Shown here piece by piece: positions 1-64,000 of a stretch of DNA of 64,000 nt (its first letter is position 1; each line of letters opens with the position of its first letter). The stretch covers positions 62,001 to 126,000 of the forward strand of contig DASYHQ010000051.1 of NCBI GenBank assembly GCA_035998445.1, read 5' to 3'. Origin of the DNA: Tepidisphaeraceae bacterium. GTDB lineage: Bacteria > Planctomycetota > Phycisphaerae > Tepidisphaerales > Tepidisphaeraceae. The translations under genes were made by a program, and so were the position numbers. The notes under the pieces are model-generated. The model ran no database searches. It saw only the letters and a program-made list of their open reading frames with translations, and was not told the DNA's origin.

Positions 1-1
1 T

Positions 2-229
2 GCTGTGGATACGTACAAGGAACGCCTGCTGACGCTCGTGAAGGTCAGCAACCTCATCACCACCCGGTCGGACAGCTACACCGTGTACGGCCTCGTGCAG
101 GGATGGGAGAACGCCGGCACCGCCACGCCGGTGATGGTCAGGCAGCTCCGGACGGCGTTCACCGCCGACCGGTCGGCGGTCACGGGGTTGAACCGGGAAC
201 CCAACCTTGTGGAGATCCCGGTGAAGTGA
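2..229 (+). CDS. C-terminal fragment of a protein resembling GspK-like pilin-assembly proteins (5' end outside window)
   Basis: The reading frame is open from the first bases of the window to a TGA at 227-229, so this is the 3' end of a gene that starts upstream. The visible 75 residues have the pattern YxxLLxLVxVxSxxxTTRSDxYTVYGLVQGW. As I remember it, this resembles the C-terminal region of planctomycete general-secretion-K-like or pilin-assembly proteins, which end in a T-x-R-S-D-x-Y/F segment followed by a short beta region. A GTG at 5 could be taken as a start, but it has no visible ribosome-binding site and the frame continues to the edge. A perfect terminator follows 36 bp after the stop. 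The family assignment is tentative; that the end of the gene is real is fairly secure. Confidence 0.5.
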   Translation, partial: AVDTYKERLLTLVKVSNLITTRSDSYTVYGLVQGWENAGTATPVMVRQLRTAFTADRSAVTGLNREPNLVEIPVK

Positions 230-265
230 CTTGTTCGTCGATGTCTCGCATTGCTACTGCTGAAC

Positions 266-304
266 GCGGCCCCTGACCTCACCGTCAGGGGCCGCTTTTC
301 GTTT
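266..304 (+). terminator. Rho-independent terminator
   Basis: A perfect 12-bp inverted repeat (266-277 and 284-295) with a 6-nt loop is followed directly by TTTTCGTTTG. It lies 36 bp after the stop of the upstream gene fragment and would end that transcript. Confidence 0.9.
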
Positions 305-524
305 GTCGCTACGATAACCCGAGAGGGATCGCGATCGGCGACGGCGCCGCGGAGCAGGCGAAACCTCGCGACTTGGTCGGCCGCGAGTCGCGAAGGCCGG
401 GGGAGGCCGCGCGCATGGGGCGGGGCGCGGGGGAGTTGGCCGTGAGGACCGACCGATGCGTTGCCGCGGAGGGCCATTGAATTACGGCCTTGGGCGAGTG
501 GGCCGGGCGTCGCGGCCGATCGAT

Positions 525-552
525 GGGGGAGGGGGAGGGGGAGGGGGAGGGG
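525..552 (+). other. Perfect G-quadruplex tract, (GGGGGA)x4 plus GGGG
   Basis: Five runs of four to five guanines are separated by single adenines, an uninterrupted 28-nt G-rich strand. It satisfies any G-quadruplex consensus with 1-nt loops. It lies 40 bp before the 21-bp repeat array, outside any supported gene. Confidence 0.75.
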
Positions 553-591
553 TGTGTGGCGGGTGGCGGCGCGTCGCTTCGGAGTCTTGGC

Positions 592-954
592 CGATTGACT
601 TCGGTGCGCAGCCGATTGGTTGCGCCTCATAACCAATTGATTGCGGTGCGCGGCCAATTGGTTGCGCGTCATAACCAATTGATTGCGGTGCGCGGCCAAT
701 TGGTTGCGCGTCGTAACCAATTGATTGCGGTGCGCGGCCAATTGGTTGCGCGTCGTAACCAATTGATTGCGGTGCGCGGCCGATTGGTTGCGCGTCATAA
801 CCAATTGATTGCGGTGCGCGGCCAATTGGTTGCGCGTCGTAACCAATTGATTGCGGTGCGCGGCCAATTGGTTGCGGGTCATAAGCAATTGCTTGAGGAG
901 CGGAATCAATTGGTTGCGCGGCGAAATCAATGGCTCGAGAGTCATAATTAATTG
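592..954 (+). repeat. 21-bp tandem array, about 18 units, each opening with CAATTG or a one-base variant
   Basis: CAATTG or a close variant occurs exactly every 21 bp, at 592, 613, 634, 655, 676, 697, 718, 739, 760, 781, 802, 823, 844, 865, 886, 907, 928 and 949. Two unit types alternate, one continuing ATTGCGGTGC and the other GTTGCGCGTC, so the higher-order period is 42 bp. The last four units are degenerate. Because 21 is divisible by three, frames on both strands stay open: the plus frame reads repeats of QLIAVRG/QLVARHN (TTG at 490 to TAA at 949-951), and the minus frame reads NQLVTTR/NQLAAHR. The plus-frame heptads resemble a coiled coil, but I see no convincing start or ribosome-binding site, so I call this a DNA repeat rather than a gene. 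Confidence 0.9.
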
Positions 955-1294
955 ACCGAGTACGCTTGTCCGTTCGCCGCGGCGCGGGCGGACAGGAGGG
1001 GACGGGTGGGCCCGTGGCACGAGCGGCGATATTCTCGGACGCGGGGGAAACGGGGGACGGGGAGGGGAACGGCCAGCGTATCGGGGAGACACGACGACTG
1101 TCCGGAGCATGACCGCGACAAGTGGCCGGCGGGCAAGGGGAGGAACGGTCTCACCCGTCGGTCTGTCCCGTTCTGTCGGGGCGACAATCGTGTCGCCCGC
1201 TTCGCGTGGCCATGAAGGTTCCACCGTCGGCGTGAGGTCGAGCGCGGCAGATTTCGTCTCGACACAAGGGGGTTGAGGCCGAGGCGGAGGATGA
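955..1294. other. Intergenic stretch with no supported gene
   Basis: GC-rich sequence between the 21-bp array and the gene remnant. Open frames here are low-complexity Arg/Pro-rich shadows. The only structure seen is an 8-bp hairpin (1179-1186 with 1191-1198, loop ATCG) with no T tract on either side. Confidence 0.6.
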
Positions 1295-1663
1295 CGACGT
1301 CAATCGTCGGCTTTGGCGGCGTCGACCGCCACGCCGGGCGTGCGCTTGTACTTCGGCGATCGCGGGCGCATTCGCGGGCACTTCGGCCCGAACCCAGCCA
1401 ACAAGAACGGCAACGGCCTGCCGACTGGGGTGCATGGCGTGATCATCGCGTTCGCCGGGACGACCGCGGGCGTGGGAACCGCTGGCGGCGCGCCCACCGG
1501 GGCCGAGGCGTGGCTGCGCCTGCCGAAACGGTCTGGCAGTCCGTTTGTGCACGAGGTAGAGACGGCCGCGCCGCGCACGTTCGCGTATCGCTGCCGGTAC
1601 GTGAACCGCAAGGGGGAGCTTGGCCCGTGGTCGGCCCCGGTGGTGGGGACGGTGACGCCGTAG
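1295..1663 (+). pseudogene. Truncated C-terminal remnant of a fibronectin-like surface-protein domain
   Basis: The frame is open from just after a TGA at 1292-1294 to the TAG at 1661-1663. It reads LYFGDRGRIRGHFGPNP, then GLPTGVHGVIIAF, then SPFVHEVET, and ends RYVNRKGELGPWSAPVVG. The order PTGVHG, SPF, Y-x-C-R-Y-V-N-R-K-G-E-x-G-P-W-S matches the C-terminal half of small planctomycete/Bacteroidetes hypothetical proteins ending in a fibronectin-like strand set (from memory). Those proteins are about 200 residues with an N-terminal helical part, which is missing here. There is no ATG or ribosome-binding site at the 5' end; only a TTG at 1313 could serve. I read it as a decayed gene. A short real gene using TTG 1313 (116 residues) is the alternative. 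Confidence 0.45.
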
Positions 1664-1873
1664 GCGATCGACGGGGTGGGGAGAAGGCGTCGCGGGCGGG
1701 CCGTGGCAGATCTGAAGAGGGGTTTGAACGCAAGACGCGAAGGACGCAGTGGGAAGAAGCGCCGAGAAGAGGAGGATGCTGGATCGCTCTTTAGGACGTG
1801 TGGAACCTGTGGGTGGGCTCGCGACGGGGCGACATTGGCGTGCTCGGCGTCTTGCGGTCAACGCGGCTGATGT

Positions 1874-2401
1874 TCAGCGGCGACGGCGGGGGCTGGCGGT
1901 GTGGCTGGCGGTGCGGATGAGCAGGGCGTCGACCGCGAAGGCGAGGCCGACGCCGGCGGTGTAGCAGAGCAGGTCGGTGGCGAGGAAGCCTTGGCCGAGG
2001 ACGAGGCCGCCGAGGGTGGTGTGGCGAAGGTCGGTCAGCCAGGGGCGGTGGTAGAGCTGCGAGAACTCGATCGCGAAGCTGAAGGCCAGCGCCGCGGTGG
2101 CCCGAAACCACGGCGGGCGATGGGGAAACAGCAGCGAAAGGCCGAAGAAGACCATCGCCGCCCAGAGCGTGTCGCCGGCGTACTGGCTCAGGAACGGCGG
2201 CAGTGCGCCGCCGTAACGGCGGGAGGCCAGGCCGAGGATGATCGTCGCGACGCACGCGGCCGCATAGGTGGCGCGGCGGCGCCAGGTGGAGCGAGAGGAC
2301 GGGCGCGTCGCGGGGAGGTTCACGGCCACATCGTAACCGCGAACGACGGCGATGCGTCTACGAGGCCAGGTGAAGGTGTCTTCGAACTGCGGAGCGCCCA
2401 C
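1874..2401 (-). CDS. DUF2809 family integral membrane protein
   Basis: About 175 residues with four hydrophobic segments. The characteristic DUF2809 features are visible: LGLASRRYGGALPPFLSQY near the first segment, GDTLWAAMVFFGLSLLFP, then AFSFAIEFSQLYHRPWL and RHTTLGGLVLGQGFLATDLLCY. Function of the family is unknown; these are small polytopic membrane proteins of about 130-150 residues. The ATG at 2401 lies inside an inverted repeat and adds an Arg-rich, poorly conserved 25-residue leader, so translation may really begin at a GTG near 2329 or 2323. It is monocistronic, with no close neighbour on its strand. Confidence 0.8.
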   Translation of the reverse strand: MGAPQFEDTFTWPRRRIAVVRGYDVAVNLPATRPSSRSTWRRRATYAAACVATIILGLASRRYGGALPPFLSQYAGDTLWAAMVFFGLSLLFPHRPPWFRATAALAFSFAIEFSQLYHRPWLTDLRHTTLGGLVLGQGFLATDLLCYTAGVGLAFAVDALLIRTASHTASPRRRR

Positions 2402-2471
2402 GAATGATCACGAAGGCGTACGGTGCACGATGCGTTGCTCTTATTCGTGTCCCTTCGTGCTCATTCGTGGG
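2397..2471. repeat. Inverted repeat, 19-bp arms
   Basis: The arms 2397-2415 and 2453-2471 (core CACGAATGA) are complementary with one mismatch and enclose 37 nt. A further CGTGTC half-arm sits at 2446-2451. It overlaps the first codons of the DUF2809 frame if that gene starts at 2401. Confidence 0.75.
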
Positions 2472-2778
2472 CCGTCTTCATTCGATGGCGGTGGTCAGGG
2501 GGGACATCTGAGCACTCACGTCGCACGCGCGTACTTCGAGCGGTGTCGATTTACGTCTTCGCGTCCGCTCCGCCCATGACCGTGGTCGAAGCGGAAGAGG
2601 TTGTTGTGGCCGCAGATGAGGTTGTGCGGATAGTGACTTGTTCTGATCTTCGTCCTGCTGGTGGTCATGGGCGGGACGCCCATGCTACGGGCGGCGCGAA
2701 CGCGTTGTTGCCCGACATCACATCATTGGATACGCGATCAATGTGAATGTGCATCGCAGGTGCCTGATACGGAAAGCA
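2472..2778. other. Intergenic stretch with one small hairpin
   Basis: No credible gene. The only structure seen is an 8-bp hairpin at 2666-2684, CATGGGCG-GGA-CGCCCATG, closely related to the palindromes CATGGGCG-TCT-CGCCCATG found at 36276-36294 and 36383-36401. Confidence 0.6.
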
Positions 2779-2808
2779 AAAGGCGTCGGACTTGTGTCCG
2801 ACGCCTTT
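2779..2808 (-). terminator. Rho-independent terminator of the L,D-transpeptidase gene
   Basis: A perfect 12-bp stem (2779-2790 and 2797-2808, 6-nt loop). Read on the minus strand it runs into TTTTGCTTT, about 50 bp after the stop at 2858. The symmetric A/T flanks could let it work in both directions. Confidence 0.85.
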
Positions 2809-2857
2809 GCCATCTAAGCGATCTGCGACTCGTCCACATGACGGCCGCGGCGAAGGG

Positions 2858-4027
2858 TTAGTCCTTCACGACGACCGTGCTCTTGGTCTCGACGAACATG
2901 TCGAAGACCTGGGCGACGTTTTCGTTGACGAGGCGGATGCAGCCGAGGCTGGCCATCTTGCCGATGCTGTCGGGCTCGATGGTGCCGTGGATGCCGTAGC
3001 TTTCCTTGCCGACGGCGTGGCCGTCGATGCCGACGAGGCCCAGCCAGTATTCGCCGAGCGGGTTTTGCGGATCGTCGGCCTGGACGATGCGGTCGCCCTC
3101 CTCGCGGGGGTTGTAGTAGGTGGGGTTCTTCAGCTTGCTCTCGGGCTTCACCATCCAGGTGCCCAAGGGCGTGCTGTCGTCCTTACCGAGACCCACGGGG
3201 AAGGTGGTGACGTACATGCTGCCCGGGCCGCCGGGGGCGCCCAGGTACAGGTCGAGCGTGAAGCCGCTCTTGCTGACGATGCCGTGGAAGGGACCCTTCA
3301 GCAGCTTCAGGGTTTGGCCCGCGCGGAGCTTGCGGGGGTCGGTCATGCCGTTGATGCGGCAGAGCAGTTCCCACGTCACGCTGTGGGTGTTGGCGATCTT
3401 CTGCAGGCGGTCGCCACTCTGCACGACGTAGGTGCCGGCCCAGGTGTCGTCTGTGAACTTGCGTGGCGAGAAGACGATCGTCTTGTTCAGCTCGGCGATC
3501 GCGGCCTTGGCGATGCGCTCGTCGGCGGGCGACAGGCGGCCGTTGATAAGGGCGGCGTTGTAGTCGTTGCGGGCGGCCAGCAGTTGGCCGGCGTCGGCCT
3601 TGGTCTTCGCCTGCGTCAGCGTCGGCACGTTCGTCGCCGCTGGGGCAGCGGCGCCGGCAGGACGCGTGGTGGACGCGTTCAGCGCTAGCGCGGGCCTGGC
3701 GGCTTCGCTGACGGTGGGTTTGGTCGTTGGGTTGGCCGCGATCGGATTTGCGCTGGCGGCGAACGTGGTGATGCCCGCGGGCGTCAGCGGCTGGGTTGGC
3801 CGTTGAGCGGCGGGCTTGGCGGGTTCGTTCGCCTTCACGACCACGGGCGTCGCGTTGGACGCCGCTGGGCTGGCCATGGGCGCGGGCGCAGCGGTCGTGT
3901 CCGCCTCGGCGGCGACGGCGTCGCTCGGGCCCGAGCGGTTGAAGTAAACGATGGAACCAGCAACGATCGTGCAGGCCAGAACGCCGATCAAAGCGCGGCT
4001 AACCCGCTTGCGGGACTTGCGACTCAC
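2858..4027 (-). CDS. LysM domain L,D-transpeptidase (YkuD family)
   Basis: 389 residues. It makes peptidoglycan 3-3 cross-links or attaches proteins to peptidoglycan in the periplasm, using a cysteine nucleophile. A basic N-terminus is followed by a membrane anchor (residues about 12-29), an Ala/Pro/Thr-rich linker (30-130), a helical stretch resembling a TPR (about 135-185), a LysM peptidoglycan-binding domain (about 198-245, VVQSGDRLQKIANTHSV) and the YkuD catalytic domain (about 250-389). The catalytic signature is complete: H347-G-T and S-L-G-C363-I-R. The domain order anchor-linker-LysM-YkuD is common in planctomycetes. The ATG at 4027 starts the typical basic MSRKSRKR leader. Monocistronic, with its own terminator. 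Confidence 0.93.
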   Translation of the reverse strand: MSRKSRKRVSRALIGVLACTIVAGSIVYFNRSGPSDAVAAEADTTAAPAPMASPAASNATPVVVKANEPAKPAAQRPTQPLTPAGITTFAASANPIAANPTTKPTVSEAARPALALNASTTRPAGAAAPAATNVPTLTQAKTKADAGQLLAARNDYNAALINGRLSPADERIAKAAIAELNKTIVFSPRKFTDDTWAGTYVVQSGDRLQKIANTHSVTWELLCRINGMTDPRKLRAGQTLKLLKGPFHGIVSKSGFTLDLYLGAPGGPGSMYVTTFPVGLGKDDSTPLGTWMVKPESKLKNPTYYNPREEGDRIVQADDPQNPLGEYWLGLVGIDGHAVGKESYGIHGTIEPDSIGKMASLGCIRLVNENVAQVFDMFVETKSTVVVKD

Positions 4028-4048
4028 GAGAACCTCCGTGTTCTCGAT

Positions 4049-4113
4049 TTGCGATTTGCGATTGCCGACTTGCGATCGGAGAGCAAACGTCTCCGTTCAA
4101 TCGCAAATCGCAA
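4049..4113. repeat. Inverted repeat, 16-bp perfect arms
   Basis: The arms 4049-4064 (TTGCGATTTGCGATTG) and 4098-4113 are exact reverse complements around a 33-nt centre. They sit between the L,D-transpeptidase start and the cyclo-ligase stop. The iterated GCGATTT unit suggests a dispersed intergenic repeat. Confidence 0.85.
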
Positions 4114-4131
4114 CTCTCAAATCGAAAATCT

Positions 4132-4728
4132 TCAAGATTGGATGCAATTCGTAGCGAAACGACGAATCCCCTTATCGGTCACCAGCATACTCAGTGGGAC
4201 GTCGTGTTCAAGGACGGGAAGCTGTTCGAGCACCTGCAATTCGAACGCAAGGCCACAGCTGACACCGCAAAAGTTTGGTTGGGCGAGGAAGCGATCGTAG
4301 AACCCCATGCCGCGACCAATGCGGTACCCGGTCGGCGAGAAGCCCAGGCCCGGCACCACGACGAGGTCGACGAAGTCGGCGGGAATCGGCTTGCCGCTCA
4401 CCGGCTCGCGAACGCCAGGCCCGGTGGTGGTCAAACCGGTGGTGAGGCTGGTGATCTCGGTGGGCATCATGCGCTTCTGGTCCCAGGAGACCTTTGGCAC
4501 GACGACGGTCTTGCCCGCCTGCCAGCAGCGCAGCGCGAGGTTGGCGGTGTCCAGTTCCTCGGGCATCGCCAGGTAGAGCATGACGACCTTGGCGGCCTGA
4601 AACTCGGGCGACGCCGACAGCAACGCACAGGCGGCGACGCTCTTGGCGTGCCGGTCGACGACCGAGTGGGCAGCCAACGCTGCCTTCAGCTCGCGACGGA
4701 TGGCGGGTTTGCCGTTCACATCAGACAT
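4132..4728 (-). CDS. 5-formyltetrahydrofolate cyclo-ligase
   Basis: 198 residues, the normal length for the family. The cytosolic enzyme converts 5-formyl-THF to 5,10-methenyl-THF with ATP, returning this dead-end folate to the one-carbon pool. Visible family features: the N-terminal basic helix KPAIRRELKAAL, the substrate-site region AMPEELDT (E58), PGLGF at 126-130 and the nucleotide-binding loop RIGRGMGFYDR at 136-146. The product would feed FolD, encoded 1.8 kb away on the other strand. In many bacteria this gene lies directly downstream of the 6S RNA gene, which bears on the structured region at 4815-4930. Gene names ygfA and fau are used elsewhere. Confidence 0.93.
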   Translation of the reverse strand: MSDVNGKPAIRRELKAALAAHSVVDRHAKSVAACALLSASPEFQAAKVVMLYLAMPEELDTANLALRCWQAGKTVVVPKVSWDQKRMMPTEITSLTTGLTTTGPGVREPVSGKPIPADFVDLVVVPGLGFSPTGYRIGRGMGFYDRFLAQPNFCGVSCGLAFELQVLEQLPVLEHDVPLSMLVTDKGIRRFATNCIQS

Positions 4729-4814
4729 TACGTCGTTTCCTCACGCGTGGTTCCCGAAACGGCCGTCTTATTTTAGGTCGGACTAACTCCATCGTTAGCC
4801 CGAGCAGCCGTTGC

Positions 4815-4930
4815 TTGCGTGTGGAGGAGAAGTAGTCGCCGAACCGGGGGCGGTGGGTGGTGAAGCGTCACGAGGACGAGCGTCTTCGCGGCCCACTACC
4901 CACTGCACGGCTCTCTTTTCCTCCGCCATT
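4815..4930 (-). ncRNA. Possible 6S-like structured RNA upstream of the cyclo-ligase gene
   Basis: The gap between rarA and the cyclo-ligase gene folds into a long rod. The outer 12-bp stem pairs 4821-4832 with 4915-4926 (two G-U pairs). A large internal bubble follows (4833-4852 and 4904-4914), then a 10-bp stem (4853-4862 with 4894-4903, one G-U) and an apical hairpin (4866-4869 with 4875-4878). Stem, central bubble, stem is the hallmark of 6S RNA, which mimics an open promoter and binds RNA polymerase. Strand is assigned by the known ssrS-ygfA synteny and not by structure, which is nearly symmetric. At about 110 nt the visible rod is shorter than the usual 180 nt, so confidence is low. Confidence 0.3.
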
Positions 4931-4989
4931 GCGATACGCGTACTAACCCTTGCGTAACGCAACGCACAGTCGACGATAATATCATTCGG

Positions 4990-6423
4990 TCATTCGGCTG
5001 TGTCCGCAAGAGGATTCTCCCCCGGGTCGGGCGAATTTCGAGCTTTTAACCGGTTCATACGGGCGGCAATCTCGGCCTCAAACCCCCGATCGGTAGGGGT
5101 GTAATAAGTTCGCTCGACGCCGAGGTAGTCCTGATCGACGTAGCCCCCTTCGTGGTCGTGGGCGTACTGGTAGCCCTTACCGTGCCCGAGACGCTTCGAT
5201 CCAGAATAGTGCCCGTCGCGCAAATGCTTGGGGACGGCCAGCGTGCGGCCCTCGCGCACGTCCTTCATGGCCGCCCAGATCGCCAGGGCGGATGCGTTGC
5301 TCTTGGGAGCGGTTGCCATGTAGATCGCGGCCTGGCCGAGGGTAAGCTGCGCTTCGGGCATGCCGATCTTCTCGCACACGTCGAACGCCGCCGCCGCGAC
5401 GACCAATGCCTGCGGGTCGGCGTTGCCGATGTCCTCGCTGGCGAGGATTGCGATGCGCCGCGCGACGAACCGCGGGTCTTCCCCCGCTTCCAGCATGCGG
5501 GCGACCCAGTAGACGGCCGCGTCCGGGTCGCTGCCGCGCATGCTCTTGATGAACGCGCTGGCGGCGTCGTAATGCTCGTCGCCGGTGGAGTCGTAGACGA
5601 TGGCCTTGCGCTGGACGGATTGCTCGGCGATGTCGAGGGTGATGTGGAGTAGAGAGGACGAGGCGTCAGGAGCATCGGAAGACGGGCTCACTGAAGTGAG
5701 CACCGCCGCCGGCGGATCGCCCGCTTGCGGGTTAGTCTTCTGGCGTTCGGTTGAGAGGACTGCGACCTCCAACGCCATGAGCGCCCGGCGCGCGTCGCCA
5801 TCGCTGGTGACGGCCCAGTGGGTCAGGGCGTCGTCGTCGATGGTGATCGCCATCTTGCCGTAGCCACGTTCGTCGTCGGCGATCGCACGTTTGATGAGGG
5901 CTTTGATGTCCTCCTCACTAATCGGCGAGAACTGGAAGATCTGGCTGCGGCTGATCAGCGGACTGTTCACCGCGAAGAATGGGTTCTCGGTCGTCGCGCC
6001 AACCAGAATCACCAGGCCGGCTTCCACGTCGGGCAGCAAAATGTCCTGCTGGGCGCGGTTGAAGCGGTGGATTTCGTCCAAAAACAGCACGGTGCGCGTG
6101 CCGGTGTTGCCCAGGCGATCGCGGGCGGTGTCGAGGATTTGCCGCACCTCTTTCACGCCCACCGCGGCGGCGTTCACCTGTTCGAAGTGGCTCTTCGTAT
6201 ACCCCGCGATCAACGACGCCAGCGTCGTCTTCCCCGTGCCCGGCGGGCCGTAGAAAATGACGCTGGTAAGCCGGTCCGCTTCCAGCATCCGCCGGAGCAA
6301 CTTCCCTTTGCCCAGGAAATGGCTCTGCCCGACAAACTCATCGAGGTTTCGCGGCCGCATGCGCACCGGCAGTGGGGCGACGCGGGTCATGTTTTTCTTA
6401 CGAACGTCGCCGAAGAGGTCCAT
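4990..6423 (-). CDS. rarA: Replication-associated recombination protein RarA (MgsA), AAA+ ATPase
   Basis: 477 residues. A cytosolic clamp-loader-like AAA+ ATPase that acts at stalled replication forks and single-strand gaps. Visible: the family N-terminus PLPVRMRPRNLDEFVGQ, Walker A GPPGTGKT (59-66), Walker B FLDEIHRF (D116, E117), sensor 1 GATTENPFF, sensor 2 region GDARRAL, and the C-terminal tetramerisation part with HYDAASAFIKSMRGSDPDAA, ILASEDIGNADP, and the terminal HYSGSKRLGHGKGYQYAHD and TDRGFE motifs. A low-complexity Ser/Asp-rich insertion (about residues 230-260) separates the ATPase and C-terminal parts; it is the only unusual feature. The ATG at 6423 begins MDLFGD. Head-to-head with folD at 6532. 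Confidence 0.95.
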   Translation of the reverse strand: MDLFGDVRKKNMTRVAPLPVRMRPRNLDEFVGQSHFLGKGKLLRRMLEADRLTSVIFYGPPGTGKTTLASLIAGYTKSHFEQVNAAAVGVKEVRQILDTARDRLGNTGTRTVLFLDEIHRFNRAQQDILLPDVEAGLVILVGATTENPFFAVNSPLISRSQIFQFSPISEEDIKALIKRAIADDERGYGKMAITIDDDALTHWAVTSDGDARRALMALEVAVLSTERQKTNPQAGDPPAAVLTSVSPSSDAPDASSSLLHITLDIAEQSVQRKAIVYDSTGDEHYDAASAFIKSMRGSDPDAAVYWVARMLEAGEDPRFVARRIAILASEDIGNADPQALVVAAAAFDVCEKIGMPEAQLTLGQAAIYMATAPKSNASALAIWAAMKDVREGRTLAVPKHLRDGHYSGSKRLGHGKGYQYAHDHEGGYVDQDYLGVERTYYTPTDRGFEAEIAARMNRLKARNSPDPGENPLADTAE

Positions 6424-6531
6424 CCCTCGATTCTATCGCACCGCCGGTCGGTTTCTCACGCCCGTGCCCGGAATTCTGAACGGCGGCGCGTCGTGCCAAT
6501 CTACCAGCCGTGCCTTACAATCCCATGCCCT

Positions 6532-7398
6532 ATGGCAGCCACGATTATCGACGGTGTCGCGATCTCCAGCCGCATTAAAGAACAGGTGAAGGCCGGCGTC
6601 GTCGCCCTTGGCAAGCCGGTGAAGCTGACGGCCATCATCGTCGGCGCGACCTCTGCCGGTGAGCTTTACGCGCTGCGGCAGGGCGAAGCGTGTCGGGCCC
6701 TGGGCATCGAATATCAGCTGATCACCTTCGCGGCCGACGTGACGCAGAAGCACCTCAAACAGCAGATTCGCTTGCTGAACGTCGACCCGTCCGTCACCGG
6801 CATCATGATGCACCTGCCGCTGCCGGCCCATTTAGATGCGCCACGGCTGCAGTACGAGATCGACGTCGTGAAGGACGTGGAAGGCGTGAACCCGGCCAAC
6901 ATCGGTTACGTCACCTACGGCCATGTGGTGATCGCGCCCTGCACGGCGCTGGGTGTGATCGAACTGATCGAATCGACCGGCGTTGACCTGCGCGGCGCCG
7001 AAGCAGTCGTGGTGGGGGCCAGCCAGATCGTTGGTAAGCCGGTCGCGCTGCTGCTGACCGAGCGCATGGCGACCGTCACCACCTGTCACATCGCCACGCG
7101 CGATCTGAAGGCGCACACCCAGCGGGCCGACGTGCTGGTGGTGGCGGTGGGCAAGCCCGGTTTGATCACCGCCGACCACGTGCGCGACGGCGCGACCGTG
7201 ATCGACGTCGGCATCAACCGCATCGCCCAGCCGGACGGCACCAAGAAGACCGTCGGCGACGTCGACTTCGACGCGGTGCGCGAGAAGGCCGCCTACCTCA
7301 CCCCCGTCCCCGGTGGGGTCGGTCCGATGACCGTCGCCATGCTGGTGAAGAACACGCTGCGCTCGGCGGAGATCTTGTACGGCGTAACGAAAGGGTGA
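6532..7398 (+). CDS. folD: FolD: methylene-THF dehydrogenase with an altered cyclohydrolase site
   Basis: 288 residues, family-typical. FolD interconverts methylene-, methenyl- and 10-formyl-THF in the cytosol. The NADP-binding half is well conserved (VVGASQIVGKP about 160-170, VAVGKPGLI, VIDVGIN, PVPGGVGPMTVAML). The catalytic half is not. By exact spacing against E. coli FolD as I recall it, Tyr50 is kept (Y46), but Lys54 is Gln (Q50 in YALRQGEAC), Gln98 is His (H94 in MMHLPLP), and Asp121 is Glu (E117 in DVEGVNPANIG). The lysine is essential for cyclohydrolase in studied homologues, so this protein may be dehydrogenase-only. I chose the ATG at 6532 because it gives the standard MAATIIDG start; the frame stays open further upstream only as a shadow of rarA. 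Confidence 0.9.
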   Translation: MAATIIDGVAISSRIKEQVKAGVVALGKPVKLTAIIVGATSAGELYALRQGEACRALGIEYQLITFAADVTQKHLKQQIRLLNVDPSVTGIMMHLPLPAHLDAPRLQYEIDVVKDVEGVNPANIGYVTYGHVVIAPCTALGVIELIESTGVDLRGAEAVVVGASQIVGKPVALLLTERMATVTTCHIATRDLKAHTQRADVLVVAVGKPGLITADHVRDGATVIDVGINRIAQPDGTKKTVGDVDFDAVREKAAYLTPVPGGVGPMTVAMLVKNTLRSAEILYGVTKG

Positions 7399-7967
7399 TC
7401 ACGTCTTCGGGCCAATAGCGAACCACGAAAACACAAAGAGTGTTGCGCCGATTGCGCGTGGATGGCGCAGCGCGAGCGTAAAGAAGGACAGTGCGCTCTT
7501 TGACAATTGAATAGGTGACGTGCGGTGCATCACGCAGCTCATCACGATCAGTCGATGGTGCAGAATGGTGCATAATGGTGCACGGAGTCGCGTTTGCGCT
7601 TACCCAGACCGCCGCGGTGAACCTTTGCCGTCTTCTTCGCGGTCCTTCGCGTCCGCCCTTCGCGAGATTCGCGTTCGCATTTTCAACGTAGAGGCGTAAT
7701 AGAGACAGACAAGAACGGACCGATGCACTTGAGAAAGTGGCCCGTTACCGAGCCGTCATCCTGAGGTACTCCGAAGGATCTCCCCCCGTACTACGTCGCG
7801 AAGAGATCCTTCGGGGTACCTCAGGATGACGGTTGCTTCGTCAAATGCATGTGTCCGGACAAGAATGTCCGTCCCACCAAGAGAGGCAAAGGCCGAATAC
7901 GGGGGAAGCCGGGGGGAGAGACAGGCAGGAATGCCCGTCCTACAGAAGAGGGGCCCGTGACGCGGCG
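7399..7967. other. Long intergenic region with a palindromic element and short tandem repeats
   Basis: No credible gene in 569 bp between convergent folD and the ABC exporter gene. It holds three near-tandem copies of AATGGTGCA at about 7556-7582, a TTTGACAATTGAATAG stretch at 7499-7514, and the large palindrome at 7753-7832 annotated separately. Confidence 0.6.
7753..7832. repeat. Palindromic repeat element, 29-bp arms
   Basis: The arms 7753-7781 and 7804-7832 (containing GTCATCCTGAGGTAC and GAAGGATCT) are complementary with one mismatch around a 22-nt centre. Fragments of the same sequence recur at 36441-36453 (CCTCAGGATGACG) and 62745-62760 (GTACCTCAGGATGATG), so it is a dispersed family. 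Confidence 0.85.
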
Positions 7968-9872
7968 CTACGGGGCGACGATGCCGTGGGTTGGTTTCCA
8001 GTTGCGGGCGTCGGCGGCGGGGTCGACGTCGCCGGCGTTGCCGAACTGTTGGCGGACGAGTTTGGCGTACAGGCCGCCGCGGGCGAGCAGGTCGACGTGG
8101 TTGCCGATCTCGACGATGTGGCCGGCCTCCAACACAACGATGCGGTCGGCGTTGCGCACCGTGCTGAGGCGGTGGGCGATGATCAAGCAGGTGCGGTCCT
8201 GCATCAGCCGTTCCAGCGCCTGCTGGACTAGCGATTCGCTCTGGCTGTCGAGCGCGCTGGTGGCCTCGTCGAGGATGAGGATGCGCGGGTCCTTTAGAAT
8301 CGCCCGCGCGATGCTGACGCGCTGGCGCTGTCCACCCGATAGTGCCACGCCGCGCTCGCCCATGCGGCTGTCGTAGCCGTCGGGCAGGCGCTCGATGAAC
8401 TCGTGGGCGTTGGCGGCGCGGGTGGCGGCGAGGATCTGCTCGTCGGTGGCGTCGGGCCGGCCGTAGGCGATGTTCTCGCGGATGCTGCCGGAGAAGAGGA
8501 AGCTGTCCTGCTGCACGATGCCGATCGCCTTGCGCAGCTTGCGCAGACGGTAGTCGCGCACGTCCAGCCCGTCGATCACCAGCCGGCCGGCCTTCACGTC
8601 GTACAGGCGCGGCAGCAGCGAGACGAGCGTCGTCTTGCCCGACCCGCTGGGCCCCACCAGCGCGATGCGCTCGCCCGGCGCCACGTTCAGCACGATGTTG
8701 GCCAGCACCGGGTGGTTGCGCGGCTTGGGGGGCGGCAAGTCGCGGGCAGTTTCCTCGAGTTGGATGCGCGTCTCGTCGCTGTCGTCGTCGTAGTCGAAGC
8801 TGACGTTCTCGAAGCGCACCTCGCCGCGCGAGGGGCTCACGCGCGGGGCGTCGGGTTTCTCGACGATCTTCGGCGTGATGTCGAAGACCTCGAACACGCG
8901 GTCGATCGCCGACAAGCTGGTCTGCCAGATCACGTTGATCTCGGCGAACCGCCGCACGGGCAGGTACATGACGGCGAGGTAACCGAGGAACTTCACCACC
9001 TCGCCAGCGGTGATCTCACCGGTGATCGCCAGCCAGCCACCGTAGCCGATGACGATCGTCTGGCCGATGTGGATCAACCCCTCGCTGCAGGCGCTCACCA
9101 GTTGTGAGAGGTTGCTCTGGGTCATCACGCGGTCGAGGTGTTCCTCGGTATCCTCACGGAAGCGTTCGGCCTCGCGCTTCTCGGCGGCGTAGGTCTTCAC
9201 GAGCGCGATGCCGGCGAGCCGTTCCTGCACGTTGCCGCTGATCATGCTGATCTGGCTCTGCACGCGCGCCGAGGCGGTCTTCACGCGCGGGTTCAGCTTG
9301 CGGAACAGCACGCCGTACAACGGCATGATCGCCAGCGTCGCCAGCGCCAGCTTCCAGTTGATGCCGAAGATCAGCCACAGGCCGATCGCGAGGTTGAAGA
9401 CGTCCAGCGCCAGGTTCAGCAGCCCACCGTTGATGATCTGCGAGGCGGTCTGAATGTCGGTGATGATCCGGCTGACGATGCTGCCGGTGCGCTCCTTGGC
9501 GTAGAAGTGCAGCGACAGTCGATGCAGGTGGTCGAACAGGTCTTGCCGCAAATCACGAATAATGCGGTTGCCCAGCTTGGCCGACAGGTGCCCGCGCGCG
9601 AAGTGTGAGATCGCATGGGCGATCGACAGCACGACGCCCAACCCGATCAGCAGCCAGAGCCATTGCGTGCGCTCCTCCCACGTCGCGGGGTTGAGCGGTT
9701 GAATGACGTGGTCGATCGCCGAACCGATGAGCCACGGGAAGGTGTAGTTCAGCGCGAACTTGCCAAAGCCGGCGAAGATGGCCAGGGCCAACAGCGCACG
9801 GTAGTCGCGCACGTAGGCGAAGAATCGCCACATGGACGAGCGCGTCTGGATGTTCTCGGGCGTTTGGGACAT
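7968..9872 (-). CDS. MsbA-type ABC exporter, fused permease and ATPase
   Basis: 634 residues from the chosen ATG at 9872 (MSQTPENI); an earlier ATG at 9914 adds 14 atypical residues. One polypeptide carries a six-helix ABC type-1 exporter domain (about 1-310) with the coupling region HRLSLHFYAKERTGSIVSRI, then a nucleotide-binding domain with Walker A GPSGSGKTT, Q-loop IVQQDSFLFSG, signature LSGGQRQRVSIARA, Walker B ILILDEATSALD and H-loop IAHRLSTV. It should act as a homodimer or half-transporter exporting lipids, peptides or drugs from the inner membrane; the substrate cannot be read from sequence. A charged insertion (about residues 370-400, DDDSDETRIQLEETARD) inside the N-terminal beta region of the ATPase is unusual. 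Monocistronic. Confidence 0.93.
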   Translation of the reverse strand: MSQTPENIQTRSSMWRFFAYVRDYRALLALAIFAGFGKFALNYTFPWLIGSAIDHVIQPLNPATWEERTQWLWLLIGLGVVLSIAHAISHFARGHLSAKLGNRIIRDLRQDLFDHLHRLSLHFYAKERTGSIVSRIITDIQTASQIINGGLLNLALDVFNLAIGLWLIFGINWKLALATLAIMPLYGVLFRKLNPRVKTASARVQSQISMISGNVQERLAGIALVKTYAAEKREAERFREDTEEHLDRVMTQSNLSQLVSACSEGLIHIGQTIVIGYGGWLAITGEITAGEVVKFLGYLAVMYLPVRRFAEINVIWQTSLSAIDRVFEVFDITPKIVEKPDAPRVSPSRGEVRFENVSFDYDDDSDETRIQLEETARDLPPPKPRNHPVLANIVLNVAPGERIALVGPSGSGKTTLVSLLPRLYDVKAGRLVIDGLDVRDYRLRKLRKAIGIVQQDSFLFSGSIRENIAYGRPDATDEQILAATRAANAHEFIERLPDGYDSRMGERGVALSGGQRQRVSIARAILKDPRILILDEATSALDSQSESLVQQALERLMQDRTCLIIAHRLSTVRNADRIVVLEAGHIVEIGNHVDLLARGGLYAKLVRQQFGNAGDVDPAADARNWKPTHGIVAP

Positions 9873-10045
9873 GTGCGGATATTCCCCAATACCGCCGATG
9901 CCCCTGCGATGCAATGGACGACAACCCGCGACCGGCCTGCATTCGCCTGACTGGCCGCCTTAGCGGCTGTTTTTGCCAGGCTCAACCGATGACCTTGAAG
10001 AGCGTGAGGAGGACCCATGATCCGTTCGCTTCACTTGCTGAAAGC

Positions 10046-10072
10046 AAAAAGGGCAGGCCCGGAGGCCTGCCC
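10046..10072 (-). terminator. Rho-independent terminator of the PhyH dioxygenase gene
   Basis: A 9-bp GC-rich stem (10051-10059 and 10064-10072, 4-nt loop). Read on the minus strand it is followed by TTTTTGCTTT. It lies 34 bp after the stop at 10106. Confidence 0.85.
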
Positions 10073-10105
10073 CTGCATCATCACATTGCGGCTCGAAAGC
10101 AGCGT

Positions 10106-10981
10106 CTAGTGAACCGCGCCCATGCTGGCTTCCAGCGTGCCGCACGGCCCACCACCGGTCGCTTGGGCGATCTCGAGCACTTCACCGCGGAAGGTCAGGG
10201 GGCGCTTGTACCAATGCGACAGCTCCTGCGCGTTGCGCGGTACGTAGTGGAAGATCAGCGATCGGCGGAAGCGGTCCTTGCTGGTGTTGGGATTCGACCC
10301 GTGGATCACGCTGCCGTTGAAGAACAGCACGTCACCGGCCTTCAACCGCACGATTTGCGGCTCCTTACCGGCCGGGGGCGACACGTGGTCGGTCGTGAAG
10401 AAGCGCGCGGGGTCAGCCTTCTCCGGGCAGGCGATGTCGAGGTCGCTGGTCTCCGGCACGCACATCATGCCGCCGTTCTCCTCGTCGGCGTCGTCCACCG
10501 CCACCCAGGCCGCCATGCATGTGCCCGGCGACACGCGCAGGTAAAAGTTGTCCTGATGCAGCGCCTGCCCCCGCGCGCCGGGCGGCTTGAAGTAGAACAT
10601 GCTCTGCACGGCCACCGGTTCGTCCTGCAAAAGGGCCGTCAGCGCGGCCTCCAGCCGGGCGTCGAGCAGGTACTTCAGCGCCACCTTGCCCACGGACTTC
10701 TCGTCGTGCAGGTGGGGATGCATCATGCGCGGGTAAAACGCCAGCGGGTCGGCAGGGTCGTAGCCACCGTTGTTGCCGTCCACCTTGCCGCGGCGAATCT
10801 CGCTCAGGCCATCGATCGGCCCGTCCTTAGCCGCGTCCATGAACGTCTCACGGATCTCGGCGATCTCGGCGCTGCTGAAGAGCTGCCGCGCCGCGATGAA
10901 GCCATCGCGACGGAACTGCTGCAACTGCTGGGGCGTGAAGATTTCGGTGGTCGGACGCTCGGTTGTCACGGAAGCGTTCAT
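10106..10981 (-). CDS. Phytanoyl-CoA dioxygenase (PhyH) family Fe(II)/2-oxoglutarate oxygenase
   Basis: 291 residues from the ATG at 10981, chosen because AGGAGA stands 7 nt upstream; the frame remains open to 11050. PhyH-type enzymes are cytosolic non-haem iron oxygenases hydroxylating small molecules with 2-oxoglutarate and O2. The iron triad is complete: H142-x-D144 (ALHQDNFYLR) and H227 (NGSVIHGSNPN), with R240 following as the likely 2-oxoglutarate carboxylate partner (RFRRSLIFHYV). The substrate is unknown; in planctomycetes such genes often sit beside AraC regulators, as here, where the divergent AraC gene starts 149 bp away. Probably regulated by that AraC protein (inference). Confidence 0.9.
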   Translation of the reverse strand: MNASVTTERPTTEIFTPQQLQQFRRDGFIAARQLFSSAEIAEIRETFMDAAKDGPIDGLSEIRRGKVDGNNGGYDPADPLAFYPRMMHPHLHDEKSVGKVALKYLLDARLEAALTALLQDEPVAVQSMFYFKPPGARGQALHQDNFYLRVSPGTCMAAWVAVDDADEENGGMMCVPETSDLDIACPEKADPARFFTTDHVSPPAGKEPQIVRLKAGDVLFFNGSVIHGSNPNTSKDRFRRSLIFHYVPRNAQELSHWYKRPLTFRGEVLEIAQATGGGPCGTLEASMGAVH

Positions 10982-11115
10982 CTCGGATTCTCCTGTTGGC
11001 CGATCGACATAGCACCGGCTCGGCCGGCCCTTGTTGCCCGCGGCAACCATGAACCAACGGCCAAAGCTTAGCCATCAACCATCGCCACGCGTGATAGCGA
11101 CGGATGCTAAAAAGA

Positions 11116-11121
11116 TATAAT
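11116..11121 (+). promoter_or_regulatory. -10-like TATAAT directly before the AraC gene (possible leaderless start)
   Basis: A perfect TATAAT lies 8 nt before the ATG at 11130 in an otherwise GC-rich divergent intergenic region. If used, transcription would start within a base or two of the initiation codon. No good -35 hexamer or ribosome-binding site is visible. The overlapping minus-strand TATATT could serve the divergent dioxygenase gene. Confidence 0.4.
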
Positions 11122-11129
11122 ATACTGCT

Positions 11130-11990
11130 ATGGCCAGCAAAGCGGTCGAACGCGACGTGACGTATCACCGGACGGTGACGGACCTGTATCCCGGTCACCT
11201 GCGCGAGGGTGCCGGTTATTACGCTTATCGGCCCGACGGCACCGCCGACTGGCTGATGATCTACACCGTCGCCGGTCGCGGCCGGTTCGGGCATGCTGGC
11301 GGCGACGCGATCGCTAAGCACGGCGACGTCACGCTCCTACGGCCCGGCACGCTGCACGACTACGGGGTCGAGGAGGCGCTGCAGCAGTGGGAGCTGCTGT
11401 GGGTTCACTTTCACCCGCGGGCGGCGTGGTTGGAATGGCTGGGATGGCCTGAAGATGCGCCCGGGCTGATGACCCTTCGCCTCGGCAGCGATGCGGTGTC
11501 CCATCGAGTACGACAGCGCTTCGTCGACATGAACGCGCTCTACGTCGGCCCGCACCGCCATGCCCGGCACCTGGCCATGAACGCGCTGGAGGAGATCGTA
11601 CTGACGTGCGACGGCGTCAACCCGCTCACCCAGCAGGTCAAGATCGACGCCCGCATTCGCGACGCCATGGAACACGTCGCGCGACACCTGGCTGATCGCC
11701 ACACGGTCGAAGACCTGGCCGAGGTCGGTGGGCTATCGGTGTCGCGGCTGGCGCACCTGTTCCGCGAGCAGACCGGCCGCACGCCGCAGCAGTTTGTGGA
11801 AACGCAGCGCATCAACCGCGCCACGCAGTTGCTGGAACTCAGCGGCAAGAGCATCAAGGAGATCGCCCACGAATTGGGCTTCGAAAACCCGTTCTACTTC
11901 ACGCTGCGTTTTAAGAAGCACGTCGGCGTCAGCCCGAAGGCGTACCGCCAGCAGCGCAAGATGGAGGCGACGGGGGCAAGCGGGAGCTGA
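11130..11990 (+). CDS. AraC family transcriptional regulator
   Basis: 286 residues. An N-terminal cupin-like sensor (about 1-160) contains the usual DWLMIYTVAGRGRF, HGDVTLLRPGTLHDYG and LLWVHFHP strands, and the C-terminal AraC DNA-binding domain has two helix-turn-helix motifs (about 180-280: VEDLAEVGGLSVSRLAHLFREQ and SIKEIAHELGFENPFYFTLRFKKHVGVSPKAYR). Such proteins usually bind a sugar-like effector and activate neighbouring genes. The likely targets are the divergent PhyH dioxygenase gene and the SGNH-like and DUF1080 genes downstream on the same strand (69 and 79 bp gaps). The ATG at 11130 has no ribosome-binding site but follows a TATAAT closely. Confidence 0.92.
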   Translation: MASKAVERDVTYHRTVTDLYPGHLREGAGYYAYRPDGTADWLMIYTVAGRGRFGHAGGDAIAKHGDVTLLRPGTLHDYGVEEALQQWELLWVHFHPRAAWLEWLGWPEDAPGLMTLRLGSDAVSHRVRQRFVDMNALYVGPHRHARHLAMNALEEIVLTCDGVNPLTQQVKIDARIRDAMEHVARHLADRHTVEDLAEVGGLSVSRLAHLFREQTGRTPQQFVETQRINRATQLLELSGKSIKEIAHELGFENPFYFTLRFKKHVGVSPKAYRQQRKMEATGASGS

Positions 11991-12058
11991 TTGATCCACG
12001 CCCCGGTTCGTGCGCGATCGCCATGGTTCGACGAACGCAGGAATGGTAACGTTATGCC

Positions 12059-13180
12059 ATGTTTCGACCTCGCACCTGCCTGTACGCGTTGTGCCTGACC
12101 TTGGTCATTACAACGATCGCGACCGCGCAGAAGGCGCGCATCGACTTTCTGCTGAGCGGCCACTCCCTGACGGACGAGCCGATCGGGCAGATGGTCCACG
12201 ACATCGCGACCAGCCGTGGGCACGAGGTGGGGTGGCAGCGGCAGAACGGCATCGGCTCGCCGATCTTCACGCGCACGCTCGGCCATCGTGGCGACCCGCG
12301 CGATCCGGTCGGGCAGCCCTGGACCGGCTATGCCTCGGCCCGCGGTCGCGATGGCGAGGCGATCGACCTCGTGCGCGAGCTGCGCCGGCCGGCGACGATC
12401 GGTGGCGAGACCTACACGCACCTGGTGGTCGCCGAGCGGCACGACTCGCTGAGCGTCGTGCAATGGGAGAACACCGTGCCGCTGTTGCGCCACTTCTACG
12501 AGCTGGCCCGCGAGGGCTCGCCGGACGTGAAGGGCTACTTCTTCACCACCTGGGCCGACGTGGCGGGCGTCGGCAGCAGCAAGGCGGACCCGGCGGGGTG
12601 GGTGCGCTACGAGCGCGCGCAGCTGCGCTTCTGGGAAGCGGTCGTCTCGCGCATCAACGACTCGCTGGCCCGTGAAAAACGGCCGGATCGACTTGCCACG
12701 CTTCCCGCGTCGGGCGCATTGGCCGAGCTCGTGCATCGCGCAACCACCGGTAAAGTGAAGGGCGTGACCGGCGGCACGGTACGGCAGACGATGGACGCGC
12801 TCTTCTCCGACGATGTCCACCAGACGATGCTCGGCCGGTACTACGTCGCCTGCGTCACCTACGCCTGCATCACACGGCAGTCACCGGTCGGGGCAACGCA
12901 TCCGCCGGAAGTATCGCGCGAGGCGGCGGCATCGCTGCAGGCGATCGCGTGGGAGTACGTGAGCGACTACTACCGCGGGAAGCCGCAGGGCCCACACCAT
13001 GACTTTGCGGCACGCGCCGAGAGCGCTCGCGCCTTTGTGCCGATGTTCTGGGCGTATCGGGGCCGGCCAGAGCAGAGCGAACAATCGGTCCGGTTCTTCA
13101 CGCGCGCGACGCTCGAGAACCCGTTGTGGACGTCGACCAACGTTGATGAATCGCAGTACTGGTTTCCGCGCTTGCCATGA
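12059..13180 (+). CDS. Secreted SGNH-hydrolase-like protein
   Basis: 373 residues with a signal peptide (about 1-23, LYALCLTLVITTIATAQ). Mature residues begin with a GDSL-like block, DFLLSGHSLTDEP, placing a candidate nucleophile at S36; a late DDVHQT provides a D-x-x-H pair as in SGNH block V. Family enzymes are esterases or lipases that deacylate glycans or small esters outside the cytoplasm. The central blocks (Gly of block II, Asn of block III) are not obvious; YTHLVVAERHDSL may occupy block III, so catalysis is not certain. It follows the AraC gene and precedes a DUF1080 gene on the same strand. The ATG at 12059 gives a clean signal peptide. Confidence 0.65.
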   Translation: MFRPRTCLYALCLTLVITTIATAQKARIDFLLSGHSLTDEPIGQMVHDIATSRGHEVGWQRQNGIGSPIFTRTLGHRGDPRDPVGQPWTGYASARGRDGEAIDLVRELRRPATIGGETYTHLVVAERHDSLSVVQWENTVPLLRHFYELAREGSPDVKGYFFTTWADVAGVGSSKADPAGWVRYERAQLRFWEAVVSRINDSLAREKRPDRLATLPASGALAELVHRATTGKVKGVTGGTVRQTMDALFSDDVHQTMLGRYYVACVTYACITRQSPVGATHPPEVSREAAASLQAIAWEYVSDYYRGKPQGPHHDFAARAESARAFVPMFWAYRGRPEQSEQSVRFFTRATLENPLWTSTNVDESQYWFPRLP

Positions 13181-13259
13181 CTCGCTCGCGCGGCTCGTTC
13201 GCCATTAGCCGGATTTGCGATGGCCCCAATCTGCCGCCAGCCCGTTAAGATCTCCGCCC

Positions 13260-13910
13260 ATGAACGCTCCCAACACGCTATCTGCCGACGAGACCGCCGC
13301 GGGCTTTCGCTTGCTGTTTGATGGCCGGACCACCGCCGGGTGGCGCGGCTACCGGCAGGAGGAGATCTACCCGCACTGGCGCGTGGTCGACGATGCGCTG
13401 ATGTTCCACCCCGAGCCGAACCCGCAGTACGGGCACGACATCATCAGCGTCGACCAGTTTCGCAACTTCGAGTTTCGCATCGAGTGGAGGCTGCAGGAGG
13501 GGGGCAACAGCGGCATTATGTACCACGTGCGCGAGACGGACGACCGGCCGTACATGACCGGGCCGGAGTATCAGTTGCTGGACAACGACCGGCACGGCGA
13601 CGCCCGTAACGGTCTCGATCGCCACACCGGGGCGTGCTATGCGCTCTACGCCCCCACGGAGCCCGCCAGCGCGCCGATCGGCACGTGGAACCGGACGACG
13701 ATCATCGTCGATGGCGGTGACGTGCAGCACGTGCTGAACGACCGCACCGTCTGCACGTACACGCTGGGCTCGGCCGACTGGCAGCAGCGCATCACCGGCA
13801 CGAAGTTCGCCGATTGGCAGGGATTTGCCGCCGAGCGCAACGGTCACATCTGCCTGCAGGACCACCTGGATCCCGTCGCGTTCCGCAACATCCGCATCCG
13901 CACGTGGTGA
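13260..13910 (+). CDS. DUF1080 (3-keto-disaccharide hydrolase-like) domain protein
   Basis: 216 residues, a single concanavalin-like jelly-roll. DUF1080 hallmarks in order: FRLLFDGRTTAGWRGY, a W-x-V-x-D-x-A-L-M strand, DIISVDQFRNFEFRIEWRLQEGGNSGIMYHV, GPEYQLLDNDRHGD, GACYALYAPTEPA, GTWNRTTIIVDGGDVQHVLN and GHICLQDHLDPVAFRNIRIR. Some members hydrolyse 3-keto-glycosides; many remain uncharacterised. Unlike most planctomycete homologues it has no signal peptide, suggesting cytosolic action. The ATG at 13260 starts MNAPNTLS; the earlier ATG at 13215 gives an unrelated leader. Convergent with the next gene. Confidence 0.9.
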   Translation: MNAPNTLSADETAAGFRLLFDGRTTAGWRGYRQEEIYPHWRVVDDALMFHPEPNPQYGHDIISVDQFRNFEFRIEWRLQEGGNSGIMYHVRETDDRPYMTGPEYQLLDNDRHGDARNGLDRHTGACYALYAPTEPASAPIGTWNRTTIIVDGGDVQHVLNDRTVCTYTLGSADWQQRITGTKFADWQGFAAERNGHICLQDHLDPVAFRNIRIRTW

Positions 13911-13946
13911 TGCGGATGCTGCGGCCAATCGTCACCGCAACGCCGG

Positions 13947-15374
13947 TCACCAGACGGTGATGACCGGGAAGTGCAGGTACGGCATGCCGTCGTCAACGGT
14001 CGGCGTGACGGGTACGTCGGGGTTGCGCGCTTGCTCGATATCGTCGACGATCTTGTGGCACGCGGCGCGCTGGGCCGGGTCGGTGGGCAGTTCGATCACG
14101 ACCGCTTCGATGCTGGACCGGCCGTTGATGTCGCGCATGCCGGTCTCGAACCAGACCGTCTTGGCACCGGCGGCGTACCACGCTTCAACCTTGTCGTTGT
14201 AGACGCCGGACTTGCCGTTGGCCACGTAGGCGCGGGCCTCGTGCAGGTGCTTGGAGTCGATCAGTTCCTGGATCTCCGCACGCGCTTCGGACTCGGGCGT
14301 TGCGCCGGGCCCGCCCGCTCCGCCACCGCCGAGCGTGCCCATGCCCACCGCGGCCACGCCGCCCCAACTGAGGACGCTGCTGAGCAGCAGGAATAGCAGC
14401 GCCCAACGAAGGATATAGTCGAACACCGCCAGCACGAGCACGACCAGCCACGAGTCGCCGGAGTCCATGCTGAACAGGTAGATCAGCAGCGCCCAGTAGA
14501 CGCCGAGCGAGATCGGAAACGAGATGATGCCGGACATGCCACTGGCGCCGGCCGATTCCAAAGCGGCTTCCACGATCGTGGTTACGCCATCGCTGAATGC
14601 CGCGATCGCGGCGAACTTCAGGGCGGCGGTCCAGATGCCACCGAAGCTCACGCCGAGCGGGCTGGCGACGATCATCGCGAAGACCATCAGCAGCACGGCC
14701 TTGAACGCTGTCATGATGCCCAGGCCCAGGAACGTCAGCATAAAGCCGGTCCCGGTCAGTTCGTATTTGAACGCGTGGTAACCGACGTACAGCGCGAAGC
14801 CGGCGAGGAAGACGCCGATCGGCGCGTAAACGTCGCGCGTCATGTCGATCAGGTTGGACGTCGCGAAGCGATCCTTCTGTGCCGCCGTCGGCCTGCCGCG
14901 GTAGCCCAGCACCGCCTGCCCGTTACCGGCCGCGCCACCTCGCCGCGCGACGGGGCGCGGTGGCGTGGGACCGTCGACGAACGCGGGCGCCATGACCGGC
15001 GCTAGGGGCGGTGGGGCGACCTCGTCGCCGGACAGATCGAAGTTCTCGGTTGAAGTGTGACCGCCCCCCGACGGGGCCAGGTCGTACAGGTCGTCCAGTT
15101 CAACGTCACCCGCGGGCTTCGCCGCCGCCACCTTCACGGGCGCCGCGGTCTTCACCGGTTTGGCGACAACGGTTGGCGCCGGCGTTACCGGCACGACCAC
15201 GCGCGGCGCAGCGGCCTTGGGCGCCGCCACTGGCACTGGCGCGTCCATCGATGCCGGCACGCTGATGATCGTGCCGCACTTGCACTTGGCGCGCTTACCC
15301 GCCAATTGCGGTTTCCATTGAAACGACTTGCCACACCCACTGCACGTGAGTTTCCCCGTAGCGGTGCTCGACAT
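13947..15374 (-). CDS. Zinc-ribbon multi-pass membrane protein of unknown function
   Basis: 475 residues, family not recognised. The N-terminus has a compact zinc ribbon, C-x2-C then C-x-C in LTCSGCGKSFQWKPQL and GKRAKCKCGTIISV (about residues 8-40), followed by a Pro/Ala/Val-rich linker (about 45-190), five or six hydrophobic helices (about 200-365, for example VFLAGFALYVGYHAF and VLVLAVFDYILRWALLFLLL), a Gly-rich turn, and a C-terminal soluble domain (about 375-475) starting ARAEIQELIDSKHLHEAR and containing YAAGAKTVWFETGM. The ATG at 15374 is chosen because it begins at the zinc ribbon; the longer frame to 15671 runs opposite another gene. The same zinc-ribbon-plus-linker module occurs on other planctomycete membrane proteins. 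Confidence 0.7.
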   Translation of the reverse strand: MSSTATGKLTCSGCGKSFQWKPQLAGKRAKCKCGTIISVPASMDAPVPVAAPKAAAPRVVVPVTPAPTVVAKPVKTAAPVKVAAAKPAGDVELDDLYDLAPSGGGHTSTENFDLSGDEVAPPPLAPVMAPAFVDGPTPPRPVARRGGAAGNGQAVLGYRGRPTAAQKDRFATSNLIDMTRDVYAPIGVFLAGFALYVGYHAFKYELTGTGFMLTFLGLGIMTAFKAVLLMVFAMIVASPLGVSFGGIWTAALKFAAIAAFSDGVTTIVEAALESAGASGMSGIISFPISLGVYWALLIYLFSMDSGDSWLVVLVLAVFDYILRWALLFLLLSSVLSWGGVAAVGMGTLGGGGAGGPGATPESEARAEIQELIDSKHLHEARAYVANGKSGVYNDKVEAWYAAGAKTVWFETGMRDINGRSSIEAVVIELPTDPAQRAACHKIVDDIEQARNPDVPVTPTVDDGMPYLHFPVITVW

Positions 15375-15503
15375 GTTATGCTCCCCGGAACGTACTGAAC
15401 CCTGAGTCCATATCATCGTCGCAATCGGCGGCAAAATGGCAAGAGGCAGATTCGTCCGGCCTACTTGGCCGCTTGTGATGGCAGAACGCGGAGGACATTC
15501 TCG

Positions 15504-17792
15504 ATGGCGCAAGTCAATCCCACGGAACCACTTGGAGCAACGGTCGATCTGGGATCTCTGTTCGGCACCGTACGGCTGATCGACCGCGTAAGCTGCGGTG
15601 ACACGACCGATGCCCATCGCTTCACCGAAGGCCCTGTCGGTGCGAGTCGCGTCGAAACGATCCTCGGCCAAGCCTGCCGTGTGCTGCCGGTGGAAGGGGC
15701 GGCAAAGTACTTTGCGTATCGCCTTGGCGAGGGAAAAGGCCTACGCGTGGGTGCGGCATACGTGCTGGCGGTCGAGTATCCGGAAGACCAGCCGCGCACT
15801 TTCGTCGTGCAGAACCGTGGCGCAGAGTACGCGCGCGGCGTCTACACCGGACAGGCGATCGGTGACGTTCTTTACACCTACACGAACAACAATTGCGAGT
15901 CGTTGCGTGTGCCGCTGACAGGTCGCTTCGAAGCGCAGCGGTCACTCTTCTTCCTGCACGAACACCTCACCGAAATCTTCCAACCGCGCGGCATCGAACC
16001 CGACGAGCGCGGCACAGAAGACGAGAAGGGTATGCGCCCGCTGTCGCCCGCCGACGGCTTCTGGGTGGTGGTCACGCAGTCTCGCGACGAGAACATCCCG
16101 CTCGGCGGTGGGGCGGCCGTCGCTAGCATCAGATTGTACGAGGTGGCGGACGTCGATCGACTTTATGCCGACGTAAAGTTTCCGCCCGCCGGCCTGCCGC
16201 GACGGCATCTGTTTTTTCGCGAGGAAATGTCCGACGGCATCATCAACAGCCGCAACCCGACCGATCGCGGTGTGGAGGACCAGACTCGCTGGTTCGAGCA
16301 CAAGGCACGCCTCATGCGCGTGCTGGGCGTGAACACCTGGGCCAAGGACATCCTGGAGTTCGGTGGTAATCCGCCGTTCGACACCACCTATCGCGGCAAC
16401 GACGCCGGTGATCGCTGGTACCGGCAGACGCGCTTCCCCACGCGCTGGGCAGATCAATTGGCGATGCTGGCCAAGTACGGCATCGACGTCCTGCCCTACA
16501 CCGAGTACGCCGGCAGCGATTCCAAGATCGATGGCCTCGGCCGCGAGAAGCGCTGCCACACGCTCGCCGGCACCAACACGTACACGCACATCGTCTGGAG
16601 CGAGAAGTACAACGCCGACGTGACCGACCCCGACACCTTCGAGGACGTGCGCAAGCTGCTCGACAGCGCGATCCTGCGGCACAAGGGCGTCGTGCCGTTC
16701 GTCGGCATCTGGTTCCGCACCCGACCGAGCCATCTGTCGATGAGCTTCTCCGACCGCTGCCTCGGCCTGTTCGCCGATGCGGCCAACGATGGCCAGCCGA
16801 TCACGCGAGATCAACTGCGGGCCGACGCGGCGTTGTACGAGCGCTACCGCGCCTGGTGGTTCGAGCAGCGGAAGGCGTTCCTGCTGCAGGTGCGCGACTA
16901 CCTCCGCCAGCAGGGCGTGGATGATGCTGTCGTCCTCTTCACCGCCGACAGCACCGAGCCCGGCGTGCCGTTGCGCGGCGGCATGACGATCCTTGACGAA
17001 AACCTACAGGTGCCGGCCGGCAAGATCGGCGTGGTGACCGACGACGTGGAAACCTGGCGCCGCATCCTCGCGAACCACCCCAAGGCCGTCGCGATCGACA
17101 TCAATGCCGTGATTGCCAACGACCTGCACCTGACCGCCGCCACCAGCCCGCAGCCCACGTGGGGCGATTGGGAATGGCAGCATTCGGTGCCGGAGGCAGA
17201 CCCGCAACGGTACAAGGACGTGCCCGGCGTGATGATGACGCTGCCGTTCAACCGCGCCTACATGGTCGGCTCACCGCGCGCGTTCGACGCGTTCCGCACG
17301 CCATCGGGTGGCGCGATGATCCACCACGCGCCGTTGAACGAAAATTCGATGCACAAGGAGCTGGGCTACTTCGTCGCCGACATGGAACGGTCGCGCATGT
17401 ACAGCATGCTGAGCGAGGCCCGCGCCGTCGCCTTCGGCGACCCGTGGTACATCGGCTACATGCACGCCAACAGCTTCAACCGCGGCTTCCCCGAATACGT
17501 GCGCGACTTCAACACGAACTTCCTGGCGCTGCCGGCGCTACCGAGCGCGGTGCTATCCAACGCCGCGTCGGACGACGAAGTCGTAGTCCGTCAGATCGAC
17601 GCGCGTGAACACGGTAGCTATTTAGTGATCGTAAACGTCGGCCTGACCGACAAGACGGACGTGACGGTTCGCCTGCCGCAAGCTGGGACCGTTTTGGATG
17701 CGGTGACTGGCGCGAAAATTGAGACGGTCGACCAAACGATCCAGCTGTCGTTGCGCGCCTGCCAGCTTCGCTCGCTGCGAATCGTGGGATAG
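15504..17792 (+). CDS. Large glycosidase-like protein (probable TIM-barrel with C-terminal beta domain)
   Basis: 762 residues from the ATG at 15504, which has GGAGGA 8 nt upstream. No signal peptide, so probably cytosolic. The first 230 residues look beta-rich; residues about 240-640 alternate strands and helices (HKARLMRVLGVNTWAKDI, LAMLAKYGIDVLPYTEY, GVVPFVGIWF, VVLFTADSTEPGVP) as in glycoside hydrolase barrels; the end (SYLVIVNVGLTDKTDVTVRLP) resembles the C-terminal beta domain of amylase- or beta-galactosidase-type enzymes. E in DSTEPG or in YTEYAG could be catalytic, but I cannot place it in a numbered family. It runs divergently from the zinc-ribbon gene, 129 bp apart. Confidence 0.6.
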   Translation: MAQVNPTEPLGATVDLGSLFGTVRLIDRVSCGDTTDAHRFTEGPVGASRVETILGQACRVLPVEGAAKYFAYRLGEGKGLRVGAAYVLAVEYPEDQPRTFVVQNRGAEYARGVYTGQAIGDVLYTYTNNNCESLRVPLTGRFEAQRSLFFLHEHLTEIFQPRGIEPDERGTEDEKGMRPLSPADGFWVVVTQSRDENIPLGGGAAVASIRLYEVADVDRLYADVKFPPAGLPRRHLFFREEMSDGIINSRNPTDRGVEDQTRWFEHKARLMRVLGVNTWAKDILEFGGNPPFDTTYRGNDAGDRWYRQTRFPTRWADQLAMLAKYGIDVLPYTEYAGSDSKIDGLGREKRCHTLAGTNTYTHIVWSEKYNADVTDPDTFEDVRKLLDSAILRHKGVVPFVGIWFRTRPSHLSMSFSDRCLGLFADAANDGQPITRDQLRADAALYERYRAWWFEQRKAFLLQVRDYLRQQGVDDAVVLFTADSTEPGVPLRGGMTILDENLQVPAGKIGVVTDDVETWRRILANHPKAVAIDINAVIANDLHLTAATSPQPTWGDWEWQHSVPEADPQRYKDVPGVMMTLPFNRAYMVGSPRAFDAFRTPSGGAMIHHAPLNENSMHKELGYFVADMERSRMYSMLSEARAVAFGDPWYIGYMHANSFNRGFPEYVRDFNTNFLALPALPSAVLSNAASDDEVVVRQIDAREHGSYLVIVNVGLTDKTDVTVRLPQAGTVLDAVTGAKIETVDQTIQLSLRACQLRSLRIVG

Positions 17793-17891
17793 GCGTAAGT
17801 CATCACCATACTCACGGTCCCTATTCGCAACGGGCGTACAAACGCAACTGGATTGCATTGGTTGGCCGTGCCTGCTATCTTCGCGCGTCCT

Positions 17892-18809
17892 ATGACCCAA
17901 CACGGACGCTACATCGGATTGGCCCTCCTCGCGCTCGTTCACGCCACCGCCGTCGGGCAGACGACGCAAGACCTGCACGACGACCACGACGATCACGGTC
18001 AGCACGGCCACGATCACACGCACGATCACGACCATGCCCACGGCGACGGCCATCGCCATCGGCCGGCGGGTACGGGGGCACACGACCACGCGGGGCACGC
18101 GCATCCCGGTGTGGGGCTGAGCCACCCGATCGTCATCGAGTCGCCGTTGCCCGAGACGAAGCTGCGCGTGAACTACAGCTTCGCCGACACCGGCGAGGGT
18201 GTCGAACACGTGGCCGAGCTGGAAGGGGAGTACGCCTTCACGCAAAACTTCAGCATCGAAGCGGTTGTGCCGTACGCGTTCGTGAACCCGGAAGAGGGCC
18301 CATCGGAAAACGGCTTGGCCGACGCCATCCTGGCGTTCAAGTTCGCTTCCTATGCCTGGGTGGACAGCAACCTGCTGCCGGCCGTCGGGCTGGAGGTCAT
18401 CCTGCCGACCGGTGACGACGAGTCCGGCATCGGCAGCGACCACATCGTTGAACTGGAGCCCTTCGCGCGCTTGGGCTACTGGAACGAAAAGTTCGAGATC
18501 ATCGGATCGGTCGGCGTCGGCATCCCGCTGAACCAGACCAGCGAGGAACGCGACGAGGAAGACTTCGCGCTCGCCTACGGCGTCTCCACGCTCTACCACG
18601 TCGCCCCCAGCCTTCAGGCCCTCATCGAAGTGCACGGCGAATCCGTCTTCGGCGCCGAAGACGTGGCGGCCCTCTACGTCAGCCCCGGCGTGACGTTCCA
18701 ACCCTTCGATGACAAGAGCATCAACTTCGGGGCCGGCATCACCCTGCCCATCACCGACGACCGCGACTTCGATTACGCGATCAACCTGATGTCGATCCTG
18801 CACTTCTGA
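17892..18809 (+). CDS. Outer-membrane beta-barrel-like protein with His-rich N-terminus
   Basis: 305 residues from the ATG at 17892 (MTQHGRYIGLALLALV), giving a signal peptide to about residue 22. The mature N-terminus (about 27-75) is crowded with His and Asp (DDHDDHGQHGHDHTHDHDHAHGD), a typical metal-loading tail for zinc, nickel or copper. The rest consists of alternating amphipathic strands (LRVNYSFADTGEGVEHVAELEGEYAF, NLLPAVGLEVILPTGDD, GYWNEKFEIIGSVGVGIPL) and ends with a terminal aromatic, ILHF, as in outer-membrane barrels of the phenol-pathway transporter-like group. It may sense, store or pass transition metals across the outer membrane (inference). A promoter-like pair, TTGCAT (17853) and TATCTT (17876) with 17-bp spacing, precedes it. 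Confidence 0.7.
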   Translation: MTQHGRYIGLALLALVHATAVGQTTQDLHDDHDDHGQHGHDHTHDHDHAHGDGHRHRPAGTGAHDHAGHAHPGVGLSHPIVIESPLPETKLRVNYSFADTGEGVEHVAELEGEYAFTQNFSIEAVVPYAFVNPEEGPSENGLADAILAFKFASYAWVDSNLLPAVGLEVILPTGDDESGIGSDHIVELEPFARLGYWNEKFEIIGSVGVGIPLNQTSEERDEEDFALAYGVSTLYHVAPSLQALIEVHGESVFGAEDVAALYVSPGVTFQPFDDKSINFGAGITLPITDDRDFDYAINLMSILHF

Positions 18810-18938
18810 TCGATCGGCCACCGCGCCGTCGCGCGACCCCGCGCGACGGCGCACAACGATATTCCCTCACACGCTTGATCGAGCTCTGCCGCGCGCCTAA
18901 AACGCCGGTGGGGTTCACGTTCACGAGAGGAATGTCCA

Positions 18939-20006
18939 ATGGCCACAGTAAAGGCGTTCGCGACCGGTGGTCCCAGGTCGCAGTTGGCCGCCGCCACAAT
19001 TCCGCGGCGCGAGGTGGGCCCGACCGATGTCGAGTTCGACATCCTGTTCTGCGGCGTGTGCCACTCCGACCTGCACACGGCGCGCAACGAGTGGGACGCC
19101 TGGCCGACGATGTACCCCTGCGTGCCCGGCCACGAGATCGTGGGGCGCGTGACGCGCGTCGGCACGCAGGTAAGCGGCTTCAAGCCCGGTGACCTGGCGG
19201 CCGTGGGATGCATGGTCGATTCGTGCGGCACGTGCCCCAGTTGCAGTGAAGGAATGCAGCAGTACTGCGACACCGGCGCGACCGTCTTTACCTACAACTC
19301 CCCCGACCCGCACAAGACCGCTCCCGCGACCTACGGCGGGTACTCCGAGCGCATCGTGGTCGAGGAGAAGTTCGTCCTGCACGTGTCCGACAAGCTGGAC
19401 CTCGCCGCCGTCGCGCCGCTGCTGTGCGCAGGCATCACGCTCTACTCGCCGCTGCGCCATTGGAACGCCGGGCCGGGCAAGAAGGTCGGTATCGTCGGCT
19501 TGGGTGGCCTGGGGCACATGGGCGTGAAGTTCGCCCATTCCTTCGGCGCGCACACCGTTCTGTTCACCACGTCGCCATCGAAGATTGAGGACGGCAAACG
19601 CCTGGGCGCCGACGAGGTGGTCATCTCGCGCAACGAAGACGAGATGCAACGGCACGCGCGCAGCTTCGATCTGATCGTCAGCACCGTGGCGGCGTCGCAC
19701 AACCTCGACCCGTTCATCTCGCTCTTGAAGCGAGACGGCACGCTGGTGCTGGTGGGCGCGCCCGAGCATCCGCACCCCTCGCCGGGCGTGTTCAACCTGC
19801 TGATGGCGCGCCGGTCGCTCGCGGGCTCGGCAATCGGCGGGATCAAAGAGACGCAGGAGATGCTCGATTATTGCGCGAAGCGCGACATCGTGTCGGACAT
19901 CGAGCTGATCCCCGTCCAGCAGATCAACGAGGCGTACGAGCGCATGCTGAAGGGCGACGTGAAGTACCGCTTCGTGATCGACATGAAGAGCCTCAAGTCG
20001 TCCTGA
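18939..20006 (+). CDS. Zinc-dependent NAD(P) alcohol dehydrogenase (cinnamyl-alcohol dehydrogenase/YahK type)
   Basis: 355 residues, standard medium-chain dehydrogenase. Catalytic zinc ligands are visible at C41 (CGVCHSDLH) and H65-E66 (PGHEIVG); the structural zinc is bound by the cysteine cluster in CGTCPSCSEGMQQYC. The nucleotide-binding fold shows GIVGLGGLGHMGVKFA. Family enzymes reduce aldehydes to alcohols in the cytosol, usually with NADPH. Start ATG 18939 follows GAGAGGAATG with good spacing. A structural-type gene between the metal-tail barrel and an EcsC-like gene; 66 bp separates it from the next start, so the two could be cotranscribed. The physiological substrate is unknown. Confidence 0.93.
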   Translation: MATVKAFATGGPRSQLAAATIPRREVGPTDVEFDILFCGVCHSDLHTARNEWDAWPTMYPCVPGHEIVGRVTRVGTQVSGFKPGDLAAVGCMVDSCGTCPSCSEGMQQYCDTGATVFTYNSPDPHKTAPATYGGYSERIVVEEKFVLHVSDKLDLAAVAPLLCAGITLYSPLRHWNAGPGKKVGIVGLGGLGHMGVKFAHSFGAHTVLFTTSPSKIEDGKRLGADEVVISRNEDEMQRHARSFDLIVSTVAASHNLDPFISLLKRDGTLVLVGAPEHPHPSPGVFNLLMARRSLAGSAIGGIKETQEMLDYCAKRDIVSDIELIPVQQINEAYERMLKGDVKYRFVIDMKSLKSS

Positions 20007-20071
20007 TAAAGGGGCGCTGCCCGCGGGTTGCACGTTCTCTTGGAATCGACCAACTGCTACAGTTTTATGCA

Positions 20072-20782
20072 ATGCTGAAGCGATACCTTAACGGGCAGGC
20101 CGATCGGTTGATGGCGTGGGTGGTGCCAGACATCGACACGTGTCGGCAGGCGGCCCACGAACTGCTCACGCGCGATCCCAACGCGTCGCGCGAGGCGCTG
20201 GCGCTGGAGGCGATCGCCATCGCCAGGAAGCGCGGCGTGGCCGTGGGCGGGGTGACCGGGATCGCATCCAACCCGCTGACGATGCTGCCGGCCACGCTGG
20301 CCGATGTGGGCGCGATGCTCGCGATCGAGGGCACCATGGCTGGCACCGTGGCAGCGCTGCTGGATCCGGGGTCACTCGACGATCCCGAACAGTTCCGCAC
20401 CGATGTGCTGGCCGTCGTCTTCCCCGCCGCCGTGAGCCAGGCGCTGCGGCAGGTCGGCATTCGCGCCGGTGGCCGGTTCACCAAGCAGGTGGTGCAACGC
20501 GCCGCCGGCAAGGGCGGCTTCGAAACGCTGGCGAAGATTGCCGGCAAAGTGCTGGGGACGCGGCTAACGGGCAAATCCATCCTGGGCCATGGTTTGCCAC
20601 TGGTCAGCGTGGGTATTGGCGCTGGCTGGAATTGGTTGGAGGTGACGGCCGTCGGCCAGCGCGCGATCGCCTACCACACCGGCCAACCCGTGGGCATCGG
20701 CCGCGTTCGCCGGTTGACTGACCGCGTTCGCCAGCTTCGCGCCGCCGTCCGCAGTCGCGATACACAAAAGCGGCTGGAGTAA
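20072..20782 (+). CDS. EcsC family protein
   Basis: 236 residues from the ATG at 20072. The pattern of an N-terminal helical part, then a glycine-rich hydrophobic hairpin GGVTGIASNPLTMLPATLADVGAML, a middle region with FTKQVVQRAAGKGG, and a late GKSILGHGLPLVSVGIGAGWNWL matches the EcsC protein family, whose members are membrane-associated and of unknown biochemical role. The N-terminus (RYLNGQADRLMAWVVPDI) resembles an amphipathic helix. The frame is open upstream into the alcohol dehydrogenase gene, but that is overlap. Start codon choice rests on family length; no strong ribosome-binding site is visible. Confidence 0.75.
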   Translation: MLKRYLNGQADRLMAWVVPDIDTCRQAAHELLTRDPNASREALALEAIAIARKRGVAVGGVTGIASNPLTMLPATLADVGAMLAIEGTMAGTVAALLDPGSLDDPEQFRTDVLAVVFPAAVSQALRQVGIRAGGRFTKQVVQRAAGKGGFETLAKIAGKVLGTRLTGKSILGHGLPLVSVGIGAGWNWLEVTAVGQRAIAYHTGQPVGIGRVRRLTDRVRQLRAAVRSRDTQKRLE

Positions 20783-20827
20783 CGCTCCGCGGGCAGTGGG
20801 CAGTCGTCCCAAAGGCCGCAACAGGCG

Positions 20828-21826
20828 TCACGTCAAACGCACGATCGGTCGGGGCGACAGCAACAGGTGGAACGCCGGGCTGGTGTCGCCGCCGATGCGC
20901 CTGACCGCGGTGGCTGCGACCGTGTTGGCCAGCTCTTGCCACGGAATCGCAATCGTCGACAGGTGCAGTGCCTCGGCGACCGGGGCGTCGTCAAACCCAA
21001 ACACCACCGGCACGCGCAGGCGCGACTCCGAAGCGGCCTCCAGCAGGGCCTGCGCCAGGCGATCATTACAGGCAAAGACGCCATCGGGGCGCGTCGCGAG
21101 AACCGCCTGAGCTGGACCGATCGCATCCTCGCGGAACCAACTGGTCGTGTGGATGACCGACGCCGGCGTCACGCGCGAGGTGAACCCGCTGACGCGCATG
21201 GCGCTGCGTGCGTCGTCCCACGGGCCCGCCAGCACCGCGACCCGCGACCGCTTGGTCAGCCGTTGGCCGATCAACTCGGCGGCGCAGGCACCACCGAGCG
21301 CATCGTCGACGGACACCGAATCGATCAACAGCGCCCCCAATCCCGCAGCGGGGCGATCGTTCAGCAGCAGGCCCGACCGCCGTTGCGCCGCCAACGATGC
21401 GGCCGTGTCCGGTGATTCCCAGAGGATGGGATAGGCGCTCGCTGCCAGCCTGACCGCTTCCCCGGGTTCCACATAATGCCGCGTGTAGCGGATCGCGCTA
21501 CGATTAAGCCGTTCCTCGATCGTCGACATCAGCCGCGCGCCGAAGCTGCCCGCGCGTCTCGCACGGCGATTGAATACCAGCTGCACGCTGTCCAACGCGC
21601 GACCGCCCCCACAGAGATACGTGCCCGACCCGTGCCGTCGTTCCAAATGCCCCTCGGCGACCAACTCGCGCAGCAAGCGGTCGGCGGTCTGATAACTGAT
21701 CTCGTAGTGGCTGGCGATCGCCCGGGTGGAAAAGAAGCGGTCACCGGCACGGTGCAGGCCATCGCGCAGGCGCGCGATCAGCTTCTGCTTGACGAGCTCT
21801 ACATGTGCGGTACGCGGGCGAGCCAT
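20828..21826 (-). CDS. GntR-type regulator with LacI-like sugar-binding domain
   Basis: 332 residues. The N-terminus is a winged helix-turn-helix of the GntR type (residues about 5-70: VKQKLIARLRDGLHRAGDRFFSTRAIA, SYQTADRLLRELVAEGHLERRHGSGTYL). The rest (about 75-332) is a periplasmic-binding-like sensor as in LacI proteins (DRPAAGLGALLIDSVSVDDALGG, RVAVLAGPWDDARSAM, PDGVFACNDRLAQALL, VPVVFGFDDAP). This combination is the AraR-like arrangement, usually a repressor released by a sugar. It is divergent from a seven-gene operon (gap 88 bp), and an inverted repeat sits between them, so the operon is its likely target. In Phycisphaerae this regulator type is abundant. Confidence 0.9.
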   Translation of the reverse strand: MARPRTAHVELVKQKLIARLRDGLHRAGDRFFSTRAIASHYEISYQTADRLLRELVAEGHLERRHGSGTYLCGGGRALDSVQLVFNRRARRAGSFGARLMSTIEERLNRSAIRYTRHYVEPGEAVRLAASAYPILWESPDTAASLAAQRRSGLLLNDRPAAGLGALLIDSVSVDDALGGACAAELIGQRLTKRSRVAVLAGPWDDARSAMRVSGFTSRVTPASVIHTTSWFREDAIGPAQAVLATRPDGVFACNDRLAQALLEAASESRLRVPVVFGFDDAPVAEALHLSTIAIPWQELANTVAATAVRRIGGDTSPAFHLLLSPRPIVRLT

Positions 21827-21850
21827 AGTGCTTCTATTATCATATCACTT

Positions 21851-21878
21851 TCCAGATCATGTGAAATATCAATCTGGA
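21851..21878. promoter_or_regulatory. Putative operator: inverted repeat TCCAGAT-N14-ATCTGGA
   Basis: A perfect 7-bp inverted repeat (21851-21857 and 21872-21878) lies in the A/T-rich 88-bp gap between the divergent GntR gene and the sugar operon. Centre-to-centre spacing is 21 bp, two helical turns, fitting a dimeric regulator. Assignment to this regulator is by position only. Confidence 0.45.
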
Positions 21879-21914
21879 CTTGATGGTCGTGGGCTCGTTA
21901 CCGTTTGAGGACAA

Positions 21915-22715
21915 ATGGCAGCGTTGGATGGAAAAGCGGTGGTGATCGTCGGCGGCACGACGGGCCTCGGGTTGTCGGCGGCCAAGGCGTGCGCGGGCGA
22001 GGGCGCTCGCGTGGTCGTCTCCGGTCGCAACCCAGACAGCGCGGCCGCGGCGCAGCAGATCTTGGGCCGCGACGCCGCGCTCGCCATCGCCGCCGATGCG
22101 GCCGATCCGGCGTCTGCAGCACAACTGATCGCCACGTGTGAAGAGCGATTCGGTCGGTTCGACGCGCTCTACCACGTCGCGGGCGGGTCGGGCCGTCGCA
22201 TGGGCGATGGACCGCTGCACGAAATCACAGACGAAGGTTGGGCCGCGACCATCGCGCTGAACCAGACGACCGCCTTCAACAGCGCCCGCGCCGCCTGCAG
22301 CGCATTCCTGCGCCGCGGGCATGGCGGGTCGATCCTGTTGATGGGCAGCGTGCTCGGCTCGCATCCTTCGGCCAAGTTCTTCGCCACCCATGCCTACGCC
22401 GCGACGAAGAGCGCCGTGATCGGCTTCGCCCGATCGTGCGCGGCCTACTACGCGCCCAACGGCATCCGCTTCAACGTGATTGCTCCGGCCTTGGTGGAAA
22501 CGCCGATGGCCAAGAGAGCCGCGGGTGACGAGACCATACTTGAGTTTATCCGCACCAAGCAGCCGCTCGATGGCGGCCGCATTGGTCAGCCCGAAGATCT
22601 GGATGCGGCGGTCGTCTGGCTGTTAAGCGACGGCAGCAAGTTCGTCACTGGCCAGCAGATCGTGGTGGACGGCGGCTGGTCGGTCAGCGAGGGGCAGATT
22701 CCGGACGAGGCGTAG
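21915..22715 (+). CDS. Short-chain dehydrogenase/reductase (first gene of the sugar operon)
   Basis: 266 residues. Classical SDR Rossmann fold with the cofactor loop GGTTGLG (13-19), the NAG-like VAGGSG at about 88-93, and the catalytic set S145 (or S149), Y161 and K165 in YAATKSAVIGFARSCA. The C-terminal VDGGWSV region is typical of sugar- or polyol-oxidising members. Likely oxidises a hydroxyl of a sugar derivative in the cytosol with NAD(P). It is the first gene after the putative operator, 17 bp before the next open frame, and the following genes overlap or nearly overlap, so the group is transcribed as one unit. Confidence 0.9.
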   Translation: MAALDGKAVVIVGGTTGLGLSAAKACAGEGARVVVSGRNPDSAAAAQQILGRDAALAIAADAADPASAAQLIATCEERFGRFDALYHVAGGSGRRMGDGPLHEITDEGWAATIALNQTTAFNSARAACSAFLRRGHGGSILLMGSVLGSHPSAKFFATHAYAATKSAVIGFARSCAAYYAPNGIRFNVIAPALVETPMAKRAAGDETILEFIRTKQPLDGGRIGQPEDLDAAVVWLLSDGSKFVTGQQIVVDGGWSVSEGQIPDEA

Positions 22716-22752
22716 CAAGGGTGCGAGTGCCGTGAATGTGATGAGGAACCGA

Positions 22753-23538
22753 ATGAAGCCATCAACCGATTTTCTCGATGCCTCTGCGAAACTAATCGAA
22801 GTCGTGCGCGCGCAACAGCCGCTGATCGAGCAGGCGGCCGACCTGTTTGCCAAGACGATCCTCGCTGGCCGGATGGTGCACGTGTTCGCCAGCGGGCACA
22901 GTCGCATCATGGTCGAAGAGATGTGGCCGCGCTACGGATCCTTCCCGGGCTTCAACCCGATCGTCGAGCTTTCGCTGACGTTTCACAACCTCGTCGTTGG
23001 CGCCAATGGCCAGCGGCAGGCGATGTTCCTGGAGAACGTCAGCGGCCTGGCCGACCGCATCGTGCGCAACTTCGCGATCACCGACGCCGACAGCGCGCTC
23101 GTCATCAGCAGCAGCGGCTGCAACGTGGTGCCGATCGAAATGGCCGCCGCGTTTCAGCAGCGCGGCGTGAAGGTCGTCTCAATCATCAGCACGCTTCACA
23201 GCGAGAAGAGCCGCAGCAACGACGCGCGCGGCCGGAAGCTGCAGGACTGCTCGGATCTCGTGCTGGACACCGGCGCGCCGCCCGGCGACGCGATGGTGCA
23301 CATCGAAGGGCTCGACACGCCCGTGGCCCCCGGTAGCACGGTGGGCGGATGTTTGCTGATCAACTGCATTAAAGCTGAAGTCGCGGCGCGACTGACGCGG
23401 GCCGGCCACCCGCCGAAGGTGCTCAGTGGGGCGGCCGTGGTGGGGCGGGAACGTGCGACGCAGTTGTTCGAGTCGGCGTACGACGAGCATGCGCATCGCC
23501 TGGCGAAGCTGTACGCGACGGTCGGGGAGGGCCTGTGA
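22753..23538 (+). CDS. SIS domain protein (UPF0309-like phosphosugar-binding)
   Basis: 261 residues from the ATG at 22753, chosen because GAGG stands 6 nt upstream; GTG 22732 and ATG 22741 are alternatives. The SIS (sugar isomerase) fold is seen in VHVFASGHSRIMVEEMWPRYG, GFNPIVELSLTF, ALVISSSGCNVVPIEMA and VVSIISTLHSEKS. UPF0309 members are single-SIS proteins thought to bind or isomerise phosphosugars, close to N-acetylmuramate-6-phosphate-type enzymes. Here it sits between an SDR and an FAD oxidoreductase. Its stop overlaps the next start by 4 bp (GTGA), implying translational coupling. Its presence suggests an amino sugar or phosphorylated intermediate (inference). Confidence 0.88.
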   Translation: MKPSTDFLDASAKLIEVVRAQQPLIEQAADLFAKTILAGRMVHVFASGHSRIMVEEMWPRYGSFPGFNPIVELSLTFHNLVVGANGQRQAMFLENVSGLADRIVRNFAITDADSALVISSSGCNVVPIEMAAAFQQRGVKVVSIISTLHSEKSRSNDARGRKLQDCSDLVLDTGAPPGDAMVHIEGLDTPVAPGSTVGGCLLINCIKAEVAARLTRAGHPPKVLSGAAVVGRERATQLFESAYDEHAHRLAKLYATVGEGL

Positions 23539-24920
23539 GCGCCGCTGCAACGACTGGCATGATCCTGCACGACCGCGTGCCGCTGATGGCCGAGGTGGAC
23601 GTGCTGATCGTCGGCGCAGGTAGCGCCGGTTGTTGCGCCGCCATCGCCGCAGCCGAGGGTGGTGCGCGCGTAATGCTGGTCGAGCGTTACGGCTTTGCCG
23701 GTGGCACGAGCACAGGCGTGCTCGACACGTTCTATGGCTTCTTCACGCCCGGCCCGCAGCCGCGCGTGGTGGTCGGCGGCATCGCGGGGCGCGTGGTCGA
23801 TGCGCTGGCGAGCCACGATGCGATCTACCTGCGGCCGAACACCTACGGCGCTGGCACCGGCGTCACCTACAACCCCGAGATCCTGAAGATCGTCTGGGAT
23901 CGCCTGTTGACCGCTGCGGGTGTCGATGTGTTGCTGCATGCGCTGCTGATCGATGTCGAACAGGACCCGCACGGCCGACTGATCGGCGCGGTCCTGGCGA
24001 CGCGTGGCGGGCTGCGGCGCGTGCGCGCCACGCGGTTCATCGACGCCAGCGGTGATGCGGAACTATGCCATCTGGCCGGCATCGAGTACGAACGGGCCGG
24101 CGACCTGGAACCGGCGCAAACGCTTACAACCACGTTCCGCTTGGCCGGCGTCGACATTGCCGCGTTCAACGCCGCCGGTGGCAAGCAAATGCTGGCCGAG
24201 AAGATGGCGGCCGCGGATCTGGATCGCTATCCGTTGCCGCGCCGCAAGGGAAGCTTCCACGCAATGGCGATTCCCAACTCCGCCTCGACCGTCGCGGCCC
24301 GCGTGGCAGACGTGAACCCAATGGATTCGACCGACCTGACGCGCGCCGAGATCACTGGGCGCGAGCAGGCCATCACCTACGAGCGTTTCGTGCGCGAGCA
24401 GGTGCCTGGCTACGCCAACGCGCGACTTAGTGGGCTGGCGACGTTCATCGGCCTTCGCGAGACGCGGCGCGTGTACGGTGAATATCGCTTAACGCGCGAC
24501 GATTGCATGACCGCGCGCCGCTTTGACGACGCCGTGCTGCTGTGCGGTGCGCCGATCGAAGATCATCGCCAAGGGAAGGATGGTCAGGACGAGACGGCTT
24601 GGGCCTACGTGCCGGACGGGGCGGCGTACGACGTGCCGTACCGCACGCTCGTGCCGCGCGGGCGGGATGAGGTGTGGGTGGTGGGCCGCTGCTTCAGCGC
24701 GACGCACGATGCGCACGCCAGCTGTCGCAGCATGGCCCAGACGATGGCAATGGGCCACGCCGCCGGCGCGGCCGCGGCGATGTCGCTGACCGGCAAGTGT
24801 GGCGCGCGCGAGGTGTCGGTGGCTTCGCTGCGCGACAAGCTGCGAACCGAGGGCGCGGTGCTGGAAACACCGACCAAGGTCGCCCAGACGGCAGCCGATG
24901 CATGGAGGCACAACCGGTGA
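23535..24920 (+). CDS. FAD-dependent oxidoreductase (FAD_oxidored family)
   Basis: 461 residues starting at GTG 23535, overlapping the previous stop by 4 bp. The N-terminus holds the dinucleotide motif IVGAGSAGCCAAIAAAEGGARVMLVER (GxGxxG at 27-32, ribose-binding E50), followed by the family turn GFAGGTSTGVLDTFYGFFTPG. Later are RFIDASGDAELCHLAGIEYE, RETRRVYGEYRLT and the C-terminal FAD-binding RCFSATHDAHASCRSMAQTMAMGHAAG. This family is widespread in planctomycetes beside carbohydrate genes and is thought to oxidise sugar or sugar-acid substrates; the substrate here is unknown. No signal peptide or Tat motif, so it acts in the cytosol. Its stop overlaps the next GTG by 4 bp. Confidence 0.92.
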   Translation: MSAAATTGMILHDRVPLMAEVDVLIVGAGSAGCCAAIAAAEGGARVMLVERYGFAGGTSTGVLDTFYGFFTPGPQPRVVVGGIAGRVVDALASHDAIYLRPNTYGAGTGVTYNPEILKIVWDRLLTAAGVDVLLHALLIDVEQDPHGRLIGAVLATRGGLRRVRATRFIDASGDAELCHLAGIEYERAGDLEPAQTLTTTFRLAGVDIAAFNAAGGKQMLAEKMAAADLDRYPLPRRKGSFHAMAIPNSASTVAARVADVNPMDSTDLTRAEITGREQAITYERFVREQVPGYANARLSGLATFIGLRETRRVYGEYRLTRDDCMTARRFDDAVLLCGAPIEDHRQGKDGQDETAWAYVPDGAAYDVPYRTLVPRGRDEVWVVGRCFSATHDAHASCRSMAQTMAMGHAAGAAAAMSLTGKCGAREVSVASLRDKLRTEGAVLETPTKVAQTAADAWRHNR

Positions 24921-25900
24921 GTGTTGCGCCCGCTGCATCGTTCGTGCGCACCGTGCTCGGTGACATTTCGCCAGAGCAGCTTGGGGCGTGTTACGCGCAC
25001 GAGCATCTGATCATCGATGAAAGCTACACCACCGAGCAGTCGCCGGACTTTCTGCTGGACGATGTCGACCGCTGCGCAGCGGAACTGACCGATGCGCGCA
25101 ACGCCGGCGTCAGTGCGATGGTCGATTCAATGCCCATGGCGTGCGGTCGCAACGTCGTGAAGCTGGCGGAAGCATCGCGGCGATCGGGCGTGCACATCCT
25201 TTGCCCGACAGGGTTGCACCTGCGCAAGTACTACAGTCACGGCCACTGGTGCACGCGGCTGACGAGCGAGCAACTGACGACGTTGTTCGTGCGCGAGATT
25301 CAACAGGGCATCGATGCCAACGACGGCAACGGCCCCGAGTGGATGCCGACGCCGCACCGCGCTGGCCTCATCAAGGTCGCCAGCGGGTTGGATGCGATCG
25401 ACGAGCATGAACACCGCATCTTCCTCGCCGCCGCCGCGGCGCATCGGCTGACGGGCGCGCCGATCTTGACGCATACCGAGCAAGGCACCGCGGCGATGCA
25501 GCAGGTTCAGCTGTTTCAGGATAACGGTGTTGATCTGCGTCACGTCGTCATCAGTCACACCGATCGCAAGCATGACGTCGCGTATCACCGCGTGTTGCTC
25601 GCGACCGGCGTGCGCGTGGAGTACGACAGCGCGTTCCGCTGGAAGGCGGGTCAGCCGAACCACACTCTCGATCTGCTGCTGGCGCTGCTCGACGAGTTCC
25701 CCGATCAGATCATGCTCGGCATGGACGCAGCCCGGCGATCGTACTGGTCGCGCTATGGTGGCGCGCCGGGGCTGACGTTCCTGATCGGCGCGTTCGCCAC
25801 GACATTGCGCCAACGCGGCGTGTCGGACGCATCGCTGCACCGCGTCTTCGTCACCACACCGGCGGCCGCGTTTTCGTTTGCGAAGAAGGAGCAAGCATGA
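24917..25900 (+). CDS. Phosphotriesterase-family metal-dependent hydrolase (lactonase-like)
   Basis: 327 residues. Start GTG 24917 overlaps the previous stop by 4 bp and has GGAGG 8 nt upstream. Amidohydrolase-superfamily barrel of the PTE group. All metal ligands are in place: H28 and H30 (YAHEHL), the carboxylated lysine K153 (GLIKVASG), H186 (ILTHTEQG), H214 (VISHTDRK) and D270 (MLGMDAAR). Family members hydrolyse lactones, phosphoesters or carboxylate esters. Downstream of a sugar-oxidising enzyme a lactonase role is most natural: the oxidised sugar would leave as a lactone that this enzyme opens (inference). Its stop overlaps the next ATG by 4 bp (ATGA). Confidence 0.92.
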   Translation: MSVAPAASFVRTVLGDISPEQLGACYAHEHLIIDESYTTEQSPDFLLDDVDRCAAELTDARNAGVSAMVDSMPMACGRNVVKLAEASRRSGVHILCPTGLHLRKYYSHGHWCTRLTSEQLTTLFVREIQQGIDANDGNGPEWMPTPHRAGLIKVASGLDAIDEHEHRIFLAAAAAHRLTGAPILTHTEQGTAAMQQVQLFQDNGVDLRHVVISHTDRKHDVAYHRVLLATGVRVEYDSAFRWKAGQPNHTLDLLLALLDEFPDQIMLGMDAARRSYWSRYGGAPGLTFLIGAFATTLRQRGVSDASLHRVFVTTPAAAFSFAKKEQA

Positions 25901-26664
25901 GTGTTCAGATCGCGTTCAACAGCGCCAACCTCGTCGCCCACTACAGTGGCTACCAATTCAAGCTGGCCGAGTGGGGCAAACAGCACGAACTGGCTTCTCA
26001 GCGCACCGGCATCGCCGAGTGGAACGACATCTGCCAGCGCATCCGCGCGTGCGGGTACGACGCGATCGAGGTCTGGGTCGCGCTGGTCGAGCGATGCGAG
26101 ACCGACGAAGTGATGGCCGACGCGTTCGCCAAGGCGCTGCGCGACAACCAGCTGAAGCCCGCCATGCTGGCCGGCACGCTGAACGACAAGACGGCGACCA
26201 TCTGCAAGCGCCTCGGCATACCGGCGGTCGCCGGTGGGTACTGGGGCAGCGATAAGGCGACCGCGACGCGGGTGATGCGCGCGACCGGCATCCACTACAA
26301 CTTCGAGAACCATCCCGAAGACTCGATCGACGCCATCCGTCAACGGGTCGACTACGGCGCCAATGGTTTTGCGGTCGCGCTGGATACCGGCTGGCTGGGC
26401 ACGAAGAACATGGACGCGCCCGATACCGTTCGCCAGCTGGGCCGCCTCATCCGTCACGTGCACCTGAAGGACGTCAAGGCCCTCGGTGGGCACGAGACGG
26501 TGAAGCTAGGCACCGGCGTTGTCGACATTCCGGGCGTCATCCGCGAGCTGAAGGCAATCGGTTACACCGGCGTGCTGAGCTGGGAGGACGAGCCCGAAGA
26601 TCGCAACCCGTTCGACATCGCGGCCGAGATGCGCCAGTACATCGCGCAGCATTGGGCGAAATAA
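25897..26664 (+). CDS. Sugar phosphate isomerase/epimerase (xylose-isomerase-like TIM barrel)
   Basis: 255 residues, AP endonuclease 2-type TIM barrel. Typical stretches: GYDAIEVWVALVE, LKPAMLAGTL, GIHYNFENHPEDS (metal-ligand Glu), GFAVALDTGWLG (Asp), RHVHLKDVKALGGHE (His) and YTGVLSWEDEPED (Glu), so the metal-binding set expected for isomerases or epimerases appears complete. Relatives include hydroxypyruvate isomerase, inosose dehydratase and the lyases that act on 3-keto-glycosides. The ATG at 25897 overlaps the previous stop by 4 bp; the next start is 15 bp downstream with an AAGGAG ribosome-binding site. Exact activity cannot be assigned. Confidence 0.9.
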   Translation: MSVQIAFNSANLVAHYSGYQFKLAEWGKQHELASQRTGIAEWNDICQRIRACGYDAIEVWVALVERCETDEVMADAFAKALRDNQLKPAMLAGTLNDKTATICKRLGIPAVAGGYWGSDKATATRVMRATGIHYNFENHPEDSIDAIRQRVDYGANGFAVALDTGWLGTKNMDAPDTVRQLGRLIRHVHLKDVKALGGHETVKLGTGVVDIPGVIRELKAIGYTGVLSWEDEPEDRNPFDIAAEMRQYIAQHWAK

Positions 26665-26679
26665 GGAGATCAGTCAATC

Positions 26680-27768
26680 ATGAGCAAACTGAAGATCGCT
26701 GGCGTCAATTTCGATCACATGCACATGGGCGATCTGCTGCGCATGGCGAGCGAGTCGGCCGATGCGGAGATCGTCGGCGTAAGCGACCATCGACCTAATC
26801 GCGTGCATGGCGTGCTCGATCAACTGAAGCTCCCGCGGTCGCTGTACGATGCAGATTGGCACGCGATGCTGTCGCGCACGAAGCCGGACCTGGTGATCAT
26901 CTGCCCGTCGACCGCCGCGCATGCCGAGTGGACGGAGAAGGTTGCGGCGTTCGGTTGTCACGTGATGGTGGAGAAGCCGTTCGCGTCGACGCTCGCCGAT
27001 GCCGATCGCATGATCGCCGCGCTGGCGAAGACGGGGCGGCAGCTGTTCATCAACTGGCCGCTGCGCTGGTACCCATCGCACGTCACCGCCAAGCGGTTGG
27101 TCGACGAGGGCGCGATCGGTGAGCTGCTTCAGGTGCACTACTACGACGGCAACCGCGGGCCGCTGCGCCACATCGCCGACAAGGTCGTGGTGCCCGAGGA
27201 CGTCGCCAACGCTGAGAAGGCCAAGAGCTGGTGGTACAGCAAGGAAGCCGGCGGCGGCAGCCTGCTGGACTACCTGGGCTACGGCACGACGCTGGGCACG
27301 TGGTACATGGATGGTCGCGCGCCGATCGAGGTGACGTCGATGGTCGACCAGCAGGAAGGGCTGGAGGTCGACGAGCACTCGATCACCATCTGCCGCTACG
27401 ACATCGCCGGCAGTGGCCTGAGCAAGTTCGAGACGCGCTGGGGCACGTTCACCGACCCGTGGACGTTGCAGCCGCAACCGAAGTGCGGCTTCGTGCTGGT
27501 CGGCCGGCGCGGCACGATCGCCAGCTACGATTACGAGAACCACGTGCGCGTGCAGACGCGCGAACAGGAGGCCGGCTACGACGTGCCGGTCGACACGCTG
27601 GTGGCGCCCGACGACAACCCGATCAACTACGTCGTCCATTGCCTGCGAACCGGCAAGCCGGCTGAGGGGCCACTGTCGCCGGCAATCGCACGCATCGGGC
27701 AGGAGATTGTCGACGCCGCCACCCGCAGCGCGCGCGAGCGGCGGACGGTCCCGCTGCGCGAGCGGTAA
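26680..27768 (+). CDS. Gfo/Idh/MocA family oxidoreductase with an atypical nucleotide loop
   Basis: 362 residues. The usual N-terminal GxGxxG is replaced by IAGVNFDHMHMGDLL (residues 6-20), where the second and third glycines are N10 and H13. The second half of the Rossmann domain is normal (VIICPSTAAHAEWTEKV) and the catalytic EKPF is present (GCHVMVEKPFAS). The C-terminal beta-sheet domain includes KSWWYSKEAGGGSLLDYLGYG, giving the W-x3-x2-GGG-x2-D-x2 pattern of the family. Family enzymes oxidise or reduce sugars and inositols with NAD(P). The loop change recalls a planctomycete subset with AH-x-H-like loops; cofactor use may be altered. AAGGAG 12 nt upstream supports the ATG at 26680. Confidence 0.9.
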   Translation: MSKLKIAGVNFDHMHMGDLLRMASESADAEIVGVSDHRPNRVHGVLDQLKLPRSLYDADWHAMLSRTKPDLVIICPSTAAHAEWTEKVAAFGCHVMVEKPFASTLADADRMIAALAKTGRQLFINWPLRWYPSHVTAKRLVDEGAIGELLQVHYYDGNRGPLRHIADKVVVPEDVANAEKAKSWWYSKEAGGGSLLDYLGYGTTLGTWYMDGRAPIEVTSMVDQQEGLEVDEHSITICRYDIAGSGLSKFETRWGTFTDPWTLQPQPKCGFVLVGRRGTIASYDYENHVRVQTREQEAGYDVPVDTLVAPDDNPINYVVHCLRTGKPAEGPLSPAIARIGQEIVDAATRSARERRTVPLRER

Positions 27769-27840
27769 CAAGGCGCGAGCAGCAGCAGCTTTCACAACGA
27801 ATCGATCAACAGCAACCACATCAACGCAAGCGAGGACACG

Positions 27841-28968
27841 ATGGCGAAGAAGCGAGCGTACAATGACATGAGCGAGGCGAAGTCGGGCAACATCGAGGCG
27901 CCGGTCTTACCGTACCAGCCGCCCCGGCCGCGCAAGTACAACCCGCCGATCGGCGTGATCGGTTGCGGTGGTATCTCCAAGTCGCACCTGTCGTCGTACA
28001 AGCAGATGGGGCTGAACGTCGTGGCGCTGTGCGACGTCATCCCCGAGCGTGCCAAGAGCCGTCAGGCCGAGTTCTTCCCCGATGCGCAGGTCTACACGGA
28101 TTACAAGCAACTGCTGAAGCGCGACGACATCGAGGTGATCGACATCCCCACGCACCCGCAGGACCGCGAGTACATCCTGCCTGACGTGTTGCGCGCGCGC
28201 AAGCACACGCTGAGCCAGAAGCCCTTCGTGCTGGATCTGGACAAGGGTCACAAGTTCGCCGATCTGGCCGACAAGATGGGGGTGACGCTCGCGGTGAACC
28301 AGAACGGCCGCTGGTCGCCGCACTGGTCGTGGGTGCGGCATGCGATCAACAAGGGCCTGATCGGCGAGGTGGCGGGCGTGCACCTGCAGTGCCACTGGAA
28401 CCACAACTGGATCGCTACGAACCACTTCAACCGCGTGCATCACATCATTTTGTACGATTACGCGATTCACTGGTTTGACGCGCTGGCCTCGTTCATGCCC
28501 GGCAAGACCGCCAAGCGCGTTCACTCTACGCTGGCCTGTTCGCCGAAACAGAAGGCGAAGCCGCCGCTGTTAGGGCAGTCGCTGGTGGAGTTTGACGAGG
28601 GGCACGCATCGCTGGTGTTCGACGGGTCCGTGGAGATCGGCGGGAAGGACCACGGCTACATCTTCGGCACCAAGGGTTCGCTGCGCTACGACGGCGACGG
28701 GTTGGGCCGGCACACCGTCGACCTCGTGACGAAGAAGGGGACCGCGCGGCCCCAGCTGGAAGGGTCCTGGTTCAACGACGGCTTCGTCGGCAGCATGGGC
28801 GAACTGCTGAGCGCGATCGAGAAGAAGCGCATGCCCGTCAACAACGCGGTTGACAACCTCCGCGGACTGGCGATCTGCTTCGCGGGCATCGTGAGCGCTG
28901 AGAGCGGCAAACCGGAGACGGTCGGCAAGGTGAGGAAGGCACCGTTGCGGACGTGTACGGTGGCGTGA
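27841..28968 (+). CDS. Gfo/Idh/MocA family oxidoreductase
   Basis: 375 residues. An N-terminal tail of about 35 residues ending PYQPPRPRKYNPP precedes a normal dinucleotide loop GVIGCGGISKSHLSSYKQM. The catalytic lysine motif is QKPF (LSQKPFVLDLDKG) instead of EKPF, and the substrate-site sequences NHNWIATNHFNRVHHIILYDYAIHWFD follow in the C-terminal domain. Such enzymes oxidise or reduce sugar hydroxyls, often as partners of a TIM-barrel isomerase as here. The 72-bp gap after the previous gene is the largest in the operon, and the gene ends the run. A large palindrome follows 42 bp after its stop. Confidence 0.92.
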   Translation: MAKKRAYNDMSEAKSGNIEAPVLPYQPPRPRKYNPPIGVIGCGGISKSHLSSYKQMGLNVVALCDVIPERAKSRQAEFFPDAQVYTDYKQLLKRDDIEVIDIPTHPQDREYILPDVLRARKHTLSQKPFVLDLDKGHKFADLADKMGVTLAVNQNGRWSPHWSWVRHAINKGLIGEVAGVHLQCHWNHNWIATNHFNRVHHIILYDYAIHWFDALASFMPGKTAKRVHSTLACSPKQKAKPPLLGQSLVEFDEGHASLVFDGSVEIGGKDHGYIFGTKGSLRYDGDGLGRHTVDLVTKKGTARPQLEGSWFNDGFVGSMGELLSAIEKKRMPVNNAVDNLRGLAICFAGIVSAESGKPETVGKVRKAPLRTCTVA

Positions 28969-29009
28969 GCGATAAGTCCGGCAGGACAAACTCCGCGTGA
29001 TGGCCCCGT

Positions 29010-29111
29010 GTCATCCCGAGCGGAGCGGTAGCGACTCGAGGGATCTCGAACGGCAGACGCTTTCCCAGGTGGGCGATCCCTCAGGTCGCTACCGCTCCCT
29101 TCGGGATGACA
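29010..29111. repeat. Palindromic repeat element, about 36-bp imperfect arms
   Basis: The arms 29010-29044 and 29075-29111 (TGTCATCCCGAGCGGAGCGG and its partner) pair with a few mismatches around a 30-nt centre. The outer GTCATCC resembles the 7753-7832 element. It lies in the 231-bp gap between the sugar operon and the convergent methyltransferase gene and may double as a terminator for both. Confidence 0.8.
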
Positions 29112-29199
29112 ATTCGATGTTGGATGCGGTTTAAGGAGCGCGTCTATGCCCCCAAACGCTCGGGCGGGCATGCCGCGATCAGCACGCGTGTCTGGTGCC

Positions 29200-29964
29200 T
29201 CAGTCTTTCTTCGCCCACATCAGGCAGCTCGTGCCCCAGGGCAGGCCGACTTTTTTCTCGACGGCGAACAACGCGTGCATGATGCGGCTGGCGATCGGCA
29301 TGCTCTTACCGTCGCCGGCCTCGGCCACGGGGTAGTTCTTGCGCTTCTTCACGCTGAAGTGCCACGCGATCGGCACGAGGCACATGCCGAAGTAGCGCAG
29401 CTTGTGCAGGTGAACGCCGTCGGGCAGCACGTCGCGGCACATCTTGAGCGTGTACCGGCGATAGTGGCCGAGCTGCTCGTCGTGATAGCCGAACAGCTTC
29501 GGCCCGGCCGGCACGGTGATGAACAGGTCGCCGCCCGGCGTCAATAGCGACAGCATCGCACGCACTGCGGCCACGTCGTCCTTGATGTGCTCGATCACGT
29601 CGGTCGCGATCACCGCGTCGTATTGCCGTCCCGCATTGGCGGCGGCGAAGTCCTCGATGCCGGCGACGCTGAAGGTCAGGTTCTTGAAGCCCAGTTGCTC
29701 CGCCTGTGTCTTGGCCAGTTCCACGTATTCCGGACCAGGGTCGATGCCCTCCACGCGGTGGCCTTGCGAACCCAGCAGGAACGAAAACTCGCCCGACCCG
29801 CAGCCGGCGTTCAGGATGTCGCGGTTGGCGCCGCCCTTGGCGATCCACTTGGCGAGGATGTCGTACTTGGCGTTGGCGTAGGCGTCTTGGCCGCGGCTCT
29901 TGAAGTCGGCGTACTGGTAGGCGTTGAAGGTCAGGTCGTGGTTGCTGGTGGTCGTCGTGGTCAT
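29200..29964 (-). CDS. Class I SAM-dependent methyltransferase
   Basis: 254 residues from the ATG at 29964 (a Thr-rich MTTTTTSNHD start); the open frame extends to 30132 without support. Rossmann-like methyltransferase with motif I ILNAGCGSGEFSFLL (50-64), motif II acidic residue in VEGIDPGP, motif IV YDAVIATDVIEHI and motif VI LLTPGGDLFITVP. UbiG/BioC-like core with a C-terminal extension containing YHDEQLGHYRRYTLKM. The HYRRY segment is typical of methyltransferases found next to polyprenyl-phosphate glycosyltransferases, which fits its neighbour 174 bp upstream on the same strand. A glycolipid or polyprenyl-linked sugar is a plausible substrate (inference). Confidence 0.9.
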   Translation of the reverse strand: MTTTTTSNHDLTFNAYQYADFKSRGQDAYANAKYDILAKWIAKGGANRDILNAGCGSGEFSFLLGSQGHRVEGIDPGPEYVELAKTQAEQLGFKNLTFSVAGIEDFAAANAGRQYDAVIATDVIEHIKDDVAAVRAMLSLLTPGGDLFITVPAGPKLFGYHDEQLGHYRRYTLKMCRDVLPDGVHLHKLRYFGMCLVPIAWHFSVKKRKNYPVAEAGDGKSMPIASRIMHALFAVEKKVGLPWGTSCLMWAKKD

Positions 29965-30138
29965 GTTGGTTTGGGTCTGCCGCCCGTTAGCTCGCTTGCA
30001 AAGAGCGTGGGAGGATCGTAGAGACCTGGAAAAACTGGCCGCTGAAGCGGCCAGTCCGGCGATGTGCCGATGAGAACGATTTTCGTTGTCACGCGAGCGG
30101 CCGTCCCTGGGGGGCCATTCGACGCAACCCACGACCGA

Positions 30139-30999
30139 TCACTTCCCGCGCGCGGCACCAGCGGTTTGCAGTTCCTGCGGCACCGAGACGGTCACGGTGA
30201 TCGGCGATCCACCGATCGTCGCGGCGGATGCGGAGGTCTGCTCGCGGGCGCTGTCGCCGTCCCAGCGGCAAGCTTCATCGTCGTCGTAGCGCATGAAGCG
30301 GATGCGGGCCAGTTCCTTGAAGTTCTTCCAGGTGCCACCGATCGGGTCGTACCGGCTGTCACCGTCGTCCTGCCAGCGCACGCCGACGTTCTTCAGCTTG
30401 TAACCGAGCCGCTTGGTGAGGCGCAGGATCTCGATGTCGAACATGTAGCCGTCGATCTTCTGACGACCGAAGATGTCCAGCGCCGCGCGCCGGCGGAAGA
30501 ACTTGAAGCCGCACTGCGTGTCGGGCACGTGGCCCAGGCCCAGCAGCGTGTGGACGATTGCCCCGAAGACCTTCGAGCCCACCCGGCGGTACATCGGTTG
30601 CGCCCGCTCGACCTGCGCATCGGGCGTCGCCCGGCTGCCGATCGCCACGTCGTAGCCTTTGTCCAACCAAGGCAGGACCTTGTCGAGCTCTTCGATCGGC
30701 GTCTTATAGTCGGCGTCGGCAAAGCCGATGATCTGCCCTTTGGCGCGGGCGACACCATTGCGAATGCCACGGCCCTTGCCGCCGCGCTCGGCCGAACCGA
30801 TGACGGTCAGGCGGGGGTCGTTCTTGGCCATCTCGGCGACCCGTTCGCGCGTGCCGTCGTTCCCGTCGGCGCTGACGATGATCTCGTAGGTGTAAGGCTG
30901 GCGGTCTAGGTAGGCCCGCATGGCGTCGATCGCGCGCGCGATGCTCTTCACCTCGTTATACGCGGGCACGATCACGCTTAAGTAGGTGCTGTTCGGCAT
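30139..30999 (-). CDS. GT2 family glycosyltransferase, dolichyl-phosphate-glucose synthase-like
   Basis: 286 residues, GT-A fold. LSVIVPAYNEVKSI (8-20), EIIVSADGNDGT (39-50), RGGKGRGIRNGV and the metal-binding FADADYKTP (D95, D97), then the acceptor-side DTQCGFKFFRR and IDGYMFDIEIL. These match the Alg5/DPM-like group that transfers a hexose from a nucleotide sugar to a polyprenyl phosphate at the inner face of the membrane. There is no C-terminal membrane segment; the last 40 residues are a low-complexity Ser/Ala/Thr tail. Its product would serve the GT-C-like membrane protein encoded next (gap 200 bp) for transfer on the outer face. The ATG at 30999 begins MPNSTYLS. Confidence 0.92.
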   Translation of the reverse strand: MPNSTYLSVIVPAYNEVKSIARAIDAMRAYLDRQPYTYEIIVSADGNDGTRERVAEMAKNDPRLTVIGSAERGGKGRGIRNGVARAKGQIIGFADADYKTPIEELDKVLPWLDKGYDVAIGSRATPDAQVERAQPMYRRVGSKVFGAIVHTLLGLGHVPDTQCGFKFFRRRAALDIFGRQKIDGYMFDIEILRLTKRLGYKLKNVGVRWQDDGDSRYDPIGGTWKNFKELARIRFMRYDDDEACRWDGDSAREQTSASAATIGGSPITVTVSVPQELQTAGAARGK

Positions 31000-31155
31000 G
31001 CGGCAGAAACTCCCTGAGCGCGCCAGTCTAACGCAGATCGACCGACGCAGGGCGTTTAGTTATCGCCTGCGCTCAATTTTATCAAGCGCAAAGGTCGCGC
31101 AGAATGCCTTACGTGGTCAGGATTACCGTTGAGTTCGGTTTAATCAAAATGAGCG

Positions 31156-31178
31156 AGCCGTGGTTTACACCCACGGCT
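31156..31178 (-). terminator. Hairpin after the large membrane protein gene, possible terminator
   Basis: Eight-bp stem AGCCGTGG (31156-31163) with CCACGGCT (31171-31178). Read on the minus strand it is followed within a few bases by CGCTCATTTTGATT. It lies 21 bp after the stop at 31199. Confidence 0.5.
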
Positions 31179-31198
31179 GATATTCAGATCGGCACCCA

Positions 31199-34100
31199 CT
31201 ACGGCGTGGCTTGGCGCTCGAATCCCATGAACGTGATCTGGGCACCAACCGATCGGCCATCCGGCACGGGCAGTATCTGCGTGTTGTCGAATGACAGCTC
31301 GATCTTCCTGCGACCATGTCCGGCCGGCAATTGGCCAGCGATCTCGAAGTGGCCCACGGGCAATTGCTTAGAGGCGATCGTCACGCCGTCCACCTTCAGT
31401 ACCGCGGTGCTGGTGTGATCGGGGTTGCCCACGAGCGGCACCACGCCGCGCACGGCGACGCGGTCGTCCGTCTCGGGCATCAGGATCGCATGAACGATCC
31501 CGGCCGCCCAGCCGTCGGTTGATACACCTTCGTACACGACCGCTTGTTGCGTCAGGTCGGTCGGGAAGGCCGAGAGCGCGCGGGGAACAAACGTCGCCGG
31601 TTCAAACCCGACGAAGAAGATCTTCGCTGCCACGGGGCGGTTGTCGGGAGCGGGGAAGTATTGGTTGTCCTCGAAGGTCAGCTCAACCCGCCGGCGGCCT
31701 TGGCCGGGGGGCACGTCGCCGATCAGTTCGAACTCGCCAAGCGTAACCATCTTCTCGGCCAGCACTTGGCCATCGAGCTTCAGCACGGCCTTGGTGGAAT
31801 AACCCTTGTTGCCCACGTTCGGCACCTCACCGCGCACGGAGAGCTTGTCGCCGGGCTCGGGCTTCAGCATATAGTAGGACGCATCCGACACCCAGCCGTC
31901 CTTTTCATAGATGCCAGAGTATTCCACGTGCTGGTTCATCAAATCTTTGGGGAACGTGGTTAGCGACCGCGGCGCCCGCAGGTTGGCGTAGTCATCCTCG
32001 CCGACCACCGAAATGCCGCGGGCGAAGCAGACCAGCTTGCGATGGTCGAAGGTGATATCGTTACCCCACAAGTTCATTAACCGCACCCGTTGGAAGGGGA
32101 AATAGGTGCCGAACTCGTTGAGGTCGATCATGACGTAAGACCGTCCCTTGATCACCTGCGGCTTCAGGGGTGGCGAAAAGACACGGGCCGACCCGCGGCC
32201 CACCAGCGGCAGTGTCACGCGCGTATCGCCGATCGCGTCGGCCTTCGGTAAGAAATTGGCCTTGTCGGACTTCAGCGTCGCGGTGATGTCGAGTACGAGC
32301 CGTACCTGTTCCGTGGGCTGAAGGACTTCGAATAACAGATAGCGCCCAATCCCGATGAACCGCGCGCCGGGGATCAAGCGGTCCCGTTCGACTTGGTAGA
32401 ACGTAACCCGCTCCGCCTGCTTAAGGCTGCCATAGTAGGCAATCCCGAACTCGCTGAATTTGTACAACAGGTGGTTCCGCACCGTTGCCATCGGCTTCAC
32501 AATGAACGGCTCCGCGTGGCTGGGCTCGTAGTGGAAGCGGTTCAGGACCGACAGGGCCGTACCGGTCCCGATCAAGTACTGGCTCTGTCCGGGGTCGCCA
32601 TCGATCAGGCCGACCCGGGAGTAGCGGAACGGGTTCTCGTGTTCACGGCCCAGCCCGTTAGGGTCCGAGGTCGTAAGTTCCGGATCGTTCGGATCCCGCT
32701 TCAGATCGAAAGCGGCATCCCCGCGTTTTTCGGCGACCGCGGCGAGCAGGCGGGCAGAGGCGTCGACGATTACCGGCGACCGTACCCGCGCGCCCAAGTC
32801 GACCGACTCGATGTTGCCGAAATAATCATGGGTCGGGAAACCGCTTGGGATGCCGCTGGCGTAGACCGACTCGAACTTCGACAGCGTGATGCTCGACGTG
32901 TCCAACAGCAGCGACGCGGGGCCCAGCTCCCGGATCGTCTCGTTGAACTTTTGGGTCACGCGCATCTCCGAGGCCTCATAGATCTCGGTGAACCCCGCGC
33001 CGCGCGACTCGGCGACGTACCCGCGCTGGATCCACGCAGTCGACAGCAACAGCGCCACGAACATCGCCAGTCGCGCTGGAGCAAACCGGCCGCGGCTGAG
33101 GAGCACGATCGCCACCACGCCGAGCATGAACGGCTGGAGGAACATCGCCAGCTTGTACAGACCGAACGCCGATCGCCCCTGGAACAGTTGGACGCCGACG
33201 ACGAACATCACCACCATCACCGTCGCGGTCGCCTCCCCGCGCCACGCGAGGCGAGCGCCCAACAGGACCACGGCGACCGTCGCGATCAGTCCGGTCAGGA
33301 TCGTCAGGGAGAGGAAGGGCTCAAGCGGCAGGGTGGCGATCATCTGCAGGTTCCACAGGTTCGCCAGCCCGCTTGGCAGCAGGTAATAGGGAAAGAGCTT
33401 CACCTGCACGTCGGTGTTGGCGCTGCCGGTTTGCACCTGATCGAGCAGGAACAGCACCGCGTTGACGCTGTAGGTCTGCATCATCACCGCGACCACGACC
33501 GCAGCGAACAGCACTACCCCGGTAACGCGCCGCCACGGCGCGCGGCCGCGCCGGCGGACGATCTGCACCACCTGATACCCCACCAGCGACACGCCCAAGA
33601 ACGGGGCCGATTCCGGGTAGATCACGAGCAACCCAGCGCCCGCGATGCCCGTCAGAATGCCGTACCGCCACACGTGCCGGCCCTGCACGGTGTGCAGCGG
33701 ACGCAGCAGCAGGGCGGCCAGCAGGGTCAGGATGCTCAGCCCCGCGACCTGCGCGATCAGCTGATACATCGCCCCGAACGTCGACAGCGCCGACACCGCC
33801 ATCAGCGCGCACGCTCCCAGCGCCACGCGGTACCGCCGGCGCGACCGGTAGACCAGACCCGCCGCCGCGCTAACGAGGCCGCCGTGCATCGCGATGATGG
33901 CCGGCATGAATACCTCGTGCACGGTCAGGCCCGTCGTGCCCGCCGCCCAGGCGATGATCAGTTCGCACCCCGGCCGTTGGGCGTCCCGGGCGTGCATGAA
34001 CCAGAAGTTCTGGTTGTAGTTGCGCCCCTCGGTCAAGGCTTCGACCGGCGGGATGTCGAAAAACCCGTAATGCAGGAACCGCTCAGCGGCCATGGTGTAG

Positions 34101-34528
34101 TTGGCCATGTCCTCGTTGCAGTAGCTGAGCCAGTTAAACCCGAACTCCAGCATCGGTCGGCCGGAAAGCACCAGCGCCACCAAGATGATCACCGCGAACG
34201 GTGTGTACGGATTCAACCACGGCCGCCGCCGGCGGCGGCGTTGTGGCAGGGGGCGCATTAGCCCCGCGGTATCGCGCCGATGCGCCCACCACAGCCCTGC
34301 GCCGGCCACTACGATCAACAGTAGCGTCACCGGTAGCGCCAGCGTCTTGACGGGAATGCCCATCCGGTTCACGAAGAAGACCGGCAGCACCGTGCAGACC
34401 ACCCCCAACGGCGGGGCCAGCAGCACGCTCTGCAGCTTGTTCCGTGTCACGTCCAACGCGCGCATCAGCACGTAACCAAGCGATGTCCAAAGCGACAGAA
34501 GCAGGACGCAGAACAGTAAAGCGAGCAA
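31199..34528 (-). CDS. Giant polytopic membrane protein with two tandem C-terminal beta domains (GT-C-like)
   Basis: 1109 residues from TTG 34528, chosen because GGAG stands 7 nt upstream; the frame is open to a TTG at 34582. About 12-13 hydrophobic helices fill residues 1-480 (YVLMRALD, VFFVNRMGIPVK, LLVIYPESAPFLGVSLVGYQVV). A soluble region follows (about 500-850), then two copies of a 125-residue beta domain (about 854-982 and 983-1109), each starting FPxDL-x-Q-x-V-x-Y-x-G and containing DGW, L-x-P-E, V-R-G-x-V-P-x-V-G-N, AVLK-x-DG, G-x-G-R-R and F-x-G-F-E. The layout resembles GT-C or PMT-type glycosyltransferases, but I see no catalytic DE/DD loop that I would trust. The family is not recognised. 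Confidence 0.75.
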   Translation of the reverse strand: MLALLFCVLLLSLWTSLGYVLMRALDVTRNKLQSVLLAPPLGVVCTVLPVFFVNRMGIPVKTLALPVTLLLIVVAGAGLWWAHRRDTAGLMRPLPQRRRRRRPWLNPYTPFAVIILVALVLSGRPMLEFGFNWLSYCNEDMANYTMAAERFLHYGFFDIPPVEALTEGRNYNQNFWFMHARDAQRPGCELIIAWAAGTTGLTVHEVFMPAIIAMHGGLVSAAAGLVYRSRRRYRVALGACALMAVSALSTFGAMYQLIAQVAGLSILTLLAALLLRPLHTVQGRHVWRYGILTGIAGAGLLVIYPESAPFLGVSLVGYQVVQIVRRRGRAPWRRVTGVVLFAAVVVAVMMQTYSVNAVLFLLDQVQTGSANTDVQVKLFPYYLLPSGLANLWNLQMIATLPLEPFLSLTILTGLIATVAVVLLGARLAWRGEATATVMVVMFVVGVQLFQGRSAFGLYKLAMFLQPFMLGVVAIVLLSRGRFAPARLAMFVALLLSTAWIQRGYVAESRGAGFTEIYEASEMRVTQKFNETIRELGPASLLLDTSSITLSKFESVYASGIPSGFPTHDYFGNIESVDLGARVRSPVIVDASARLLAAVAEKRGDAAFDLKRDPNDPELTTSDPNGLGREHENPFRYSRVGLIDGDPGQSQYLIGTGTALSVLNRFHYEPSHAEPFIVKPMATVRNHLLYKFSEFGIAYYGSLKQAERVTFYQVERDRLIPGARFIGIGRYLLFEVLQPTEQVRLVLDITATLKSDKANFLPKADAIGDTRVTLPLVGRGSARVFSPPLKPQVIKGRSYVMIDLNEFGTYFPFQRVRLMNLWGNDITFDHRKLVCFARGISVVGEDDYANLRAPRSLTTFPKDLMNQHVEYSGIYEKDGWVSDASYYMLKPEPGDKLSVRGEVPNVGNKGYSTKAVLKLDGQVLAEKMVTLGEFELIGDVPPGQGRRRVELTFEDNQYFPAPDNRPVAAKIFFVGFEPATFVPRALSAFPTDLTQQAVVYEGVSTDGWAAGIVHAILMPETDDRVAVRGVVPLVGNPDHTSTAVLKVDGVTIASKQLPVGHFEIAGQLPAGHGRRKIELSFDNTQILPVPDGRSVGAQITFMGFERQATP

Positions 34529-34629
34529 TGCCGATCTCCAAAGCGGGGTGAAGTCGTGGGCCGGGCAGGGTAATGGGCGCAAAGGGGAAGATCAAATGTG
34601 AACGGTACAAGCACGAAACGCGCACCAAC

Positions 34630-34696
34630 GTTTAGTCGTGGGCTTGCCCGCGATTGGTGACCGACGAATCCATCGCGGGCAAGCCCGCGGCTAAAC
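34630..34696. repeat. Inverted repeat, 25-bp arms
   Basis: The arms 34630-34654 and 34672-34696 (GTTTAG, then GGGCTTGCCCGCGAT) pair with two mismatches around a 17-nt centre, in the gap between the divergent membrane-protein and PAP2 genes. Confidence 0.85.
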
Positions 34697-34748
34697 ATCG
34701 TGCTGGCTAGCCTATGGCCCCCGCTTGGCCTACACTGCCGCCCCTGGC

Positions 34749-35348
34749 ATGGAATTCAACGTCTTTTTGTTCGCGGGCCTCTGCGTCGCCTGCATTATCT
34801 TGATGATCGCCGAGCGCCGCGGTGCGCCGGTCGTGCTTACGTTGCGGCTGAAGAACGACATCAAACGCGAGACCCGCTTCCTCCAGCAGTACGGCCAATT
34901 CACGTGCTGCACGATCGTTGTGGCGATCGTCTTCTGCCTGGGTGGCTCCAGTTGGCGCGGCCATGGGCAGGGCATTGTCGTCCCCCTGGCCGTGGCGCCA
35001 CTGGTGGCCGGCGGGCTGGGGATGTTCGTTAAACGGCTGCTGAGCCGGGTGCGCCCCGGCCACGAGAACGCCGGTAAGTTCCTCGGCCCCCAAAAAGGCC
35101 ACGCCAACTTCCGCGAAAGCTTCCCATCCAATCATAGCGCCACCGCCATGGCGCTCAGCGTCGGACTGTCGTACCTCTACCCGCCAGCCGCGATTGTCTT
35201 CTGGACGCTCGCGGTCGTCACTGGCCTGCTGCGATACCTTTTAGATGCCCACTGGCCTAGCGACGTTCTGGGCGGCTTGGCCTTCGGTTATGCGATTGCC
35301 TGGGCGGTTTGGCATGGGATCGCGGCGGTGGGTGGGTTTACTTTGTGA
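34749..35348 (+). CDS. PAP2-type membrane phosphatase (polyprenyl- or lipid-phosphate phosphatase)
   Basis: 199 residues from the ATG at 34749; the longer frame from 34725 starts with a TTG and has no support. Five hydrophobic segments. The three phosphatase signature blocks are intact: K95-R-L-L-S-R-V-R102-P, then F-P127-S-N-H129, then R162-Y-L-L-D-A-H168-W-P-S-D172. Family members dephosphorylate undecaprenyl pyrophosphate, phosphatidate or similar lipids at the outer face of the inner membrane. Next to the polyprenyl-phosphate glycosyltransferase group, recycling of the polyprenyl carrier is the natural role (inference). An inverted repeat lies 20 bp after the stop. Confidence 0.9.
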   Translation: MEFNVFLFAGLCVACIILMIAERRGAPVVLTLRLKNDIKRETRFLQQYGQFTCCTIVVAIVFCLGGSSWRGHGQGIVVPLAVAPLVAGGLGMFVKRLLSRVRPGHENAGKFLGPQKGHANFRESFPSNHSATAMALSVGLSYLYPPAAIVFWTLAVVTGLLRYLLDAHWPSDVLGGLAFGYAIAWAVWHGIAAVGGFTL

Positions 35349-35368
35349 GGCTGGCGCGATCCTCCGGT

Positions 35369-35481
35369 CCCTCTCCCGGTACGCCGGGAGAGGCTAGGTG
35401 AGGGTGATTTCGAACTGCTGACGACTTGGGCAGATCGAAATCACCCTCACCCTAACCCTCTCCCGGCGTACCGGGAGAGGG
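35369..35481. repeat. Large palindromic repeat element, about 45-bp arms
   Basis: The arms 35369-35413 and 35435-35481 pair over nearly their full length. Each arm also holds its own hairpin, CTCTCCCGG-TACG-CCGGGAGAG (35371-35393) and its counterpart, so it can fold as one long stem or as two. It lies between the PAP2 and nuclease genes. Confidence 0.9.
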
Positions 35482-35538
35482 GATTAAAGGGCAGCCGCCT
35501 TCCAATTGGTCCTTGGACATTCACCCTCCCCCTTCCCC

Positions 35539-36192
35539 ATGTCGTTCAAATGGGACTTTTCCACCCTCGCTGACCACCTCGGCCAAGCCCTTCAGGCCGT
35601 CGAGGCCGACTTGCGGCTTGAGCAGGCCGTCTACGGCTTAGACGCCAAGGACGAGCGCACGATCCAAGCCATCCTCGGCGAGCGCCTCACGGCCCACTAC
35701 GACGTGGCGCGCGAGGTGCACTACCCATCATCGGCCGGGAAGAAGCTCACGCACCGCCAGCGCTGCGACCTTGTGCTGACGCCCAAGGGCCGGCCATTGA
35801 AGTTGGACGTCGCGCCGCCGACGCTCTTTGATCCGGCTAACCTGTGCGATCCCGCTGACGCGCTCTGGCTTGAGGTGAAGATTGCCTATCAGTTCCGCGA
35901 GGGCGGCCAGCGGCACGGCGGCTATGGCCAGCAGTGGCGCACCGCCGTCGTGCGCGACTTGCAGAAGATGGAGGCCGAGGAGCGTATCCACGAGGCCGGC
36001 CTCGTGCTGATCGTCTTCAACGAGTCGGGCGAGGTGCTGGGAAAGGACCTGGACCTGTTCGAGCGCGTGCTGATGCAAAAAGAGGTGTTGGCCGGCTATC
36101 GGCACGTGCGCTCAATCGACATCTGGGAACGCATCGGCCATCGCCTTGCCACCGCCGCCGTCTGGCCGACGCTGCAGCGGGGGGAGGGGTAG
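35539..36192 (+). CDS. Orphan PD-(D/E)XK-like nuclease-fold protein
   Basis: 217 residues from the ATG at 35539. Residues 72-118 show a PD-(D/E)XK-type core: a beta strand with D77 (QRCDLVLT), then E112-x-K114 at the end of the next strand (ALWLEVKIAYQFR), and an upstream helix with E59 (DVAREVHYP). The rest is helical (QWRTAVVRDLQKMEAEERI, GLVLIVFNESGEVL). This layout resembles restriction-endonuclease-like or DUF-type nucleases. No methyltransferase, McrBC, helicase or toxin partner is adjacent; the neighbours are a PAP2 phosphatase and an HPP protein, with repeat elements on both sides. A metabolic or degenerate nuclease-fold protein is possible. Function unknown. Confidence 0.6.
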   Translation: MSFKWDFSTLADHLGQALQAVEADLRLEQAVYGLDAKDERTIQAILGERLTAHYDVAREVHYPSSAGKKLTHRQRCDLVLTPKGRPLKLDVAPPTLFDPANLCDPADALWLEVKIAYQFREGGQRHGGYGQQWRTAVVRDLQKMEAEERIHEAGLVLIVFNESGEVLGKDLDLFERVLMQKEVLAGYRHVRSIDIWERIGHRLATAAVWPTLQRGEG

Positions 36193-36497
36193 GAGTAGAT
36201 GGAACTAACGAAGGCCAAGGATGCTGAGTCACGAGAGGGTGGCAATAGACGCGTCCGCTCCGCTCCGACCGTGGCATGGGCGTCTCGCCCATGCGTGCAT
36301 TAAGTCCAGAAAACCAGATTTGTTTCGGCAGCTTTGGTCAGCGCGGTGCGGAACAAATAAGCTCTTCTATTCCAATCCGCACGCATGGGCGAGACGCCCA
36401 TGCCACGGTCGGAGCGGACGCGATCATCTGCTGTAACACCCCTCAGGATGACGGCGCTTGCGTCGCGGTTACACCCGCGTCGAACCAGCCCTACCCT
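36193..36497. repeat. Intergenic palindromic element with arms at 36250-36298 and 36379-36422
   Basis: Between the nuclease-fold gene and the convergent HPP gene. Two arms, each containing the hairpin CATGGGCG-TCT-CGCCCATG or its reverse, pair over about 44 bp. The left arm carries one extra 5-bp GCTCC unit. The 80-nt centre is A/T-richer than its surroundings and resembles the spacer of a miniature element. A fragment CCTCAGGATGACG at 36441-36453 matches the 7753-7832 element. No gene seen. Confidence 0.85.
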
Positions 36498-37025
36498 CTA
36501 CCGTTCCGGAACGAGTGCCCGCCGCGCAAGTGCCCAGACCGCGGCCCGTTGCATGCCGACGAGCATGGCGGTCACCGCGACGGCGGCGGCGAACGTGACG
36601 ATGCTGCTCTCGTCGCCCGCGCGGAACGCGAACGCCAGCGACGTCGACACCGCCGGCGGGTGCACGGCGTCCAGCGTGATCATCAGCGTGATCGTCACGA
36701 CCATCGCCACCCCGCCGGCGACGTAGGGGCTGGTCGACCCCAAGGCCTTGTACGCACCGAACCCGATTACCGCCGCCAGCAGCTGTGACAGGACCAGCGT
36801 GCGCACGCGGTTGGTGCCGTGCTGCGGGTCGAGGTAGATCAGAAACGCGCTGCTCGCCAGCGAGGCGAACAGCAGCCGCTGGTTGCTGACGAACTCGACG
36901 AGCAGGAAGACCGCCAGCACGACGAACGTCGGCAGCATCGCCAGCATGAACTCGTCGCGCAGCGACAGCCGCCGGCGCGGCGCGGTCTGCGTCTCGTTGG
37001 TGCCGATCGGCTTGAGGCTGTCCAT
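36498..37025 (-). CDS. HPP family membrane protein
   Basis: 175 residues from the ATG at 37025 (MDSLKPIG). Four to five hydrophobic helices (MLAMLPTFVVLAVFLLVEFV, LLFASLASSAFLIYL, VLSQLLAAVIGFGAYKAL, VAMVVTITLMITLDAVHPPA). The family motif H-P-P is present in TLDAVHPPAVSTSLAFAF. HPP proteins are integral membrane proteins; one relative has been linked to nitrite transport in plants, but in most bacteria the substrate is unknown. The open frame extends to 37814 only as the shadow of the next gene. No signal of coregulation with the SGNH gene 98 bp upstream, although both are on the minus strand. Confidence 0.88.
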   Translation of the reverse strand: MDSLKPIGTNETQTAPRRRLSLRDEFMLAMLPTFVVLAVFLLVEFVSNQRLLFASLASSAFLIYLDPQHGTNRVRTLVLSQLLAAVIGFGAYKALGSTSPYVAGGVAMVVTITLMITLDAVHPPAVSTSLAFAFRAGDESSIVTFAAAVAVTAMLVGMQRAAVWALARRALVPER

Positions 37026-37123
37026 CTGGTCGGTCACGCGCGTCCCACTAAATCGTCCCACGGCCGACGCTTGCCGACCCGCGGCGCCACTGTACAGCGC
37101 TAGTGAAAAACCCGCCGCGCCCG

Positions 37124-37798
37124 TTACGGTAGGGCGGTCGTGGCGGGCCAATCGCCGCTGGCAGCGGCGATCTTCAGCAGATGCTCGGCAATGAACTTGG
37201 CCTGCCTGGCCCGCGCGGCCTCGTCGTAATGCACGTGGTCGATGAGCGACTCGGGCAGCAGCGCCTGACAGAACGCCGCAAAGTCGATGACGTGCGCGTC
37301 GGCGTCCCGCATCACGCCATCGGCGATGGCGTTGTACCGGTCCACGTCGGCCTGATAGCGGTGAAACGAGGCGCGGGCGTTGTGGATCTCGTCCACCACT
37401 GGCGTGATGCGCAGCCACGCCAGGGTGAGCCCCATGGCTGCGACTTCCTGCGTGATCGCGCGCAGGTTCGACTCGAACTGCTCGATCGGCACCTGTTTGG
37501 CCTTTGTCGTCGGATGGGTCTTCAGGTCGTGCAGGCCGCAGCTTAGCAGCAGAATGTCGGCGGGAATCGGGTCGTTCTGGCGGCGGTCCTTCAGATACGC
37601 GAGCACCCGGCTTGAATCGCCGCCACTGGCGCCCTGCGCCACGTCGAGGTTGTCTTCGGCCCGCTTGCCGTCGGTGGCGCGCTTGCGGTCGTAGTGCATC
37701 CGGCCGGCCAGTTCCCGCTCGAGGTACGGGCCGAACTGAAGCGTGAGGCTGGCGCCGACGACGAAGACGCGGGGCATGGACATCTCGTTCTGGGTCAT
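37124..37798 (-). CDS. SGNH/GDSL hydrolase
   Basis: 224 residues, no signal peptide. Block I VFVVGASLTL (S17), block II Gly-containing VAQGASGGDSSRVLAYL, block III LLLSCGLHDLK (GxHD in place of GxND), and block V D187-H-V-H190 in LIDHVHYDEAARA. These residues form an SGNH hydrolase active site, generally acting on O-acyl groups of sugars or lipids. The change of the block III Asn to His is the one oddity. Its start overlaps the stop of the upstream AraC gene by 4 bp, so the two proteins are made together and the regulator probably controls it. Downstream is the HPP gene, 98 bp away. Confidence 0.85.
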   Translation of the reverse strand: MTQNEMSMPRVFVVGASLTLQFGPYLERELAGRMHYDRKRATDGKRAEDNLDVAQGASGGDSSRVLAYLKDRRQNDPIPADILLLSCGLHDLKTHPTTKAKQVPIEQFESNLRAITQEVAAMGLTLAWLRITPVVDEIHNARASFHRYQADVDRYNAIADGVMRDADAHVIDFAAFCQALLPESLIDHVHYDEAARARQAKFIAEHLLKIAAASGDWPATTALP

Positions 37799-38736
37799 TC
37801 CAAGGCTCCTGCAATGGGCTTCCCGCCCGTAGGCCGATCGGTGCCGAATCGCATCTTGTCGCGGTACGTGCGCGGCGACATGCCGACGCGTTTCTTGAAC
37901 TCGGCCGAGAAGTAGAGCTGGCTCGCGTAACCGAGCTGATCGGCGATCGACTTTATCGGGTGGTGCGAGCCGGCCAACAGGCTTTGGGCGACCTGCATCT
38001 TCAGGTTCAGGAAGTACGCGATCGGCGCCATGCTGAAATGTTCGAGGAACAGCCGGTGCAGGGTCGACGGGCTCAGTTTCGTCATCTCACAGAGGCGCGG
38101 GACGGTTAAGTGGTCGCCGGGGTGGGTCTTCATGTAATCCACCGCCTTGCGCAGGCGCGGCGGCACCCCGCTGCGCGCGACCGAGCGGCTAAGTTCGATG
38201 ATCACCTCGTAGGCGATCGCCGATGCGACGCGGGCCGAGTCGACGGTGGGGCGTTGCAGGGTCTGATGGGCGCGCTCGAACTGCGCCGTCAGCCAAGGCA
38301 GGTCGGCGGGGCGGACGACGTCGTGGTCGGCCAGGCCGGTTAAACTGAGCAGCGTGGGCACGAGCGGGCCGGCGATCTGCATGACCTTCTTCAGGCCGAC
38401 GCCCGGCGTCGTCAGCGACATCTCGTTGTCTTCACCGGGCCGCACGAGGAACACCTGGCCCGGTTCGACGGTGTACTCCTGATCGTTCTGCACGAACCGA
38501 AACGTGCCATTCACCACCAGTTCCAGCGCCAGCTCGCGCGCGTTGCGCCGCTGCCTCAGGCAACCCTGGACCCACTCATCATCCCCGACGGAACGCAACT
38601 GCAATGGCCACGCGGGACTGGGGTCGCCGTCCTTGGCGAACGTGAAGTGGTGATTGGGATAGGGGCCGACGTTGTAGCCTTCGACGCGCGTGATGCCGTC
38701 ATCGATCGTAAGCACGTGCCGGCGTCGAATTACCAT
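37795..38736 (-). CDS. AraC family transcriptional regulator
   Basis: 313 residues from the ATG at 38736, which has a GGGGAGG ribosome-binding site about 7 nt upstream; the longer frame to 38805 lacks one. N-terminal cupin sensor (QLRSVGDDEWVQG, ALELVVNGTFRFV, EYTVEPGQVFLVRPGE) and C-terminal AraC helix-turn-helix pair (VPRLCEMTKLSPSTLHRLFLEHF and IKSIADQLGYASQLYFSAEFKKRVGMSPRTYRDKM). It controls probably the coupled SGNH hydrolase and the divergent GH63-like glycosidase gene 235 bp away (inference from position). The region between the divergent genes is A/T-rich and contains several TATA-like stretches but no clear operator. Confidence 0.92.
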   Translation of the reverse strand: MVIRRRHVLTIDDGITRVEGYNVGPYPNHHFTFAKDGDPSPAWPLQLRSVGDDEWVQGCLRQRRNARELALELVVNGTFRFVQNDQEYTVEPGQVFLVRPGEDNEMSLTTPGVGLKKVMQIAGPLVPTLLSLTGLADHDVVRPADLPWLTAQFERAHQTLQRPTVDSARVASAIAYEVIIELSRSVARSGVPPRLRKAVDYMKTHPGDHLTVPRLCEMTKLSPSTLHRLFLEHFSMAPIAYFLNLKMQVAQSLLAGSHHPIKSIADQLGYASQLYFSAEFKKRVGMSPRTYRDKMRFGTDRPTGGKPIAGALE

Positions 38737-38971
38737 GATCGGACCTCCCCGGGCTGCTGTTGGAATGAAAGCATATCGTATATAAGACCGCATGGCTATC
38801 GGCATGAGATCGGGAATTCATTTGGCTAATGCAGAATTCTTCCAGACCCGCTATGGTGTTTTCAGGCCGACTGCGGTGATGCTAATCGAAGCTAATGAGA
38901 TTTTTTATCCAAGGATGTGACAGTATTGGACATATCGTGCCGGCATCCGCCATTTGGCCGACGCTGACAGC

Positions 38972-40669
38972 ATGGTGTATGTTTGGGGTATGCAAGTCTT
39001 AGATGCTTCGGAGCACGTGTCACTGCGTTCCCCGGCGTTGCGCAGCGTGTGGGGGGGTGGGCAGTTGCTGGCGCTGTCAGGCATGACGGGACCGACCGAT
39101 TACGAGCGGGGCTTGGTCGGCCGCACGAGCTTTAGCGGGTGCGGCATCGACCTGGTGCTTCCTTATACGGCATCCCTTCGCTTCTCAGGCTCGGCGCCGA
39201 TGTCGGTCTTCCTGGGCGGGGATCACTTCCAGTTAATCTTGGCCGACGCTCCCGCGGTGCGCGGGGCGTTCATCGACGCGCACCACCTGCTGGTCGAAGG
39301 CACGTGCGCGTTCGTCGGCGCGGGGTACGACACCGTCATCAATGGCAGCCGTACGCTGATCGCGCCGACAGGCTTGCTCGATCGTCGTCACCTTGTGATC
39401 GACCTGGACCAGCTGATCGCCGACCGCCAAAAATGGACGACCGACCTGCGCCTGCCGGCCGGCTGCGATGAAGCGACCGCCGACGCCTACCTGAAGGCGC
39501 GCGTGATGATTCGCACGCAGACGCTGGCGGCCGAGGGAGCGATGACCGGCCTGTGGACGACGCCCGACCGTTGGCCGCACCGCGACATGTGGCTGTGGGA
39601 CAGCGTGTTTCACGCGATCGGCATCGCCCACTTCGATCGCGCGATGGCCCGCCGGGTGCTGGATGCGATGTTCGACGTGCAACGGGTCGACGGCTTCATC
39701 CCCCACCAGGCCGCCGCCACCGGTTGGCGCTCGCAGATCACGCAGCCACCGGTGCTGGCGTTCGGCATGGAACGCGTGATGGGCGACACGTCCGACCTCG
39801 ACTGGATCGCGGCCCGGTTCGACCAATTGGCGGCTTATCTTCGGTGGAACGAGCAGAACCGCGACACTGATGGGAACGGACTGGTCGAGTGGTACATCGA
39901 GGCCAACGAACATTGCCGTAGCGGCGAGAGCGGGATGGACAACTCGCCCCGCTTCGACGATGCGGTGCAGTTGGACGCCGTCGACTTCAACAGCTTCATG
40001 GCGGCCGAGTACCGCACGCTGGCGCGCTTCGCGCGACTGCTGGGCCGCGACGACGACGCCCGACGATGTGATGCGCGGCATCGCGAGTTGTGCGCGTCGA
40101 TCAACGGCCTGCTGTGGGACGAGTCGACCGGCTTCTACCAGGATCGCGACGTGGTCACGGGGCGGCGCACGGGCATCCTGGCCAACTCAGGCTTCCTGCC
40201 GTTGATCTGCGGCGCGGCCAGCGCCGAACAGGCCCAGCGGCTGGCGCGGCACCTGGAAGACCCCGCGACGTTCGGCACGACGGTGCCGGTGCCGTCGGTC
40301 GCCGTCTCGTCGCGGCGGGGCGGGGAAAAGGACATGTGGCGCGGCCCGATGTGGGTCAACCTGAACTGGCTCATCGAGATTGGCCTGCGCGACTACGGCC
40401 TTACCCAGGCCGCCGACCACGTGCGCGAGCGAACGGTGGCGGAAATTGTTCGCCACCACCAGCGCCACGGCACGTTCTACGAGTTTTACGACAGCGACGG
40501 TGCGACCGAGCCGGGCCACCTGGACCGCAAGGGCCACCGCGCCAGCCCCGGCGGCAATCCGTACCACCGCGTCATCCACGATTTCGGCTGGACTGCCACG
40601 CTGTTCATCGACATGGTCCACCGTGCAGCACTCGATCGCGCCCAGCCCGGCCAAGTCAAGCGCGTCTAA
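38972..40669 (+). CDS. GH63-like glycoside hydrolase ((alpha/alpha)6 barrel)
   Basis: 565 residues from ATG 38972; ATG 38990 (MQVLDAS) is an equal alternative, neither with a good ribosome-binding site. The catalytic barrel follows a 150-residue beta domain. Family stretches: WPHRDMWLWDSVFHAIGIAHF, GFIPHQAA, SGMDNSPRFDD, DFNSFMAAEYRTLARF, EKDMWRGPMWVNLNWL and GWTATLFIDMV. These are diagnostic of the GH63/trehalase-like barrel (mannosylglycerate or glucosylglycerate hydrolases and related alpha-glucosidases); D in HRDMWLWDS and D in SGMDNSPRFDD are candidate acids. No signal peptide, so it acts in the cytosol on imported oligosaccharides or compatible solutes. Divergent from the AraC gene, and first of the carbohydrate run. 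Confidence 0.85.
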   Translation: MVYVWGMQVLDASEHVSLRSPALRSVWGGGQLLALSGMTGPTDYERGLVGRTSFSGCGIDLVLPYTASLRFSGSAPMSVFLGGDHFQLILADAPAVRGAFIDAHHLLVEGTCAFVGAGYDTVINGSRTLIAPTGLLDRRHLVIDLDQLIADRQKWTTDLRLPAGCDEATADAYLKARVMIRTQTLAAEGAMTGLWTTPDRWPHRDMWLWDSVFHAIGIAHFDRAMARRVLDAMFDVQRVDGFIPHQAAATGWRSQITQPPVLAFGMERVMGDTSDLDWIAARFDQLAAYLRWNEQNRDTDGNGLVEWYIEANEHCRSGESGMDNSPRFDDAVQLDAVDFNSFMAAEYRTLARFARLLGRDDDARRCDARHRELCASINGLLWDESTGFYQDRDVVTGRRTGILANSGFLPLICGAASAEQAQRLARHLEDPATFGTTVPVPSVAVSSRRGGEKDMWRGPMWVNLNWLIEIGLRDYGLTQAADHVRERTVAEIVRHHQRHGTFYEFYDSDGATEPGHLDRKGHRASPGGNPYHRVIHDFGWTATLFIDMVHRAALDRAQPGQVKRV

Positions 40670-40735
40670 GCGTCGTTTCAACCGATTCGAATTTCATGAT
40701 CGGCCAACCGATGGCCACGACAGAGGAACTGGCCC

Positions 40736-42352
40736 ATGCTCGATTTTCAACGCAATCACACGGCCGTCGTTGAAGGCGCGGCGCCGTCGCGTCATCGCGG
40801 TCGTGTTGCCGTAGCCGCGGTTGTCGCGCTGCTGTCGGCGGCGCCGCACGCGAAGGCCGCCGACCCATCGCTCGTCGACGCCGTCGTCAACTACGCCGAC
40901 ACGATGCTCGAGCACGGCCGTGACCGGTACGGCGAGAAGCACACGCCGTTCTTCATCACGAACCTGTCGCGCACCGCCGAGGTGCCCGAATACCTGCACG
41001 AGGGCAACATTTCGCCCGAGAGCAAGAAACTCTACGGCTGGACCGACCGCTATTACGACCGCGCCTGGGGCGGGGCCAATCTGTTCCACCACATGCAGCT
41101 GCACGAGCTGCTCGCGTCGCTCAGCGAGTCCACCGGTAACCCGAAGTATCGCGACGCCAGCGATGCCGCGATCAAGTTCCTGTTCACCGATACGCAGAAC
41201 CCGGAAACGAACCTGCTGCTGTGGGGCGAGCACCTGAATTGGGACGTTCGCCGCGACACGTTTTACTACACGAAGGACAAGTCCAAACCCCACGCCGATG
41301 CGCACGAACCCTTCGAGCCCGTCGCGCCCGAGTTCTGGGACCGGGCGCATGCGCTGGCGCCGGAGAACTTCCGCAAGTACGCGCTGGGCGTGTGGGAACA
41401 CCAGATTTACGACCAGAAGACCGGCGTCTTCTCGCGGCACGCGAATTGGTCCACCCACCGCCCGCAGACCGATGGCGCCTTCCCGCGCGTGGGCGGTTGG
41501 ATGATCCTGCTCTGGACCAAGGCGTACGCGTTGAACCCCGACGACGCCCAGCTGCGCGAGCAGATGCTGCACGCGATCGACGTGATGACCGTTTTCTTCG
41601 AAAGGCAGATGGTCGAGTCGACCGGCGCCCTCCGCGCCGGCCTTAATAAGGACGGCCAGGCCGTCGGCATGGCGCAGATGGCGTGGCTGGCGAACAACCT
41701 GATGTTCGCCGTCGACACCGAGCTTGCGGCCCAGTGGTTGCCCGAAACGCAGGCGAAGCGCCTGCGCGACCTCAACCGCCGGATCGACGAGTGGGCGCTG
41801 ACGAAGCTGAATCACAACTTCGATGGCGAGCAGGCGGATCGTCCGCGCGGGTACCTGATCAAAGTCTACTCCGAGGACCTGCTGGCCGACGGCACGCATC
41901 GCCCGGGCGACCCCACCATGCCGGCTCGGCCGCGTGAATGGCCTTACACCAACGAATGGCTCACCGGGTACGGCTCGTCGCTCGCGTCGGAAACGGGCCG
42001 GTTGCTGCTGGAGCGTTACCAGACCACGCGCGACCCGCGCCTGCTGGCGCTGGCCCTGCAAAGTGCCGACGTCTACCTGACGTCCGAGCCGGTAACCGAG
42101 AACCTGCTTGCCACGGCGATGGCTAACGCGATCGAGTTCATGATTGAGGTTCACGGCGTGACGAAGGAGCAGAAATACCTCGACCGGGCCGTCCACTTCG
42201 CCGGCAAGGCCCGGGAGCTCCTGTTGACGGGGGACTCGCCGCTGCCCATGGCCTCGTCGAGCCATAACCATTACGAGGCGCTGGCCGGTTCCGACGAACT
42301 GCCGCTGGCGATGTGGAAGCTGGCGCAGGTGTTGAACGAGAAGCCGCAGTAG
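40736..42352 (+). CDS. Secreted (alpha/alpha)-toroid polysaccharide-degrading protein
   Basis: 538 residues. A long N-terminal signal (to about residue 42, VAVAAVVALLSAAPHAKA). The mature protein is entirely helical with the repeating pattern of an alpha/alpha toroid (LFHHMQLHELLASLSESTGNPKYRDASDAAIKFLF, LLLWGEHLNWDV, ALGVWEHQIYDQKTGVFSRHANW). It is clearly related to the gene at 45393 in the segments WGEHL-x-W, LWE-x-QI-x-(D/N)K and FSRH. Planctomycete homologues are usually annotated as pectate lyase or glycosyl hydrolase-like; the catalytic residues are not certain. With its neighbours it suggests extracellular attack on a uronic acid-containing polysaccharide (inference). Start ATG 40736 is the only one that gives a signal peptide. 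Confidence 0.7.
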   Translation: MLDFQRNHTAVVEGAAPSRHRGRVAVAAVVALLSAAPHAKAADPSLVDAVVNYADTMLEHGRDRYGEKHTPFFITNLSRTAEVPEYLHEGNISPESKKLYGWTDRYYDRAWGGANLFHHMQLHELLASLSESTGNPKYRDASDAAIKFLFTDTQNPETNLLLWGEHLNWDVRRDTFYYTKDKSKPHADAHEPFEPVAPEFWDRAHALAPENFRKYALGVWEHQIYDQKTGVFSRHANWSTHRPQTDGAFPRVGGWMILLWTKAYALNPDDAQLREQMLHAIDVMTVFFERQMVESTGALRAGLNKDGQAVGMAQMAWLANNLMFAVDTELAAQWLPETQAKRLRDLNRRIDEWALTKLNHNFDGEQADRPRGYLIKVYSEDLLADGTHRPGDPTMPARPREWPYTNEWLTGYGSSLASETGRLLLERYQTTRDPRLLALALQSADVYLTSEPVTENLLATAMANAIEFMIEVHGVTKEQKYLDRAVHFAGKARELLLTGDSPLPMASSSHNHYEALAGSDELPLAMWKLAQVLNEKPQ

Positions 42353-42419
42353 ATCGGCGGACCCACGGCTCGCAGCTTCAATTACGGCACACGCTTAACG
42401 ACCTTGCTCGGAGAACCCT

Positions 42420-45341
42420 TTGTATCGCCAACTAGTCAAGATCGCTTTGGTCCTGCTCGTCTCAGCAACCGCGTCGACGGCACGCGCCGCGAACTACGAC
42501 ATCCCCCGGCTCGACGGCATCACCATCGACGGCGACGTCGCCGACTGGGGCGACCGCGGGTTCCGCGTTGGCCTGTTCGATCGGTGGGTGCGGCTGGCGA
42601 TGAAGCCGACGCTGACCGACGAGGCGGACCTGCGCGTCGGGTGGGACGACAAGGGCCTGCTGTTGCGCGTGGCGCGCGAGGACGCGCAACACTTCGAGCA
42701 CGAGCAGCACTGGCGGCTGGACGCGATCGAACTGTTCGTGTTCGACCAGCCCGGCGGCAAGAACGGCCTGCAACTGGTCGTCACGCCCGGCCTCGACGAG
42801 ACGCTGAAGGAGCTGCGGTGGGGCACCTACCTCGACATGCGCCCGCCCGGTTCGCCCAAGGCAACGCTGGAGGCCGTCCGCACCGTCGTGCCCGGCGGGT
42901 ACGTGATGGAGATTCGCATCCCCTGGTCCAACCTGAACATCGAGCCGGCCGTCGGTCGTTCGATCGGGGCGCAGATGGTCATCGTCGACGCCGACGCCTC
43001 GCGCGATCGTGCCGACGTGGAGTTCATCTGTTGGTACCCCGACAAGGCGACCGCCTCCGATTCGTCGAAGGTGCACCGCCTTACGCTCGCCGATGCGCCG
43101 AGCGCGCCGGAGATGGCGCAGGTGGAACTGGTGCCCGACGGGCCGATGCGCGTCCGCACGCCCGACCGCCTGGCCGGCAAGACGCTGACGATCGAGCAGG
43201 ACGGCCGCACGCTCGGCACGGTCGAGTTGGCCGGCTCACCGATCGCCGCGGCCGAGGTGGCGCTGAAGGAGCTCGATTTGAACGGACCACCGGCGACGCT
43301 GCGCGCGGCTGACGAGGTGCTGTCGGTCGTCACGTTCTACCGGCCACTGCCCGCCGCCCAGCGCGCGGTGCTGAGTCAGGCGATGAACACCGCCGACGAG
43401 AAGGAACGGTATCGCCTGCTGCGCTTCCTGCAGGCCGACGTGCAGTCCGACCCACGCCTGCAGGCGGACCTCGACAACCTGATGACGGTCGTCGACGCCT
43501 GGGCGAACAACTACGACCACGCCATGGCCGGTCGATTGGCCGTGCCCGGCACGTACCTCAACGCCATCGCCGCGCCCGGCTCGCCCGAGGAGGTTCGGGC
43601 CGATTCACCGGTCTACCCCATCTTCTGCCTGTATCGCGGCCGGCACCTCGCGTGGTGGGTCGTGGAGTACGGGCGGGGCTTCAGCCGCGCGTCGCGACAG
43701 GCGATCCTGACCGAGGCGCACCGACTGTTCGAGGTGGCCCACAAGGCCGCGCCGGGCAACCCGATCATTGGCATCTACCTTCGCAAGCCCATGCCGACGC
43801 CACCGCCGTTCGCGCCCGATGCCGCGGCGCCGGAATGGGCCAACGAGCAACGCGTGGCGACCGAGGGTCTGGCCGACATCATCCACTGGTGGATCGATCA
43901 CCGTCAGCTGCCCGATGGCTCGTTCGGCGGCGAGTGGGGCGACGACGTCGAGATGTGGCGCGAGTGGGCGCCGATCCTCATCGCGTTCGACGACCCGAAG
44001 ATCAAGGATGCCCAGGAACGCCTCTCGGCCTCGCTGTTCCGCCAGCCCCACATGGCCGGTGGCTACACGGCTGACGTAACCGACGTCGAACACACCAGCG
44101 AGGACTCGGCCGACACGATCACGCCCATGCTCCACCTGGCGCCAAACGACCCCGATTGGCGCGCCCGAGCCGAGCGGCTGGCGGAACTGACGCGCGATTT
44201 GTGGACCGGCATCAACGAGCGCGGACACCGGCAGTTCAAGAGCGTCGTCTTCAGCGGGGCAAGCGTCAGCGATCGCGACGTCGACGCGTTCGACACCGTC
44301 TACCACCCGCGCGTCGTGCAACCGGCGCTGCTGCTCTGGCAGCGCAATCGTAATGCGGCGATGACGGAACTGTTCACCTCCTGGCTCGACAACTGGGTCG
44401 CCGCTGCGGCACGTGAGGACGCGGGTAAGCCGGCCGGCATCGTGCCCAGCGCGATCCACTGGCCCAGCGGCGACGTCCGCGGCATCGATGGCCAATGGTG
44501 GCGGCCCGGCGCGTATCGCGACTCGATTTTGTACCAGTGGCCCAGCTCGCTGCGGCTTGTGCTGAGCACCCTGTTGCTGGGGTACGACATCACGGGCGAA
44601 CCGCGATACCTCGAGCCGATCCTATCGATGGCAAAAATGCGGCAGGCCCACGTCGCCGCGGGCCTTGGCGATAACCCCGCCGACCATGAACCCGGTTCGC
44701 TAGCGTGGTGCGCCGCCCAGTTGAACGCGCCGCTGCTGGACGACGGCACGCTCGCCAAGTACCGAATGCTGACCGGCGACAAGCAGTTCGACGACCTGCT
44801 GCTGAAGGAGGCTGATGGGTACGTGCGCTACCGCCTCACCGGCGACGACGCCGCCGTCACCGCGGCGCTGCGCGGCACCGCCAACGCGATGCGCGTCGAC
44901 CGTCCCGCCTACACCTCCGAGGTCCGCTGGACCGATCGCGTGTTCGTGTTTCACAACCGGTACTACAAGGAGAGCGGCGAGCGGGACATGACCGCCGCCG
45001 ACACGCGGATGTTGTACGGCTCGCTCACCGGCGACCCGGGCTCGCCGCTGTACTTCCCGATGAACGCCGTGCGATGGAAGACCGTACCGCGCGAGTTCGC
45101 CGCGCTGGTGGACCACACGGCCGACCGCGCGTTCACCGCGCGCCTTTACCACTTCGGCCAAACGCCCCGGGCGATGTCCGCAGAGCTCTACGGACTGGCC
45201 CCCGGCGAGTACCAGGTCACCCTCACCGCGCAGGGCGCCGAACTGGCGAGTTCGACGGTTTCGGTCGAAACGTCCTCGACGATCGTCAGCCTCCAAGTGC
45301 CGCCGCGTGTGGTGTGCGTCCTGACGGTCAAAGCGAAGTAG
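42420..45341 (+). CDS. Secreted CBM9-like plus alpha/alpha-toroid protein
   Basis: 973 residues starting at TTG 42420, supported by GGAGAA six nt upstream and a clear signal peptide (1-23, KIALVLLVSATASTARA). Residues about 28-215 are a CBM9-like carbohydrate-binding domain (ITIDGDVADWGD, ADLRVGWDDKGLLLRV, YVMEIRIPWSNLN). After a beta linker, residues about 330-870 are helical (WWIDHRQLPDGSFGGEWGDDVEMW, TSEDSADTITPMLHLAP, REWAPILIAF), with a final beta domain. The central motif GEWGDDVEMW resembles toroid lyase/hydrolase active-site loops. It probably binds and processes a surface-accessible polysaccharide. 67 bp after the previous gene and 51 bp before the next, so cotranscription is likely. 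Confidence 0.7.
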   Translation: MYRQLVKIALVLLVSATASTARAANYDIPRLDGITIDGDVADWGDRGFRVGLFDRWVRLAMKPTLTDEADLRVGWDDKGLLLRVAREDAQHFEHEQHWRLDAIELFVFDQPGGKNGLQLVVTPGLDETLKELRWGTYLDMRPPGSPKATLEAVRTVVPGGYVMEIRIPWSNLNIEPAVGRSIGAQMVIVDADASRDRADVEFICWYPDKATASDSSKVHRLTLADAPSAPEMAQVELVPDGPMRVRTPDRLAGKTLTIEQDGRTLGTVELAGSPIAAAEVALKELDLNGPPATLRAADEVLSVVTFYRPLPAAQRAVLSQAMNTADEKERYRLLRFLQADVQSDPRLQADLDNLMTVVDAWANNYDHAMAGRLAVPGTYLNAIAAPGSPEEVRADSPVYPIFCLYRGRHLAWWVVEYGRGFSRASRQAILTEAHRLFEVAHKAAPGNPIIGIYLRKPMPTPPPFAPDAAAPEWANEQRVATEGLADIIHWWIDHRQLPDGSFGGEWGDDVEMWREWAPILIAFDDPKIKDAQERLSASLFRQPHMAGGYTADVTDVEHTSEDSADTITPMLHLAPNDPDWRARAERLAELTRDLWTGINERGHRQFKSVVFSGASVSDRDVDAFDTVYHPRVVQPALLLWQRNRNAAMTELFTSWLDNWVAAAAREDAGKPAGIVPSAIHWPSGDVRGIDGQWWRPGAYRDSILYQWPSSLRLVLSTLLLGYDITGEPRYLEPILSMAKMRQAHVAAGLGDNPADHEPGSLAWCAAQLNAPLLDDGTLAKYRMLTGDKQFDDLLLKEADGYVRYRLTGDDAAVTAALRGTANAMRVDRPAYTSEVRWTDRVFVFHNRYYKESGERDMTAADTRMLYGSLTGDPGSPLYFPMNAVRWKTVPREFAALVDHTADRAFTARLYHFGQTPRAMSAELYGLAPGEYQVTLTAQGAELASSTVSVETSSTIVSLQVPPRVVCVLTVKAK

Positions 45342-45392
45342 GCGTGGCGAGTCACCGTCGTTCGGTCTGGCAGATACCCGAAAGGTTCTTGC

Positions 45393-46910
45393 ATGTCACA
45401 GTTCAGAAAAGTAACCGTCGCCCTGTCCCTGTTCATCGGTCTGTCGTCCACGGCGAGCACCGCTCAGACGACGACCCAACCGGCCGACCCACAGCGTTAC
45501 CTGCAGGTCGTGCAGCGGACTGCAGATACGCTGCTGGATACGGGTGTCGATACCTACGGCAGCGAGAAGACGGGCATGATCTTGTCGGTGCTGGACCGCA
45601 AGACCGGCAAGCCGCTGACGAAGCTGCCCAAGGCGCCGCACGGCGTGCGCTGGGGCGACCGCACCGGGCCCGGTGGGTCGAACGCCAACCTGCAGCAGGA
45701 CCTTTACCGCACGCTGTACCACCTCAGCCGCATCACCGGCGACAAGCGGTACGCCGAGGCGTCCGACAAGGCGCTGTCCGACTTCCTGCGCATCGCCCAG
45801 CACTCGGAGACCGGCTTGTACGCCTGGGGCGAGCACCTCTATTGGAACTGCGTGAAGGACATGGTCGGCGACCACGACCCGGGCAACACGCACGAGCCCA
45901 AGCGGCCGTTTGCGACCATCGAGCGCGCGCTCGAGCTCGAGCCCGAAAGCGTCATCGCCTACGCCCGCGGCCTGTGGGAATACCAGATCACCAACAAGGA
46001 AGACGGCAACTTCTCGCGCCACGGCAAGTGGCACCGCCTGAGCTCGGGCAAGGACATGGACTTCGAGAAGGAGGCGTCGTACTTCATCGACACCTGGTCG
46101 CACGCCTACGCGCACACGAAGGACCCGCTGTTCGACAAGGCCACCCGCATCCTCACGCAGCGTTACCTCGATCGGATGAACGACCGCAACCTGCTCGACC
46201 TGGATTCGTCCGGCCGCGACGTGAGCAAGAACAAGACCGTGCCGCTGTGGATGGTGTCGATGGCGATCGAGACGCACGGCGCGATCGACCTCATGCCGCC
46301 CGAGACCGCAAAGGTGCTCGCCGAGTCGGCCCGCCGTCATGATGAGGGCTTCCTCGCGCTGAAGCACGAGCCGGCCGATCCGCAGAAGGGCTTCCTGTAC
46401 TACGCCTATACGGATTCGGGTCTGCCGCACCCCGACAAGGCCAAGGAGACCGACGGGTACAGCCGGGCCTGGGGCCTCGGGTACGGCGTCAACAGCACCT
46501 CGATGTTCGTCCCGCTGCTCTACACGCGTCAGGCGCAACTCGGACAAACGCCCGAGGGCGACGCGTACCGCAAGCTGATCCTGCAAGCGGCCGATTTGTA
46601 CAAGACCGCCCGGCCGACCGCCGAGCAGGACATTTGGGCGGGCGAGTATGGAACGGCGATCTTCACCGAACTGGCCGCCTATCGTCTGTCCGGCGACGCT
46701 GCTTCTCTGGATGCGGCCCGCGAGCTGGGCGATCTGGCGATCACTGCGCTCTGGGACGACGGTAAGACGGCGTTGCCCAGCGGCAGTTCCAAGACGAACT
46801 ATTATGACGTAACCACCTATCCCGATACCGCGATCTTCGCGCTGCTGGCGCTGCACGAGGCCGTGAACGGGCTGGAGCCGAAGGTGCCGATCAGCGACAG
46901 CACGCGATAG
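45393..46910 (+). CDS. Secreted (alpha/alpha)-toroid protein, paralogue of the 40736 gene
   Basis: 505 residues with a signal peptide (about 1-24, KVTVALSLFIGLSSTASTA). Shares with the 40736 product the order D-x-Y-G, L-x-R-x-T, LYxLSxITGDKRYAEASD, GLYAWGEHLYWN, LWEYQITNKEDGNFSRHGKW, so they are paralogues with moderate identity. The helical repeats again indicate an alpha/alpha toroid. Planctomycete relatives are annotated as pectate lyase-like proteins, from memory. Candidate catalytic charged residues include the conserved E-H of WGEHLYW and H of FSRH. It follows the CBM9-containing gene and precedes the PL22-like beta-propeller gene by 42 bp, forming part of the same transcription unit. 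Confidence 0.72.
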   Translation: MSQFRKVTVALSLFIGLSSTASTAQTTTQPADPQRYLQVVQRTADTLLDTGVDTYGSEKTGMILSVLDRKTGKPLTKLPKAPHGVRWGDRTGPGGSNANLQQDLYRTLYHLSRITGDKRYAEASDKALSDFLRIAQHSETGLYAWGEHLYWNCVKDMVGDHDPGNTHEPKRPFATIERALELEPESVIAYARGLWEYQITNKEDGNFSRHGKWHRLSSGKDMDFEKEASYFIDTWSHAYAHTKDPLFDKATRILTQRYLDRMNDRNLLDLDSSGRDVSKNKTVPLWMVSMAIETHGAIDLMPPETAKVLAESARRHDEGFLALKHEPADPQKGFLYYAYTDSGLPHPDKAKETDGYSRAWGLGYGVNSTSMFVPLLYTRQAQLGQTPEGDAYRKLILQAADLYKTARPTAEQDIWAGEYGTAIFTELAAYRLSGDAASLDAARELGDLAITALWDDGKTALPSGSSKTNYYDVTTYPDTAIFALLALHEAVNGLEPKVPISDSTR

Positions 46911-46952
46911 CACGGGGTAGATTGATCCGCGCGTCCGACAAAAAGGCGAGTA

Positions 46953-48173
46953 ATGAGCCAGACGATGAACGTGTTTCAAACCCAGGTGCGCCCGCTGCCG
47001 GTGGCCGACCGCTGGTGCGTGATGGCGTATTACTCACTGTCGCCGTACGCGCCGGATAAGTCCGGGCGATTGCTGATGGCGGGCGCCGATCTGGATCGTG
47101 GCGTGGGTGAGGTGCTCGTGCTGGATGCCGACCGAAAGGTCGTCGACCGGTTCGGCAGCGTGCCGGTTACACCGAGCTTTTGGCACACGGGCCTGTGGCA
47201 AAGCTGGTCGCGGGATGGGCGGTACGTCTACTACCAGTCGGGCACGCATCGCGAGCCGCGCGTGGTGCGCCGCACCTTGAGCACCGGCCAGGAATCTGAG
47301 GTCGCCGGCGACATGGAGGGGATCTGCCCCGCGGGTGAACCGGGCGTCGCCTGCGCGCACGGCATGCTGTACGCCGCGGGCTACGGCAGCGGCCATTACC
47401 GGCCGGAACTGTCGCCGTTCCCGTTCCAGTCGCGCGACGCGCATGGCATGTGGAACGTGTCGTTCGACCCGCCGACGTCGCGCCTCGTGCTCAGCACGCA
47501 GCAGATCCTGGACAGCCACCCGCATCGCGACCGACTTCTGGAGGCCGATCGGGAGATCGCTGCGCGGCTGGGGCCCGGCGAGGGCCTGACGCTGATGACG
47601 TACTGCGTCCGCTGGAACAACGAGGGAAGCCGCTGCCTGTTCTACTTCGGCAACCACTGCGTCGACCGCAGTCGCGGCGAGCCACGACTGGCTTACGTCT
47701 TCACGGCCGACCGCGACCTGCGCGACATTCGCTTGGCGCTGGACTTCGGCTTCGGCCGGTACGGCGTGCACTGGTCGTGGCAGCCGGACAACGAGCGGTT
47801 GATCGGCTACGGCCCCGACCCCGACCACCCCGGCCGCACCTGCCTGGCCGAGGTGCGCTACGACGGCAGTGGCTATCGGCGCCTCAGCGGCCACGCCAGT
47901 GGCGGGCATCCGTCGGTGTCGCCGATCGATGATGATTTGATCGTGACCGACGAGGGGGGCGTCGGTCACGGCAACGTACTGTTCCTGTCGCGCCGTACCG
48001 GTGAGGAGATCGCGCGCATCGCGCTGCCGAAGAACACCGGCGTGCCAGAGCGCGGCCAGCGCGACGCGACGCGCGTCTGCCATCATCCCGCCTTCAGCCC
48101 GACCGGCGACCGCGTGCTCTGCAACACGCTGCCGGGCCGGCACGCCACTTGTGCGGAGATCCTGATCGCGTGA
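46953..48173 (+). CDS. Beta-propeller protein resembling oligogalacturonate lyase (PL22)
   Basis: 406 residues, no signal peptide. Seven-bladed propeller features: YSLSPYAPDKSGRLLMAG, WQSWSRDGRYVYYQSG, YCVRWNNEGSRCLFYFGNH, VHWSWQPDNERLIGYG, GGHPSVSPIDDDLIV and a closing CHHPAFSPTGDRVLC, with TolB-like S-x-D-G blades. The histidines in HWSW, GGHPS and CHHP are placed as in metal- or substrate-binding histidines of PL22 oligogalacturonate lyases, which cleave cytosolic unsaturated digalacturonate. The resemblance is by fold and motif only and is moderate. Its stop overlaps the next GTG start by 4 bp, so it is translationally coupled with an acetyltransferase gene. Confidence 0.65.
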   Translation: MSQTMNVFQTQVRPLPVADRWCVMAYYSLSPYAPDKSGRLLMAGADLDRGVGEVLVLDADRKVVDRFGSVPVTPSFWHTGLWQSWSRDGRYVYYQSGTHREPRVVRRTLSTGQESEVAGDMEGICPAGEPGVACAHGMLYAAGYGSGHYRPELSPFPFQSRDAHGMWNVSFDPPTSRLVLSTQQILDSHPHRDRLLEADREIAARLGPGEGLTLMTYCVRWNNEGSRCLFYFGNHCVDRSRGEPRLAYVFTADRDLRDIRLALDFGFGRYGVHWSWQPDNERLIGYGPDPDHPGRTCLAEVRYDGSGYRRLSGHASGGHPSVSPIDDDLIVTDEGGVGHGNVLFLSRRTGEEIARIALPKNTGVPERGQRDATRVCHHPAFSPTGDRVLCNTLPGRHATCAEILIA

Positions 48174-48793
48174 GCCTGCTGTTCCGCATCCTCGATGGTG
48201 GCCTTAGCACGCCCGCCCGACGCACGCTGGGGCAGCGGCTTACGCTTGGGCTGGGGCGATGGCTGGCGCTGCGACACGCGCACGTGCAGGTGCCACCGAG
48301 CTGCATGGTGCATCCCGAAGCGCGCATCCACCCGCGCACCGGCACCATCCGTCTGGGCGAACGCTGCAGCATTGCGGCCGGCGCGGTGGTGCAGGGGAAC
48401 GTGGAGCTGGGGGACGACTGTTCGATTCAGACCGGCACGATCCTGGTGGGGTACGGAACGCGCGACGATCGGGCGGGCCTGATCCGCATCGGCAACGGTG
48501 TGCGCATCGCGCCGATGGTGATGATGATCGCCTCCAACCATCGCTTCGACGGCGATCGACCGATCCGCCAGCAGGGCATGCAGCACGCGCCGATCACGAT
48601 CGGCGACGACGTGTGGATCGCGGGCCGAGTGAACGTGATGGCCGGCGTAACGATCGGCCGCGGGTGCGTGGTGGGCGCCGGCGCGGTGGTGACGAAAGAC
48701 ATCCCGCCCAACTCGATCGCCGTGGGCGTGCCCGCGCGAGTGATCGCCAGTCGCACGGCGTCGCGCGATGCAGCTGTGGATGCGATGTACTAG
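48170..48793 (+). CDS. Acetyltransferase of the hexapeptide-repeat (left-handed beta-helix) family
   Basis: 207 residues starting at GTG 48170, overlapping the previous stop by 4 bp. The middle is a hexapeptide-repeat beta-helix (VHPEARIHPRTGTIRLGERCSIAAGAVVQGN, then IRIGNGVRIAPMVMMIASNHRF, ITIGDDVWIAGRVNVMAGVTIGRGCVVGAGAVVTKDI). The catalytic histidine region is IASNHRFD and the usual N-x-I/V-G-x-P-A-R-V-I ending is present. Such enzymes move an acetyl group from acetyl-CoA to a sugar hydroxyl or amine. Beside esterase genes, it may acetylate an exported glycan, or help protect a cytosolic sugar (inference). The N-terminal 45 residues are helical and positively charged. Confidence 0.88.
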   Translation: MSLLFRILDGGLSTPARRTLGQRLTLGLGRWLALRHAHVQVPPSCMVHPEARIHPRTGTIRLGERCSIAAGAVVQGNVELGDDCSIQTGTILVGYGTRDDRAGLIRIGNGVRIAPMVMMIASNHRFDGDRPIRQQGMQHAPITIGDDVWIAGRVNVMAGVTIGRGCVVGAGAVVTKDIPPNSIAVGVPARVIASRTASRDAAVDAMY

Positions 48794-48806
48794 CCGGAGC
48801 GAGCCG

Positions 48807-50738
48807 TTGATCACGTCATTCAAACCTTTCACCGACGGCTTCTACGAGACCGGCCACCAGGTGCATGACTGGGTCCTGCGCGAAGCGCGCGGCCACTTCC
48901 AAACCGACCGCGCCCGCCGCGCGAAGGTTACCGACGCCGCGTCGTTCGCCGCCTATCGCGAGCACGTGCGGGTGCAGTTTCTGAAGTCGATCGGCGGCCT
49001 GCCGCAAGAGAAGGTGGAGGCCGCGCCCATCGAGACCGGCCGCATCGCGGGGGACGGCTACGCGATCCGAAAGCTGATCTACCAGGCGCTGCCCGGCTAC
49101 TACGTCACCTCGCTGCTCTACGTGCCCGACGGGCTGAAGGCCCCGGCCGCAGGCGTGTTGATGGCGTGCGGGCACAATGGCGCGGGCAAGGCGGCGCCGG
49201 CGTACCAGAAGGTCTGCATCGACCTGGTGCGCACCGGCTTCGTGGTGCTGATCATCGACTCGCCGGGACATGGGGAGATGGTGCAATGCCTCGACGCCGA
49301 GACCGGCCAGCCGATCGTCGGGATTAATACCGTAGAACACAGCTTTTTACAGATTTCCTCATCCATTTTAGGTCAGAACGTCGCGCGGTACTTCCTGATC
49401 GCCGCGATGCGTGGAATCGACCTGCTCGAGAGCCTGCCCGAGGTGGACGCAAGCCGGATTGGCGCCACGGGCAACTCCGGCGGGGGCACGCTCACGCAGT
49501 ACCTGATGGTGACCGACCCGCGCGTGCGGGCCGCGATGCCGTGCTGCTCGGTCAGCACGCGCGAGAGCTACCTGCACACCGGCTCGCGCGCTTACGACGG
49601 CGAACAGAACCTGTTCGGCTGCCTGCCGGGCGGGGTCGATTACACCGACTTCCTAGCTGCCTTCGCGCCCCGCCCGGTGCGCGTGGGGGCAGCCGAGTTC
49701 GACTTCTTTGCCATCGAGGGGGTCGAGCAGGCCGTCGACGATGCGCACCGCGTCTACAGCGCGCTAAACGCCGAGGCGGCGATCGATCTGTGCATCGCCG
49801 TGGGTGAATCGCACGGCTACTCCACGCGCCTGCGGCGCGGGTGCGTCGACTGGTTCGCACGACACCTGCAGGGGCGCCCGGTCGAACCGTTGACCGACGA
49901 CCCCGCGGTTCGCACGCCGGCCGAATTGCAGTGCACGCGTTCGGGGCAGGTAATGCGTGAATTTGCCGATGCGCGGTCGATCCTGGACCTCAACCGCGAA
50001 ACTTGGCAACGGCAGCAGCCGATGACGCCATCGATTACGCGCGACGAGCTCGCGGCGCTCTTGAAGTTGCCCCCCGCGACCCCGCTGCGCGCCCGCCGGA
50101 CGTCGCGCAGCGAGGGGGACGGCTGGACCGCCGAGCGCCTGTTCTTCTTCAGCCAACCCGGCATCGTCACGACAGCGGTGATCTACCTTCCCCGCACGCC
50201 GGTCACGCGCGCGACGCTGCTGCTGGTGCCCGATGGCACCGAGGGGCAGGAACCCTTCGCTAACGACATCGGTCAGCGCGTGGCCGCGGGCCAGGTCGTG
50301 ATGGTCTTCGACGTGCGGGGCACGGGTGCCGTGAAGATGAACAAACGGAACGACGGCGCCGGCCTGGCCTTTCGCAGCACCGAGTTCCGCGTCGCCAGCG
50401 ATCACTTCCAACTCGGCACCAGCCTCGCGGCCCGTCGGGCATACGACGTGCGGCAGGCACTGGCCTACCTGCGCGGGCGACCCGAGGTCACCGCCACCAC
50501 TCCAGTCGAACTCGTCGGCCGGGGCTGGCCCGCGATTTACGGCCTGCTGGCGGCGGCGCTGGACGGTAAACTGACGGCGTGCGACGTGGAGCTTGGGGTC
50601 GACTCTTGGGAGACCGCGTTCGAACCACGGCCACTCGAAAGTACGGCGATTTCCGAGTCGCTCATCCTGCCGGAACTCGCCGGGCGCGCCGATCTGGTCG
50701 ACCTTCATCGCTTGGCCAACGACAGCGAAAGCAAATAG
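48807..50738 (+). CDS. Two-domain alpha/beta hydrolase, second domain lacking a nucleophile
   Basis: 643 residues from TTG 48807, with GGAG 8 nt upstream; ATG 48768 (656 residues) is the alternative. Residues about 90-360 are an acetyl-xylan-esterase-like alpha/beta hydrolase: AGVLMACGHNGAGK, VLIIDSPGHGEM, the nucleophile elbow IGATGNSGGGTLTQY, an acidic-residue region EFDFFAIEGVEQ and a histidine in GESHGYS. Residues about 400-640 look like a second hydrolase fold (AERLFFFSQPGIVTTAVIYLP, ATLLLVPDGTEGQ, VVMVFDVRGTGA), but the elbow reads VELVGRGWPAIY with no Ser, so this half is probably non-catalytic. No signal peptide. It deacetylates internalised sugars presumably; substrate unknown. Confidence 0.85.
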   Translation: MITSFKPFTDGFYETGHQVHDWVLREARGHFQTDRARRAKVTDAASFAAYREHVRVQFLKSIGGLPQEKVEAAPIETGRIAGDGYAIRKLIYQALPGYYVTSLLYVPDGLKAPAAGVLMACGHNGAGKAAPAYQKVCIDLVRTGFVVLIIDSPGHGEMVQCLDAETGQPIVGINTVEHSFLQISSSILGQNVARYFLIAAMRGIDLLESLPEVDASRIGATGNSGGGTLTQYLMVTDPRVRAAMPCCSVSTRESYLHTGSRAYDGEQNLFGCLPGGVDYTDFLAAFAPRPVRVGAAEFDFFAIEGVEQAVDDAHRVYSALNAEAAIDLCIAVGESHGYSTRLRRGCVDWFARHLQGRPVEPLTDDPAVRTPAELQCTRSGQVMREFADARSILDLNRETWQRQQPMTPSITRDELAALLKLPPATPLRARRTSRSEGDGWTAERLFFFSQPGIVTTAVIYLPRTPVTRATLLLVPDGTEGQEPFANDIGQRVAAGQVVMVFDVRGTGAVKMNKRNDGAGLAFRSTEFRVASDHFQLGTSLAARRAYDVRQALAYLRGRPEVTATTPVELVGRGWPAIYGLLAAALDGKLTACDVELGVDSWETAFEPRPLESTAISESLILPELAGRADLVDLHRLANDSESK

Positions 50739-50875
50739 TTCGCAAATCTTCCCTTAGCCGTGAACGGACAAGTATTAGCGACCGCATAAGCGGCCGGTTC
50801 TGCGCGTCTGCACCACCGGAATCCAACAAAAAAGTGGCCCCAAGCATGCAACAATTGTATGATTCGGTTGGGACG

Positions 50876-50887
50876 TTGTACGTGCAA
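50876..50887. promoter_or_regulatory. Palindromic site TTGTACGTGCAA before the LacI gene
   Basis: A near-perfect 12-bp palindrome centred on ACGT, 12 bp upstream of the GTG start of the LacI-family gene. It could be an autoregulatory operator; the central CG and T/A flanks are typical for this family. Another palindrome, ACAATTGT, is at 50851-50858. Confidence 0.35.
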
Positions 50888-50899
50888 AGGAAAACATAG

Positions 50900-51967
50900 G
50901 TGCTGAGCAAAACGATCAAGCCTCGTAAAATCATCGCTGAGAATGGCAAATCGTTCGCGTTGCGTGACCTTGCGAAGCTGGCCTCGGTCGATGTCAGCAC
51001 CGTTTCGCGCGCGTTGAACAACGATCCGCGCGTTAAACCGACACGGGCAGCCATGATTCGCGAGTTGGCCGAGCAGATCGGCTACCGGCCGCGTCCGCTG
51101 CGCAGCAAACGTGCCCGGTCGGTCGGGTTGCTGGTTCCGCCCACGCCTGCGGGTGGGTACGACCAGTTTCTGGAGCGCATCGGTTGGGCCGCCCAGCGCG
51201 TGCTGGCCCAGCGGAAGATGCACGTGAACCTCGAGGTGGTAGGCGAGAACGGCTCTCGCCAGCTGCCGGCCATCGTCGAGCAGAACCGCGTGGATGGCGT
51301 CCTGCTCGCCGGCGCGTCTTCACCTGAACTCGCGCGGCAGATTCGCGAGCTGGGCATGCCGGCCGTCGGCATCAACGGCTCGATGGAACTGCTGGGGATC
51401 AGCTGTGTCCGCTCTGATCCGGCACCGGCCATCCACCAGGCCATCCTGAATCTGGCGGCCCGTGGACACGAGTCGTTCGCGCTGCTGATGAAAGCGATGA
51501 ACTTCCCGACCGCCCACGCGCGCCACAGCGCTTACCTAGAGTCGTTAAAAGAGTTAGGGATCGACGCGAACCCCGAATGGATCGTCACCGACCTTCAGGA
51601 AGACCTCGCCGGCGGGCGCGAGGGCGTGCGCCAACTCCAAGAGCGGGGGGCGCTACCGACCGCCATCCTGTGCGAGAACGACTGGCTGGCCCTAGGGGCG
51701 ATGCACGAGCTGCAGCGACAGCAGATCCGCGTGCCGCAGGACGTCAGCGTCGTCGGCCACGATGACCTGTGGGTCTGCGAACGCCTCGAGCCCACCCTGA
51801 CCAGCATCCAGCGCGCCGAAGGCGAACTGGTGGAAAAGGCGGTCGACCTGCTGGTCGACCACATCGAGGACCGCCAAAAGGAACCGATCGAAATTCTTTT
51901 GCAAGGCAACATGGTCTGGCGCCAAAGCACCGGCCCGGCCCCCCAGCGCCTGCTCAATCGCAAATAA
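50900..51967 (+). CDS. LacI family transcriptional regulator
   Basis: 355 residues starting at GTG 50900. The HTH is at about residues 19-45 (ALRDLAKLASVDVSTVSRALNNDPRV), followed by the hinge helix ending PRPLRSKRARSVGLLVPP. The C-terminal sugar sensor has VDGVLLAGAS, MPAVGINGSMELLGISCVRSDP, GHESFALLMKAM, ILCENDWLALGAM, VPQDVSVVGHDDLWVCERLEPTLTSI. Typical repressors of this family leave DNA when a sugar binds; they control adjacent degradation genes. It stands between the esterase and prepilin genes. The first 15 residues (MLSKTIKPRKIIAENG) are an unusual extension before the HTH. Confidence 0.92.
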   Translation: MLSKTIKPRKIIAENGKSFALRDLAKLASVDVSTVSRALNNDPRVKPTRAAMIRELAEQIGYRPRPLRSKRARSVGLLVPPTPAGGYDQFLERIGWAAQRVLAQRKMHVNLEVVGENGSRQLPAIVEQNRVDGVLLAGASSPELARQIRELGMPAVGINGSMELLGISCVRSDPAPAIHQAILNLAARGHESFALLMKAMNFPTAHARHSAYLESLKELGIDANPEWIVTDLQEDLAGGREGVRQLQERGALPTAILCENDWLALGAMHELQRQQIRVPQDVSVVGHDDLWVCERLEPTLTSIQRAEGELVEKAVDLLVDHIEDRQKEPIEILLQGNMVWRQSTGPAPQRLLNRK

Positions 51968-52124
51968 ACCCGTCGACAAGGTGATTCGATGTTGAAACAG
52001 TTGACAAAGAAACCCGGAATAAAAATCCAACAGTTGCATTTCCGCGTTTGTGTGGTAGGTTGAGGGGGTAGAGTAGTTATTTCATTTCCCTGTCCGCCCA
52101 CATCCTTTTGTTCCGGAGGCCGCG

Positions 52125-53015
52125 GTGCCAAATAACCAACAGATGCGTCATCGGTCGAACCGCCCGATCACTGGTTTCACGCTGGTCGAGCTGCTTGTCG
52201 TTATCGGAATTATCGCGCTGCTCATCTCGATGCTGTTGCCCGCCTTGAACAAAGCCCGGGCGGCGGGTGCGAAGATCACCTGCGCCAGCAACCTGCGGCA
52301 GGTCATGATCGGCACGATCATGTACTCCAATGACAATAGGGGTTCCTTCCCCTGTTTTTATTGGAATGCGACAAGAACGAACTACAATGCTTCCCGAGTT
52401 CGACCCGCAGCGCTGTTGAGCACCGGCAATCGCGGTCCGGTCTATCTGTCTCCGAAGGTCTGGGACTGCCCATCCGATGACACCCGCGGCAGAGACTTCG
52501 TCTCAGATCAAAGCACAGGCGCCTTTTATCCCGCCGGGGGATACAAGGCGGGTGGCGGTGCTAATAGTTGGTTCGCTACCTCCGGTAGTTTGATGACCGA
52601 TAAGACCGTCGAGATGAACATCTCGTACGGCATCAACCGCACAGCGGGTTATGTTGACAACGAAAGCGGCTCGCCTGCGCTTTTCGCCATCTACAAACCC
52701 GCCAACCGTGGCGGGCGGTCGATCACAGACCCGATCTACTTCGACATGGAAGCCGGCGTCGACGGCGCGCAGCATTCATTGGAATGGCAGCATACGTGGT
52801 TCAGTCGGCTGACGGGTGGCTATGGAGATTCGCGGTACTCGGGCCGGCACAACGGGTACATCAACGTCGCCGCCGGAGATGGTCACGTCGAGTCGATTAA
52901 GATCCCACGTCGATTTAACACAAATTCTGGTGGCGTCGGCATGACCGGTGCCGAAATGCGACCATTCGTCAATGACGTGTCGCGCAACAGGGCGAATCAG
53001 AAGCAGTATCAATAA
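52125..53015 (+). CDS. DUF1559-like prepilin-type protein with H-X9-DG motif
   Basis: 296 residues starting at GTG 52125, with GGAGG nine nt upstream. A type IV prepilin signal is clear: basic N-terminus, cleavage after G17, F18 methylation site and E22 at +5 ([20 protein letters not shown]). The C-terminal domain is planctomycete-specific and carries the H-X9-DG signature in [19 protein letters not shown]. These pseudopilin-like proteins are abundant in Planctomycetes and are thought to build extracellular pili or secretion filaments. The gene is preceded by a 158-bp upstream region and followed by a strong terminator. Its position between LacI and an esterase suggests sugar-responsive expression (inference). 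Confidence 0.93.
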
Positions 53016-53066
53016 GTAAGCCGCCGAGCCCGGACCACGCGACGGCAGGCCGAGTGCATAGCACGG

Positions 53067-53105
53067 TCCTTCCATTCATCATTTGATGGATGGAAGGATC
53101 TTTTT
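53067..53105 (+). terminator. Rho-independent terminator of the prepilin gene
   Basis: 14-bp stem (53067-53080 and 53085-53098, one G-U pair, 4-nt loop) followed by TCTTTTTATT. It lies 52 bp after the prepilin stop. Confidence 0.9.
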
Positions 53106-53206
53106 ATTCCGGAGTTCGTCTGGAAGGGTGGTGATTTGACGTTCTGGCTGGCAGCCCGAGCGTCTTCCGCGCTCAGGCCGATGGGTGGTCACGGAGCAGT
53201 GTCCTC

Positions 53207-54145
53207 ATGATTTTGACCCTACAGTTGGGCGCGACCCTGTTTTTGGTCGCTCTTATGGCAACTACCGGCACGGCGCAGCAGGATGCTGCCGCAACGCGGG
53301 TTACGACAGCGTCGTCGGACGTCAATCGAGCAGTGGTGGAAGAAGCCGTACATCCCTTGCGAGACATCCCGTATCTCGGGCCTGACCGCAAGGAAAAGAT
53401 GGACCTCTACCTACCCGCGGCGGCCGTAGAGGGGCAAAAGCGGCCGGCGATCGTGATCATTCACGGGGGTGGGTACACCGGTGGCAGCAAGTCGTCGAGG
53501 CGCGAGATCCAAATGGCGCAGACGCTTAGCGCCGCGGGATATGTGTGCGCCAGTATCGACTACCGCCTGGCCAGCAAGGGAAATCCCTCATGGCCCGGCG
53601 TGTTGGAAGACTGCCGCGCTGCCGTGCGATTCTTGCGGGCGCATGCCGATGAATACGGGATTGATCCGGAGCGCATCGGTGCCATCGGTGGCTCGGCTGG
53701 CGGGCTGCTGTCGCTGTTGCTGGGCACGCGCGAGGAGGCGCCGGCCGCCGACGGTATCAGTGGTCGAGTGAGCGCGGTCGTCGCGCTGTATGCCCCGACC
53801 GACCTGACCGTGACCGAGCGAGAGCGCACGGTCCTGATCGGCCATTCCCGTGCTGAGCGCCCCGACCTTCACAAGGTGGCCTCGCCGCTACATCGGTTGA
53901 CGCCCGATTATCCCCCAACGCTCCTCATTCATGGAACGGCCGACAAGACCGTCGAACTGGCGCAATCGGAACTGCTGAAGGCCGCCATGGAGAAGATGAA
54001 CCTCCAGCATGAGCTGATCGTCGTGCCGGGCGGCGCGCACTCCTTTCCATTAAAGAACGACGCCGTCGACTTTCGAGCTAAGGTCGTGGAATTCTTGGAT
54101 AGGTCGCTACGCGTTGCTCCGCTCCAGCTGAGCCCAGCGAGGTAG
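53207..54145 (+). CDS. Secreted alpha/beta hydrolase (carboxylesterase, BD-FAE-like)
   Basis: 312 residues with a signal peptide (about 1-24, LFLVALMATTGTAQ). Typical of the esterase/feruloyl-esterase-like group: oxyanion HGGGYTGGS, nucleophile elbow IGAIGGSAGGLLSLLLG, acid in THGTADKTVEL-type HGTADKTV, and catalytic His in PGGAHSFPL. Such proteins cleave acetyl or feruloyl esters on plant polysaccharides such as xylan. The mature protein is followed by a short C-terminal stretch rich in Leu/Arg. Expressed downstream of the prepilin terminator with its own start ATG 53207; no clear ribosome-binding site. Confidence 0.9.
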   Translation: MILTLQLGATLFLVALMATTGTAQQDAAATRVTTASSDVNRAVVEEAVHPLRDIPYLGPDRKEKMDLYLPAAAVEGQKRPAIVIIHGGGYTGGSKSSRREIQMAQTLSAAGYVCASIDYRLASKGNPSWPGVLEDCRAAVRFLRAHADEYGIDPERIGAIGGSAGGLLSLLLGTREEAPAADGISGRVSAVVALYAPTDLTVTERERTVLIGHSRAERPDLHKVASPLHRLTPDYPPTLLIHGTADKTVELAQSELLKAAMEKMNLQHELIVVPGGAHSFPLKNDAVDFRAKVVEFLDRSLRVAPLQLSPAR

Positions 54146-54496
54146 CAGCAGCCCGATCGTGCCTGTTGCGACAGCGACAACCCCACTTATTGTCTGGCGA
54201 TCATCTCAAAAAGGGCGTGGTGAATCCGCAACGTTAAGCTGCGTTCACAACTGCCGCGGTGTTGCCCCAAGGTATAAGTGTAAGTTGCTGCGCGGCGGCA
54301 GCGGGGTCGTTCTTCCGCTTCAAAACAAACATTCAACCACATCGGCTGCTGGCGCATTTCTCATGTCCAAACGTAAGCCTAGGTTGCCAACTGTTGGCAA
54401 AATGCTCGCATTGTTTTTGCAATTGTTGTAATCGGTGGTAAGTTTCACCGATCGCCCATGTCTTGGGTGTGACTGGAATTCATTTAGGAGGTGTTG
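54146..54496. other. Intergenic region upstream of the PEP-CTERM gene
   Basis: About 350 bp with no supported gene. It contains the palindromic site at 54384-54400 annotated separately and a ribosome-binding site AGGAG at 54486-54490 for the following gene. Weak hairpins include GTTGCTGCGCGGCGGCAGC near 54282-54301. Confidence 0.6.
54384..54400. promoter_or_regulatory. Near-perfect palindrome TTGCCAACTGTTGGCAA, likely operator
   Basis: A 17-bp palindrome with only its central base unpaired, 97 bp upstream of the PEP-CTERM start. It is followed closely by an A/T-rich stretch with TTTTTGCAATTG, suitable for a promoter. A looser relative, TTGAAACAGTTGACAA, lies at 51992-52007 before the prepilin gene. 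Related to the neighbouring LacI gene by position only. Confidence 0.5.
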
Positions 54497-55621
54497 ATGA
54501 ACGCGGTTGGTAAATTGGCTTGTGCGTGCGCCGGTGTGGTGCTTCTCAGTTCTCTTGTTCCCGCTGTCCATGGCGAGGCGGTCGTCGAGTGGCAATTTAA
54601 TGGTGACACGAACGTCGCCGCAAATGGTGACGTGGCCCTGACCACTCCCGTCGCAGGCACATCCGAGGTGTCACGCCTTGGCACCAACGTCGGCAACACG
54701 TACCAGGCGGGTTCCACCGGGATCAACACGACCCAATTCCAGTCGTTCTTGGGCACAGGGTACTACGACGCGCCGAGCGGCGATTCGGGTGGCGGCGTTT
54801 ACAACGAGTATGGGCTTCGCACGCTTGGCGGAAATGGTGAGGTGCGCGACTACTTCGGATTCAGCGGTTTCGGATCCTCGGCCAATGCGCGAGGTGGCAC
54901 CGCATACATGGTCATCCGACCGAAGGATGGCTTCACCTCGGGCACACGGGCGTTGATGGGCACCGGGTATAACTTCGGCGCGACCACGAGCACCGGCGCG
55001 CTTCGTCTCTATTCCTCGGGTGGCGCGGGCAACCCGCTGGTGTTCGAGGCAGGTATGGGTGAGCAACCGAACCGCAGCGGCCTTTACGGCGGTGCTGTGG
55101 ACACGGACATCAACGGCGACGGTGATGTTGGCGATTGGGTTATCGCCTCGACGTCGGCCACGACGAGCTGGGACTCGGACAGCTGGTACTTCATCGGGGC
55201 CAGCTGGCAGGGCGGCCAGGCACCGGTCCTGTATCTCCGCGAACTGAGCGAGGGCTCGGTCGCGGCGATCGGGCAGGCAGCGGCGGCGGGCGGCAACGTC
55301 GTCGCGGGGATTCCCAGCGTGACCGGTAACGTGGACCCCGGCGCAGGCGCGTTTGTCCTGGGCGCCTATCCGGTCGATTCAGGTGGTGGTCCCCGCATGC
55401 GTAACGCCGCGCTGGCCCAGTTCGCCTACGCCCGCCTCGACAACACGTTCAGCAGCACGGCGGACATGGCGGCGGTTTACGAGAGCCTCGTCGTGGCCGT
55501 GCCCGAACCGTCATCGCTGGCGATCGGCGCGGTGGCGGCGGGCCTGCTCCTTCGTCGACGCCGAGATGCGGTCGCTTCGTTCGACTGCCCGCATGTAACT
55601 TCGCCGGCTCGATCAGCATGA
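54497..55621 (+). CDS. PEP-CTERM sorting domain surface protein
   Basis: 374 residues from the ATG at 54497, preceded by AGGAG with 6-nt spacing. A signal peptide (about 1-27) is followed by a long beta-rich domain of the LamG-like type (VEWQFNGDTNVAANGD, RDYFGFSGFGSSAN, GTAYMVIRP, SWYFIGASWQG, APVLYLRELSEGS). The C-terminal exosortase signal is VPEPSSLAIGAVAAGLLLRRRR, so the protein is anchored or exported by the PEP-CTERM/exosortase route. Twenty residues follow the basic cluster, which is longer than usual. It lies among polysaccharide-degradation genes and may bind a glycan. No exosortase gene is in this window. Confidence 0.9.
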   Translation: MNAVGKLACACAGVVLLSSLVPAVHGEAVVEWQFNGDTNVAANGDVALTTPVAGTSEVSRLGTNVGNTYQAGSTGINTTQFQSFLGTGYYDAPSGDSGGGVYNEYGLRTLGGNGEVRDYFGFSGFGSSANARGGTAYMVIRPKDGFTSGTRALMGTGYNFGATTSTGALRLYSSGGAGNPLVFEAGMGEQPNRSGLYGGAVDTDINGDGDVGDWVIASTSATTSWDSDSWYFIGASWQGGQAPVLYLRELSEGSVAAIGQAAAAGGNVVAGIPSVTGNVDPGAGAFVLGAYPVDSGGGPRMRNAALAQFAYARLDNTFSSTADMAAVYESLVVAVPEPSSLAIGAVAAGLLLRRRRDAVASFDCPHVTSPARSA

Positions 55622-55650
55622 ATGAGGGGGTAAATCGGGCTGGCACTGCA

Positions 55651-55687
55651 AAACCGCAAGCGATCCTCAACGGGTCGCTTGCGGTTT
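55651..55687 (+). terminator. Hairpin terminator after the PEP-CTERM gene
   Basis: 16-bp stem AAACCGCAAGCGATCC (55651-55666) with 55672-55687, one G-U pair and a 5-nt loop. It lies 30 bp after the stop; the stem itself ends in GGTTT and only weak T-richness follows, so efficiency is uncertain. Confidence 0.6.
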
Positions 55688-55765
55688 CACCGCCATGCGA
55701 ACGGGCGATGGATTGGCCGCTACGCCCGATACTGCGACCCGGTCTGACGCTGTTCTCCATTTAGC

Positions 55766-56650
55766 ATGACGCGCAACGCCGACCTCACCATCGATCTGTG
55801 GACAAACGCTGTGCCTGGCGAGGTGGCCGGTCATACGGTGACTGAGCGGCTGCTCGATGACGATGGCGTGCAGCGCGTCTCGCACGTCGTGCGGCCGCAA
55901 CTCTTTGTGTTCAATGCCGATCCACACGCGAAGGCGGGCGGGCGAACGACCGTGCTGATCCTGCCGGGTGGGGGGTACAGCCGGCTGGCGATGCAACACA
56001 ATGGGGAGCATCCCGTGCAAGGATGGCTGAACAGCATCGGCGTGCACGTGGCGGTGCTGAAGTACCGATTGCCCAGCGACGAGATCATGCAGGACAAGTC
56101 CGTCGGCCCGCTGCAGGACGCGCAGCGGGCGGTCCGCCTTGTTCGACAGCGCGCCCACGAGTGGAGCGGCCAAGAGGCGATCGTCGGCATCTACGGCGGG
56201 TCGGCCGGTGGGCACCTCGCCGCCTCCGTTTGCACCTGGTTCGATGAGCGCATCTACCCGCTGGAAGCCAACGTCCCGACCGCTCGACCGGACTTTGCGA
56301 TGCTGATGTGCCCGGTCATCACGATGGTCGATCCACTGGTTCACGCCGGCTCGCGACGCGCGTTGCTCGGCGAGTCGCCCAGCAGCAAGCAACTGGATCG
56401 TTTCTCGGTCGAGAAACAGGTCGGGCCGCAGACGCCGCCGACGATCCTATTTCACGCGATCGATGACGGGTCGGTGTCGTACCAGAACAGCGTCCTGTAC
56501 CTGGAAGCGTTGCGACGCGCCGGCGTGCCGGCCGAATCGCATTTTTACGAGCGCGGCGGGCACGGTTTCAAACTTGGCAAAGCCGGTGAGAGCACCCTCG
56601 CCTGGCCCACCAACGCCGAGGCTTGGATGCGGATGCACGATTGGGTGTAA
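55766..56650 (+). CDS. Alpha/beta hydrolase (acetyl-esterase/lipase group, cytosolic)
   Basis: 294 residues without signal peptide. Features: oxyanion-forming LILPGGGYSRLA, elbow IVGIYGGSAGGHLAAS, catalytic acid in LFHAIDDGSVSY and His in ERGGHGFKLG. This is the family of small xylan or pectin acetylesterases and related lipases, with PGGGY in place of HGGGY. The upstream hairpin at 55651-55687 separates it from the PEP-CTERM gene. It is followed by the two GH16 genes on the same strand. The combination with the secreted esterase at 53207 suggests deacetylation both outside and inside the cell (inference). Confidence 0.9.
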   Translation: MTRNADLTIDLWTNAVPGEVAGHTVTERLLDDDGVQRVSHVVRPQLFVFNADPHAKAGGRTTVLILPGGGYSRLAMQHNGEHPVQGWLNSIGVHVAVLKYRLPSDEIMQDKSVGPLQDAQRAVRLVRQRAHEWSGQEAIVGIYGGSAGGHLAASVCTWFDERIYPLEANVPTARPDFAMLMCPVITMVDPLVHAGSRRALLGESPSSKQLDRFSVEKQVGPQTPPTILFHAIDDGSVSYQNSVLYLEALRRAGVPAESHFYERGGHGFKLGKAGESTLAWPTNAEAWMRMHDWV

Positions 56651-56762
56651 CGCCCTCACGGCGCCGGAAAGCGCACGAAATTCTTCGTTCACGTACGCCG
56701 GCGGGTGAATCAGCCCCCGGCGCGTTTTGTTTAGCCGTTGGCAGTCACCAAAGGACAGCATC

Positions 56763-59060
56763 ATGAAACATCTCAGCAGACTGATCGCCGCAGCGTTCGT
56801 AACGACCGGGGCGATGGCGTGGGCCCAGCAGGGCGGTGACACGGGGACGCAGGACGCGCTCGCGAAGCTCGATGCCGACGGGAATGGCCTGTACGACGAC
56901 GCGGAGCGCAAGGCGCTGCTGGACGTGCTTCAGAAGCAGTACCCGACCGAACTGGCCGGCACCTTCGACCACGACGGCGACGGCAAGGTGACGATTCCCG
57001 AACAGACGCAGGGCCGGCATCCGCTGTCGACCGTTATCCCCAAGACCTTCCCGCAGAGCGACGTGAAGATTCCGTGGGGCATCGACATGTTCCCCGAGTG
57101 GATCTCGACGGCCTACCTGCAGGAGGACCTTGAGCCGGGCGAAGTGAAGGAACACGCCCCCCGCGGCCTGTTTACCAAGCACAACGCCACCCCGGTGAAC
57201 GACAGCAAGCTGCCCAAGCGTGCCGCCGACCGCGGCGGCATCGAGTTCGCGGCCAACTCGGGTCAGCAGCTGACGATGCCGGGCGCGCGCGATGCCCGTT
57301 GGAACTACCGCTGGTGCGTGCTGACGTTCAAGGTCGATTCCGGCACCGGCACCGATGCCGAGACGCTCCTGCTCGACCTGAACACGGGCAACGGCCCGGC
57401 GCGGTCGTCGCCGAAGGTTTGGTTCCACATGGACACCGGCCTGCACGTGCAGTTCGTCGGTTCGAACAAGAGCGGCCTCGACAAGCGCGTGATGGTCGCC
57501 GAGAACGTGCTGGCCGACGGAAAGACGTGGAACGTGCTCGTGTGCGGCATGCGTTACGGGCAGATGTTCGCGTCGGTGAACGGCGTGGAGCTGAAGACCC
57601 AGTCTCCCCAGCCACCGCGATTCTCAACCGCCCGGCCGGATGTTCCTGCGGAAGAGCTGAATTCGTATCTCGGCGATCCGGGGCAAGGCGCCATGGCGTG
57701 GGCGTACGACTCGCTGATCTTCGGCCTCACGGAACCGTCGGAGGCGATGGTCCGCAAGATGACCGGCTGGGCGGCGCACCGGCTGGGGTTCCAGGAAAGT
57801 TTGCCGGCCGACCATCCGTACCGGAGCGCCCGCCCGGTGATGGACGCCGAGGACCTGCCGGACCGCTATGTGCATGATGAGGCGAAATGGCTCGTGCTGG
57901 GTGAGAAGGTGAAGGACAAGTCCGTCACCCGCGTGAACGCTGGCGGACCGCGCGTTGATCCCAAGGGGTTCGAGCGCGTCTTCCACGACGATTTCCGCGC
58001 CAACCGCCTCGGGGACAGCCGCAACGGCGACGGCGACCTCTGGGTGGGTCCTGGCTTCAACACCGCCGTCGGTGTCGATTCACCACTGATCCCACCGGGG
58101 CAGGAGCCCAACGCGTATCCGTACGACGAGAAGAACCAGAAGCAGACCGTCGCGCTGGTCGACGAGGGGAACGGCCGCTGGCGTGCTGGGGCGCTCTACA
58201 CCGTAAACGACATGGGGTACGGCTACACGTGGAAGGGCCCCAAGGTCTTCCGCATCCGCTGCATGTTCCCCAAGAGCACGCAGGCGGATCTGACCGGCGG
58301 GCTGTTCCCGGCGTTCTGGTCGTACGACCCCGACTTCCTCTTCTGGCGCACCGCCAACCGCACGGAAGTCGATTACTTCGAGTTCGACGGGCAGAACGGC
58401 AACTGGCTGAACGGGCTGTCGACCCATCACCATTACTCGCACCTGCGCGAGAACATCTTCGCCAAGAACCCCGGCACGTATAAGCGGTTCAAGGTATACG
58501 GCGGTGAGCTGACCGAGGAGAAGAGCAACATCCCCGGCGGCATCTTCCTCTGGGACGGCCAGTACCACACGTGGGAGTTCGTCTTCGACCGCGACATGAC
58601 GTACATCAACGTCACCATTCCCGGCCCCGATGGGAAGGACCGCTGGGTCGAGATCTGCCGCGCCCCGACCGCGCCGACGTACCTGAACAACCTGGACCTG
58701 CAGTTCAACATGGCGCTGAAGGCCCGCTACGGCAAGCCGACGAGCCGCGAGGACTACACGGTCGACTTCATCGAAGTGCTGCAGAAGTCCGAGGACCTGC
58801 AGACCGTTCCGGCGCCTTTCACCGCCAAGCCCACGCTTAGCGGCTCGAGCGCCGCCGGCAGCACGATCACGTGCGAGCCGAACCTGAAGGGCGTCACCGA
58901 CGTTCGCTACTACTGGTTCGCCGATGGCTACCCGCTGACCTACAGCCCCAGCAACACCTACAAGATCACCGCGGCCGAAGCCGGCAAGGAGATCCGTTGC
59001 ATGGTGAGGGCCGTCGGGGCGCTGGACAAGCCCGAAGCGTGGAGCGAACCACTCAAGTAA
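56763..59060 (+). CDS. Secreted multidomain GH16 enzyme with EF-hand module (copy 1)
   Basis: 765 residues. Signal peptide 1-21; two EF-hand-like calcium loops (LDADGNGLYDDAE 36-48 and FDHDGDGKVTIPE 68-80), as in dockerin-like modules; then a LamG-like domain (about 150-370), a GH16 domain (about 400-690) and a C-terminal Ig-like domain (about 690-765). The GH16 active site E-x-D-x-x-E is EVDYFE (E535, D537, E540), nucleophile and acid/base of endo-beta-glucanases, laminarinases, agarases or carrageenases. The enzyme should cut a beta-linked glucan or galactan outside the cell. ATG 56763 is the start that gives the signal peptide. The next gene is its paralogue, 128 bp downstream. Confidence 0.92.
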   Translation: MKHLSRLIAAAFVTTGAMAWAQQGGDTGTQDALAKLDADGNGLYDDAERKALLDVLQKQYPTELAGTFDHDGDGKVTIPEQTQGRHPLSTVIPKTFPQSDVKIPWGIDMFPEWISTAYLQEDLEPGEVKEHAPRGLFTKHNATPVNDSKLPKRAADRGGIEFAANSGQQLTMPGARDARWNYRWCVLTFKVDSGTGTDAETLLLDLNTGNGPARSSPKVWFHMDTGLHVQFVGSNKSGLDKRVMVAENVLADGKTWNVLVCGMRYGQMFASVNGVELKTQSPQPPRFSTARPDVPAEELNSYLGDPGQGAMAWAYDSLIFGLTEPSEAMVRKMTGWAAHRLGFQESLPADHPYRSARPVMDAEDLPDRYVHDEAKWLVLGEKVKDKSVTRVNAGGPRVDPKGFERVFHDDFRANRLGDSRNGDGDLWVGPGFNTAVGVDSPLIPPGQEPNAYPYDEKNQKQTVALVDEGNGRWRAGALYTVNDMGYGYTWKGPKVFRIRCMFPKSTQADLTGGLFPAFWSYDPDFLFWRTANRTEVDYFEFDGQNGNWLNGLSTHHHYSHLRENIFAKNPGTYKRFKVYGGELTEEKSNIPGGIFLWDGQYHTWEFVFDRDMTYINVTIPGPDGKDRWVEICRAPTAPTYLNNLDLQFNMALKARYGKPTSREDYTVDFIEVLQKSEDLQTVPAPFTAKPTLSGSSAAGSTITCEPNLKGVTDVRYYWFADGYPLTYSPSNTYKITAAEAGKEIRCMVRAVGALDKPEAWSEPLK

Positions 59061-59188
59061 TCCGTCCGGTTTCATGGCGACCGCGGTTCCAGCACGCTTC
59101 GACGGCTGGCGCTGCGGTCGCCCTGTTTTGTATCGTGTTCAACTTGTCGGCACAGGCTGGTTCATCTGAACCGCACCTCAGGAGACCT

Positions 59189-61480
59189 ATGAAGAAATCC
59201 TCATTCGCAATCGCGTCGGCCGCTTCCCTGGCGCTGGCCGGCGCCGTGTGGGCGCAATCGCTTCCTGCGCAGAACGCCACAGCTCCGTTGGACGCGGACG
59301 GCAACGGCCTTTACGACGACGCCGAGCGAAAGCAGTTGATCGACGTGCTGCAGCAGAACGTCCCAAGCATTAAGGGTGCGACGTTCGACGCCGACGGCGA
59401 TGGGAAGGTTACCGTTCTCGAACAGGCGCAGGGTCGTCACCCTCTGACGATGACGATCGGCGGGGAACTGCTCAAGAGCGGGGTGCAGATCCCATGGGCC
59501 ATCGATGCGTTTCCCGAGTGGATCACGACCGCCTATGTGCAGGAAGACGTAGCCGAGGGCACGGTGGCCGAGCACCCCACACGCGGCAACCAGAAGCGGC
59601 ACGGCACGCAGGAGTCGGAAGACTCGCGCCCGCGGCGGGCGGCCGATCGTGGCGGCGTGGAGTTCGCCGCAAACACCGGCCAGCACCTGACGGCGCCCGG
59701 AAGTCGCAACGCGCAGTGGGATTATCGCTGGACGCTCCTGACCTTCCGGATCGACAAGAACACCGGCTCGGCCAACGAGACGGTGCTGCTGGATCTGAAC
59801 AAGGGAGATCGCTCGCTGCGATCGTCGCCGAAGGTATGGTTCGACAAGCAGAGCGGCCTGCACGTGCAGTTCGTCGGCCGGAACAAGGGGGGGCTGGACC
59901 GACGAATCATGGTTGCAGACAACGTCGTGGCCGACGGCGAAACTTGGAACGTGCTGGCCTGTGGCATGCGATACGGACAGATGTACGCCACGGTCAACGG
60001 GGTAGAGCTATCGACGCAGGAAAAGCAGCCGCCGCGATTTGCCGGGGAGCTTCCCCCGGGCGAGGGCCTGCTGACCCACCTGGGCGATGCGCGCAAGACG
60101 AACATGGCGTGGGCGTATGATGCGCTGGTGTTCGGCTTAACCGAACCCTCGGAAGCGATGGTGCGAAAGCTAACGGCTTGGGCGGCGCACCGCGTTGGAA
60201 GCCAGAAGCTGCTCCCGGAGAACCACCCGTATCGCGCCCATCGCCCGACCATCGACCGCGAGGACTTCCCATATCGATACCTGCCCAACGAAGAGCAGCG
60301 CCTGGCGTGGATTGGGAAGGTAAAGGGTGATGTGGAGGCCAAGATGGTCAACGCGGCCGGACCACGTGTTGAACCTGAGGGATTCGAGCGGGCCTTCTAC
60401 GACGATTTCCGCGCCAACCGCCTCAGCCCGAGTACCAGCGGCGAGGGGGACCTCTGGCAGGGGCCGGGATGGAACAGCTCGGTCGGCGTGGACGCTCCAA
60501 TGCTCGAGCCCGGCCGCACGCCCGACGTCTATCCCTACGACGCCGAGAAGCAGCACCAGGGCGTGTCCGTCGCCAACGACGGCGGCAACATGCGCAGTGG
60601 CGCGATCTACACCATTAACAACCAGGGCCACGGCCACACTTGGCGCGGTCCGAAGATATTCCGCGTCCGCGCCCGTTTCGACAAGCCGCTGGAAGGCCAG
60701 GGCCCTCCAGGCGGGCTGTTCTCCGGATTCTGGTCGTACGACAACGACTTCCTCTTCTGGCGCACGGCCAACCGCATCGAGATCGACTATCTCGAGTTCG
60801 ACGGCATGTATCCCAACTACCTGAACAGCTTCTCCACCCACCTGCACTACTCGCATTGGCGTGAGAACATCCACGCGCTGAAGCCGGCCGGCTACCCGCG
60901 CGCCAAGGGATACGGTGGCGAGCTGACCGAGGAGAAGAGCAAGCTTCCCGGTGGAATCTACATCTGGGATGGCGAGTTCCGCACCTGGGAGTTCGTCATC
61001 ACCGAGGGGACGACCTACGTCAACGTTACCCTTGCTGACAAGGACGGGAAGGAGCGTTGGGTCGAGGTCTACCGCATTCCCACCGAACCCACCTACCTCG
61101 AGCGCTTGGACCTGCACTTCAACCTCGCTCTAAAAGGCCGCCGCGGTGGACCGGCGGAGGGGAAGCGGGAATCCTACGCGGCGGACTGGATCGAGGTCCT
61201 GCAGAAGACGGATCAACTCCAGCAGGTGCCGGCGCCGTTCACGGCCAAGCCGAAGCTGGCCGGCAGCGTGACGGCCGGCAGCACGATCACGTGCGAGCCG
61301 AACGTCGAGGGCGTCACCGACATCCGCTACTTCTGGTACGCCGACGGCTATCCGCTGACGTGGGGCACCGACAACACCTACAAGATCACCGAAGCCGAGG
61401 CGGGCAAGTCGATCCGTTGCATGGTGAAGGCCGTCGGCGCTCTGGACAAGCCCGAGGCGTGGAGCGACGTGATCAAGTAA
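59189..61480 (+). CDS. Secreted multidomain GH16 enzyme with EF-hand module (copy 2)
   Basis: 763 residues from the ATG at 59189, with CAGGAG 5 nt upstream; the frame is open further upstream only as overlap with copy 1. Same layout: signal peptide (1-22), two EF-hand-like loops (LDADGNGLYDDAE and FDADGDGKVTVLE), LamG-like domain, GH16 domain with EIDYLE (E531, D533, E536), and Ig-like end (TITCEPNVEGVTDIRYFWYADGYPLTWG). It is a tandem duplicate with strong similarity throughout, including RYGQM-A-VNGVEL and TEPSEAMVRK. Substrate may differ from copy 1 because the GH16 loops differ most. A strong terminator follows. Confidence 0.93.
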   Translation: MKKSSFAIASAASLALAGAVWAQSLPAQNATAPLDADGNGLYDDAERKQLIDVLQQNVPSIKGATFDADGDGKVTVLEQAQGRHPLTMTIGGELLKSGVQIPWAIDAFPEWITTAYVQEDVAEGTVAEHPTRGNQKRHGTQESEDSRPRRAADRGGVEFAANTGQHLTAPGSRNAQWDYRWTLLTFRIDKNTGSANETVLLDLNKGDRSLRSSPKVWFDKQSGLHVQFVGRNKGGLDRRIMVADNVVADGETWNVLACGMRYGQMYATVNGVELSTQEKQPPRFAGELPPGEGLLTHLGDARKTNMAWAYDALVFGLTEPSEAMVRKLTAWAAHRVGSQKLLPENHPYRAHRPTIDREDFPYRYLPNEEQRLAWIGKVKGDVEAKMVNAAGPRVEPEGFERAFYDDFRANRLSPSTSGEGDLWQGPGWNSSVGVDAPMLEPGRTPDVYPYDAEKQHQGVSVANDGGNMRSGAIYTINNQGHGHTWRGPKIFRVRARFDKPLEGQGPPGGLFSGFWSYDNDFLFWRTANRIEIDYLEFDGMYPNYLNSFSTHLHYSHWRENIHALKPAGYPRAKGYGGELTEEKSKLPGGIYIWDGEFRTWEFVITEGTTYVNVTLADKDGKERWVEVYRIPTEPTYLERLDLHFNLALKGRRGGPAEGKRESYAADWIEVLQKTDQLQQVPAPFTAKPKLAGSVTAGSTITCEPNVEGVTDIRYFWYADGYPLTWGTDNTYKITEAEAGKSIRCMVKAVGALDKPEAWSDVIK

Positions 61481-61514
61481 CACCGATCGCTACGAAATGT
61501 CATTCTTCAAATCG

Positions 61515-61543
61515 CCACCGGCTTGCCGGTGGTCTTTTTTTTT
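61515..61543 (+). terminator. Rho-independent terminator of the GH16 pair
   Basis: Perfect 8-bp stem CCACCGGC (61515-61522) with GCCGGTGG (61525-61532) and a run of nine T (61535-61543). It lies 35 bp after the copy 2 stop. Confidence 0.93.
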
Positions 61544-61785
61544 GAAGGCATGTTCGTCCGCGTGTAGGGACGATACCCCGTGTCGCCCCTACAGGTTCCC
61601 CATCCTTTCACTACAGATATTCGGCGCCTGGTCTTCAATCTCCCTCAGAATTTCCCATTTTTCCCTGCAACCGCCCTCATCCCTACGGCACGCGGGTTGC
61701 TCTAGAGGTTCCTTGACTACCACGGTAACGAAACGCGAGCTTTGGCGCTTGCGGCCGATGGGAAGGGAACGAACAGGAGACTGCC
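61544..61785. other. Intergenic region before the DUF1328 gene
   Basis: No gene seen. An imperfect 10-bp hairpin occurs at 61563-61593 (TGTAGGG with CCCTACA). A good AGGAGA ribosome-binding site for the next gene is at about 61773-61778. Confidence 0.6.
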
Positions 61786-62010
61786 ATGTTGACCACACTT
61801 GCTGCCGGGGCCCTGATTGCCCAAGCCGTGCCAAACCTGCTTTGGCTGGCCATTGTGTTCTTTATTATCGCAATCATCGCGTACGTGCTGGGCGCCCGCG
61901 GCGTGGCCGGCATGAGCGCTGGCATCGGTCGCACGCTCCTGTTCGTGTTCATCGTGTTGGCCGTCATCGTCGCGATCGTCTCGCTGATGAGCGGTGGCGA
62001 CGCGGTATAA
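61786..62010 (+). CDS. DUF1328 (UPF0391) small membrane protein
   Basis: 74 residues, two transmembrane helices (about 17-36 and 48-68). The family pattern LLWLAIVFFIIAIIAYVLG, then ARGVAGMSAGIGRTLLFVF, is unmistakable for DUF1328. These are small stress-associated inner-membrane proteins of unknown function, widespread in bacteria and typically 55-75 residues. ATG 61786 follows AGGAGA with suitable spacing. Monocistronic; a 10-bp perfect hairpin follows at 62033-62054. Confidence 0.93.
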   Translation: MLTTLAAGALIAQAVPNLLWLAIVFFIIAIIAYVLGARGVAGMSAGIGRTLLFVFIVLAVIVAIVSLMSGGDAV

Positions 62011-62032
62011 CCCCGGCACCCAAGTTACCCAA

Positions 62033-62054
62033 CCTTGTCGCATCTGCGACAAGG
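62033..62054 (+). terminator. Hairpin after the DUF1328 gene
   Basis: Perfect 10-bp stem CCTTGTCGCA (62033-62042) with TGCGACAAGG (62045-62054) and a 2-nt loop, extended outside by CCCAA with TTGGG. No T tract follows, so it may be a pause or structured element rather than a true terminator. Confidence 0.5.
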
Positions 62055-62223
62055 CTTGGGAGGCTCCGACCTGCATCGCCAAAACTGAGGCGTCGGAAAG
62101 CCAGAAGCACACCGGCTGGGCTGCAATCGTGCAGCCTGGCCTATCGGAAAGTTCGCGAAGGCACGCCCGCTCAGATCGCTTGGGTTTTGCGTTGGACCGG
62201 AGTTTGTATCCTCCCCCAACGTC

Positions 62224-62661
62224 ATGACCTCAGAACGATCGGCGGGCGTCGTCGTTTACATCTCCACCTTGCACGGCCGCGAGTACCTGCTCCTCGATTA
62301 CGGTCGGTACTGGGACTTTCCCAAGGGCCACCTCGAAAAGGGCGAGGACGACCGCACGGCTGCGCTGCGCGAACTGCAGGAAGAAACCGGCATCACCGAC
62401 GTGGTGCTGGACGCCAGCTTCTTCCATGAAATCCAGTACACCTTCCGCAGCCGCAAAGGACCGCTGGTTGATAAGACCGTCGCGTTCTTCATGGGCCAGA
62501 CGCAGACGCGCAAAGTGAAGATCAGTGACGAGCACGTCGCGTACGCCTTTGTGCCTTATGAGGATGCGGTAAAACAGGTGACTTACGCTAATGCGCGAAA
62601 CCTGCTGAAGAAGGCGGAAAGCCGACTGGATGACGCCGCTAAGAGCGACAGGATGGCGTAG
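62224..62661 (+). CDS. Nudix hydrolase
   Basis: 145 residues. The Nudix box is GHLEKGEDDRTAALRELQEETGI, matching G-x5-E-x7-R-E-x-x-E-E-x-G with all metal-binding glutamates. The N-terminal strand SAGVVVYI and LLLDYGRYWDFPKG preceding the box, and the later KISDEHVAYAFVPYEDA, resemble diadenosine tetraphosphate hydrolases, which cleave Ap4A or similar nucleotides in the cytosol. ATG 62224 is the obvious start. No neighbour in a clear operon: upstream is a 200-bp gap and downstream a large palindromic element. Confidence 0.92.
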   Translation: MTSERSAGVVVYISTLHGREYLLLDYGRYWDFPKGHLEKGEDDRTAALRELQEETGITDVVLDASFFHEIQYTFRSRKGPLVDKTVAFFMGQTQTRKVKISDEHVAYAFVPYEDAVKQVTYANARNLLKKAESRLDDAAKSDRMA

Positions 62662-62780
62662 GTAATCGTGTCGGTTGTTGTTAGCGAGCTCGTCAGCCGG
62701 AGGATCTCTTTCTGCCCGGCGCGAATACGGGGGGAGATCGTTCGAAGTACCTCAGGATGATGATTCTTGTTTGAAGACGC

Positions 62781-62943
62781 TAGAGCGTGTTAGGCACTTT
62801 CGGGGTCAGTAACGCAGGCGTGACGACGCTGGGTGCCACGGTTTGGTACGCCAAGCCGTGTCTGCGTGTACCGGCACGGCTTGGAGTACCAAACCGTGGC
62901 ACCCAAGCCAGTTTCTGAGCTGGAAAGTGCATAACCCGCTCTA
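62781..62943. repeat. Nested inverted-repeat (MITE-like) element
   Basis: Outer arms 62781-62800 and 62924-62943 (TAGAGCGTGTTAGGCACTTT and partner) pair with two mismatches; inner arms 62831-62860 and 62875-62904 (GGGTGCCACGGTTTGGTAC type) pair with one. The whole is 163 bp, cruciform-prone, without an open frame. Its right end overlaps the stop codon of the following minus-strand gene. A separate remnant of the 7753-7832 family is just outside at 62745-62760. Confidence 0.85.
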
Positions 62944-64000
62944 AGCTTTCTTCCCCACCGTCTGCCGCGCCTTCTCCAACTCCATCGCAACGTTCTGCGT
63001 GCGCACATGAGCCACGCGTAGCGGTTCAGTAAGAGCCGACGCCCAATTTAGCGATTGCCGCGACAAATCCAGTTCCGCGGGCCCCTCGCCAGTCGACCAC
63101 ATCGCCAGCCAGCGCGTCACCCGGCGGCCCGTCATCCAGCGCAGCGCGAGCCAGAGCACCACGAAGTAGATCACCAGGAACGACACCGTGGTCAGCAGGT
63201 ATGTCGTACCGAGAATGCGAACCATCAGCAGGCCCAGTTCCTGCCCGGTGCGTGCAAAGCCCGGCTGCAGCGCCGCCTCGAGCAGGGGTTGGACGAACGG
63301 GAACCAGAGCAGTGCGCCGATCGTCAGCGTCCAGCGCAACAGCGCCGAAATTGGGTTGCGAGAGCGCCCGTAGCGGGCCAGCACGTAAGACCGCTGGCGT
63401 TCGATCGTATCGATGAGCACGCTGCGCAGCTGGATGACCGCCAGTTCGGCGTCGCGGTCATCCCACAGCTTTCGGCCGATGAAGATCGTCGCGACGGCTG
63501 GCGAGGTCTGCCGTACGTGGGCGAACGTCGCCTGCAGTACTTCGTGCATCGGTCGGCCGTTCAGCGTGAGGTACGAATCGACCCATCCACCCGTCGACCC
63601 CAGCGCCCGCACCGCGGCGCCACCGCGCACGATCGCCAGCAGCGCGATCAGCAGTGGCGACAGCAGCGAGTGAACGAGGTTCACCAACGGCCACCGCGCG
63701 ACGCGCACGCCCGTGGCCTCGTCGATCAGCGAGGCGCGATAGATCGGATCGCTCGCCAACCGCGGCAGAGACTGCTCGAGCAACGGCCCGACCACCCGCG
63801 CCGCCAGCAGTTCCTCGGTGTCATTGCGCAGCCGAGCGAGCCGGTCGGCACGCTCGGGCAAGTTCTGCGTCGCCATCCACGCCACGAGCGACCGGTCGCG
63901 CTGCTGCCCGGCCAACTGGCTGGCCTGCGCGACCTCGCTGCGCGATCGCTTGCGCGTCACCGCCCGCTGCAGTTCCGGCAAGTCGTACGCGGCCGGCTCG
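62941..64000 (-). CDS. Membrane protein of unknown function (5' end outside window)
   Basis: At least 353 residues; the frame is open to the window edge (upstream codons read EPAAYDLPELQ), so the true start lies beyond 64000. The visible part has a charged helical N-terminal section (VTRKRSRSEVAQASQ, LPERADRLARLRNDTEELL), then hydrophobic helices at VNLVHSLLSPLLIALLAIV, ALLRWTLTIGALLWFPFVQPLL and YLLTTVSFLVIYFVVLWLAL, and a final amphipathic stretch SLNWASALTEPLRVAHVR. The layout recalls the C-terminal membrane part of Era-like GTPase membrane proteins (inference only). The stop codon TAG (62941-62943) is part of the right arm of the palindromic element, so the original C-terminus may have been altered by its insertion. 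Confidence 0.65.
   Translation of the reverse strand, partial: EPAAYDLPELQRAVTRKRSRSEVAQASQLAGQQRDRSLVAWMATQNLPERADRLARLRNDTEELLAARVVGPLLEQSLPRLASDPIYRASLIDEATGVRVARWPLVNLVHSLLSPLLIALLAIVRGGAAVRALGSTGGWVDSYLTLNGRPMHEVLQATFAHVRQTSPAVATIFIGRKLWDDRDAELAVIQLRSVLIDTIERQRSYVLARYGRSRNPISALLRWTLTIGALLWFPFVQPLLEAALQPGFARTGQELGLLMVRILGTTYLLTTVSFLVIYFVVLWLALRWMTGRRVTRWLAMWSTGEGPAELDLSRQSLNWASALTEPLRVAHVRTQNVAMELEKARQTVGKKA

Follow-up and report, generated by a model that had tools for sequence, protein, structure and literature searches.

A FolD Type with Gln54 and Glu121 Paired with an FchA-Type Gene: A Predicted Methylene-THF Dehydrogenase without Cyclohydrolase in a Tepidisphaeraceae Bacterium

A bifunctional annotation is given to FolD proteins nearly as a matter of course, and every NCBIfam FolD model matched by the protein described here names a bifunctional enzyme. 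The folD gene within a 64,000-nucleotide stretch of the genome of a Tepidisphaeraceae bacterium (hereafter, the window; Table 1) nevertheless encodes a protein in which three of the four residues assigned to the cyclohydrolase site are changed. The locus raises the question of whether such a FolD still performs both steps and, if not, which protein of the cell supplies the cyclohydrolase.

Both FolD Pfam domains score above their cut-offs across the full window protein: PF00763 with an E-value of 5.4e-26 (91.6 bits; cut-off 32.8) and PF02882 with an E-value of 8e-64 (214.2 bits; cut-off 27). The AlphaFold2 model (pLDDT 96.2) has the FolD fold, and its best PDB matches are all FolD or MTHFD structures (3l07, 3p2o, 1b0a, and 1a4i), with TM-scores of about 0.9. 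The protein is ~40% identical to E. coli FolD, and the E. coli K-12 sequence, taken from NC_000913, served as the reference for the residue calls; its numbering is used in the text for the active-site positions. The motif pairs around these positions align without ambiguity (E. coli/window: YVASK/YALRQ, VQLPL/MHLPL, and KDVDG/KDVEG). Tyr50 is kept, and Lys54, Gln98, and Asp121 are replaced by Gln, His, and Glu, so that all four calls of the first-pass annotation are exact, and alignments to the FolD sequences of the PDB give the same changes. The window protein thus lacks the set typical of a bifunctional FolD, namely the lysine of the YxxxK motif, Gln98, and Asp121, and shares with the dehydrogenase-only C. 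perfringens type the absence of Lys54. An alignment shift hiding a lysine is ruled out, as YALRQ is gap-free and glutamine occupies position 54 in 122 of 122 members of the clade described below. An antisense open reading frame at 6433–6831 is a shadow of folD and not a separate gene.

Table 1. Features of the window, with window coordinates.
Feature	Position	Strand	Basis or remark
folD, Gln54/Glu121 type (E. coli numbering)	6532..7398	+	288 aa; predicted methylene-THF dehydrogenase without cyclohydrolase
Tyr46, retained (Tyr50 in E. coli)	6667..6669	+	alignment
Gln50, replaces catalytic Lys54	6679..6681	+	alignment; K54N data, PMC5688156
His94, replaces Gln98	6811..6813	+	alignment; Q98H data, PMC5688156
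Glu117, replaces Asp121	6880..6882	+	alignment
Ala163, at human Arg173 place (NADP 2'-phosphate contact)	7018..7020	+	alignment; role, PMC3368264
Ile187, at human Ser197 place (NADP 2'-phosphate contact)	7090..7092	+	alignment; role, PMC3368264, PMC9173628
5-formyl-THF cyclo-ligase (MTHFS)	4132..4728	-	TIGR02727, 143 bits (cut-off 84.9); PF01812; 1.8 kb from folD

The lysine has been assigned the acid–base work of cyclohydrolysis, Gln98 the positioning of this lysine, and Asp121 the holding of the pterin, and the three residues have been termed strictly conserved among FolD orthologues (PMC3338484). In E. coli, the K54N variant has no detectable cyclohydrolase activity and about 19% of the dehydrogenase activity, while the Q98H variant retains about 1% and about 8%, respectively (PMC5688156); these data agree with a dehydrogenase-only reading of the window FolD. 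The first-pass annotation had noted that the lysine is needed for cyclohydrolase in studied homologues. A computational study of human MTHFD2, on the other hand, left the role of the lysine and the base of the cyclohydrolase step unsettled (PMC9173628). The two E. coli variants are carolacton-resistant mutants (Q98H structure, 5o2a) altered at the same positions as the window protein, with a histidine at position 98 identical to that of the window, and in them the cyclohydrolase is lost or nearly so while the dehydrogenase is partly retained. However, K54N and Q98H are single mutants of a Lys-type enzyme, whereas the window clade combines three linked natural changes with an FchA-type partner.

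Replacements at conserved positions could also stem from a decaying gene or from sequencing errors. The same three changes are present in relatives whose FolDs are 57–72% identical to that of the window, which already refutes this explanation; moreover, the reading frame is intact, the FolD fold is predicted with confidence, the gene is the sole folD of its genome, and no observation in favour of error or decay came up, leaving these with practically no probability.

To place the changes among other FolDs, 218 sequences were aligned, comprising 137 from the same class (that of the window included), 80 named loci identified by scanning public genomes, and E. coli FolD. Positions 54 and 121 divide this set completely, with Gln54 and Glu121 in 122 sequences, Lys54 and Asp121 in the other 96, and no mixed combination. 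The Lys-type FolDs come from many phyla and show invariant Lys54 and Asp121, with Gln at position 98 in 95 sequences and Glu in one. Position 98 is loose in the Gln/Glu FolDs (His 64, Gln 36, Asn 16, and Ser, Met, and Leu 2 each), and His98 of the window is a variable extra that lies outside the subfamily signature. The two types are further split by columns 111 (Gln in the Gln/Glu type versus Ile, Leu, or Phe), 133 (Tyr in the Gln/Glu type), 143 (Ala in the Gln/Glu type versus Pro), and 65 (Tyr versus Ser). When columns 54, 98, and 121 are left out of the tree calculation, all Gln/Glu FolDs fall on one side of a single branch (SH-aLRT 98), and the type switches once on this tree. Given the 122/122 versus 96/96 split and the one supported branch, the Gln/Glu FolDs are a coherent subfamily and not the product of drift, with a residue linkage far beyond chance. 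A coherent clade had been raised initially as an alternative to the dehydrogenase-only reading, and the two prove compatible. Because neither Gln54 nor Glu121 varies in the 122 sequences, both residues probably take part in the dehydrogenase reaction, unlike the drifting position 54 of the clostridial FolDs considered below.

The genome of the window (5.84 Mb, 95.5% complete) contains one FolD, and no formate–THF ligase (FTHFS) was found in it at this completeness. The presence of PurH and of three Formyl_trans_N proteins, which use 10-formyl-THF, indicates that this compound is needed by the cell; rescue by a second FolD or by Fhs was considered and set aside, the genome having been searched and neither found. 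The genome does encode, on another contig, a single FTCD_C protein (C50:145119-145646; PF04961, E-value 1e-39), and an FchA-type gene thus accompanies the FolD in the same genome, as in C. perfringens. The protein is standalone, with about 207 aa, the PF04961 domain only, and no formiminotransferase; its homologues include an FchA with a solved structure (7vg4), the Thermotoga protein 1o5h, and mammalian FTCD. The NCBIfam FchA model NF045657 is its only substantial NCBIfam match, at an E-value of 4.9e-24 and 85 bits, far below the curated cut-off of 275. In an FTCD_C tree, in which the “fused” labels are unreliable for clipped loci, it lies on a long branch with unsure placement. The protein can thus be described as a distant FchA homologue, for which homology and pairing with FolD suggest a cyclohydrolase role; the score of 85 against 275 bits, together with the occurrence of the FTCD_C domain in formimino-THF cyclodeaminases, leaves the reaction short of certain. 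The expectation, voiced in the first-pass annotation, that a FolD of this kind would leave the cell in need of another cyclohydrolase is borne out by this gene content of one FolD, no FTHFS, and one FchA-type gene, and by a pairing that holds across the class.

A second folate gene, for MTHFS, lies near folD in the window (Table 1). The 5-formyl-THF cyclo-ligase remakes methenyl-THF from 5-formyl-THF. An operon of folD with MTHFS or RarA was considered and rejected, as neither gene is found near folD in relatives, whose loci span ~1.5 kb per side.

For the class as a whole, 135 genomes with one FolD type were counted, one row each, G238 being left out since it has both types. An FTCD_C (FchA/cyclodeaminase) gene is present in 108 of the 112 Gln/Glu genomes versus 1 of the 23 Lys/Asp genomes (Fisher p 3e-20, a value inflated by relatedness). 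An independent-pairs test found one pair on the FolD tree and has no power, and with one type change on that tree, few independent events lie behind the pairing. FTHFS is absent from 92 of the 112 Gln/Glu genomes, where FchA would therefore be the sole enzymatic route to 10-formyl-THF. In the window's own family, one genome (G080) has a Lys-type FolD and FTHFS and lacks FTCD_C, and in family f20, which has both FolD types, FTCD_C tracks the Gln/Glu type except in one 88% complete genome; the Lys-type FolDs of f20 share 81% identity with a Sedimentisphaerales sequence, which would fit a class within the planctomycetes, Phycisphaerae for example. The single FTCD_C domain of G142 (family f14), a genome with a Lys-type FolD, is part of a full-length FTCD like those that act in histidine degradation, and relatives have a shorter FchA-type gene in addition or instead. 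The FchA gene adjoins folD in G146 and G221, and the sole FTCD_C of several f3 genomes is fused to formiminotransferase. At the f3 loci L288–L290, the FchA-like domain is likewise fused to formiminotransferase in some genomes, and it stands alone in G002, beside a canonical FTCD.

These counts bear on the idea that the FolD only dehydrogenates and that methenyl-THF opens spontaneously to 10-formyl-THF, making a partner enzyme unneeded. E. coli K54N mutants are indeed viable without detectable cyclohydrolase, which the authors credit to the spontaneous reaction, but their growth is very slow (PMC5688156). Four Gln/Glu genomes do lack FTCD_C and have zero or one FTHFS; however, these four are incomplete (79, 58, 53, and 88% complete), and the gene is retained in all the others, so that a purely spontaneous opening appears very improbable.

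It can also be argued that the Gln/Glu FolD has kept both activities, its cyclohydrolase site having been rebuilt in a different way from Gln54, Glu121, and further clade-specific residues, and that the FTCD_C protein is an unrelated formimino-THF cyclodeaminase. The invariance of Gln54 and Glu121, with positions 111, 133, and 143 invariant or nearly so, points to a site under selection rather than a drifting one, and the FTCD_C protein resembles FchA only distantly. Against this, E. coli FolD that has lost Lys54 shows no detectable cyclohydrolase (PMC5688156), FTCD_C tracks the FolD type in more than 100 genomes and is missing alongside a Lys-type FolD inside the same family, and clostridial FolDs that adjoin FchA are without the same lysine. 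A retained cyclohydrolase thus seems unlikely, and the alignment, the E. coli mutant data (PMC5688156), and the pairing with FchA lead us to infer that the window folD very likely encodes a dehydrogenase whose cyclohydrolase activity is lost or nearly lost, that step being performed by the FchA-type protein.

Nine named Gln/Glu loci lie outside the class. In four cases (one Planctomycetota and three Omnitrophota) the genome has no other FolD, and FTCD_C is present in all four genomes, directly beside folD in two (Omnitrophota). The other five (SAR324, three Mesorhizobium, and another Hyphomicrobiales) are extra copies: each of these genomes has a further FolD that resembles the E. coli protein more closely, and FTCD_C was found in none of the five. 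Among the Lys-type genomes checked outside the class, 35 of 41 are without FTCD_C. In SAR324 (L178, 3283-8193), the Gln/Glu FolD is flanked on one side by an FAD-GcvT demethylase and on the other by a Rieske oxygenase that partly matches glycine betaine monooxygenase, and a DddP-like gene lies beside them; the cluster looks like one for methylated-amine breakdown with its own methylene-THF dehydrogenase, which fits methyl-group oxidation. The remaining four extra copies are L180, L185, and L190 (Mesorhizobium) and L188 (Hyphomicrobiales), and at L180 the FolD gene adjoins glcE and glcF, which encode glycolate oxidase.

Within the class to which a clostridial genome belongs (L304–L333), 15 of 15 readable FolDs adjoining FchA are without the lysine (Ala in 13, Ile, and Leu). 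Most of these FolDs have YxxxA, and all 15 have Phe or Leu at position 98 and keep Asp121; they differ in this from the window protein with its Gln54 and Glu121. The clostridial FolDs thus present another version of the lysine-less site, again with FchA as partner. A single clade of the Gln/Glu and clostridial lysine-less FolDs is not rejected (p-AU 0.59), and convergence of the lysine loss is therefore not claimed.

The FolD of C. perfringens is reportedly a dehydrogenase only, with a separate FchA acting as the cyclohydrolase. This pair (Aluri et al. 2016, doi 10.1099/mic.0.000209) is cited in PMC7219735, and its division of dehydrogenase and cyclohydrolase between two enzymes is the one proposed here for the window genome, although Clostridia also have Fhs, which the window genome is without. 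Dehydrogenase and cyclohydrolase are likewise separate in Methylobacterium extorquens, as MtdA and FchA (7vg4 and 7vg5), and the latter is homologous to the FTCD_C protein of the window genome. MtdA belongs to a dehydrogenase family other than FolD, whereas the window dehydrogenase is a true FolD. With the bifunctional enzymes (E. coli FolD, human MTHFD1, and MTHFD2), the window protein has in common both Pfam domains, the fold, Tyr50, and the VPGGVGPMT motif; it differs from them in the replacement of Lys54, Gln98, Asp121, and two of the three NADP 2'-phosphate contacts, and in the presence of an FchA gene in the genome.

The last of these differences within the protein concerns the cofactor half, which had been described at first as fully conserved. 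This description fails at the 2'-phosphate contacts, although the Rossmann core and the VPGGVGPMT motif are intact; the main argument is unaffected. In the human and Leishmania enzymes, the 2'-phosphate of NADP is bound by an Arg/His/Ser set (human Arg173, His196, and Ser197; PMC3368264). The window protein has Ala163, His186, and Ile187 in these places, so that only the His remains of the Arg/His/Ser set of NADP-dependent FolDs. Arg/His/Ser or Thr is the usual set in Lys-type FolDs, and E. coli FolD has Ala/His/Arg. With two of the three contacts lost, use of NAD+ by the window FolD is possible; since the E. coli enzyme is NADP-dependent with Ala/His/Arg, the Ala/His/Ile of the window does not settle the cofactor. 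The Gln/Glu families f3, f7, and f9 retain Arg/His/Thr or Ser, and the cofactor change is therefore separate from the change at positions 54 and 121.

In the arrangement proposed here, the window FolD would oxidize 5,10-methylene-THF to 5,10-methenyl-THF with NAD+ or NADP+, a step assigned by homology; the FchA-type protein would hydrolyze methenyl-THF to 10-formyl-THF, which would then feed purine synthesis and initiator-tRNA formylation. As no formate–THF ligase was found, the cell probably makes 10-formyl-THF enzymatically by this route alone. Because the same swap recurs across about a hundred related genomes, the Gln/Glu FolD with FchA is a stable two-enzyme arrangement and not a broken gene. 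A bolder reading, which we offer as tentative, is that the Gln54/Glu121 FolDs may be an old and separately optimised subfamily, with a rebuilt site (Gln54 and Glu121 invariant; Gln111, Tyr133, and Ala143 typical), NAD+ as cofactor in most lineages, dehydrogenation as the only activity, an obligate FchA, and insensitivity to carolacton; the insensitivity would be expected because carolacton anchors on Lys54.

The division of labour is already known from C. perfringens, while the Gln/Glu site and its class-wide pairing look like an undescribed variant: a literature search, with most subscription journals outside its scope, found no description of the Gln/Glu FolD type or of its pairing with FchA in the class. 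FolDs fall into two types at residues 54 and 121, and these residues also predict whether FchA is present in the genome, so that the annotation and metabolic models of the class, and of some Omnitrophota and Clostridia, can be corrected from a two-residue reading. The Gln/Glu clade is a large exception among FolDs and a natural test of why both activities usually occupy one active site, and it allows direct tests of which cofactor is used, of whether FchA is essential, and of the expected insensitivity to carolacton.

Two minor observations were made along the way. A folD match in another genome of the class (G200:C12:41378-42241) contains one in-frame TAG. At 490–951 of the window, open reading frames on both strands carry a repeated motif (e.g., RNQLIAVRGQLVAR), which suggests that a short tandem repeat array lies near the start of the window.
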